This document shows, one piece after another, positions 1 through 32,221 of a stretch of 32,221 bases of DNA. Every line of letters starts with the position of its first letter. Position 1 is the first letter of the stretch. A program made the position numbers and the translations under genes. Source of the stretch: Candidatus Beckwithbacteria bacterium (GTDB lineage Bacteria > Patescibacteriota > Microgenomatia > UBA1400 > UBA1449); assembly GCA_012797845.1 (NCBI GenBank), contig JAAZOH010000040.1, positions 121,072 through 153,292 of the forward strand. Direction: 5' to 3'. Under the pieces are notes generated by a model, which saw nothing but the letters and a program-made list of their open reading frames with translations, ran no database searches and was not told where the DNA came from.

Positions 1-486
1 CTAACTGGTTCGATTGGAGTAATTTTGGAAAGCTATAACTTGCAGGGTTTATATGAAAAAATTGGCATCGCTAAAGAAACATTTAAACAAGGGGAGTACA
101 AAGATATGCTCAGTGATTCCAGACCAATTACCGAAGAAGAACAAGCTATCATCAATACACTCAATGAAAATACCTTTGATTTATTTATTAGCCGAGTTGC
201 CGAGGGCAGAAATCTACCCGAAGCTGAAATCAGAAATCTAGCTACCGGCCAAGTCTACACAGGCAAACAAGCTAAAGACCTTAAACTGGTTGATAGTTTG
301 GGTAATTTGGATGAAGCGGTTTATCAAGCTAAAACCCTAGCTGGTCTAGACCGCTTTCAAGTCGTGGAGTACCAAAGTGGTTCTTTTTTGCAAGAGCTGT
401 TTGGCCAAGTCAAAACCAGCTTTTTACCACAACTTTCCCTCAGATCTTTTTTGATCCTTTCACCTACTATTTCCCAGAAATTTTAA
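1..486 (+). CDS. sppA: Signal peptide peptidase SppA (peptidase family S49), 3' part
   Basis: The gene is cut by the window edge and is open from base 1, so only the last 161 residues are visible. It starts inside the family motif TGSIGVI and continues with a GLYEKIGI segment and a QGEYKDM segment, both typical of bacterial SppA. In the Bacillus enzyme the catalytic lysine lies in the equivalent of that segment, here the Lys codon at 100-102 (inferred by similarity). The nucleophile serine would lie upstream, outside the window. SppA is a membrane-anchored serine/lysine protease that degrades cleaved signal peptides and membrane-protein fragments. The visible part also holds the VYTGKQAKDLKLVDSLG motif. 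The 3' end overlaps the convergent kinase-like gene by about 20 bases. Confidence 0.9.
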   Translation, partial: LTGSIGVILESYNLQGLYEKIGIAKETFKQGEYKDMLSDSRPITEEEQAIINTLNENTFDLFISRVAEGRNLPEAEIRNLATGQVYTGKQAKDLKLVDSLGNLDEAVYQAKTLAGLDRFQVVEYQSGSFLQELFGQVKTSFLPQLSLRSFLILSPTISQKF

Positions 487-1180
487 CTAGTTTTTTAGTT
501 CGCATCACTTTTCTTCTAAAACCTTTGACAATAATTGCAGCCGCATCTTCAACTGAAAAATAATTTGTATTGACGACTAAATCATAATAATGGGCTTTGG
601 CAATATTTTTACTGAAAAATTTGTAAACAAAGTCATGTCTGATACGCATATATTTATCTATGGTTTCCCGAGCTTGCCTGGTTGTTTTATTTTCATATTT
701 TTTGGCACATGTAATTAAAACCTTACGTGGAGCCGTTATTCTCACTCGGAAATTGCTCATATATGGCAAGACAAAATTGATTCCTGAGCCCAAAATTACA
801 GCCGGTCGTTTACTGGCAATTTCAATTACTACTGAAACCAAATTTTTAATAAAGGTTTGATCCGAAACACGTTTAAGACCCAAAAACGTTTCAATAATTG
901 ATTCCATAGGTGGCTGAATTTGCTCATCCATTAATTTTTTTAAAATCTTAGGATCAACCCCGGTTTTAACAGCCACCAATTTTGTCAGTTGTTTTTTATC
1001 ATAAAGTTTGACTCCAAGTTCTTGTGCAACTAGCTTAGCTATTTCTCGGCCACCACTACCAGGATCACGGGAGATAGTAATTGTAGGATAAATCTTGTTT
1101 TTAAATGTTTGTTGCTGAAGTGATTGCAAAACTCGTTGATAACTAAGATTTTGAGAAATCAAAGGCTCATAATTCATCAT
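467..1180 (-). CDS. Cytidylate-kinase-like family protein
   Basis: This 237-residue protein has the sequence ITISRDPGSGGREIA near residues 35-50, then LGVKLYDKKQL, the signature of the cytidylate kinase-like family (PF13189). Its P-loop reads GSGGRE rather than the classical GxxxxGK[ST], which is normal for this family. Later segments AVILGSGINFVLP and FRVRITAPRKVLI match the nucleotide-kinase fold (NMP-binding and core strands). The family is presumed to phosphorylate a nucleoside monophosphate or related small molecule; the true substrate is not known. Two adjacent Met codons (MM) open the frame and either could be the start. It is convergent with sppA and divergent from the SPFH gene. Confidence 0.8.
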   Translation of the reverse strand: MMNYEPLISQNLSYQRVLQSLQQQTFKNKIYPTITISRDPGSGGREIAKLVAQELGVKLYDKKQLTKLVAVKTGVDPKILKKLMDEQIQPPMESIIETFLGLKRVSDQTFIKNLVSVVIEIASKRPAVILGSGINFVLPYMSNFRVRITAPRKVLITCAKKYENKTTRQARETIDKYMRIRHDFVYKFFSKNIAKAHYYDLVVNTNYFSVEDAAAIIVKGFRRKVMRTKKLVKISGK

Positions 1181-1360
1181 AGAAAGTCAAGATAAACTGA
1201 GCCTAAAATAAGTAAGTTACTCTAGTAAGGTCAGCTCATCTCCTTATGTTTTTTATAAGACAAGCTGCAAACAGCTAAATTGTTGACAATATAGCAATTT
1301 TTGGGCCCCAAACAAGCATTATTAAATACGTATATTATAGGAATACAGTGTTATAACTGG

Positions 1361-1366
1361 TATAAT
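1361..1366 (+). promoter_or_regulatory. Extended -10 promoter element upstream of the SPFH gene
   Basis: A perfect TATAAT is preceded by TGG, making an extended -10 (TGnTATAAT). I see no good -35 at the usual distance. A second TATAAT at 1397-1402 lies 9 bases before the chosen ATG. The 1181-1411 intergenic space otherwise holds only AT-rich sequence and an isolated TTGACA at 1283-1288 with no -10 at correct spacing. Confidence 0.45.
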
Positions 1367-1411
1367 ACCTCCTTGTAATTTGTGTTTTCTTGTCAATATA
1401 ATGGAGCTAAT

Positions 1412-1990
1412 ATGGAATTTGACAAATTAGTAGTCTCATTTCTGGTTGATGAAGTAGTGGGTGGCTTTTTTATCTCTGTTCCACCTGGTCATATTGCCTG
1501 TGTCTATGATCGAGGTTATGGGGTCTTAAATAAAACCTGGGGACCAGGACTACATCTTAAAATCCCTTTTTGGCAGGTAGCTAAGCTTTTTAATGCTCAA
1601 ATTCTGGAATACCATATTAGTGATGAGTTTAAGGATGAGCAAAAAGAAGCTTTGGGTAGTAAGGCTATCAATGCGGTAACCAAAGATGGAGTTACGGTTA
1701 GAATTGATGGCTCAATTTTATTTAAAATTGATAAGAGTTCAGCCCCGGAAATTTGGGAAAATATTGGTGAAAATTTTGTTTCCAAAGTTGTTCGTCCTAC
1801 TTCCAGTAGTAAAATTCTGTCAGTAATTTCTGAAATTACATTTGACCAACTTTCAACATACCGCAATCAAGTCGAGCAAAAAATTAAAGAAGAAGTTAGT
1901 AAAAGTTTTGCTGACAAAGGTTTAGTTTGCGAAGGCTTTTTACTTTCTGAAGTTGCTCGCAAATCTGCTCATAAAAAGGACTCAAAATAA
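1412..1990 (+). CDS. SPFH/band-7 (prohibitin-like) protein, short form
   Basis: The 192-residue product carries an SPFH/band-7 domain: a hydrophobic start, VPPGHIACVYDRGYGVLNKTW (signature of the N-terminal strand), a WGPGLHLKIPFWQ turn, NAVTKDGVTVRIDGSILFKID, and a final helix with QVEQKIKEEVSKSFADKGL. Such proteins form ring-like scaffolds on the membrane and often control membrane proteases. I chose ATG 1412 because GGAG at 1403-1406 is 5 bases upstream; a GTG at 1382 in the same frame is less likely. It is shorter than prohibitin or HflK/C (about 270 or more) because the long C-terminal coiled coil is missing. Confidence 0.8.
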   Translation: MEFDKLVVSFLVDEVVGGFFISVPPGHIACVYDRGYGVLNKTWGPGLHLKIPFWQVAKLFNAQILEYHISDEFKDEQKEALGSKAINAVTKDGVTVRIDGSILFKIDKSSAPEIWENIGENFVSKVVRPTSSSKILSVISEITFDQLSTYRNQVEQKIKEEVSKSFADKGLVCEGFLLSEVARKSAHKKDSK

Positions 1991-1992
1991 TT

Positions 1993-2925
1993 TTATTGTT
2001 TTCCTTTTTCTTCTCTGTTAATTAATCCTTGAACGATACTAACAATTTGTGATGACCGCAACAAAGCAAAGGCATGATGACCAGCTCTCTCAGCTATTAA
2101 GACAGTTACTTTACTAGATTCAGGAAACAAAGATAAAACATCTGCTTTTGTGCCTTTAAGACCAAGAGGTCTATCTTTAGCACCCAATATCACAATAACT
2201 TGAGATTGTATTTCAGCCAATTTCGAATTTAGTTTTGACATGGCTATTACTTCTTGCCTAAGGTGTTCTGGATATCCAAAACCGTCCCGCTCAATCTGTT
2301 TAGATAAACCTTTAGCAATATCCCAAGCCGCACACAAAGACTGAAGAACCTTACCATGCCAATCTTTTTCTCCTTTAGGGTTAATTCTTTTATGTCTTTC
2401 TCGTATTAGATCAGGAATTGTTTCCACTAATGTATCTAAACCAAAATTGAACGCTAACTTGATTGGATGTTGTTCTGAAATTCCTATTGGAGCTAACAAA
2501 ATAAGTGCTTCTGGTTGATTATGTAATCTTTGCAGTGCTATGGCAAATTCTGCAGCATAACCTCCTCCTTTAGAATAACCGATTACAATTGGATTTTTAA
2601 TACCTTGTTTTTCTAAATACTCGGCTGCTACCTGAGCCTCATCTTCTAAATGGTGTTTTAAATGATATCCATCACTTCTTCTCTCAGAGGTTGTTTTAGC
2701 AATTACAACCGGACAGCCAAATTTATCTGCTATATTTTGCAACAATTCTTTATACGAAGAAGGTAATTCCTCATCAATCTCTATTCCCCATCCTGGAAAA
2801 AACACTACCGATTTCTCAGAATTACCAATCTCAACCGAAGGAAGGACTTCTTGTATATTCAGTCTAATTTCTGAGTCAAAATGAAGTATATGGATTTTTT
2901 CTGAGATAGGACCTTTTTCAACCAT
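1993..2925 (-). CDS. Alpha/beta hydrolase family protein
   Basis: This protein of about 310 residues has an alpha/beta hydrolase layout. The segment VVFFPGWGIEID sits where the oxyanion-hole loop is expected. VIGYSKGGGYAAEFA is a G-x-S-x-G-like nucleophile elbow with Ser. VIVILGAKDRPLG precedes the expected acid residue. AERAGHHAFALL supplies the likely catalytic His. No signal peptide is visible, so it is probably cytoplasmic. Substrate is unknown. The open frame extends to a TTG at 2940, but ATG 2925 is preferred. Its stop is only 2 bases from the SPFH gene stop (convergent). It looks like an accessory gene between core loci. Confidence 0.75.
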   Translation of the reverse strand: MVEKGPISEKIHILHFDSEIRLNIQEVLPSVEIGNSEKSVVFFPGWGIEIDEELPSSYKELLQNIADKFGCPVVIAKTTSERRSDGYHLKHHLEDEAQVAAEYLEKQGIKNPIVIGYSKGGGYAAEFAIALQRLHNQPEALILLAPIGISEQHPIKLAFNFGLDTLVETIPDLIRERHKRINPKGEKDWHGKVLQSLCAAWDIAKGLSKQIERDGFGYPEHLRQEVIAMSKLNSKLAEIQSQVIVILGAKDRPLGLKGTKADVLSLFPESSKVTVLIAERAGHHAFALLRSSQIVSIVQGLINREEKGKQ

Positions 2926-2979
2926 AAAATAATGGTTCAATTTTATTGAAGTAATTTACCAGCTAATAGTTACTAATTT

Positions 2980-3354
2980 GCTTCAAAGATCTATAAGCCA
3001 GGTTCTGTTATCGACTGTGATTTCTCTAAGCTCTCTAACTTTGATTCGTCCCACCAAAGCGGGATCGGGAAAACATCCTAAACGAATCAGTCGAAGATTG
3101 CAGCCGGGAGGATTGCCACAGTTCCAGGTTTTCAAACCTAGAACGTCTGACTATTAGTCAGCGTTTCACTTTCTCACTCCACCAAGGCGGAGAGAAATTC
3201 GTCACTGTTGCTCTGACTTGCCCCCCGCCTAAATATGCAATTTTTGACGGGGGGAGCGCATTTACATACGCCACCGTGTTTTCTGCTGCCTGGACTTTCC
3301 TCTCAATTTTACTTTTATAAAAAGAAAATTGAGCCACAGTCCGACCTTCAAAGC
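2980..3354 (-). ncRNA. rnpB: RNase P RNA
   Basis: Read on the minus strand, the sequence contains the conserved GAGGAAAGTCCAGGC (region CR-I) near the 5' end and ACAGAACCTGGCTTA (CR-V) near the 3' end. These pair as helix P4 with the bulged U. The usual CCGGG/CCCGG is CCAGG/CCTGG here, a compensatory change that keeps the helix. The ends are set by the P1 helix: the 5' arm at 3354-3343 pairs with the 3' arm at 2991-2980, using a few G-U pairs. A TATAAT on the minus strand (3366-3361) puts the transcription start near 3354, agreeing with the P1 end. The RNA is the catalytic part of RNase P, which trims tRNA 5' leaders. Length of about 375 nt fits the bacterial A type. Confidence 0.96.
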
Positions 3355-3360
3355 CTCTAT

Positions 3361-3366
3361 ATTATA
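3361..3366 (-). promoter_or_regulatory. -10 element of the rnpB promoter
   Basis: On the minus strand the bases read TATAAT preceded by TGG (extended -10). Seven bases downstream is position 3354, the predicted first base of helix P1 of RNase P RNA. No clear -35 hexamer is present. Confidence 0.65.
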
Positions 3367-3377
3367 CCAAATCAGGC

Positions 3378-3406
3378 TTGACATTACCCCTGTTATTGCC
3401 CACAAT
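3378..3406 (+). promoter_or_regulatory. Sigma-70-type promoter for the TM-helix gene
   Basis: TTGACA at 3378-3383 is followed after 17 bases by CACAAT at 3401-3406. Transcription would start near 3413, giving a leader of about 27 bases that includes the very strong ribosome site AAAGGAGGTGAT just before ATG 3440. It lies back to back with the rnpB promoter. Confidence 0.55.
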
Positions 3407-3439
3407 TTAAGAAAAGTAACTAAAAGGAGGTGATTCTAC

Positions 3440-4138
3440 ATGTCAACCATAACCTTTCAAGAAGCGCTTGTCGCTTCTTCAACCAATGTATTTGCTATTG
3501 TTTATGAATTTTTACCCAGACTATTTGGGGCAATCTTAGTTTTTGCTATTGGTTTAATTTTAGCCAATTGGACCAAAAAGTTAACGGTAAGAGTCTTGCA
3601 TGCCATTAATCTCACTTCCTTACTTAAACAGCTAGGGGTTGAAAATTTTCTGGCCAAAGCTGAAGTTAAGAGCAAGGTAGAAGAAATTATTGGAACTATT
3701 TTAAAATGGCTAGTTCTACTTATTTTTGTAGTAGCTTCAGTCAATATTCTAGGTTTACCAACCGTATCCGAGGTCTTAAATAATATTTTGGCTTATATCC
3801 CAAATATTATTTCAGCAGTTTTCATCTTAGCTATTGGAATGTTGTTAGCTGGAGTTATTGAAAAACTCGTTAAAGGCTCAGTTGCTCAGCTTGATGTTCA
3901 TGTCGGTCGGCTTTTAGGAAAAATTGCCAGCTACATCATGATGATTTTTGCAGCCTTAGCTGCTATCAATGAACTAGGTATTGCTAAAGAACTTATCAAT
4001 ACACTCTTTATTGGTTTTGTTTCAATGATGGCTCTTGGCTTTGGATTAGCAATTGGCCTAGGCGCTAAAGATCTAGTTTCTCAAATTTTGACTGATTGGT
4101 ATAAAAAACTAGAACGAGATATAAAAAAGAAAAAATAA
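3440..4138 (+). CDS. Conserved TM-helix (small mechanosensitive-channel-like) membrane protein
   Basis: This 232-residue protein has repeated hydrophobic helices. Two of them carry the conserved TM-helix pattern (PF05552): FLPRLFGAILVFAIGLILA near residues 25-45 and YIPNIISAVFILAIGMLLAG near 120-140. It ends in a glycine-rich helix, ALGFGLAIGLGAKDLVSQI, like the pore helix of MscS relatives, followed by a basic tail. The MscS beta domain is absent. A role as an ion or osmolyte channel is inferred from the family. The ribosome site AAAGGAGGTGAT is almost fully complementary to the 16S tail, one of the strongest in the window, which suggests high expression. Confidence 0.82.
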   Translation: MSTITFQEALVASSTNVFAIVYEFLPRLFGAILVFAIGLILANWTKKLTVRVLHAINLTSLLKQLGVENFLAKAEVKSKVEEIIGTILKWLVLLIFVVASVNILGLPTVSEVLNNILAYIPNIISAVFILAIGMLLAGVIEKLVKGSVAQLDVHVGRLLGKIASYIMMIFAALAAINELGIAKELINTLFIGFVSMMALGFGLAIGLGAKDLVSQILTDWYKKLERDIKKKK

Positions 4139-4202
4139 GAAATACACAGTATAATTATTACCTGTATTTTGCGAGGTAGTGTTTTTTGTTGTAAAAAGAC
4201 AT

Positions 4203-4997
4203 ATGCAAATTTTAACTGCGTTATTTTTGGGAATTGTCCAGGGTTTCACTGAGTTCTTGCCAGTTTCCTCATCTGGTCATTTAGCTTTGCTGCAATCCTG
4301 GCTTGGCTTTAAAAACCCACCTATTACGTTTGATATCTTACTTCATCTGGGAACGTTATTAGCCATTCTTTGGTTTTTTAAAAAAACCTTGCAAGAAATT
4401 GCCAGTCAATTTTGGCAAAGCGTTAGTAAAAAAGATTGGCATCTTTTTCCTAAAATTTCTTATCTTGTCATTATTGGAACTTTACCAGCTACCATCCTTG
4501 GTTTATTAATCAAATCAAGTATTGAAACATTTTTTACCACTAAACTGTTTATTGGGATTGGCTTTCTAATAAGCTCGGCTTTTTTACTAAGTAGCCAGTT
4601 TTTGACGCAAAAAAATCAAGATAAAACTATAACTATCAAAAGAGCTGTGATCATTGGTTTAGCTCAGGCCATTGCTATTTTACCTGGTATATCCCGCTCC
4701 GGCTCAACTGTTTCCACTGGTCTTTTACAGGGAATTAAAAGAGAGGAAGCGTTTACTTTTTCTTTTCTTCTGGCTATTCCGGCTATTGTTGGCGCGGTGA
4801 CCTTAGACCTAGATAAAATTACCAGTATTAGCAGTGATCAAATACCTAGTTATGTCATTGGTTTTACAGCCGCTTTTATAACTGGAATGGTTTCGCTGCT
4901 TATTTTTAAAAAATTGGTTTCACAGCTTAAACTATCGTGGTTTGGTTTTTACTGCCTAACATTGGGAATGATAACTATGTTTTTCTCTATATTCTGA
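4203..4997 (+). CDS. uppP: Undecaprenyl-diphosphatase UppP (BacA)
   Basis: The 264-residue integral membrane protein opens with LFLGIVQGFTEFLPVSSSGH, the family signature with Glu17, the Ser triplet and His26. It also has PGISRSGSTVS near residues 160-172, which carries the catalytic arginine and serine. Around eight hydrophobic segments fit the family. It dephosphorylates undecaprenyl diphosphate to recycle the lipid carrier for peptidoglycan and other wall polymers, and overexpression gives bacitracin resistance in other bacteria. I chose ATG 4203 because family members begin right at this point; an upstream in-frame GTG at 4179 would add 8 residues. A TATAAT at 4150-4155 is a possible -10. 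The 3' end overlaps the convergent Cys-rich gene by about 40 bases. Confidence 0.95.
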   Translation: MQILTALFLGIVQGFTEFLPVSSSGHLALLQSWLGFKNPPITFDILLHLGTLLAILWFFKKTLQEIASQFWQSVSKKDWHLFPKISYLVIIGTLPATILGLLIKSSIETFFTTKLFIGIGFLISSAFLLSSQFLTQKNQDKTITIKRAVIIGLAQAIAILPGISRSGSTVSTGLLQGIKREEAFTFSFLLAIPAIVGAVTLDLDKITSISSDQIPSYVIGFTAAFITGMVSLLIFKKLVSQLKLSWFGFYCLTLGMITMFFSIF

Positions 4998-5258
4998 AGC
5001 TAACTCAATTAAAACATCCCACATATCAAATTTTCCAGAAGGCAATTTTTTAATTTTCTCCATAATTTCCTGAATTGAAAAAGTGTAGAAGGTAGTACAG
5101 TCTGCATCATGACAAACATGTCTAACTATGTAGTAATCTTCACATCCCATTTTCCCATCTGTAAATGTAACAAGCCTAGGGCAACCACCATGATTTGTAC
5201 AACAAGCCACACACCAATGAGTTTCATCAGGCCGACACGGAGACCATTTTTCAGTCAT
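4956..5258 (-). CDS. Small cysteine-rich protein of unknown function
   Basis: I do not recognise this 100-residue protein. It has nine cysteines: C8, C16, C19, C20, C26, C39, C49, C54 and the last residue, C100. Several histidines lie between them (THW, TNHGG, RHVCHD), so metal binding by the N-terminal half is plausible. The C-terminal half is helical and Cys-poor. There is no signal peptide. Its 3' end overlaps the end of uppP on the other strand by 42 bases, and its start is 39 bases from the divergent DUF2723 gene, so it fills the gap exactly, as an inserted accessory gene would. Function is not inferred. Confidence 0.6.
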   Translation of the reverse strand: MTEKWSPCRPDETHWCVACCTNHGGCPRLVTFTDGKMGCEDYYIVRHVCHDADCTTFYTFSIQEIMEKIKKLPSGKFDMWDVLIELASEYREKHSYHSQC

Positions 5259-5279
5259 ATTTTTTACTTAAATAATACA

Positions 5280-5288
5280 TGCTAGTAT
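5280..5288 (+). promoter_or_regulatory. Extended -10 element just upstream of the DUF2723 gene
   Basis: TGCTAGTAT matches TGnTATAAT except at one base. It ends 9 bases before ATG 5298 and no ribosome site precedes that ATG. The transcript would begin at or within a few bases of the start codon, so the message may be leaderless. Confidence 0.4.
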
Positions 5289-5297
5289 ATCTTATCT

Positions 5298-7130
5298 ATG
5301 CAAAATTTAAGCAAATATTTTCCTTTTTTACTTTTTATCTTTTATTTTTCACTTTGCCTGACCACTCTTTCTTTTTATCCAACTGCGTTTGGTGATAGCA
5401 ATGAAGTTATTGCTGCTGGTTTTAGCTCTTCTGCACTTCATCCCCCAGGCATGCCATTACAAACAGTTATTGTCTATCTGTTTTCTCATCTACCCATTCC
5501 AGCCACTACTATTGCTTTTAAAGCTAATCTGGTTTCTGCTTTATTTCACAGCTTAACTTTGGTTTTTGTATATGCAACCTCAACTAAAATCCTAAATTTT
5601 GTTCTCACCAAGAAAAAGAGAGGCTATTTTTTAATTGAAATTATTAGTCTCACTACAGCTCTTAGCCTGGGATGTTCTTACCTTTTTTGGCTCTACAGCA
5701 ATACGCTAGAAGTTTATCCGATCAATAATTTTTTAGCGATAAGTTCTTTCTATTTGGCTTTGCAAATATATGAGCAAAAAAAAACAAATTTAAAACAATA
5801 CTTGCTTTTGGGAATACTGCTGGGCTCAGGCTTGGCTCAACATCCAACTTTTATTTTAGTAATTCCAGGATTGCTTGTTTTACTATGGTTTAAAATCAGA
5901 AAATCTTTTATTCTTGGTTTTCAATTAAGTATTACTACAATATCTACTTTTATTTTCGCTACTATCTTGCTTCTGCTTTTTAATCAAAATTCACCGATAA
6001 CTTGGGCTTTTCAAAAAAACCTAAATGGTTTATGGAGATTTATTAGCTCAGCTGATCATGTTCAGAGTGATGCTAGCAACGCTTATCTTACAACGCTTTA
6101 CTTACCAGAAAATATAACTGCTTTGATAAGATATCTAGCAACTACTTTACCTCAAAATTTTACCTGGCTTGGGGTAATGCTATTTTTATTAGGAATATTT
6201 GGTGCTTATAAACATTTGTCTAGAAGAGTTTTTTGGGGATTAATTACTCTAATTGTCTGTACTGGTCCGATTTTAGCTTTTTACTTAACCTTTCCAAGCT
6301 CTAGTTTGCCCCCAGCCTATGTTCATATGATTACTGGAGTCACAGAGAGAATGTACCTTTTAGGCTTTGTATTTTTATCTCTCTTATTAAGTTTGGCTTT
6401 TTACCAGCTAACTATTTGGGTCAAAGTTAAACAGCTTGTTTTTGTTTTCTTACTTTTTCCTTTGTATTTGCTGATTTCCAACTATCACGCCGTTGATTTA
6501 AGCAATTATAATTTTGCCCAAGCATACGCTCAACAAACTTTACAAAACGCCCAACCAAACAGCACTATCTTTTGCTTTTCAGATATTTCCTGTTTTTCGT
6601 TTTTATATGAACAAACAATTCATAATAAACATCTTGATAAAATAATTATTTCTGCACAGCCAAATTTGGGTCATCAATTTCGTCAAAAGTATTTTCCTGA
6701 GCTAGCTCGGTTTGATAGCTTGGTCGATGAGCAACGTATTGGCAATATGATTGATTGGAGTTTAAAAAATAATCGGGCTGTCTATCTAGCTGAACTTACA
6801 CCTTATTACTTAGAAACACTAGGGCTTGACGGGAAAAATTATGCTTTAAGTCCCAATGGATACTTACTTAAAGTCACTAGAACTCAAGCACAACTTAAAC
6901 CGTTTAGCTATAAAATTGATCAGGTTTTAGCGGTAAAGCCAACTGATCCTAGAAACCAATTTGAACTAAGTTTCAAAGCCATGCTCATGCAGCAACACGC
7001 CACTAATGCAACTTTGTATGCCCGAGCTGGACATAAAGACTGGGCGCTGCAAGAAGCTGAGTTAGCTAATAATTTATACTCTAATCAAAAAGAAGTGGTT
7101 AATTTAATAGAAAAAATAAAAAACTACTAG
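5298..7130 (+). CDS. DUF2723 family membrane protein (protein-O-mannosyltransferase-like)
   Basis: This 610-residue polytopic membrane protein starts with a transmembrane helix followed by YPTAFGDSNEVIAAGF and LHPPGMPLQTV. That is the DUF2723 signature, with a short loop carrying Asp and Glu as in the GT-C glycosyltransferases (catalytic Asp in the first extracytoplasmic loop). About ten further hydrophobic helices follow up to residue 400. A soluble C-terminal part of about 200 residues ends in a helical, TPR-like stretch. Relatives transfer sugar from a lipid carrier to proteins or other acceptors, so a cell-surface glycosylation role is inferred. The neighbouring uppP supplies lipid-carrier recycling. 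The next gene begins 32 bases after its stop. Confidence 0.8.
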   Translation: MQNLSKYFPFLLFIFYFSLCLTTLSFYPTAFGDSNEVIAAGFSSSALHPPGMPLQTVIVYLFSHLPIPATTIAFKANLVSALFHSLTLVFVYATSTKILNFVLTKKKRGYFLIEIISLTTALSLGCSYLFWLYSNTLEVYPINNFLAISSFYLALQIYEQKKTNLKQYLLLGILLGSGLAQHPTFILVIPGLLVLLWFKIRKSFILGFQLSITTISTFIFATILLLLFNQNSPITWAFQKNLNGLWRFISSADHVQSDASNAYLTTLYLPENITALIRYLATTLPQNFTWLGVMLFLLGIFGAYKHLSRRVFWGLITLIVCTGPILAFYLTFPSSSLPPAYVHMITGVTERMYLLGFVFLSLLLSLAFYQLTIWVKVKQLVFVFLLFPLYLLISNYHAVDLSNYNFAQAYAQQTLQNAQPNSTIFCFSDISCFSFLYEQTIHNKHLDKIIISAQPNLGHQFRQKYFPELARFDSLVDEQRIGNMIDWSLKNNRAVYLAELTPYYLETLGLDGKNYALSPNGYLLKVTRTQAQLKPFSYKIDQVLAVKPTDPRNQFELSFKAMLMQQHATNATLYARAGHKDWALQEAELANNLYSNQKEVVNLIEKIKNY

Positions 7131-7162
7131 CTTCAAGTTTCCAAATCCTAGATACTAGTATT

Positions 7163-8698
7163 ATGTTATCTAGGGTTTTTTCCGGTGCTACTGTCGGCTT
7201 AGACTCGGTTTTAGTTGAAGTGGAAATTGATATTCCTGATCAAGGTTTTCCGGGTTTTATTATTGTTGGTTTGCCAGGCAAAGCGGTCAAAGAAGCTTGT
7301 GAACGGGTCCGCTCGGCTATTAAAAATTCTGGCTGCAAATTTCCCAACAAAAAAATTACGGTCAATTTATCTCCGGCTGATTTACCCAAAGAAGGCCCGG
7401 CTTATGATCTGCCAATTGCCTTAGGAATTTTACTGGCTGATGGCCAAATCAAAGAATTACCTAAAGATAGTTTGGTTTTTGGGGAACTATCACTTGATGG
7501 CTCGTTGCGTCACACCAATGGCGCTTTACCTTTAGCACTTTTGGCCAAACAGGAAAACTTAACCCAAGTTTTTTTACCAGGGGAAAACGCTAAAGAAGCC
7601 GCCATGATTAGCAATTTGCACATTTATCCGGTTAAAACTTTGGTTGAACTAATTAACCATCTCAATCAAGAAAAATTGATTGAGCCTCTTCCTCATCAAA
7701 AAGTAAAAGCTAGGCAACATAAACTCCTATCGCAATTTGATATGGCTGATATTAAAGGTCAGGAACAAGCTAAAAGGGCTATAGAAATTGCTGCTGCCGG
7801 CAATCACAATGTTTTTCTGATCGGCCCACCTGGCGCTGGTAAAACCATGTTATCCCGAACTTTGCCTTCAATTTTACCTAATATGACTGAAGATGAAATG
7901 CTTGAAGTCACTAAAATTTATTCCATAGCTGGCAAGTTATCGGCGCAGCAATCCGCAATTACTATTCGGCCTTTCCGTTCCCCTCATCATACTACTTCGA
8001 TGGTAGGACTAATTGGCGGTGGCGCTCATCCAGCTCCAGGTGAAATTTCTCTGGCTCACCGCGGGGTATTGTTTCTGGATGAATTTTTGGAATTTCCCAG
8101 ATCAGTTTTAGAATGTTTGAGACAGCCCATGGAAGATGGCATTGTGACTGTTTCTAGAGCTTCGGGAACTTTGCAGTTTCCAGCGCAATTTTTACTGGTA
8201 GCTGCAGCCAACCCTTGTCCTTGTGGTTATTTAGGCTCTAAAACTAAGCATTGTACTTGTTTACCTGGCATGGTTGAGAGATATCGACAACGGATCTCGG
8301 GCCCAATTATGGACAGAATTGATTTGCATTTAACTGTGCCCGAAGTTGAGGTGGAAAAGCTGGGTGAATCATATCAGGCTGAAGCTAGTAAACCAGTGCG
8401 GGAACGAGTCAATAAAGCCAGAGAAAAACAGCTTGACCGCTTTGCTAAGCTTAAAACTAACCTTTATTGCAATGCTGATATGTCTACTAAGCAAGTTAAA
8501 CTGTTATGTGAGCTTAACCAGGAATGTAAAAATTTGCTAGCTCAAGCCGTCCAAAATTTAGCTTTGTCTGCCAGATCTTATTTTAAAATTATTAAAGTTG
8601 CCCAGACCATTGCTGATTTAGCGGAAGCTGAACAAATTTTACCTGAGCATGTGGCTGAGGCTTTACAATACCGGCCAAAGGAAAATTCTTTCAACTAA
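7163..8698 (+). CDS. comM: YifB/ComM family Mg-chelatase-like AAA+ ATPase
   Basis: The 511-residue protein has the full YifB architecture. An N-terminal Lon-S16-like domain carries IVGLPGKAVKEACERVRSAI and ITVNLSPADLPKEG. The AAA+ core has Walker A GPPGAGKTM with Lys227 and Walker B VLFLDEF with Asp306-Glu307, followed by the Cys-rich NPCPCGYLGS...HCTCLPG loop typical of this family. The C-terminal Mg-chelatase lid contains SARSYFKIIKVAQTIADL. In naturally competent bacteria ComM is a hexameric helicase that drives branch migration during uptake and integration of foreign DNA. Its presence is relevant to the recombination scars in this window, though competence itself is not shown. Length is normal. 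Confidence 0.95.
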   Translation: MLSRVFSGATVGLDSVLVEVEIDIPDQGFPGFIIVGLPGKAVKEACERVRSAIKNSGCKFPNKKITVNLSPADLPKEGPAYDLPIALGILLADGQIKELPKDSLVFGELSLDGSLRHTNGALPLALLAKQENLTQVFLPGENAKEAAMISNLHIYPVKTLVELINHLNQEKLIEPLPHQKVKARQHKLLSQFDMADIKGQEQAKRAIEIAAAGNHNVFLIGPPGAGKTMLSRTLPSILPNMTEDEMLEVTKIYSIAGKLSAQQSAITIRPFRSPHHTTSMVGLIGGGAHPAPGEISLAHRGVLFLDEFLEFPRSVLECLRQPMEDGIVTVSRASGTLQFPAQFLLVAAANPCPCGYLGSKTKHCTCLPGMVERYRQRISGPIMDRIDLHLTVPEVEVEKLGESYQAEASKPVRERVNKAREKQLDRFAKLKTNLYCNADMSTKQVKLLCELNQECKNLLAQAVQNLALSARSYFKIIKVAQTIADLAEAEQILPEHVAEALQYRPKENSFN

Positions 8699-9137
8699 CC
8701 GTTGCCTCAAAAACGTGTTTTGGGTTTCCCCAAATTATTTGTTGTACTACTGGATCAGTAAAGCCTTGATCTCTCTCAAAACTAAACCATGAAACAGTTC
8801 TTCCATTAGCTGCTATCTCTATTCCATACTTCCCTTCTCTAGTATGTCCTCTGCTTAAGATCTCAGTAATTCTTTCTTCTGGTCTGCCCACTTGCTGCCA
8901 ATCAGATTCAGATGGCAATTGAATAGTTCTTAATAAAACCGATACAGTACCATCTGAAAAAAGCTTAAAACCTAATTCATGACAAGCCCATAAAGTATAG
9001 CTTCTTACAACTGGTAGACAATAAACACCAATAGCTGTGCTTGCACTATCTAAGTCAATCCAATTACCTTTTAAAAAGCGTGTAGTACGCCAACCTTTTT
9101 CTCTTTCAATGCCTGGAATGCTTTCAATATTAATCAT
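8691..9137 (-). CDS. Orphan protein of unknown function (148 aa)
   Basis: I do not recognise this soluble 148-residue protein. It has a moderately acidic, Trp-rich sequence (RGW-like turns, GNWIDLD, DWQQVGRPEERITEIL) and looks like a single mixed alpha/beta domain without signal peptide or membrane segment. It overlaps the end of the YifB gene by 8 bases on the opposite strand, and its start is 20 bases from the divergent CAP-domain gene. It therefore occupies the whole gap between two core genes, like the other islet genes here. The frame is real by its length, position and fit between neighbours; function is unknown. Confidence 0.6.
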   Translation of the reverse strand: MINIESIPGIEREKGWRTTRFLKGNWIDLDSASTAIGVYCLPVVRSYTLWACHELGFKLFSDGTVSVLLRTIQLPSESDWQQVGRPEERITEILSRGHTREGKYGIEIAANGRTVSWFSFERDQGFTDPVVQQIIWGNPKHVFEATVS

Positions 9138-9157
9138 TTAGTATAAAATAAATTGTT

Positions 9158-9880
9158 ATGATATCCGTATTTTACTCTATCATCTCAACTATCTTCCTAA
9201 CTATTTTTATAACGATTGCCAGTATCCAAATTAAAGCCTTAGACTTTTATCATCAAACTCTTCAAGCTCAACAATCCCAAACGCAACATGAGCAGCAGCA
9301 ATCCCAAGCTATTGCTTACATTCCACCTCAACCTAAAATCAAAGCTCAAAATACCTTTATTTATGAACAAATTAAAGGAGAAGTCATGGGAACCCAGTCA
9401 GCTCAAATATCAACACCGACTCCAGAGCCAACTCCAGAAGACACAACATACACGGGTGATAATTATGTTTTGGAACCAACTGACAGGGAAGGTTTTTTTG
9501 ATTTGAAATATGCTCCAACTGAGCCTATGACCACTGTTGATGAACTAAATGAAGCTGTTAATGAATTCCGCAAAGCCCATGGTCAGAACCAGTTGGAAAT
9601 AGACAACGGTTTGTGTGGTTTTGCCGATCGGCGCGCTCATGAAATAAGCGAAGATTTTTCCCATGATGGTTTTAGCAATTATTTTGAAGGTGACGATATT
9701 GAAACTTGGGGTTTTACTAATTTTGGAGAAAACATCTGGATGGGAGAGTTTATGGGTGTGCATATTGTTGAATACGGCTGGGCCAAAAGCCCAGGTCATT
9801 ATGAAGCCTTAGTAGGTGAATGGACAAAAGGTTGTGCCGGGATTTATGATAAATACGCAGTTTTTATTTTTGCCAGATAA
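9158..9880 (+). CDS. Secreted or membrane-anchored CAP (SCP/PR-1-like) domain protein
   Basis: The 240-residue protein starts with a hydrophobic helix (residues 4-26) that serves as signal or anchor. A Gln-rich and Thr/Pro-rich linker follows up to about residue 110. The C-terminal CAP domain contains LNEAVNEFRKAHGQNQL, the H-bearing FSHDGF, FGENIW and WAKSPGHYEALV. These are the conserved CAP motifs, with His, Glu and His positioned around the cavity. CAP proteins act outside the membrane; bacterial ones are poorly characterised (peptidase, lipid binding or adhesion have been proposed). The next membrane-protein gene follows after 20 bases, so they may share a transcript. Confidence 0.85.
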   Translation: MISVFYSIISTIFLTIFITIASIQIKALDFYHQTLQAQQSQTQHEQQQSQAIAYIPPQPKIKAQNTFIYEQIKGEVMGTQSAQISTPTPEPTPEDTTYTGDNYVLEPTDREGFFDLKYAPTEPMTTVDELNEAVNEFRKAHGQNQLEIDNGLCGFADRRAHEISEDFSHDGFSNYFEGDDIETWGFTNFGENIWMGEFMGVHIVEYGWAKSPGHYEALVGEWTKGCAGIYDKYAVFIFAR

Positions 9881-9900
9881 TTATCAGTTAGATTTGTATT

Positions 9901-10749
9901 ATGCGCTACCTGCTTGGCTTCCCTCTCAGTTTCGTTTTTTCTTCACTGTTAATTAGTTTTTGTTTATTACTTCCTTTTCCTTTTGTTTTTACAAAAAGCA
10001 GTGTCAAACAAACTCTACATGAAGTGAATTTTTACAATCGTATTATTTTAATTATTAAAGACAAATCAATATCAGACTTTACCAATCAGGATTCTTTGTT
10101 TGGCAACTTAATTTCAGCAAACATTGACGCCATTTTTCCCAAAGACTGGGTTGAAAATCTCGGTGATAACTTGATTGATCATAGTTTTAATAGTCTTACT
10201 GGCCAAACTAAGTTCTCGGATTTTACAATTGATCTACATTCTATCAAGCAAAATTTTTTAGACCTCATTGCTCAAAGCGATATTAAAGAGGATGAAAATA
10301 CTATCAAAGCCTCTATTCCTAATCAGATCACCTTGTCTGATGTTTTACAAATTGATGCTACTCAACTAGATGATACTTTTGCTCTACTCCAAGCTGCCAT
10401 CAACGCTTTTTTCTTAGCATTGTTAGTGTTAGTAATTTTATTAGCGGTAGAAGTCGGTGTCTTTTTTATCATTTTCCCCAAAAAACAAGCTTTACTTTGG
10501 CTGGCAATTAATATTGGCTTCACTGGCCTTGTTTCAATAAGCTCAATGTTTGTTTTTCATTTTCTACTGCTTAAACCGGAAAATCTCCAAGCTATTACCC
10601 AAAATCAGTCATTATGGAAAATTTTACAATACATTGTCGCTTTGTCTTTTTTGGAAAAATTGACTCGCTTATGGAGTTTTCTAGGATTACTCCTGGTTGT
10701 TTTAGCGCTCGCAATTTCCCTTTATAACGTATTAAAATCAAAATTATGA
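9901..10749 (+). CDS. Membrane protein of unknown function (282 aa)
   Basis: I do not recognise a named family. Hydrophobic helices occur at about residues 5-30, 165-195, 200-225 and 255-280. They enclose one extracytoplasmic domain of about 130 residues (30-165) that begins with a charged segment and contains LIDHSFNSLTGQ and TIKASIPNQITLSDVLQID. The layout of an N-terminal anchor, a soluble extracellular domain and three C-terminal helices suggests an envelope protein. Its TGA stop overlaps the ATG of rdgB (ATGA), so the two are translationally coupled. Confidence 0.7.
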   Translation: MRYLLGFPLSFVFSSLLISFCLLLPFPFVFTKSSVKQTLHEVNFYNRIILIIKDKSISDFTNQDSLFGNLISANIDAIFPKDWVENLGDNLIDHSFNSLTGQTKFSDFTIDLHSIKQNFLDLIAQSDIKEDENTIKASIPNQITLSDVLQIDATQLDDTFALLQAAINAFFLALLVLVILLAVEVGVFFIIFPKKQALLWLAINIGFTGLVSISSMFVFHFLLLKPENLQAITQNQSLWKILQYIVALSFLEKLTRLWSFLGLLLVVLALAISLYNVLKSKL

Positions 10750-11348
10750 AACAGCTTTTCTTAGGAACCAATAATCAGAACAAAGTTAAAGAACTAGCTA
10801 AAACCCTCTCATCTCTAGGCATAAAAGTCATTTCTCCAAGTAAGCTTCAACTTGATTTTGACCCACCTGAAACTGGTAAAACGTTTGCCGACAATGCCTG
10901 GCAAAAAGCTGTAGCTTGGGCCAAGCAATCAAAATTACCAACTTTAGTCGAAGATTCTGGGCTTTGTGTAGATGCTTTGGACGGCCAACCTGGTATTCAT
11001 TCCAAACGGTTTTTCGAAGGTTCAGATAAAGACAAAAATCAACATGTATTAAAACTGCTCAGTAGCAAAGTTGATCGCTCGGCTTTTTATGTTTGCGTCA
11101 TGGTTTTTTATGATCCAAACAGTAAAAATAAACATGTAGCTGAGGGTAAATGTTATGGCCAAATATCTCAAACACCCAAGGGCAACAATGGATTTGGCTA
11201 TGATCCGATTTTTATTCCTGATGGCTTTGAATTAACGTTTGGTCAATTGCCCGCTCAAACTAAGCAAAAAATTAGCCATCGCGCTAAAGCTCTTGCTCTT
11301 ATGCTGCCATTTTTGCAACAATGGAGTAATGCTACTTTCCTATCCTAA
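10746..11348 (+). CDS. rdgB: dITP/XTP pyrophosphatase (RdgB/HAM1 family)
   Basis: The 200-residue protein carries all HAM1 motifs: LGTNNQNKVKEL at residues 6-17, the catalytic VEDSGLCVDAL at 68-78 with Asp70, QPGIHSKRF, GFGYDPIF, and the C-terminal ISHRAKALALM. It hydrolyses non-canonical purine triphosphates (dITP, XTP) to monophosphates, which keeps deaminated bases out of DNA and RNA. Length is normal. The start overlaps the previous stop (ATGA) and its TAA is followed at once by the GTG of the SGNH gene, so the three genes 9901-12287 look like one operon. Confidence 0.96.
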   Translation: MKQLFLGTNNQNKVKELAKTLSSLGIKVISPSKLQLDFDPPETGKTFADNAWQKAVAWAKQSKLPTLVEDSGLCVDALDGQPGIHSKRFFEGSDKDKNQHVLKLLSSKVDRSAFYVCVMVFYDPNSKNKHVAEGKCYGQISQTPKGNNGFGYDPIFIPDGFELTFGQLPAQTKQKISHRAKALALMLPFLQQWSNATFLS

Positions 11349-12287
11349 GTGAACATGAAACTGAAATTCCTACTCATTTTCTTTGCCCTCGGTGCTTTAT
11401 TTGGACTAGGCGTTAGTCCTTGGCTTAATACTAGGCCTCAGCAAGTCCTACTTTCTCCAGTTTCTCAAATTGAAGCGTATTCAGAACCTGAAACTGATAC
11501 CCAATCTCAAAGCAATGTAACAGAAACAGGAAAAACAATAGATAGCTATTTTGCCTATTTTGATCATGAGCAGAACAAGCTCCTTGCAAGCAATCCTTCT
11601 GAAATTCCTCAGGTTTTAGGAGCAGAAACAAGCAGTCATAGTGGTCACAGTACAATTGCTGTTTTTGGTGATTCTATGACTGATACTATGGGAACCAACC
11701 TTCCCTATTTGGCTTCTGCTTTAGAAAGCTACTATCCCAACATGGACTTTGATTTATTAAATTATGGCATTGGCTCCCAAAACGTCACGCAAGGCTTAGC
11801 TCGTGTAACTCAAAATTATAGCTATCAAGACCGCAACTATCCACCAATCACCCAAGCTAATGCCGATCTTATAATAGTTGAATCATTTGCCTATAATCCT
11901 CTGGATGCTTCAGAGATTGGCACCTACCAACAAAATTTAAGCAGTCTTTTATCCCAACTAAAAAATAGCAATGCTAAAGTGGTATTCCTAGCCACTATTG
12001 CCCCCTTAAAATCTAAGTTCGGTCAAGGTCCAGGCGGAGTCAATTGGGATCAAGATACGGCCTGGAATCACGCTACCAAAATCCAGAGTTTTCTCGAAGC
12101 CGGACTTGCTACTGCTTCCAATCTGGGTATCCCAACTTTAGATTTGTACCATGCCACCCTACAGGATAATGGGGAAGGCATTGCAAGCTTAGTATCAACT
12201 CATGATGGTATTCACCCTTCAGTGGCCGGTCACACCTACATCGCTCAGCAACTAGCTGCATATATTTTAAAAAACCAGCTTCTCTAA
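11349..12287 (+). CDS. SGNH/GDSL-type esterase or acyl-hydrolase, membrane-anchored
   Basis: The 312-residue protein has an N-terminal hydrophobic segment (residues 4-24) and a Ser/Thr/Gln-rich linker to about residue 100. An SGNH hydrolase domain follows. Block I reads AVFGDSMTD (Ser109 nucleophile), block II LNYGIGSQNV (Gly), block III contains an Asn-bearing VESFAYNP, and block V is HDGIHPSVAGH (Asp286 and His289). Such exported enzymes commonly trim acyl or acetyl groups from wall polymers or glycans, but the substrate here is unknown. It may start at GTG 11349, directly after the rdgB stop, or at ATG 11355. Confidence 0.87.
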   Translation: MNMKLKFLLIFFALGALFGLGVSPWLNTRPQQVLLSPVSQIEAYSEPETDTQSQSNVTETGKTIDSYFAYFDHEQNKLLASNPSEIPQVLGAETSSHSGHSTIAVFGDSMTDTMGTNLPYLASALESYYPNMDFDLLNYGIGSQNVTQGLARVTQNYSYQDRNYPPITQANADLIIVESFAYNPLDASEIGTYQQNLSSLLSQLKNSNAKVVFLATIAPLKSKFGQGPGGVNWDQDTAWNHATKIQSFLEAGLATASNLGIPTLDLYHATLQDNGEGIASLVSTHDGIHPSVAGHTYIAQQLAAYILKNQLL

Positions 12288-12322
12288 TCTTCAGAAAAAC
12301 TTCATAATCTATATGCTAAGGT

Positions 12323-12489
12323 AAGTAGACTTATTATAAAATAAAAAATGTCAAAAAACGCAGGATTTTAGCTTTATTTTCAAGGAAATTAATAACGATA
12401 GTACTGCATGTACTTGAGTTATTAAGTAACGACGAAAATTAAGCTAAAGACAAGTTTTTTTCATTTTCTTATTTTGTAAGAAGTCTACT
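12323..12489. repeat. Long nested inverted repeat (167-nt hairpin)
   Basis: The 204-bp gap between the SGNH and CBS genes is almost entirely a nested palindrome. Outer arms 12323-12350 and 12462-12489 match over about 24 of 28 positions. Inside these, 12353-12359 pairs with 12454-12460 (7 bp), 12367-12381 with 12434-12448 (14 of 15), 12389-12396 with 12418-12425 (8 of 8), and AGTAC 12400-12404 with GTACT 12410-12414 around the loop TGCAT. In total about 58 pairs in one stem with small internal loops. It ends 2 bases before the ATG of the CBS gene. It could be a structured RNA, a palindromic mobile element (MITE-like) or both; no target duplication is obvious. Confidence 0.85.
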
Positions 12490-12491
12490 AA

Positions 12492-13313
12492 ATGATAGCT
12501 TCGATAGCTAATATTCACACAGCTAAGCAAATTTTAAAATCGGAAAATATCATCCGCTTTGAGGCTTCACAAACTTTATCTCAAGCTCTACCAGCCCTTT
12601 CTAGTAGCCATGATGCAATTTTTGTTTTTGACAAAGACCATTTCCTAGGTGTTGCTAGTCCTTACTATCTTTTTTCCAATCGCTCAGTCAATACTAATTC
12701 CAAGCTAAAGTCAGTTGCCAAGATGCCTCCAAAACTGACACTTGAAACTGGGCTTTCTAAAATCGCTCAGGCTATGATTCAGAGTAAAATCCATTACCTC
12801 CCAGTTATTAATCCTGATACTAATGAGTTCTTGGGTATTGTCACTATCAACAGGCTTTTAGATTATGTAGTAGCTAATAAACTACTTAACCACCACGGCA
12901 CCATTATTTTTTCCAAAGACACACTTGCAACCATTTCAGACGAAGCCACTATCGCTCAGGTTTTAGCTCAAATGAAGAAAGAAAAAATCACTAAGTTACC
13001 GGTAGTAAACAGCCAAAATAAGTTGGTTGGCATTATTTCTGAATATGATCTCAGACCATATTTGGAAAAGGAGCAATCAGCTGGTAAAAGAGATCGCAGC
13101 GGCGAGAAAAAAGGTATTCGGGATAACAAAGTTAAAGATTATATGAAAAAAATGGTAGTTTCGATTTCTCGCTTGCCTACCTTTTCTCAAGCCGTTGCTT
13201 TAATGAACGAACATAATATCGGCAGTCTAATTGTGGTTGATAAAAAGCAAACCCCAATGACTATTATTACCAAACGTGATCTTCTAGCTACAATTGCTGC
13301 TGCTTCGATATAA
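12492..13313 (+). CDS. Protein with four CBS motifs (two Bateman modules)
   Basis: The 273-residue protein is made only of CBS motifs. The four units are near residues 20-60, 75-125, 130-180 and 210-270, each ending in a LGIVTINRLLDYV-type or VGIISEYDLRPYL-type strand-helix. CBS pairs bind adenosine nucleotides such as AMP, ATP or SAM and usually regulate attached enzymes or transporters. Here no effector domain is fused, so it may act in trans. A charged insert of about 20 residues lies before the last unit (QSAGKRDRSGEKKG). The start codon abuts the 167-nt hairpin and lacks a ribosome site, so that hairpin is a candidate for controlling translation. Confidence 0.88.
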   Translation: MIASIANIHTAKQILKSENIIRFEASQTLSQALPALSSSHDAIFVFDKDHFLGVASPYYLFSNRSVNTNSKLKSVAKMPPKLTLETGLSKIAQAMIQSKIHYLPVINPDTNEFLGIVTINRLLDYVVANKLLNHHGTIIFSKDTLATISDEATIAQVLAQMKKEKITKLPVVNSQNKLVGIISEYDLRPYLEKEQSAGKRDRSGEKKGIRDNKVKDYMKKMVVSISRLPTFSQAVALMNEHNIGSLIVVDKKQTPMTIITKRDLLATIAAASI

Positions 13314-13344
13314 TATATCCCTTGTTAGTCTGTACAATATCCTT

Positions 13345-14373
13345 ATGTCTTTTTGGCAAAATATACCAAAACCAATTATTGGCCTAGCTCCCATGGACGG
13401 AGTAACTGATGTGGCCTTTCGGGAAATGGTAGTCAAATATAGTAAGCCTTCAGTGCTTTATAGCGAATTTACCAATGTCCAAGGTTTATGGGTCGGTAAG
13501 TTGGAAGTTTTCAAGAGCCTGCTTTTTACAGCCAAGCAGCGACCAATTGTAGCGCAGCTATTTGGCGCTGAACCTAACTATTTTTACAAAGCCGCTCATA
13601 TAGTGGCGCAGCTTGGTTTTGATGGGATTGATATCAATATGGGTTGCCCGGCTAAAAATATTGTCGGCAAAAATGGCGGCGCTTCTTTAATTACTCAGCC
13701 AAAACTAGCTCAGAAAATCATCAAAGCCACTCAAAAAGGCGTTACTGATTGGTTTGCTGGACAAACCCTTTCAAATTTAGAATTAGATCGGGATAAAATC
13801 AGTTGGATTAAAAGTCATAAAATTCCTAGTAAAGAAAAATTATTGATTCCAGTTTCTGTCAAAACTCGACTTGGCTTTGACAAAAATACTGTTGCCGATT
13901 GGACTGATACGCTTTTGCAAAGCCAACCAGCTGCTATTTGCGTTCATGGCCGGACCTTTAAACAAGGCTATGCCGGTCAAGCAGATTGGGAAGCCATTGC
14001 TTCAGTGGCTAGCAAAATACGTAAATCTGGAGTTATGTATCTAGGTAATGGTGATATTAAAAATTACCAAGAAGCTTTAGATAAAACTCAACAATACCAA
14101 TTAGATGGGGTTTTGGTGGGTCAGGCTACATTTGGTAATCCTTGGTTTTTTAGCCGTAAGGTGGAAACGATTTCAGCTTCGGAAAAAATAAAAGTCTTAC
14201 TTGAACAATCTCAACTTCATATTAAATTAAAAGGCGAAAAACGCTTTTCAGAGCTCAAAAAACATTTCGGCTGGTATTGTAAAGGTTTTGATGGAGCTAA
14301 AGAGTTACGGGTTCGACTAATGCAAGTTGATAATTTTTTACAAATGAAAAAAACACTTTCAAAATATACGTAG
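13345..14373 (+). CDS. dus: tRNA-dihydrouridine synthase (Dus family)
   Basis: The 342-residue flavoenzyme shows GLAPMDGVTDVAFREMV at residues 13-29 (FMN site), GIDINMGCPAKN with catalytic Cys101, VKTRLGFDKN, ICVHGRTFKQGYAGQADW and YLGNGDI plus GVLVGQATFGNPW (phosphate binding). It reduces specific uridines in the tRNA D-loop to dihydrouridine using NADPH. I chose ATG 13345 rather than the upstream in-frame start at 13294, because the family begins right here and a TACAAT box at 13333-13338 ends 6 bases before it, suggesting a leaderless message. The 13294 start would overlap the CBS gene. An insert of about 20 residues (TDWFAGQTLSNLELDRDKI) precedes the KTRLG motif. Confidence 0.94.
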   Translation: MSFWQNIPKPIIGLAPMDGVTDVAFREMVVKYSKPSVLYSEFTNVQGLWVGKLEVFKSLLFTAKQRPIVAQLFGAEPNYFYKAAHIVAQLGFDGIDINMGCPAKNIVGKNGGASLITQPKLAQKIIKATQKGVTDWFAGQTLSNLELDRDKISWIKSHKIPSKEKLLIPVSVKTRLGFDKNTVADWTDTLLQSQPAAICVHGRTFKQGYAGQADWEAIASVASKIRKSGVMYLGNGDIKNYQEALDKTQQYQLDGVLVGQATFGNPWFFSRKVETISASEKIKVLLEQSQLHIKLKGEKRFSELKKHFGWYCKGFDGAKELRVRLMQVDNFLQMKKTLSKYT

Positions 14374-14436
14374 ATAAATTTTAAAACGTATTTGTTACTC
14401 ATTTAATTTTTATTAGTTTTTTATTAAGTTCTAACA

Positions 14437-15042
14437 ATGGCAACTCCAGAACAACAAGCTGATACTATTCCTTCCCTCTCAGAAATTATTCCCCCTCATT
14501 CCGAAATTCTCATATCTTCAGAGCAAATACGACGGAGAGTGGAAGAATTAGGAAAACAAATCTCACATGATTATGCAGGTAAAAATCCTATATTTTTATG
14601 CACATTAAAGGGAGGATTTATTTTTTTTGCCGATTTAGTAAGAAATTTAGATCTACAGATTTTAGGAAAGTTTGAAATTGGTTTTTTAAGAGCTAGTAGC
14701 TATGTTGGTCAAACTTCAACCCAAGAATTAAAACTAATTCCAACGTTTGACCTAACAATTTTAAAGGATAGGGATATTATAATAGCTGAAGATTTGATTG
14801 ATTCTGGTTTTTCTGCTGAAACATTAATAAAAATGGCAAGAGAAGATTGGCAAACTCAAAGTGTTGAAATGATAGTCTTATTATTCAAACTTACTGGTAG
14901 AAATGCAAATGGGCTTAGACCAAGATATATTGGTTACGAAATTCCCGATTTTTGGGTTTTTGGCGTCGGCCCAGATGATGGAGGACTAACTCCTGGAGAT
15001 ACTAGTCGTTGTTTTCCAGACATTAGATATTATCCTAGCTAA
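14437..15042 (+). CDS. Hypoxanthine phosphoribosyltransferase-like protein
   Basis: The 201-residue protein has the type I phosphoribosyltransferase fold. FLCTLKGGFIFFADLVRNL matches the PPi-binding loop of HPRT (LKGG). ILKDRDIIIAEDLIDSGFSAETL is the PRPP-binding motif, with the acidic pair at about residues 118-119. A C-terminal segment, YIGYEIPDFWVFGVGPDD, matches the HPRT IPD(K/E)FVVGYGLD region. It would salvage hypoxanthine or guanine to the monophosphate. The canonical VGYG is FGVG here, so the base specificity is uncertain. An N-terminal extension of about 25 residues is present. Arg codons are mostly AGA, unlike the flanking Dus gene, hinting that it is an acquired gene. Confidence 0.85.
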   Translation: MATPEQQADTIPSLSEIIPPHSEILISSEQIRRRVEELGKQISHDYAGKNPIFLCTLKGGFIFFADLVRNLDLQILGKFEIGFLRASSYVGQTSTQELKLIPTFDLTILKDRDIIIAEDLIDSGFSAETLIKMAREDWQTQSVEMIVLLFKLTGRNANGLRPRYIGYEIPDFWVFGVGPDDGGLTPGDTSRCFPDIRYYPS

Positions 15043-15045
15043 AAA

Positions 15046-15054
15046 TGCTATAAT
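15046..15054 (+). promoter_or_regulatory. Extended -10 promoter of the RRM gene
   Basis: TGCTATAAT is a perfect extended -10 (TGnTATAAT). Transcription would start near 15061, giving a leader of about 140 bases before GTG 15202, by far the longest apparent leader in the window. Confidence 0.6.
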
Positions 15055-15075
15055 ATACCTGTTTCTATGGATAGC

Positions 15076-15194
15076 GACTTCTTGCAAGAGTCAGTGCTTC
15101 TTTTTGTAAGCCTTTTCCCAAAAGATTTCCGTTAGACTGAAACACAGGGAGTAGAGAAACTGTATCTAAGATTTTCTCTACCTCTAAGGAGGTG
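15076..15194 (+). promoter_or_regulatory. Structured 5' leader of the RRM gene with a sequesterable ribosome site
   Basis: Three hairpins can be drawn. The first is at 15076-15092 (GAC-T-TCTT with AAGA-GTC). The second pairs GTAGAGAAA 15151-15159 with TTTCTCTAC 15173-15181, a perfect 9-bp stem. The third pairs ACCTC 15180-15184 with GAGGT 15189-15193 and would hide the ribosome site AAGGAGGTG at 15186-15194. The second and third overlap by two bases, so they compete at the boundary. This arrangement could make translation depend on temperature or on a bound protein. Confidence 0.5.
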
Positions 15195-15201
15195 AATATT
15201 T

Positions 15202-15489
15202 GTGGCAAATAACCGATTATATGTAGGCAATCTACCATATTCAGTAACCAGCGAACAGCTCCAAAGCATGTTTGCAGAATATGGTGAAATCACTAGTGCT
15301 TACGTCATTATTGATAAACGTTTTAACCGATCTAAAGGTTTTGGTTTTGTAGAATTCGCAGCTGAAGATGCTGCTACTGCAGCTATCGAAGCTATGAACG
15401 GAAAAGAAATTGATGGTAGAGCTTTAGTTGTTAATGTGGCTCGTCCTATGGAACCCCGCCCAGGGTTTCAAAATCGACCCAGACAATAA
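15202..15489 (+). CDS. Single-RRM RNA-binding protein
   Basis: The 95-residue protein is one RNA recognition motif. RNP2 is LYVGNL (residues 6-11) and RNP1 is KGFGFVEF (residues 45-52), with the aromatic residues that stack on RNA bases in place. A short Arg/Pro tail follows the domain (RPMEPRPGFQNRPRQ). Such single-RRM proteins in cyanobacteria and other bacteria bind single-stranded RNA and several are cold-induced. GTG is the start, 7 bases after the very strong ribosome site AAGGAGGTG. A structured leader upstream and a strong terminator downstream show it is a monocistronic, probably highly expressed and controlled gene. Confidence 0.95.
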   Translation: MANNRLYVGNLPYSVTSEQLQSMFAEYGEITSAYVIIDKRFNRSKGFGFVEFAAEDAATAAIEAMNGKEIDGRALVVNVARPMEPRPGFQNRPRQ

Positions 15490-15508
15490 AGTCTAACGTT
15501 TTAAAATA

Positions 15509-15553
15509 AACACCCTGGTAGTTTTAAAAAACTCCAGGGTGTTTTTGTTTTTT
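15509..15553 (+). terminator. Rho-independent terminator, probably bidirectional
   Basis: ACACCCTGG (15510-15518) pairs with CCAGGGTGT (15534-15542), extended inside by AGTTT/AAACT, and is followed by a T-rich run (15542-15553). The opposite strand also has a T-rich tail, so it can also end rnhB, whose stop is just beyond at 15557. Confidence 0.88.
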
Positions 15554-15556
15554 AAA

Positions 15557-16135
15557 TTAAGCTTTTATATTTCGACAATATGACTTCCGATGGATATTTT
15601 TTAGTAAACCATGGGCAATAATCATCTGACGATGCAAAGCAGTCCCATAACCAACATGTCGCTCAAACCCCCAGTTTGGAAACTGTAAAGCCAAATTAAT
15701 CATTAGAGTATCCCGATATACTTTGGCTATAATTGAAGCCATAGATATGGCAGGAACTTTGTCATCCCCTTTTACCAAAGCCTTGCCATCTTTGAACCAA
15801 GCTAAATTACCGTCGTTAATAATAGTGATATTCTCACTTATTTGTGACTGTTCTATTTTTTTTCTAGCTCTACGTGCTGCTAAAACAACGGCTTTACTGA
15901 TTCCTAATTTATCAATTTCAGCAACTGTTGCCTGACCAATTCCAAAGGCAAAATTTTGACAAATAAAATTACTAGCTTTTTGCCGCTGCAGCCGAGTCAT
16001 TTTTTTACTATCGCGGATTACAATGTGCTTTGGTACAGATAAACCTGTATCTACTACTCCAGCTACCACTACTGGCCCAGCCAGACTACCTCGGCCAACT
16101 TCATCAAAACCAATGATAGCATAGGATAATTTCAT
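15557..16135 (-). CDS. rnhB: Ribonuclease HII
   Basis: The 192-residue enzyme starts with YAIIGFDEVGRGSLAGP, the RNase HII signature with catalytic Asp11 and Glu12 and the GRG motif that recognises the RNA-DNA junction. It then has DSKKMTRLQR, IINDGN with Asp108, and MASIIAKVYRD with Asp142. It cuts RNA in RNA-DNA hybrids and single ribonucleotides in DNA, in the cytoplasm. Length is normal. It is transcribed away from the LytR_C gene and shares the terminator at 15509-15553 with the RRM gene. Confidence 0.97.
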   Translation of the reverse strand: MKLSYAIIGFDEVGRGSLAGPVVVAGVVDTGLSVPKHIVIRDSKKMTRLQRQKASNFICQNFAFGIGQATVAEIDKLGISKAVVLAARRARKKIEQSQISENITIINDGNLAWFKDGKALVKGDDKVPAISMASIIAKVYRDTLMINLALQFPNWGFERHVGYGTALHRQMIIAHGLLKNIHRKSYCRNIKA

Positions 16136-16139
16136 GTTA

Positions 16140-16169
16140 GTGACAGTTTAATAATTTTGCTTGTATAAT
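16140..16169 (+). promoter_or_regulatory. Promoter upstream of the LytR_C gene
   Basis: GTGACA at 16140-16145, an 18-base spacer and TATAAT at 16164-16169 form a sigma-70-type promoter. A second candidate, TTTACC (16186-16191) with 17 bases to TATAGT (16209-16214), would start transcription almost at ATG 16223. Both could be used. Confidence 0.5.
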
Positions 16170-16222
16170 GGCTTTGCATAAAGACTTTACCAGATTAGTA
16201 AAATTAGTTATAGTAACTATAT

Positions 16223-17668
16223 ATGGTTGATGATTCTCAAACTAAATTACCTAAACCAATTACCGTAACAGGATCAGCTTTTGAAGATAAAATTAAAAAA
16301 GAGGAAATAGCCGAAGATACTACTTCAATAAACACGAGCAGCACTGACGATACAAATTCTACTACTGATGATACCAAATCTGATACTAGCGCATTACCTA
16401 TGCCGGCTGTTTTTGGCGATGAAGATGAAGAGGAAGAAGCCTTGCCCAGTGATGAAACATCCGAGGAAGAATCTGAAAAATCAAAAACTCAAGTCACCCC
16501 TGAATCAAATACAGAAAATACCCTTGCTGCAACAACCCCTGTAGGCAGCTCAACCGACAAAGAGCCTGAACCAGAACTCAAGCTAGATACTCAACCAGAA
16601 CTTGAAACACAAGCTGAAAATCCCTTAGCCAATCCAATTATTAATGGTGCTGCCAGTGATACTCCCGAAGAAGAAACAGAAATTAATCCCGATACCCAGT
16701 CTTTAAGTGCTCCGGAAGAAGCCCTGTCAACTCAAACTGAAGAAACAGCAGCCCCGCAAGCTCAGACTCCAGAAGCACCAACATTTGCTCAACTTGGTCA
16801 AACACAAGTAGTAGAGCCGGAAACTGAAGTTGCTACTCCAAATTTTGAACAGGAAGTAGCTCCAGATACAAACACAGACCAGGCCACAGAAACAGAGTTT
16901 TCAATTCCATCACTACAACAAAATATAGATCAAAACTCTCCACAAGAACAATTTGTAAATCCAGCTCAAAATGAAACTCCCAATGAAGTTCAAGCTTTAA
17001 CTGGCAGGCCTCTTGATCAAGATCAAAACCAGATGCCGACAGCTCCAACCTTTGAACAAAATCAAACTGTTCCACCCCAAAAAACAGGCGGAGGATTTTT
17101 TGGCAAAGCTGCCATTGCTTTTGCAGCTATCTTAGTTGGTGGTTCAGTGGTGGTTGGTGGTTATTTTGCCTATCAACGTATGTCTGGAAAATCCGAGCAA
17201 ACTCCTATGCAAGCCGTTGTTGAAACAGAAAATGGTACTAGCACTCCTACCCCAAGCCCAAGTCCAAAAGCTACCCCTACTCCCACTCCGGAACCAGAAC
17301 CAACTATCAAGAAGTCAGAGGTTATGATTAAAGTTTTAAATGGCTCAGGCACCAAGGGTGCAGCTGGACTAGCTGCTGACAAGCTGGAAAACGATGGGTT
17401 TGATAATGTTGCTACTGGTAATGCAGATAATTTTGACTATACCCAAAATTTGATTAACTACAAAGAGGAGTATGCAGGGTTTATTAAAGACTTAGAAACA
17501 GCTTTGGGATCAACGCTAAAGAAGAATGAGATAATTGAAGATGACAATAAATATGACATCTATATTGTCATTGGTGGCCCCAAAGAAGAAAAGGAAACTG
17601 CTGATACTTCGGATACTACCAGTGATTCAACTGATGAGGAAGCTACTAGCTCAGCCACTGCTGAGTAA
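16223..17668 (+). CDS. Single-pass membrane protein with LytR C-terminal (LytR_C) domain
   Basis: The 481-residue protein has a long acidic, Thr/Pro/Glu/Gln-rich N-terminal region (about 1-290) that looks disordered. One transmembrane helix follows near residues 295-317, then a Pro/Thr linker. An extracytoplasmic LytR_C domain (PF13399) begins at VMIKVLNGSGTKGAAGLAA near residue 367 and includes LENDGFDNVATGNAD. An acidic Ser/Thr tail ends it. LytR_C occurs in LCP wall-polymer ligases; here it stands without the LCP catalytic domain. The N-terminus is probably cytoplasmic. The gene sits directly before a GH18-like gene (14 bases), so a joint surface role is inferred. Confidence 0.78.
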   Translation: MVDDSQTKLPKPITVTGSAFEDKIKKEEIAEDTTSINTSSTDDTNSTTDDTKSDTSALPMPAVFGDEDEEEEALPSDETSEEESEKSKTQVTPESNTENTLAATTPVGSSTDKEPEPELKLDTQPELETQAENPLANPIINGAASDTPEEETEINPDTQSLSAPEEALSTQTEETAAPQAQTPEAPTFAQLGQTQVVEPETEVATPNFEQEVAPDTNTDQATETEFSIPSLQQNIDQNSPQEQFVNPAQNETPNEVQALTGRPLDQDQNQMPTAPTFEQNQTVPPQKTGGGFFGKAAIAFAAILVGGSVVVGGYFAYQRMSGKSEQTPMQAVVETENGTSTPTPSPSPKATPTPTPEPEPTIKKSEVMIKVLNGSGTKGAAGLAADKLENDGFDNVATGNADNFDYTQNLINYKEEYAGFIKDLETALGSTLKKNEIIEDDNKYDIYIVIGGPKEEKETADTSDTTSDSTDEEATSSATAE

Positions 17669-17682
17669 TATCCCTAGCCGAC

Positions 17683-18879
17683 ATGATTTTGACCTTCAAA
17701 AAAATTCTCCGATTTTTATGGCCATTTGCAATAGGTATTATTATTGGGATTGTTGCTATCTGGTTTTACATTAATAAATTCAACGTTCAAACAAGCTTTT
17801 TATCACCACTTGGTTTAGATCCCCAGGTTTCAGCTACTAAAATCCCTTCTCAAAAACCAGTCATTGGTTTTTTACCCTATTGGAATTTAAAAACCGCTCA
17901 AATCCCTTACTATCTACTCGACTATATTGCTTACTTTAGTATTACTCTTGATTATGATGGGTCAATTCAAACCTTTACCGATCAAGGCGTAGACGTGGGT
18001 TGGTATAAATTGGAAAGCTCAGAACTGGCTCAAATATTTGACGAGGCTCATAAGCAAGATGTTAAAACCATGCTCGTTTTTACCTGTTTCAATAATGAGA
18101 ATATTGATACGATTATTACCAATCCTGATTCCAAAAAAGCAGCTATAGAAAATATTGTCAGTACTGCTCAAAAATATCAAATTAATGCGGTCAATATTGA
18201 TTTTGAATACAACACTGCTTATGACATTCTGGAAAACTCTTCGACAAAATATGCTCAGTTTCTAAAAGAGTTAAGAGAGCAACTTCCCAACACTGAGTTG
18301 TCTATTGATCTTTATGCTAATGCCTTTATTAAAACTACACCATATAACATTGCTGATTTGGCCCCCCAAGTTGATCAGCTGGTTTTGATGGGTTATGATT
18401 TTCACCAAGCTAGTTCGCCTAAGGCTGGTCCGGTAGCACCTATCAAAAATCCTGAAGGTAAAAGTATTTCTGAAGCCCTACAAGGAGTTTTAGATAAACA
18501 AGTAGATACTAACAAAGTTATTTTAGCCATGCCTTTTTATGGTTATGAATGGCAAACCACCAGTGATGAGTATCGATCTCCGACTTATCCTGGTAGTGGT
18601 GCCATGGCTTCATACAAACGGGTTCAGGAACTAATTGCTGATGAAGGTTTGGAAACTCAATGGGATCCTCAAACCTTAAGCCCCTGGCTTACCTATGAGG
18701 ATGATGGCATTACTAAACAAATCTACTTTGAAAATGACCAATCGATTGCTTTAAAATTACAGTTAGTTGATCAAATGAATTTAGCTGGCGCTGCCATCTG
18801 GGCCCTGGGATATGAAGGCGAAGATGCTAGTGTTTGGCAAGTTGTTGAATCATGGCGTATTAGTAATCAAAGAAATTAA
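17683..18879 (+). CDS. GH18-like glycosidase, membrane-anchored (YaaH/SleL type)
   Basis: The 398-residue protein starts with a signal anchor (residues 8-30), then a TIM-barrel of the glycoside hydrolase 18 type. The first strand reads PVIGFLPYWNL. The catalytic segment reads AVNIDFEYN with Asp173 and Glu175; the first two Asp of the classical DxxDxDxE motif are Asn, as in spore-cortex and YaaH-like members. Further strands LVLMGYDFHQ and ILAMPFYGYEW and a final GAAIWALGYE match the fold. A peptidoglycan or chitin-like glycan would be the substrate; activity is inferred only from the retained Glu. The gene follows the LytR_C gene closely and precedes tpiA by 34 bases. Confidence 0.87.
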   Translation: MILTFKKILRFLWPFAIGIIIGIVAIWFYINKFNVQTSFLSPLGLDPQVSATKIPSQKPVIGFLPYWNLKTAQIPYYLLDYIAYFSITLDYDGSIQTFTDQGVDVGWYKLESSELAQIFDEAHKQDVKTMLVFTCFNNENIDTIITNPDSKKAAIENIVSTAQKYQINAVNIDFEYNTAYDILENSSTKYAQFLKELREQLPNTELSIDLYANAFIKTTPYNIADLAPQVDQLVLMGYDFHQASSPKAGPVAPIKNPEGKSISEALQGVLDKQVDTNKVILAMPFYGYEWQTTSDEYRSPTYPGSGAMASYKRVQELIADEGLETQWDPQTLSPWLTYEDDGITKQIYFENDQSIALKLQLVDQMNLAGAAIWALGYEGEDASVWQVVESWRISNQRN

Positions 18880-18913
18880 AAACTAACTAGCCAAAAGCTA
18901 GGAAGATAATCCT

Positions 18914-19570
18914 ATGATTGTTGTCAATCTCAAAACCTATCAAGAAATTACGCAGCGCAATAGAGGAGTTGCCTTAGCTCAATCTGCTCAAGAAGTCTTT
19001 AAGCGGTATCAAATTCCGATTATGCTCTGTGTTCAAGCTACTGATATTAAAAAAACCACTGAAGCTACGTTTTTACCCGTGTTTGCCCAGCATATCGACC
19101 CTATTGAACCGGGCAAACATACTGGCTTTATTTCTCCTCTATCAGTTAAAGAAAATGGTGCCACCGGCACACTTATCAATCATAGCGAACATCGTATTGG
19201 GTTAGAAAATATTGAAAAAACCATCAGGATAGCTAAACAGTATAATTTACAAACTTTAGTTTGTGTCGAAAATGCTCAAGAAGGTAAACAGGTAGCTAAA
19301 TTTGAACCAGATATGATTGCCCTGGAAGATCCGGTTTTAATTGGTGGCTCTGAGTCAATTGTTAACAATCCTGAAGGCAAAGCTAAGGTTGAAGAGTTTA
19401 TTAAACTAAGATTAAAACCAAAGTGTTTGGTCGGAGCTGGAGTTAAAGACCAAAATGACATTCGAGTCTCACTACAACTCAAAGCTGCTGGCGTTTTACT
19501 GGCCTCAGGCGTGGCTTTAGCAGATAATCCTAAGGCAGTTTTAGAAGACTTAAGCCAAGGCTTTAAATGA
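18914..19570 (+). CDS. tpiA: Triosephosphate isomerase, archaeal type
   Basis: The 218-residue enzyme has Asn5 and Lys7 in VVNLKTY, FAQHIDPIEPGKHTGFISP, GTLINHSEHR with catalytic His90, ALEDPVLIGG with catalytic Glu138, and VGAGVKD plus GVLLASGVAL for the phosphate. These match archaeal TIM (which reads VINFKTY, HVDPVEPGSHTG and AVEPPELIGTG) and not the usual bacterial form of about 250 residues with AYEPVWAIGTG. It interconverts dihydroxyacetone phosphate and glyceraldehyde 3-phosphate in glycolysis. AGGAAG before the start is a ribosome site. Its TGA overlaps the ATG of the next gene. Confidence 0.95.
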   Translation: MIVVNLKTYQEITQRNRGVALAQSAQEVFKRYQIPIMLCVQATDIKKTTEATFLPVFAQHIDPIEPGKHTGFISPLSVKENGATGTLINHSEHRIGLENIEKTIRIAKQYNLQTLVCVENAQEGKQVAKFEPDMIALEDPVLIGGSESIVNNPEGKAKVEEFIKLRLKPKCLVGAGVKDQNDIRVSLQLKAAGVLLASGVALADNPKAVLEDLSQGFK

Positions 19571-20100
19571 ATATAAAATATAGGTTATCATCCAAAGAAA
19601 AAGTAGATGAATTAAAAAAAATTGCAAACAATATTTGCTTATTTATAAATGAGATTAAAAATAATCAAAATCTGTCTCTAGTAAATTCTTTAGCAGTAGA
19701 ATTAAGAAAATTGTTTGATGAAAAAAATCCAGGCAATAATCTTTTAGAACGTTTAGAAAATGATTTAAATATAAAGCTTAAATTCCCTGATAAAAAAACA
19801 AGGTTGCCTCCACAGACAACACATGTTTCAATTGACGACTATAAAAATAATTTAGTTTTTTCATCAAATGGAAGAGGTTTTACAAGAATAGAAATAATAA
19901 AAATACTAGCAGATAAAAAAGGTGCTCACTTGGATGATCAGCAAGATATAATTATTAAACAATCAGAAAAGATTTTTTTACCTTTTGGAAATCCTGCAAA
20001 AACAAAGCTGATATTAGAGCAAAACCATTATTATTTATTGGCAATTGCCATCACAACGATAAAAGTAATAAATGAACAAATTTTTAATAAATATTTATGA
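19567..20100 (+). CDS. Orphan protein of unknown function (177 aa)
   Basis: I do not recognise this soluble protein. The N-terminal half (1-75) is predicted helical and Lys/Asn/Glu-rich (KVDELKKIANNICLFINEI). A short loop RLPPQTTHVSIDDY and a domain with GRGFTRIEIIKILADKKGAHLDD follow. There is no signal peptide or membrane helix. Codon use is strikingly A/T-rich (AAA, ATA, AAT, AGA), unlike tpiA and dtd on either side. Its ATG overlaps the tpiA stop and its TGA overlaps the dtd start (ATGA at both ends), so it is fitted precisely into an operon and is translationally coupled. It is probably an acquired gene. Confidence 0.7.
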   Translation: MNIKYRLSSKEKVDELKKIANNICLFINEIKNNQNLSLVNSLAVELRKLFDEKNPGNNLLERLENDLNIKLKFPDKKTRLPPQTTHVSIDDYKNNLVFSSNGRGFTRIEIIKILADKKGAHLDDQQDIIIKQSEKIFLPFGNPAKTKLILEQNHYYLLAIAITTIKVINEQIFNKYL

Positions 20101-20534
20101 AACTTATTATTCAACGTGTCTCATCAGCTTCAGTTACTATTGATAACAAAGTTAAAAGCCAGATTGACTCTGGTTTACTCATCCTATTTGGGGCTAAAGA
20201 GGGCGATAATGAAAGTCAACTTGACTGGCTAGTTAATAAAGTTGTTAATCTGCGAATCTTCTCAGATAGTCAAGATAAAATGAATCTTTCTGTTGCTGAT
20301 ATCAAAGGTGAAATTTTAGTTGTTTCCCAATTTACTCTGTACGCTGATTGTCAGAAAGGTAATCGGCCTAGTTTTACAGGAGCTGCCAAGCCAGAAGTGG
20401 CACAGGAGCTGTATAATCTCTTTGTTAAAAAATTACAAGATTTGGGTATCCCAACTAAAACTGGTGAGTTTGGTGCCAAAATGGATGTTAGCCTTACTAA
20501 TGATGGGCCTGTAACTATAATTTTAGAAAGCTAA
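20097..20534 (+). CDS. dtd: D-aminoacyl-tRNA deacylase
   Basis: The 145-residue enzyme begins MKLIIQRVSSASVTID and has the two active-site motifs SQFTLYADCQKGNRPSFTGAA and TNDGPVTI (the conserved cross-subunit GP motif). It removes D-amino acids and glycine from mischarged tRNA. Length is normal. Its start overlaps the stop of the preceding orphan gene; the natural partner is probably tpiA, with the orphan inserted between. Confidence 0.97.
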   Translation: MKLIIQRVSSASVTIDNKVKSQIDSGLLILFGAKEGDNESQLDWLVNKVVNLRIFSDSQDKMNLSVADIKGEILVVSQFTLYADCQKGNRPSFTGAAKPEVAQELYNLFVKKLQDLGIPTKTGEFGAKMDVSLTNDGPVTIILES

Positions 20535-20540
20535 TATTTG

Positions 20541-20629
20541 GTGTCATTCTGAGGAACAAAGTGACGAAGAATCTTCAATATAGAAAAACAGATCCTTCTC
20601 TCTCAATAAGCTCGAGATCAGGATGACAC
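20541..20629. repeat. Dispersed palindromic repeat, copy 1 (GTGTCAT...ATGACAC)
   Basis: An 89-bp element is bounded by GTGTCATTCT and its near-perfect inverted copy AGGATGACAC. It contains AAGAATC and GATCCTT inner segments like the second copy at 31771-31854. It lies between dtd and the HD gene. Such REP-like elements are dispersed non-coding palindromes in many bacterial genomes. This copy lacks the CCTGCCTG central palindrome seen in the other. Confidence 0.75.
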
Positions 20630-20673
20630 AAAAATAAACTTTTATCTGTAATTTGATATTTGGAGCTTAATGT

Positions 20674-21834
20674 ATGCTATATTTAGATCCTCTTTACGGC
20701 CGTCTAGAATTTTCAGATAAGCAGTTAGCTTTATTTCAAACCCCAGCTCTGACTCGGATTAGAGATGTTTCTCTATCAGCTGTGCCACCTTTGGCTACTG
20801 CCTCAGGCATGATCGGCTCTCGTTTTGAGCATTCTGTGGGAGTGGCTCATCTGGCTTCACTATTAGCAACAAAGTCTGATTTTCAAGTCCAGGCAACTAA
20901 CCTATTTGTAGCCTGCTTATTTCACGATATCGGTAGCCCACCTTTTTCTCATATTTCTGAGATTTTGCTTGAGAAAATCAGTGGTCAAGATCATGAAGCA
21001 TTTGCAGCGACTTTTTTTGAAAATAGCGAGACTGCTACAGCCATTAAAAACTTTGGAGCTGACCTAGATATGGTTTTAAAATTAATAACAGGTAAAGCTA
21101 AACCTTGGTCAGATTTGGTCAATGGTAGCATTGATTTGGATAACATTGATAATTCGCTGCGTTGGGGTTCAGCCATTGGGCTTTTTAGTCCCCAATTTTA
21201 TGAGCCCGAAGAGCTGATCCAAGCTTTTTCTTTAAGCGGCAATGAGTTGCAGCTTAAACTAGAACACGAATCCCAAATTCAAAAATGGGAACTGTGCCGT
21301 CGTTTGGTTTATGATGTGGTTTATGATGATCTTAATTTAACCCCAGAAGTTATGCTCAAACGGGCGTTACAGTTTGCTTATGAGGCCGGTGAGCTTGATC
21401 AAGCTTTTTTTATGCTGACTGATTCTCAAGCCCTGTATGTGCTTGAACACCGCTGTAATTCTAAAACTCAGAACTTGATCAAAGATATGCGAGCCTGGCG
21501 TTTTTTCACACCAGTCACTCTAATTGAAGAAACAGATACCACTGCCTCAGATACGTTCAAAGATTTATGCCTTGATTGGGAAGAGAGTCAAAAAATTGCT
21601 GATATTATCGCTCACAGCCTTGATTTGCCTCGGGAAGCAGTAGCGGTTTATGCTGGCAAAGACAAAGGTTTTAAGCAGATTCACTTACCATTTATAGGTA
21701 AAGGTGATATAGTTCAAAGGCATCAACCCATTCAGGAGCTTAAGTGGCGTTTCAAGGTTTATGTTGATAAAAAGTACCATAGCAAAAATGAAGCTATCAC
21801 TGAACTCACTCAAGCCTTGGTTCAAAATCCCTAG
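20674..21834 (+). CDS. HD superfamily phosphohydrolase (dNTPase-like)
   Basis: The 386-residue protein has the HD metal-binding set: FEHSVGVAHLA with His53, CLFHDIGSPPFSH with His84-Asp85 and His93, and DLDNIDN with Asp154. This arrangement is that of dGTPase/SAMHD1-like and YdhJ-like proteins, which hydrolyse deoxynucleoside triphosphates or other phosphoesters. Its N-terminal LDPLYGRLEFSDKQLALFQTP and LTRIRDVSLSAVPPLA match the YdhJ family. GGAG 9 bases before the ATG is a ribosome site. Substrate is unproven. It precedes lon. Confidence 0.88.
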   Translation: MLYLDPLYGRLEFSDKQLALFQTPALTRIRDVSLSAVPPLATASGMIGSRFEHSVGVAHLASLLATKSDFQVQATNLFVACLFHDIGSPPFSHISEILLEKISGQDHEAFAATFFENSETATAIKNFGADLDMVLKLITGKAKPWSDLVNGSIDLDNIDNSLRWGSAIGLFSPQFYEPEELIQAFSLSGNELQLKLEHESQIQKWELCRRLVYDVVYDDLNLTPEVMLKRALQFAYEAGELDQAFFMLTDSQALYVLEHRCNSKTQNLIKDMRAWRFFTPVTLIEETDTTASDTFKDLCLDWEESQKIADIIAHSLDLPREAVAVYAGKDKGFKQIHLPFIGKGDIVQRHQPIQELKWRFKVYVDKKYHSKNEAITELTQALVQNP

Positions 21835-21855
21835 CTATACTAACAGATATTAGAA

Positions 21856-21889
21856 TTGACATTTAGCAAACATAATGTTAGACTGCTAA
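21856..21889 (+). promoter_or_regulatory. lon promoter with a CIRCE-like HrcA operator
   Basis: TTGACA (21856-21861), 17 bases and TAGACT (21879-21884), preceded by TG, form a promoter. Overlapping it at 21863-21889 is an inverted repeat TTAGCAAAC-N9-GACTGCTAA. The CIRCE consensus is TTAGCACTC-N9-GAGTGCTAA. Half sites match 7 of 9 and 8 of 9, with exactly 9 bases between. HrcA bound there would block RNA polymerase until heat shock. A further TATAAT lies at 21892-21897. Confidence 0.6.
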
Positions 21890-21928
21890 ATTATAATAAA
21901 AGAGTCTAATCTCTTATTTTCAAACTAT

Positions 21929-24322
21929 ATGGGCTTACTGGATAAACCAAGCAATGATCAAAAACCAAAACAGGCTCAAGACCTGGTTTTACCTATGGTT
22001 CCTCTTCGGGACGTGGTTATGTTTCCTCATTTAGAAATTGTCCTTTCCTTTGGTCGGGCCGGCTCTATCAAAGCCGTTGAACAGGCTTTTAAAACTAATA
22101 AGTTGATTTTCTTTGCTAGCCAAAAAAATGCCGGCATCAATGAACCGAAATTTGATGATCTTTACAAAATGGGAACAATCTGCCGGATTGAACGGCTTCT
22201 AAAAACTGGTGAAGAAGTCAATGCTTTGGTTAAAGGTTTGGATCGGGCTGAACTGTTAAGCGCCAATTTGCAAGGTGATTTTGGCATTGCCAAAATTAAA
22301 CCTATCAAAGAAATTGAGACCAAAAATAGTCAGGCTGAGGCTTTAGCCAAACTTATTTCCAGCAATTTGAAAAAGCTGGTTAATATGGGTAAGCCGATTG
22401 ATTTTCTAGTTTTTATGAAACTAATGTCTGGCGTTTCTCATGGTGAGCTGGCTGACCAAGTTGCTTCAGTTTTGGAAATTCCTACTAGCCAAAAACAAGA
22501 AATTTTAGAAATGATCACGGTGATGCCTCGGCTCAAAAAAGTCAGTGAATTAATCACCAAGGAAAGTAAGGTTTTGGAAATTGAACATTCAATTGCTAGC
22601 AAAACTCAAAAGAAGTTTGATAAATCTATGCGCGAGGCGGTTTTGCGCGAACGGATGAAAACCATTCAAAAAGAGCTTGGTGAAGCTAGTATTGATGAAG
22701 ACGTGGATCCGGATATTAAAGAATTTAAGCAAAAAGTCGCTAAACTAAAAATGCCCCAAGAAGTCAAGGAAAAAGTCATTAAAGAGATTGACCGTTTGTC
22801 AAAAATGCACTCATATAATCCGGAAGCCAGCTATATTCGGACTTATTTGGAATGGATGACTGATTTGCCTTGGGGGAAATTTTCCCAAAATGGTAAAGAC
22901 AATAAAAAAGCTGAAAAAGTTTTAGATCAGGATCATTACGGATTAGAGGAAGTTAAAGAACGGATTTTAGAGTATTTGGCAGTTATGGCTTTGAAAAAAC
23001 AGCAAGCTCAATATTTTCCCAAAAACGCTCAAGGTATTAAAAACACCACTATTCTTTGTTTTGTTGGCCCTCCCGGGGTTGGTAAAACTTCCATTGGTAA
23101 ATCAATCGCCAAAGCCTTAGGTCGTAAATTTATTAAAGTTTCCATTGGTGGTATTCGTGATGAAGCTGAAGTGCGCGGTCACCGCCGAACCTATGTTGGC
23201 GCTATGCCTGGCCGCATTGTTCAAGGTATTAAAGATGCAGGTGTAATGAATCCGGTTTTCATGCTGGATGAAATTGACAAAATTGGAGCTGATTTTCGGG
23301 GCGATCCTTCTTCAGCTTTATTAGAAGCTTTGGATCCTGAACAAAATACTGGCTTTTCTGATCACTATTTAGAAGTGCCATTTGATCTATCCAAGGTTTT
23401 ATTTATAACTACAGCTAATGTGTTGGATACGATCCCACCCGCTTTACGTGACCGCTTAGAAATTATCCGCTTTTCTGGCTACACTGATGATGAAAAACAC
23501 CAAATCGCCAAACGCTATTTGTTTGAAAAAACCCTCTATGGCTCTGGGCTTTTGAAAAAACAAGTCAGCCTTGCTCCTACTGCGATTGATCGAATTATCA
23601 GAGGTTATACTAAAGAAGCTGGAGTCCGTAATCTCGAACGGGCGCTTAATAAAATCATGCGCAAAATTTCCCGTGAGATTTTATCTGGCAAGAAAAAACA
23701 GCTTACTATTTCCACTAGCAATCTTCATAAATATTTGGGTCCACAAATGTTTTCGGATACGATTGCTGAAAATAAGGACGAGGTCGGTATTTCTACTGGT
23801 ATGGCTTGGACTCAAGTTGGCGGCGATATTATGTTTATTGAAGTCGCTACTATGCCTGGCAAGGGCCGAATTTTGATTACTGGACAACTGGGCAGTGTCA
23901 TGAAAGAGTCCTGTAGAGCTGCGCTTTCTTATCTACGTAGTCATTGGAAAGATATGGGCCTTAAAGCTGATTTGGGTGCCAAGTATGATTTCCATGTCCA
24001 TGTCCCCGAAGGTGCAGTCCCTAAAGATGGGCCTTCAGCAGGGGTAGCTATAGTGACTGCTCTTTATTCAGCTGTGTCTGGTAAGAAAGTCCGTAAAGAT
24101 GTAGCCATGACTGGCGAAATTACGCTGCGTGGTAAAGTTTTAGAAATTGGCGGTGTTAAAGAAAAACTTTTAGCTGCTCACCGCGCCGGTATTAAAACCG
24201 TTATCATTCCTAAAAATAATAAAAAGGATTTGGAGAAATTGCCAGACAAAGTCAAAAAAGATTTGGAAATTAAATTTAGTAACCGAATTGCCGATGTTTT
24301 AAAAGTGGCAATTGTAAATTAA
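21929..24322 (+). CDS. lon: ATP-dependent protease Lon (LonA)
   Basis: The 797-residue protein has all LonA parts. An N-terminal substrate-binding domain begins [19 protein letters not shown] helical linker with [19 protein letters not shown] follows. The AAA+ module has Walker [10 protein letters not shown] with Lys386, [21 protein letters not shown] and FMLDEIDKI. The C-terminal serine/lysine protease has [12 protein letters not shown] with Ser703 and [12 protein letters not shown] with Lys746, the same 43-residue spacing as the E. coli dyad. It degrades misfolded and regulatory proteins. The upstream CIRCE-like element suggests heat-shock control through HrcA. The stop overlaps the convergent GNAT gene by 4 bases. 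Confidence 0.98.
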
Positions 24323-24801
24323 TTAAGCCCTTTTAAAACTAAAGTTGCTTCTTTTCCATCAAGTACAAAACCAGTTTTTTCCAGCAAAGCTCTTGCTGGT
24401 TGATTCTGCAATGAAACAGATGTGATTACCTGAAAATATTGTTGCTGTAGTGCATAATCAATAATTTGTTGATTTAATGCTTTAGCTCCTCCATGCCTTC
24501 GCTCTTCTGGAACAACAAAAATTAATGCGATTTGGAAAGTATTACTTCTAGCATGTGGGTCAGTATGGTCCATCTCTGTTCTTGTAAAAGGAAGTCCAAT
24601 GCTAAATCCCACTATATCTCCTTGTTCATTTTTTAATAAAAAAAATACATATTTGTTTGATTCAAACAGTGTTTGACTTCCTTCTCTTACTTGTTCATTT
24701 GTCATTGAACTGCCCATTTCTGTACGCATTCTTTCATGGAGTTCTAAAAATCTGTTTTGAAAGGCAGATTTATTTTGACCAGTCAGAGTTTCAGTAAACA
24801 T
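24319..24801 (-). CDS. GNAT family N-acetyltransferase
   Basis: The protein of about 160 residues has acetyl-CoA-binding motif A in IALIFVVPEERRHGGAKALNQQIIDYA and motif B in NQPARALLEKTGFVLDG, both diagnostic of GNATs. The substrate is unknown; RimI-like or small-molecule acetylation are both possible. The open frame continues to 24906, inside the AI-2E gene, but I chose ATG 24801, which begins MFTETLTGQ, because upstream codons do not resemble the family and overlap the next gene. It is convergent with lon (4-base overlap). It looks like an accessory gene inserted between two core loci. Confidence 0.82.
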   Translation of the reverse strand: MFTETLTGQNKSAFQNRFLELHERMRTEMGSSMTNEQVREGSQTLFESNKYVFFLLKNEQGDIVGFSIGLPFTRTEMDHTDPHARSNTFQIALIFVVPEERRHGGAKALNQQIIDYALQQQYFQVITSVSLQNQPARALLEKTGFVLDGKEATLVLKGLN

Positions 24802-24859
24802 AAAAACTAAAGAGTTTTTTAAAACAAAATTGAAGATATTATATTTGAAAAAATTCTTT

Positions 24860-25852
24860 TTACAACCCAAACGGTCGCTTGCGGTTTTGTTTATAGAGAT
24901 AAGCAATCACTACTTGCAGCGTAATAAAAGCTGGGATTGCCAAAACTGCTCCTACTACTCCTCCTAAAGATCCCCCAATCATCAGGCACATTAAAGTAAT
25001 CAGCGGCGGTAGACCAATTGATTCTTTCATAACGATTGGGACGATCAAATTGTTTTCCAGTTGTTGGACCACGATATAAAGAACAATTGTTCCTAAAGCC
25101 AAGGGAAATGAATATGATAGTGCCAACAAAACCGAAGGAACCGCCGAGATAACCGGACCAATATTGGGTACAAGCTCCAAAAGTCCTGCCAGCAAAGCCA
25201 ATGGCAAAGCATATGGAATTCCCAATAAAGTTAAACCAATATAAGTTAAAAGTCCCACAATAATCATTAAAGCTATCTCTCCTCTTACCCAACCACCCAA
25301 ACGATGCTCAATATTAGTAATAAGCTCCTCAGCCTGCTTTTCACCATGACTATCACCAAAGAGAATTCGAAGGTATTTTCCCAATTTATTGCGCTCAATC
25401 ATTATGTAAAACGTAATAGTAATCAACAAGAAAATATCAATAATATTAGAAAAAGCCCCTAAGAAAAAGTTAAACACATTGCCAGCATTACGAGTTAGAG
25501 ATTCTATTTGGGAGGTAATTTCCTTTTCTGAAACATCAATTAAAGTCAGATTAGGAAGTTCTTTAGAAATAACTTTAGTCAAGACATTGGTCTGATCAGC
25601 AACCACTGGTACTAATCCAGACACAATAAGAGCAATAAAACCAATAACTAGTAAAAAAGTAATGACAATACCAATTAGTCTGGGAATTCTAATTTTTTCC
25701 AAATTCCTAACTAAAGAATTGAGAGCAGTTGCCAATACAAAAGCAATAAAAAACAGTAGTAAAACTCCTCTGATTTGGTATACCACCCATAAACCAATCA
25801 GGAAAAAAACTGTAAAAATAATGGTTCGATGTGAAATTTCAATTTTATCCAT
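24860..25852 (-). CDS. AI-2E family transporter (PF01594, YdiK/PerM-like)
   Basis: The 330-residue membrane protein has the eight-helix AI-2E layout: two helices near residues 10-45, one near 60-80, a soluble segment to about 140, then hydrophobic clusters to the C-terminus. It carries the signature GIPYALPLALLAGLLELVPNIGPVIS. Some family members export the signal AI-2; others are of unknown function or act as Na+/H+ antiporters, so the substrate cannot be assigned. Start ATG 25852 follows a short AT-rich gap from miaA. Confidence 0.93.
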   Translation of the reverse strand: MDKIEISHRTIIFTVFFLIGLWVVYQIRGVLLLFFIAFVLATALNSLVRNLEKIRIPRLIGIVITFLLVIGFIALIVSGLVPVVADQTNVLTKVISKELPNLTLIDVSEKEITSQIESLTRNAGNVFNFFLGAFSNIIDIFLLITITFYIMIERNKLGKYLRILFGDSHGEKQAEELITNIEHRLGGWVRGEIALMIIVGLLTYIGLTLLGIPYALPLALLAGLLELVPNIGPVISAVPSVLLALSYSFPLALGTIVLYIVVQQLENNLIVPIVMKESIGLPPLITLMCLMIGGSLGGVVGAVLAIPAFITLQVVIAYLYKQNRKRPFGL

Positions 25853-25875
25853 ATTTAATTGATAGCTCTATCGCT

Positions 25876-26868
25876 TTATTGCTTACAGCTATTATTTAAC
25901 CATTTTCTCATTTCTTGCTCTATCTGGTCAAGCCAGTCTTTTTGTGTTACATCAAACCATTTAATCTCTTTAATTTTAGCTTGCCCGCCTAATTGTTTTT
26001 TGTCAAAAAACTTTTGGTAGGTAAAAAATGTCATCTGCCGCTTAGCATATTGCAACTCATGTAAAGTCCACAATCTAATAGTTTCTTCAAGATTTTGTTT
26101 ACCTTCAATGTATGGTCTAAAATCCCGATAGCCTATAGCTGACATGCTTGGTAAATCCCAGCTATAGCCTTGTTTCAATAGTTTTTTAACCTCATCTTCA
26201 GCTCCCTGTTTTATTCTTTCTTTAACCCGTTTTTTGATATTTTGCTCTAATTTTTCTTTATTAGTTTTTAATCCAATCCACAATAAATCGTAGTTTGGCA
26301 ATTTGGAATTTGTAACTAATTTCGAATTATAATCTTGAACTTTGGAATTTGAAATTTCTATAGCCCGAATCAATCTTCTAGGATTATTTCGATCCGAATT
26401 ATTCATTTGTTGCCATTTATTTTTATTCGATTTTTGAAGTCGTTTTTGAAGTTTATCAACCGAAAGTTGATCTAACTTTTTTCGCAATTTTCTGTTTATT
26501 GGGACTCCAATAGTTTGCGCTGGGTCTAGTAAATTTTTCAGATAAAAACCAGTCCCACCAACAATAATAGGTAATTTTTCTCTTTCCAAAATATTGGCAA
26601 TAGTTTTTTGAGCAAAAGTCACAAAATGAGAAACATCAAATTCCTGATCAGGCCTAGCTAAATCTAAACCCCCAATTTTTTGCCTAGAATCAGTAGGCAA
26701 ATCTTTCCCTGTCACAATATCCATTCCCTGATAGACTTGCCGCGAGTCAGCGCTGATGAGTTCGCCGTTATACTTCTTGGCTAAATCAAAAGCTAATTTG
26801 CTTTTACCAACAGCGGTTGGCCCGGAAATAATCAAGACTTTTTTATGTTTATGTAATATTTTACGCAT
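25876..26868 (-). CDS. miaA: tRNA dimethylallyltransferase MiaA
   Basis: The 330-residue enzyme has the P-loop ISGPTAVGKSKLA (residues 14-26), ISADSRQVYQGMDIVTGKD, VGGTGFYLKNLLDP, NPRRLIRAIEI, SAIGYRDFRPYIEG and YAKRQMTFF. It transfers dimethylallyl diphosphate to adenosine 37 of tRNAs reading UNN codons; MiaB then adds a methylthio group, and a miaB gene lies about 1 kb away. Residues 173-194 form a low-complexity stretch with three NSK units that looks like an in-frame repeat insertion. A TATAAT lies shortly upstream of the ATG. Confidence 0.97.
   Translation of the reverse strand: MRKILHKHKKVLIISGPTAVGKSKLAFDLAKKYNGELISADSRQVYQGMDIVTGKDLPTDSRQKIGGLDLARPDQEFDVSHFVTFAQKTIANILEREKLPIIVGGTGFYLKNLLDPAQTIGVPINRKLRKKLDQLSVDKLQKRLQKSNKNKWQQMNNSDRNNPRRLIRAIEISNSKVQDYNSKLVTNSKLPNYDLLWIGLKTNKEKLEQNIKKRVKERIKQGAEDEVKKLLKQGYSWDLPSMSAIGYRDFRPYIEGKQNLEETIRLWTLHELQYAKRQMTFFTYQKFFDKKQLGGQAKIKEIKWFDVTQKDWLDQIEQEMRKWLNNSCKQ
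26294..26357. repeat. AT-rich repeat element inserted in-frame within miaA
   Basis: This stretch contains TTTGGAATTTG twice (26302-26312 and 26341-26351) plus related ATTTCGAATTA and GAAATTT pieces. It encodes the three NSK units of MiaA residues 174-189. Similar CAAATTCCAAA-type clusters are common between genes in environmental genomes. Confidence 0.5.
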
Positions 26869-26926
26869 AATATCAATCTGTATATTATAATACGTCAGAG
26901 TTAATTAGAATAATTATTTCAACAGT

Positions 26927-27397
26927 ATGGAAAAATTGGTTAGAGATCGTATTCCCGAAATAATCTTAGCTGATCTAGAAATGCCAATTACTCATATTGC
27001 TAATGATGAAGAGTTTACAGAAGTTCTAAAAACCAAGCTACTTGAAGAAATTGAAGAGTTTATTGAAAAACCAAGTGCCGAGGAAGCAGCAGATATTATG
27101 GAGGTTTTATATGCAATTTTTGCTCTAAATGAATTTTATTTGGAAGAAATTAGAGAACTTGGCCAAAATTACTATATATCAGCAGATAGAGAAGTTTTAA
27201 AGTTTATGGCACATGAAAGAGCTGAAGATTTTTTAGAAAACCAAAATCTTAAAAAAGCTGCTAGTATTATACAATTTTTCTATACATTTTTTACTTCGGA
27301 GAACCTTGATTTAGAAGAAGTTGAAAAAGCTCGTCAGGCAAAAAGAGAGGAAAGAGGTGGTTTTGAAAAAAGAATTATTCTAGAAAGAATAGAATAA
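26927..27397 (+). CDS. MazG-like / phosphoribosyl-ATP pyrophosphohydrolase-like protein with duplicated core
   Basis: The 156-residue protein starts KLVRDRIPEII, the family opening, and its end EKARQAKREERGGFEKRIIL is the usual C-terminus. Between them the four-helix core is present twice. Residues 37-77 keep the metal-binding acids (EEIEE, then EEAAD with Asp56). Residues 94-134 align at an offset of 57 but have ER-AED and KKAAS, losing several acids. MazG-like enzymes hydrolyse nucleoside triphosphates to monophosphates and clear aberrant nucleotides. Here a normal dimer may be mimicked within one chain. Eight of ten Arg codons are AGA. It is directly followed (18 bases) by the SET gene on the same strand. 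Confidence 0.78.
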   Translation: MEKLVRDRIPEIILADLEMPITHIANDEEFTEVLKTKLLEEIEEFIEKPSAEEAADIMEVLYAIFALNEFYLEEIRELGQNYYISADREVLKFMAHERAEDFLENQNLKKAASIIQFFYTFFTSENLDLEEVEKARQAKREERGGFEKRIILERIE

Positions 27398-27415
27398 AAT
27401 TACATTAAATAGTTT

Positions 27416-27931
27416 ATGAACAAAAAGCAAGATTGGAAAAATCCTAAGGTTGATATTAGGAAAAGTTCAATTGAAGGTTTGGGGTTATTTGCTAAGACAA
27501 ATATTAATTTGGGAGAAAAAATTATTATTTGGCGTGGAAACTATACCAATGCCTTTCAGGCAAAAAAGATGAAAAATGAAGGAAAATTAGTTATGCAGTG
27601 GGATGATGATCTTTATAGTGTTGAAGACAGAGGAAGTGATAAAGGGTATTTCATTAATCATTCTTGCAATCCAAATGTATGGATGCTAGATGCTTACACT
27701 TTGGTCACAAACCGACCAATAAAAACAGGAGAAGAACTAACAGTTGACTATGCCTTGTTTGAAGCTGATGAAAACTATATTTCTACATGGCAGTGTAAAT
27801 GTGGCTCACCTTCATGCAGGGGAAAAGTTACCGGAAAAGACTGGAAATTGCCAAAATTACAAAAAAAGTATGAAGGTCATTTTTCCCCTCTTATCAATAA
27901 ACGTATCAAAAAAATGAAAAATGAAGCTTAG
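27416..27931 (+). CDS. SET-domain protein lysine methyltransferase-like
   Basis: The 171-residue protein is a compact SET domain with post-SET cysteines. It has GLGLFA at residues 21-26 (SAM loop), YFINHSCNPN at 78-87 (the NHSC knot), GEELTVDY at 105-112 (catalytic Tyr112) and WQCKCGSPSCRG with Cys127, 129 and 134. With Cys84 of the NHSC motif these could bind one zinc as in eukaryotic enzymes. The N-terminal pre-SET region is absent and a basic tail follows. SET enzymes methylate lysine in proteins; in bacteria the targets are mostly unknown. It pairs with the MazG-like gene, the two forming a plus-strand islet between minus-strand miaA and miaB. Confidence 0.9.
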   Translation: MNKKQDWKNPKVDIRKSSIEGLGLFAKTNINLGEKIIIWRGNYTNAFQAKKMKNEGKLVMQWDDDLYSVEDRGSDKGYFINHSCNPNVWMLDAYTLVTNRPIKTGEELTVDYALFEADENYISTWQCKCGSPSCRGKVTGKDWKLPKLQKKYEGHFSPLINKRIKKMKNEA

Positions 27932-27945
27932 TTTAAAAATAATTT

Positions 27946-29055
27946 CTATTTTCTGTTTATCAATTTATCCAAAACTTCCCATCGCCTTTTCTTCTCCAAA
28001 TCATGGACATCATCCTGATAAAGCTTAGCCGAAACTGTTCCTGGCCTGGGACTATAACGATTGATATAAGCTAGATTAAAACCAATCTTTTTACAAAGTT
28101 CAACTGTATGCTTAAATTGTTCTTCGGTTTCTCCTGGAAAACCAACAATGATGTCAGTGGTAATTTTGACAACTGGAATTTTTTTTCTGATAGTTTTGAC
28201 AAGCTCTAAATATTGTTTGGCTGTATAGCCCCGGTTCATCTTAGCTAAAATTTCATCATCACCGGATTGTAAGGCCAAATGAATTGTTCGGCTAATTTTA
28301 GGATTAGCTGCAATGCAGTCAATCAGCTGCCAATGGAAATCCCAAGGATTGGAAGATATAAACTCAACTTTTTTAATTCCCTCAATAGCACAAATTTTTT
28401 CTAAAAGCCTCACAAAGGGCGGCTTACCTTTAAAAGCTTTGTATTGACTTTGTGGCGAGGGCATTTTTCTATCTTCATCTAAACGTTTGCGCAAACTCAT
28501 GCCAATTTTTTCCAGACCATAACTATTGACGTTTTGCCCCAAAAGCATAATCTCGCTAAAACCATCCTGAGCCAGTTTTTCTATTTCAGTAATAATATTT
28601 TTCATAGGCCGAGATTTTTCCCGGCCACGAGCCAGTGGCACTACACAATAGCTACAAAAACTATTACAACCGGTGGAAATAGGCACTAAGGCTTTAGTCT
28701 TGCTCTGTCTAATAGAAGGGGTGTTAAAACTAACTTCACTTATTGGTAAAAATTCATCAACTAGAGGGAGAATTTCATGAAGCTTTTCTTCACCATAATG
28801 CAACATGCAACCGGAAAGAATAAGTTTAGGTCGAGACTTTTTATTTTTATATTTTTGAGATAAATTGTGAACCAGACCCAAAACCCGATCTTCAGCTGAT
28901 TTACGTACACTGCAGGTAACTAAAACAATTTCATCAGCTTCATCAGCGTTTTTTGCCAGTATATAACCACGGGATTCATAAACTCCAGCAATGCGCTGGG
29001 CATCAGCTTCATTCATCGCACAACCCCAAGTTTGGATAAAATACGTTTTAGGCAT
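27946..29055 (-). CDS. miaB: tRNA 2-methylthio-N6-dimethylallyladenosine synthase MiaB, lacking the TRAM domain
   Basis: The 369-residue enzyme has both iron-sulfur sets. The N-terminal UPF0004 cysteines are Cys12 (TWGCAMNEADAQ), Cys48 (LVTCSVRKSAEDR) and Cys83 (SGCMLHYG). The radical-SAM motif STGCNSFCSYCVVPLARGRE carries Cys130, 134 and 137. ALQSGDDEILAKMNRGYT and TTDIIVGFPGETEEQF match the core. It adds the methylthio group to i6A37 made by MiaA. The usual protein is about 440 residues and ends in an RNA-binding TRAM domain; here the chain ends at VLDKLINRK without one. TAAAAT lies 8-13 bases before the ATG, suggesting a near-leaderless message. Confidence 0.93.
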   Translation of the reverse strand: MPKTYFIQTWGCAMNEADAQRIAGVYESRGYILAKNADEADEIVLVTCSVRKSAEDRVLGLVHNLSQKYKNKKSRPKLILSGCMLHYGEEKLHEILPLVDEFLPISEVSFNTPSIRQSKTKALVPISTGCNSFCSYCVVPLARGREKSRPMKNIITEIEKLAQDGFSEIMLLGQNVNSYGLEKIGMSLRKRLDEDRKMPSPQSQYKAFKGKPPFVRLLEKICAIEGIKKVEFISSNPWDFHWQLIDCIAANPKISRTIHLALQSGDDEILAKMNRGYTAKQYLELVKTIRKKIPVVKITTDIIVGFPGETEEQFKHTVELCKKIGFNLAYINRYSPRPGTVSAKLYQDDVHDLEKKRRWEVLDKLINRK

Positions 29056-29173
29056 AGGTTTATATTTTAACCTACTTGTAAATAAACCTATATATTCTAT
29101 TCTTTTAGAAATAAATAATTTTTCTAAAATTTCGTTATAAAAAAAACTTAATGAAAATGAGGTAAGTCAATCT

Positions 29174-29722
29174 TTAACAACCATTATGTTCTGAATAGTT
29201 GCCAGTTCCCGTATCAATAGAAAGGCTATACCCTCCACATCCCACATCTCCGCTACTAGCACTAAAAGCTATAAACCCTGCAAAAGCCAGGGCTTGACCA
29301 AATGTATATTTTCTCTCTCGACAAATTTCGGAAAATTTATTTTTCAATTCTATAGGATTTAAACCAGAAAATTGAGCAGTTGATGCTTCAAACTCCTGTC
29401 TTTCCTCTTCGTCGGCCATAAAAGTTTTAATCATTCCTGTAACAAAAACCTTTAATGCTTCTGCTTGAGAAATACCATTTCTTTTAGAACAATCATCAAC
29501 TGTACCATTAATTGCTTTTATTAAAGCAATTAAACTAAATTCACCTTCTTTTTTATGTTTTTCAAAAGATCGTTCCCAACGTTGAGAACAACTTAACCCA
29601 TTACAATCGACACATCTATTTGTAGGACCTCCCTTTTTCTCCCTATATATAGAGAGCAGATTGTCGATAGAAGGTCGAAAGCTAAATGATTGAGATTTGT
29701 CAGGATTTAAAACTTCTAACAT
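29174..29722 (-). CDS. Orphan protein of unknown function with CxxC...C motif (182 aa)
   Basis: I do not recognise this soluble protein. It has an N-terminal segment with Cys37, Cys40 and Cys45 (NRCVDCNGLSC), a helical middle (LIALIKAINGTVDDCSKRNGI and an Asp/Glu-rich stretch), and a Gly/Ser-rich C-terminus with a possible hydrophobic helix (FGQALAFAGFIAFSASS) followed by GCGGYSLSIDTGTGN and a terminal Cys. AGGA lies 7 bases before ATG 29722 and a perfect 11-bp palindrome covers the likely -10. It sits between miaB and a chimeric pseudogene scar, so it appears to be a cargo gene of a variable locus. Function is not inferred. Confidence 0.65.
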   Translation of the reverse strand: MLEVLNPDKSQSFSFRPSIDNLLSIYREKKGGPTNRCVDCNGLSCSQRWERSFEKHKKEGEFSLIALIKAINGTVDDCSKRNGISQAEALKVFVTGMIKTFMADEEERQEFEASTAQFSGLNPIELKNKFSEICRERKYTFGQALAFAGFIAFSASSGDVGCGGYSLSIDTGTGNYSEHNGC

Positions 29723-29742
29723 AAATAGTCCTTATTTATTTT

Positions 29743-29769
29743 ATTATAAGATAAATTATATCTTATAAT
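29743..29769. promoter_or_regulatory. Perfect 11-bp palindrome over the promoter of the 29174-29722 gene
   Basis: ATTATAAGATA (29743-29753) and TATCTTATAAT (29759-29769) flank the 5-base spacer AATTA. On the minus strand the left arm holds TATAAT, 20 bases before ATG 29722. Such a placement fits a repressor operator for the orphan gene, but no regulator is adjacent. Confidence 0.45.
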
Positions 29770-29794
29770 TCTGATATGTCAACATTTTATATCT

Positions 29795-29908
29795 TTTTCC
29801 TAAAATAAAGTTTGGTCCTGATTTTTTTCTTTGAGCTGTTTGTTTTCCTCTCCTAATTCCAGACCTTTAATTTCTGGCATAGACGAGCCAACTACTCCCT
29901 ACAAATTG
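29795..29908 (-). pseudogene. Remnant of the 3' end of a DUF2130 gene
   Basis: These 114 bases align without gaps to 30520-30633, the last 36 codons and downstream flank of the intact DUF2130 gene, at roughly 89% identity (13 differences by hand). The encoded C-terminus, from GVVGSSMPEIKG through to QDQTLF and the stop, is unchanged, so almost all differences are synonymous. One difference turns a Gln codon (CAG) into TAG. There is no start, and the segment runs straight into the miaB remnant. Confidence 0.9.
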
Positions 29909-29991
29909 TGGCCTAGCATTGGACATCAGCCTCGTTCATCGCACAACCCCAAGCTTGGATAAAATACGTTTTAGACATAGGTTTATATTTT
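29909..29991 (-). pseudogene. Remnant of the 5' end of a miaB gene
   Basis: From 29916 to 29991 the sequence aligns with 28993-29068, the start codon region and first 21 codons of the intact miaB, with about 7 differences in 76. The ATG corresponds to 29978-29976 and the product begins MSKTYFIQAWGCAMNEAD; the intact one begins MPKTYFIQTWGCAMNEAD. Several differences change amino acids (P2S, T9A, A19V, R21C). Upstream flanking bases also match for a few positions (GGTTTATATTTTA on the plus strand). After about 20 codons it breaks into the DUF2130 remnant. Confidence 0.9.
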
Positions 29992-30081
29992 ACCTTATTA
30001 TATAAATCATTTACTAAAAACTTGTGATATTTATTTTATATTGTATAATTAATAAATTTTTAAATTTACTGCTATAAATAT

Positions 30082-30528
30082 ATGAATGTAAGAGAATGCG
30101 GACTTGGACAGGATACTCATCATAGTATGATTCTAGCTGTCATGGCAGAGGTTTTAGATGAAGACACACAAACAGAAATGGAAGAATTATTATCTGAGAT
30201 ACTATCTGATTCCTGCGAAGCAACAAAGACATTTAATGGAACAGAATTAGATTTGAAAGTTTTTAGAGATAGATATTGCAAGGGTGATCAAAGTATCAGA
30301 GTTGTATCTATAAAACTAGGAGAAACAGAGTTTCAAATTCCCTTAATTCCTGTTAATTCTTTACGAAGAGCCTGTTTCCCAAAATTTTGTAGTTTAGATA
30401 ATTCAGCTAATGGTAATCTTGAAGAAATCAATTCACAGCCAGGCATGCTTAAAAATGGTATCACATGGGTATTACAAAATTTAAGAGAATGGCAAAAAAG
30501 AGAAATAATAAGTTTTCCATTTTCCTAA
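30082..30528 (+). CDS. Orphan protein of unknown function (148 aa)
   Basis: I do not recognise this soluble, acidic protein. It opens MNVRECGLGQDTHHSM, has an acidic helix (EDTQTEMEELLSEILS) and a region with IKLGETEFQIPLIPVNSLRRACFP. Its last codons and TAA (30526-30528) lie in sequence shared with the DUF2130 remnant (homology begins at about 30520), so the end of the ORF was probably set by the insertion junction. It is the only plus-strand gene between miaB and DUF2130. An AT-rich leader with TATAAT near 30044 precedes it. It occupies the second slot of the putative variable locus. Confidence 0.65.
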   Translation: MNVRECGLGQDTHHSMILAVMAEVLDEDTQTEMEELLSEILSDSCEATKTFNGTELDLKVFRDRYCKGDQSIRVVSIKLGETEFQIPLIPVNSLRRACFPKFCSLDNSANGNLEEINSQPGMLKNGITWVLQNLREWQKREIISFPFS

Positions 30529-31763
30529 AATAAAGTTTGGTCCTGATTTTTCTCTTTGAGCTGTTTGTTTTCCTCCCCTAGCTCTAACCCTTTAATTTCT
30601 GGCATAGAAGAACCGACTACACCCTGCAAATCGCCATACATGCCAGCCGTATTTAGCATCAATCGTTGAATTTGTTTTTCCCGCTGCTGCCAGGATTTTT
30701 CAAAAGCTACTCGCTCTTTAATTACCTGAGTTTGCATTTCAGAAAAAACTTCGACCAAGGCTTCTACTTTTTGCCGAAACTCATGGGAAGAAATATAGTC
30801 AAAGAGTAGTTCTGATTTTTTACCTTTACCGGCGGAAATAGCCCGTTCATAAGCCACAGCCAATAAATTTTGGCGTAAAGCCATTGCTAGTTGCACTGCC
30901 AAAACTGGAGTTACTACCCAAATACCCTTATATTTGGCAAAACCTTCAATATCCTTTGGTAAAATTGTAGTGACTAAAACCGGTATATTGGCTTTGGCAG
31001 CCCGCAGATCATCTTTAAATTTGCTTACCCAAGCTTCAGTCCAATGTTTAGTTCGCTTACTTTCCCATAAAATTACTCCACATAAACTACCTGAGTTATT
31101 ATGTACAGTTTGAATAATATCGGCTCCGGAAACTCCTTTACCTACCGGCTCAATCAGGTCATGAGGGAAATTTTCTTGCAGACTTTTTTCCAGATCAAGT
31201 TCCAACACTTCTCCCTGATTTTGTTGCGAGCCTTGTTGGGCTCGACGTTTAGCCTCTTCTAGTTGTTTAAGTAAATCATTAATAGTTTTTTCTTTTTCCA
31301 AATCTTTTAGCCTATGCTGCTCACCTACTTGTTTACCAATTTCTTCTTCGAGTTTCTGCCGCTGCTGCTGCAGTTTTTTATCAAGTTCCAACCGTTCTCT
31401 TCTCCGCTCCTCTTCCAATTCCCGCATTTTTTTACGTTCAGCTAAGATTTGCTCTTCCATTTCTTTTTTACGCTTATCATCTTCAGAGGTTTTTTCTTTG
31501 AGTTCTTTTAGTTCTAAATCATATTTTTCTGCCATTTTTTCTTCAGCTTTTTCCTGAGCTTGCGACCACAACTGAGCTTTAAGCTTCTTTTCCAGTTCAG
31601 CTTTTTCTTGAACCATGGCTTCTTTATTAGCTTCGATCTGATTCTGCAAAGCTTCGATTTGTTTTTTAAATTTGACTTCACTCTCTGCCTGCAAATGCTT
31701 AGTCAAGGCTTCAGTAATAGTAATTTGTTCCCCGCAGTGAGGGCATTTAATTTGATCTGGCAT
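30525..31763 (-). CDS. DUF2130 domain protein with N-terminal zinc ribbon and coiled coil
   Basis: The 412-residue protein starts MPDQIKCPHCGEQITITEAL (half zinc ribbon, Cys7 and Cys10) and continues with a long Lys/Glu/Gln-rich coiled coil to about residue 190. Then comes the DUF2130 domain (PF09903): DLEKSLQENFPHDLIEPVGKGVSGADIIQTV, GVILWESKRTKHWTEAWVSKFKDDLR, ANIPVLVTTILP and an HEFRQKVEAL segment. The middle of the domain, with Glu-Ser-Lys after a beta strand and an upstream Asp, resembles a restriction-like PD-(D/E)xK nuclease core; that is inference. Function is unknown. The 3' end is duplicated as a remnant at 29795-29908. Confidence 0.88.
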   Translation of the reverse strand: MPDQIKCPHCGEQITITEALTKHLQAESEVKFKKQIEALQNQIEANKEAMVQEKAELEKKLKAQLWSQAQEKAEEKMAEKYDLELKELKEKTSEDDKRKKEMEEQILAERKKMRELEEERRRERLELDKKLQQQRQKLEEEIGKQVGEQHRLKDLEKEKTINDLLKQLEEAKRRAQQGSQQNQGEVLELDLEKSLQENFPHDLIEPVGKGVSGADIIQTVHNNSGSLCGVILWESKRTKHWTEAWVSKFKDDLRAAKANIPVLVTTILPKDIEGFAKYKGIWVVTPVLAVQLAMALRQNLLAVAYERAISAGKGKKSELLFDYISSHEFRQKVEALVEVFSEMQTQVIKERVAFEKSWQQREKQIQRLMLNTAGMYGDLQGVVGSSMPEIKGLELGEENKQLKEKNQDQTLF

Positions 31764-31770
31764 AATGCTT

Positions 31771-31854
31771 TGTCACCCTGTGCAAAATCGAAGGATCTTC
31801 TCAAAAAGATTCCTGCCTGCCGACAGGCAGGTCTCGACAAGCTCGAAATGACAC
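31771..31854. repeat. Dispersed palindromic repeat, copy 2, with central CCTGCCTG hairpin
   Basis: An 84-bp element runs from TGTCACCCTG to CGAAATGACAC between DUF2130 and DUF192. Its centre is CCTGCCTG-CCGA-CAGGCAGG (31812-31831), a perfect 8-bp stem with a 4-base loop, flanked by GGATCTTCTC / AAGATTC and TCTCGACAAGCTCG. It shares ends (TGTCA/TGACA) and inner GATC-TT motifs with copy 1. Any plus-strand frame through it gives PACRQAG, a familiar false-ORF signature. Confidence 0.85.
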
Positions 31855-31857
31855 AGT

Positions 31858-32181
31858 TTATTTTATTTGCAATCTATCCCCAATCTGAACTTGATATTTT
31901 TCAGCCGGTAGTTCAAATATATGCTGCCATGCTGGATTCCAAAACAGCAAGCTATTTGGTTTAAAATTGGCAACAATCTTTCGAACAGTCAACTGGTCAT
32001 CACATACTAACACAAATAGCGGATATGTCATCCCAAAACTATGGATCCCAAACCTGCTTGTAAAATACAAAGCTTCTCCTTTTTTCTTACCAATTAAACC
32101 TCTGGTTTTGGTCAACAAATCTTTAGCTTGAATCAGATTGCTAACCAATATTTGTTTTTGGCTTATATTCTGAACTTGCAT
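31858..32181 (-). CDS. DUF192 family protein
   Basis: The 107-residue protein matches DUF192 (PF02643) throughout: KTRGLIGKKKGEALYF, then GIHSFGMTYPLFVLVCDD, IVANFKPNSLLFWNPAW and a final FELPAEKYQVQIGDRLQI. Family members are small beta-rich proteins, often exported, of unknown function. Here there is no obvious signal peptide. An AGAGGT ribosome site precedes the ATG, and TATACT upstream is a possible -10. Confidence 0.9.
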   Translation of the reverse strand: MQVQNISQKQILVSNLIQAKDLLTKTRGLIGKKKGEALYFTSRFGIHSFGMTYPLFVLVCDDQLTVRKIVANFKPNSLLFWNPAWQHIFELPAEKYQVQIGDRLQIK

Positions 32182-32221
32182 ACCTCTTAATTTATTAGTT
32201 CCAGTATACTAAAATAGATAT

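Follow-up and report, generated by a model that had tools for sequence, protein, structure and literature searches.

Homology-facilitated illegitimate recombination (HFIR) has been described in S. pneumoniae, Acinetobacter baylyi and Pseudomonas stutzeri, and its published junctions carry 3-10 bp of microhomology (PMC3240628). A second kind of event, insertion with long target duplication, is known from H. pylori 26695/J99 (Nobusato et al., 2000, cited in PMC1643837 and PMC3031569). Finally, in the T6SS effector-immunity arrays of Vibrio (PMC5361080) and the CDI orphan arrays of Acinetobacter (PMC6336857), incoming modules stack and leave gene ends behind, and HFIR has been proposed for both.

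Here I describe a locus at which the end of a DUF2130 gene and the beginning of miaB, joined to each other, lie between intact copies of the same two genes, with an unrelated small gene in the gap on either side (Table 1). It lies in a window (the whole stretch of 32,221 nt analysed, G000:C40:121072-153292) that reaches the end of a contig of 153,292 nt, in a Candidatus Beckwithbacteria genome of 1.28 Mb in 46 contigs. The type of mechanism is already known: it is HFIR-like in its working and like insertion with long target duplication in its appearance. As in HFIR, there is microhomology at the join (the 4-nt TGCT, within the 3-10 bp range; PMC3240628) and, as proposed here, homology on one side only; the hosts there are transformable, and the present genome has comEC and dprA. 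Laboratory products of HFIR, however, usually lose resident DNA, whereas both flanking genes and both gap genes remain here, and RecA was not found in the present assembly. The synonymous-only divergence of the DUF2130 remnant indicates that two lineages contributed, although it does not place a homologous crossover with foreign DNA at the opposite end of the segment.

The likeness to long target duplication, in the form in which the later papers cite it, is that cargo is flanked by long direct chromosomal repeats, with no transposase found between the repeats here. That process is described in these papers mainly for restriction-modification genes, whereas the cargos here are ORFans or membrane proteins; furthermore, the present repeats are gene ends with mostly synonymous divergence, and one scar holds the ends of two genes. 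The T6SS and CDI arrays share with this locus the stacking of successive modules at one place and the truncated gene ends left there, but their remnants are of the cargo gene and not of flanking housekeeping genes, and the examined part of the present locus has no secretion-system gene. A scar that records both flanking genes at once is new, as is a codon-position (synonymous) test by which such scars can be recognised when no close relative is available; a literature search on Patescibacteria with gene remnants or illegitimate recombination found no report of such scars in that group.

A scar made of two gene ends

Read along the plus strand, the locus runs from miaB through orphan 1, the DUF2130 3' remnant, the miaB 5' remnant and orphan 2 to DUF2130. 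A sequence-only reading of the window had described a chimeric DUF2130-3'/miaB-5' scar between intact genes. This is confirmed, both direct repeats being present, and alignment of the two remnants with the gene ends gave coordinates that match the earlier ones within a few bases. In a whole-genome self-search the DUF2130 repeat extends over 112 nt (E 2e-34) and the miaB repeat over 78 nt (E 6e-23). The limits of homology approximate gene boundaries, reaching 5 nt beyond the DUF2130 stop and 19 nt 5' of the miaB start. The join between the two remnants has no extended homology, only the TGCT common to miaB, DUF2130 and the remnant, which was found by eye and is of a length (4 nt) that chance can give; short pieces of both genes have been lost around it.

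Table 1. Features of the miaB-DUF2130 locus (window coordinates) and further gene-end scars in the same genome (contig coordinates)
Feature	Position	Strand	Details
Intact miaB	27946..29055	-	369 aa; UPF0004 + Radical SAM; Pfam PF04055 7e-28, PF00919 2e-20
Source copy of miaB remnant (miaB 5' end + 19-nt leader)	28997..29074	-	91% to 29920-29997
Orphan 1, ORFan in gap 1	29174..29722	-	182 aa; coding-like codon use
DUF2130 3' end remnant (last 107 nt including stop, plus 5 nt)	29795..29906	-	89% to 30520-30631
Junction	29907..29919	.	TGCT at 29915-29918; short deletions on both sides; by-eye reading of aligned strands
miaB 5' end remnant (59 nt coding + 19 nt leader)	29920..29997	-	91% to 28997-29074
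Orphan 2, ORFan in gap 2	30082..30528	+	148 aa; 4-nt overlap with DUF2130 stop
Intact DUF2130 gene	30525..31763	-	412 aa; Pfam PF09903 3e-65
PHP-domain gene scar, contig C2	gene 20667-21413; 3' end repeat 23719-23869	same strand	151 nt, 89%
Amylase-like scar, contig C2	gene 48937-50424; decayed 3' copy near 46276-46370	same strand	score 78 vs shuffled maximum 40; cargo 824 aa
purA-like scar, contig C38	gene 50380-51825; 3' copy 48685-48736	same strand	85%; cargo 523-aa membrane ORF

None of the seven genes scanned between 26927 and 32181 has a Pfam match to a transposase or integrase, and no tRNA gene lies in 27500-32221. Insertion by a site-specific element or transposon is thus rejected, the locus having neither recombinase nor tRNA.

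Both gap ORFs exist and, as had been claimed from the letters alone, they are unrelated: the best local score between the gaps is 30, against a shuffled maximum of 33, which is no similarity above chance. The codon usage of each orphan scores above 99% of non-coding frames; the score of orphan 2 (0.124) is low among genes of similar size, yet it exceeds the non-coding frames. Neither has a significant match in Pfam, PHROG or PADLOC, and searches of 53 related genomes, of 380 genomes from the phylum and of viral contigs gave no relative for either; orphan 1 likewise has none in genome contigs or plasmids, and orphan 2 none in phages. Single-sequence structure models of the two (pLDDT 46 and 54) are too weak for use.

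Two minor features lie nearby. A short SET-domain protein (27416-27931, 171 aa, PF00856 7e-14) of this small bacterial genome adjoins miaB. Segments 27361-27396 and 29093-29128 form a weak inverted repeat (78%) that places an inverted copy of the 3' end of a 156-aa gene inside gap 1; with an E of about 6e-4 in AT-rich sequence, it is probably due to chance.

Gene-end copies at other genes and in relatives

A scan for local gene-end copies over 1,277,215 of the 1,277,431 nt of the genome found three further scars (Table 1). Each lies on the strand of its parent gene, copies sequence at most a few nt from the gene end and is separated from the parent by a cargo gene. The labels amylase-like and purA-like rest on inspection of the sequences, without a family search. 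The cargo of the PHP scar comprises a 362-aa ORF, a tRNA-Asp gene and a 245-aa ORF. Among filtered low-copy matches of genes to intergenic DNA (E<=1e-5), four are local, all of them terminal and on the same strand; the roughly 60-fold larger rest of the genome, taken as a comparison, holds nine such matches. No scar was found in the first 400 kb of a closed genome, G004, and the samples are too small to judge whether the rate of scars is unusual.

G013, which belongs to the same order, has a second copy of its miaB 5' end (106 nt, 94%), separated from the first by a 585-aa ORF; the 5' end of an adjoining SRPBCC-like gene is repeated around a Fic gene, that copy standing at the first base of the contig. 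Cargo is flanked by direct repeats of one chromosomal segment at the PHP locus (151 nt) and at the miaB locus of G013; at the window locus, direct repeats enclose the gap genes on both sides. Since other genes of this genome, and G013 too, carry like scars, the process is general and not a property of this locus.

The earlier reading had also taken the miaB-DUF2130 interval for a slot that collects small genes and had proposed comparing it across relatives. Part of this stands. G001, a member of the same family but another genus, has an unduplicated arrangement of miaB, a 163-aa ORF and DUF2130 (proteins 59-68% identical), so that its interval also holds a small ORF; there are no duplicated fragments there, and G002 has miaB but no DUF2130 match. 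Among relatives in which both genes were located, the two are adjacent in G001 only, and in the other neighbourhoods examined a gene-end fragment beside either gene was found only at the miaB of G013. A special slot shared across the order is therefore rejected, and like scars at other genes in the present genome and G013 likewise speak against one.

The 163-aa ORF of G001 shares its strand with orphan 2 and, as orphan 2 does, has a 4-nt overlap with the DUF2130 stop. A global alignment of the two gives P 0.02, and the local alignment is not significant; the evidence that they may be remote positional counterparts is suggestive at best. If they are, orphan 2 would be the older resident and orphan 1 the newcomer. 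A separate observation concerns DUF2130 in G027 (L022:311-426 and 2750-2868), where non-coding direct repeats of 119 nt (89%) flank a DUF2130 gene and a 290-aa nuclease-like ORF.

Divergence of the copies and possible histories

Between the DUF2130 remnant and the intact gene there are 12 nt differences, distributed 3/0/9 over the codon positions, which amounts to 10 synonymous codons, one nonsense codon and no missense codon. When a duplication with subsequent neutral decay of the remnant copy was simulated 1500 times, about 7 nonsynonymous codons were expected, and no run gave one or fewer (0/1500). Given the absence of missense changes and this simulation, the two DUF2130 copies most likely evolved apart while functional, each in its own lineage, and came to lie in one genome only afterwards. 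A like pattern is seen at the PHP scar (5 synonymous, 0 nonsynonymous; P about 0.005) and at the miaB scar of G013 (5 synonymous, 1 missense; P about 0.01-0.03). Tandem duplication with later decay, one of two histories that the earlier reading had offered, thus fails for the DUF2130 half; the other, in which a homologous segment arrives with a cargo gene of its own, finds support, for a linear piece and a circle alike. The miaB remnant has 2 synonymous and 3 missense changes among 19 codons, too few to decide, and by itself it is compatible with either history, plain decay included. It may predate the DUF2130 piece; in principle, the two remnants need not be of one age.

It is rather likely that the scar arose by recombination between two diverged alleles of one locus, with one out-of-register join. 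The observed part of this account consists of the anatomy, the unrelated gaps, the lack of missense changes in the DUF2130 remnant, the like scars elsewhere and the ComEC and DprA genes. One parent allele (X) would have read DUF2130 - orphan 2 - miaB and the other (Y) DUF2130 - orphan 1 - miaB. DNA of one parent, presumably taken up by transformation and integrated in a single event, would have been fixed in the other at one side through homology lying in miaB or DUF2130 or farther out. A microhomology of about 4 nt (TGCT) would have served for the illegitimate joining of its free end within the flanking gene on the opposite side. At the join, X, running to about codon 20 of its miaB, would meet Y, starting about 110 nt short of the DUF2130 end; the initial 59 nt of one miaB would thereby abut the final 107 nt of the other DUF2130. 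The product would retain one intact copy of each housekeeping gene with both cargo genes stacked, the intact DUF2130 coming wholly or partly from X and the intact miaB wholly or partly from Y.

Three points tell against this as the best explanation: the changes in the miaB remnant, taken alone, fit plain decay; published HFIR usually deletes resident DNA and both flanking genes are intact here; and no RecA, on which HFIR depends in the cases tested, was found in the assembly. Neither the PF00154 profile nor tblastn with E. coli RecA gave a match in the stitched genome, and 47 of the 53 genomes in the set of relatives, G001 and G002 included, have RecA. The gene may be missing through an assembly gap, the assembly being rated complete but fragmented. 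That the lineage truly has no RecA, and that relatives' genes are taken up and stacked by a RecA-independent, homology-anchored end-joining, I regard as decidedly unlikely; if it were so, synonymous-only gene-end scars would be the footprint of that route.

Campbell-type single-crossover integration of a circle carrying the DUF2130 3' end, one orphan and the miaB 5' end would give an identical product, and the matching segments of 78 and 112 nt could serve as the arms of the circle. The crossover would, however, be confined to one of these short segments at about 90% identity, where a linear donor could use longer homology, and there is no recombinase or replication gene between the repeats; such an origin is doubtful.

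Tandem duplication of a miaB-gap-DUF2130 unit within one lineage, followed by replacement of the content of one gap and decay of the junction, would leave exactly the observed gene order, and the missense changes in the miaB remnant fit decay. It is nevertheless an unlikely history: none of the 11 altered DUF2130 codons is missense, an outcome that no simulation run reached, and two other scars show a like synonymous pattern. Furthermore, the homology ends at the gene ends, the gaps have no sequence in common and extra events of cargo replacement would be required.

An assembly chimera of two co-occurring strains is very improbable, although the assembly is in 46 contigs and a mixture of diverged strains would likewise give synonymous differences: overlaps of up to about 126 nt between contig ends suggest a large-k graph, for which the 4 nt shared at the junction are far too few to allow an assembly jump, scars of like form occur in G013, and the stop codon within the DUF2130 remnant together with the older, decayed amylase-like scar argues that the scars are real and ageing.

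If recombination between diverged alleles is the correct reading, gene-end scars in a single genome reveal that recombination with a relative brought in a gene, how far that relative had diverged and where the join was made, also where no close relative has a sequenced genome, and the codon-position test sets them apart from tandem duplications of the ordinary kind. The presence of several scars in one small genome suggests that this group does gain genes through integration by one-sided homology.

Repeats of other kinds

Several further repeats were set aside. Those at C8, C15, C36, C42 and others belong to paralogous or repetitive genes, and a candidate at C33 was no better than shuffles. 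A segment shared by C35 and C2 proved to be a tRNA-Asp gene; its near-identical copies lie at G000:C2:22703-22777 (L117:2703-2777), between the cargo ORFs of the PHP scar, and at G000:C35:7374-7484, after a 524-aa serine-recombinase-like ORF. On C38, a two-gene block is duplicated about 9 kb apart (20974-22767 and 30396-32189), and past the second copy the 3' end of a third gene occurs at 34306-34356, after a 517-aa ABC1-kinase-like ORF.

In G004, an inverted gene-end copy is scar-like but reads as the template and variable repeat pair of a diversity-generating retroelement. The apparent element (G004:C1:118603-122847) comprises a template repeat (118603-118737), an RT-like ORF (118902-120035) and an Avd-like ORF (120032-120427). 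A 796-aa LamG-like gene carries the variable repeat at its 3' end, where the changes lie mostly opposite template adenines.
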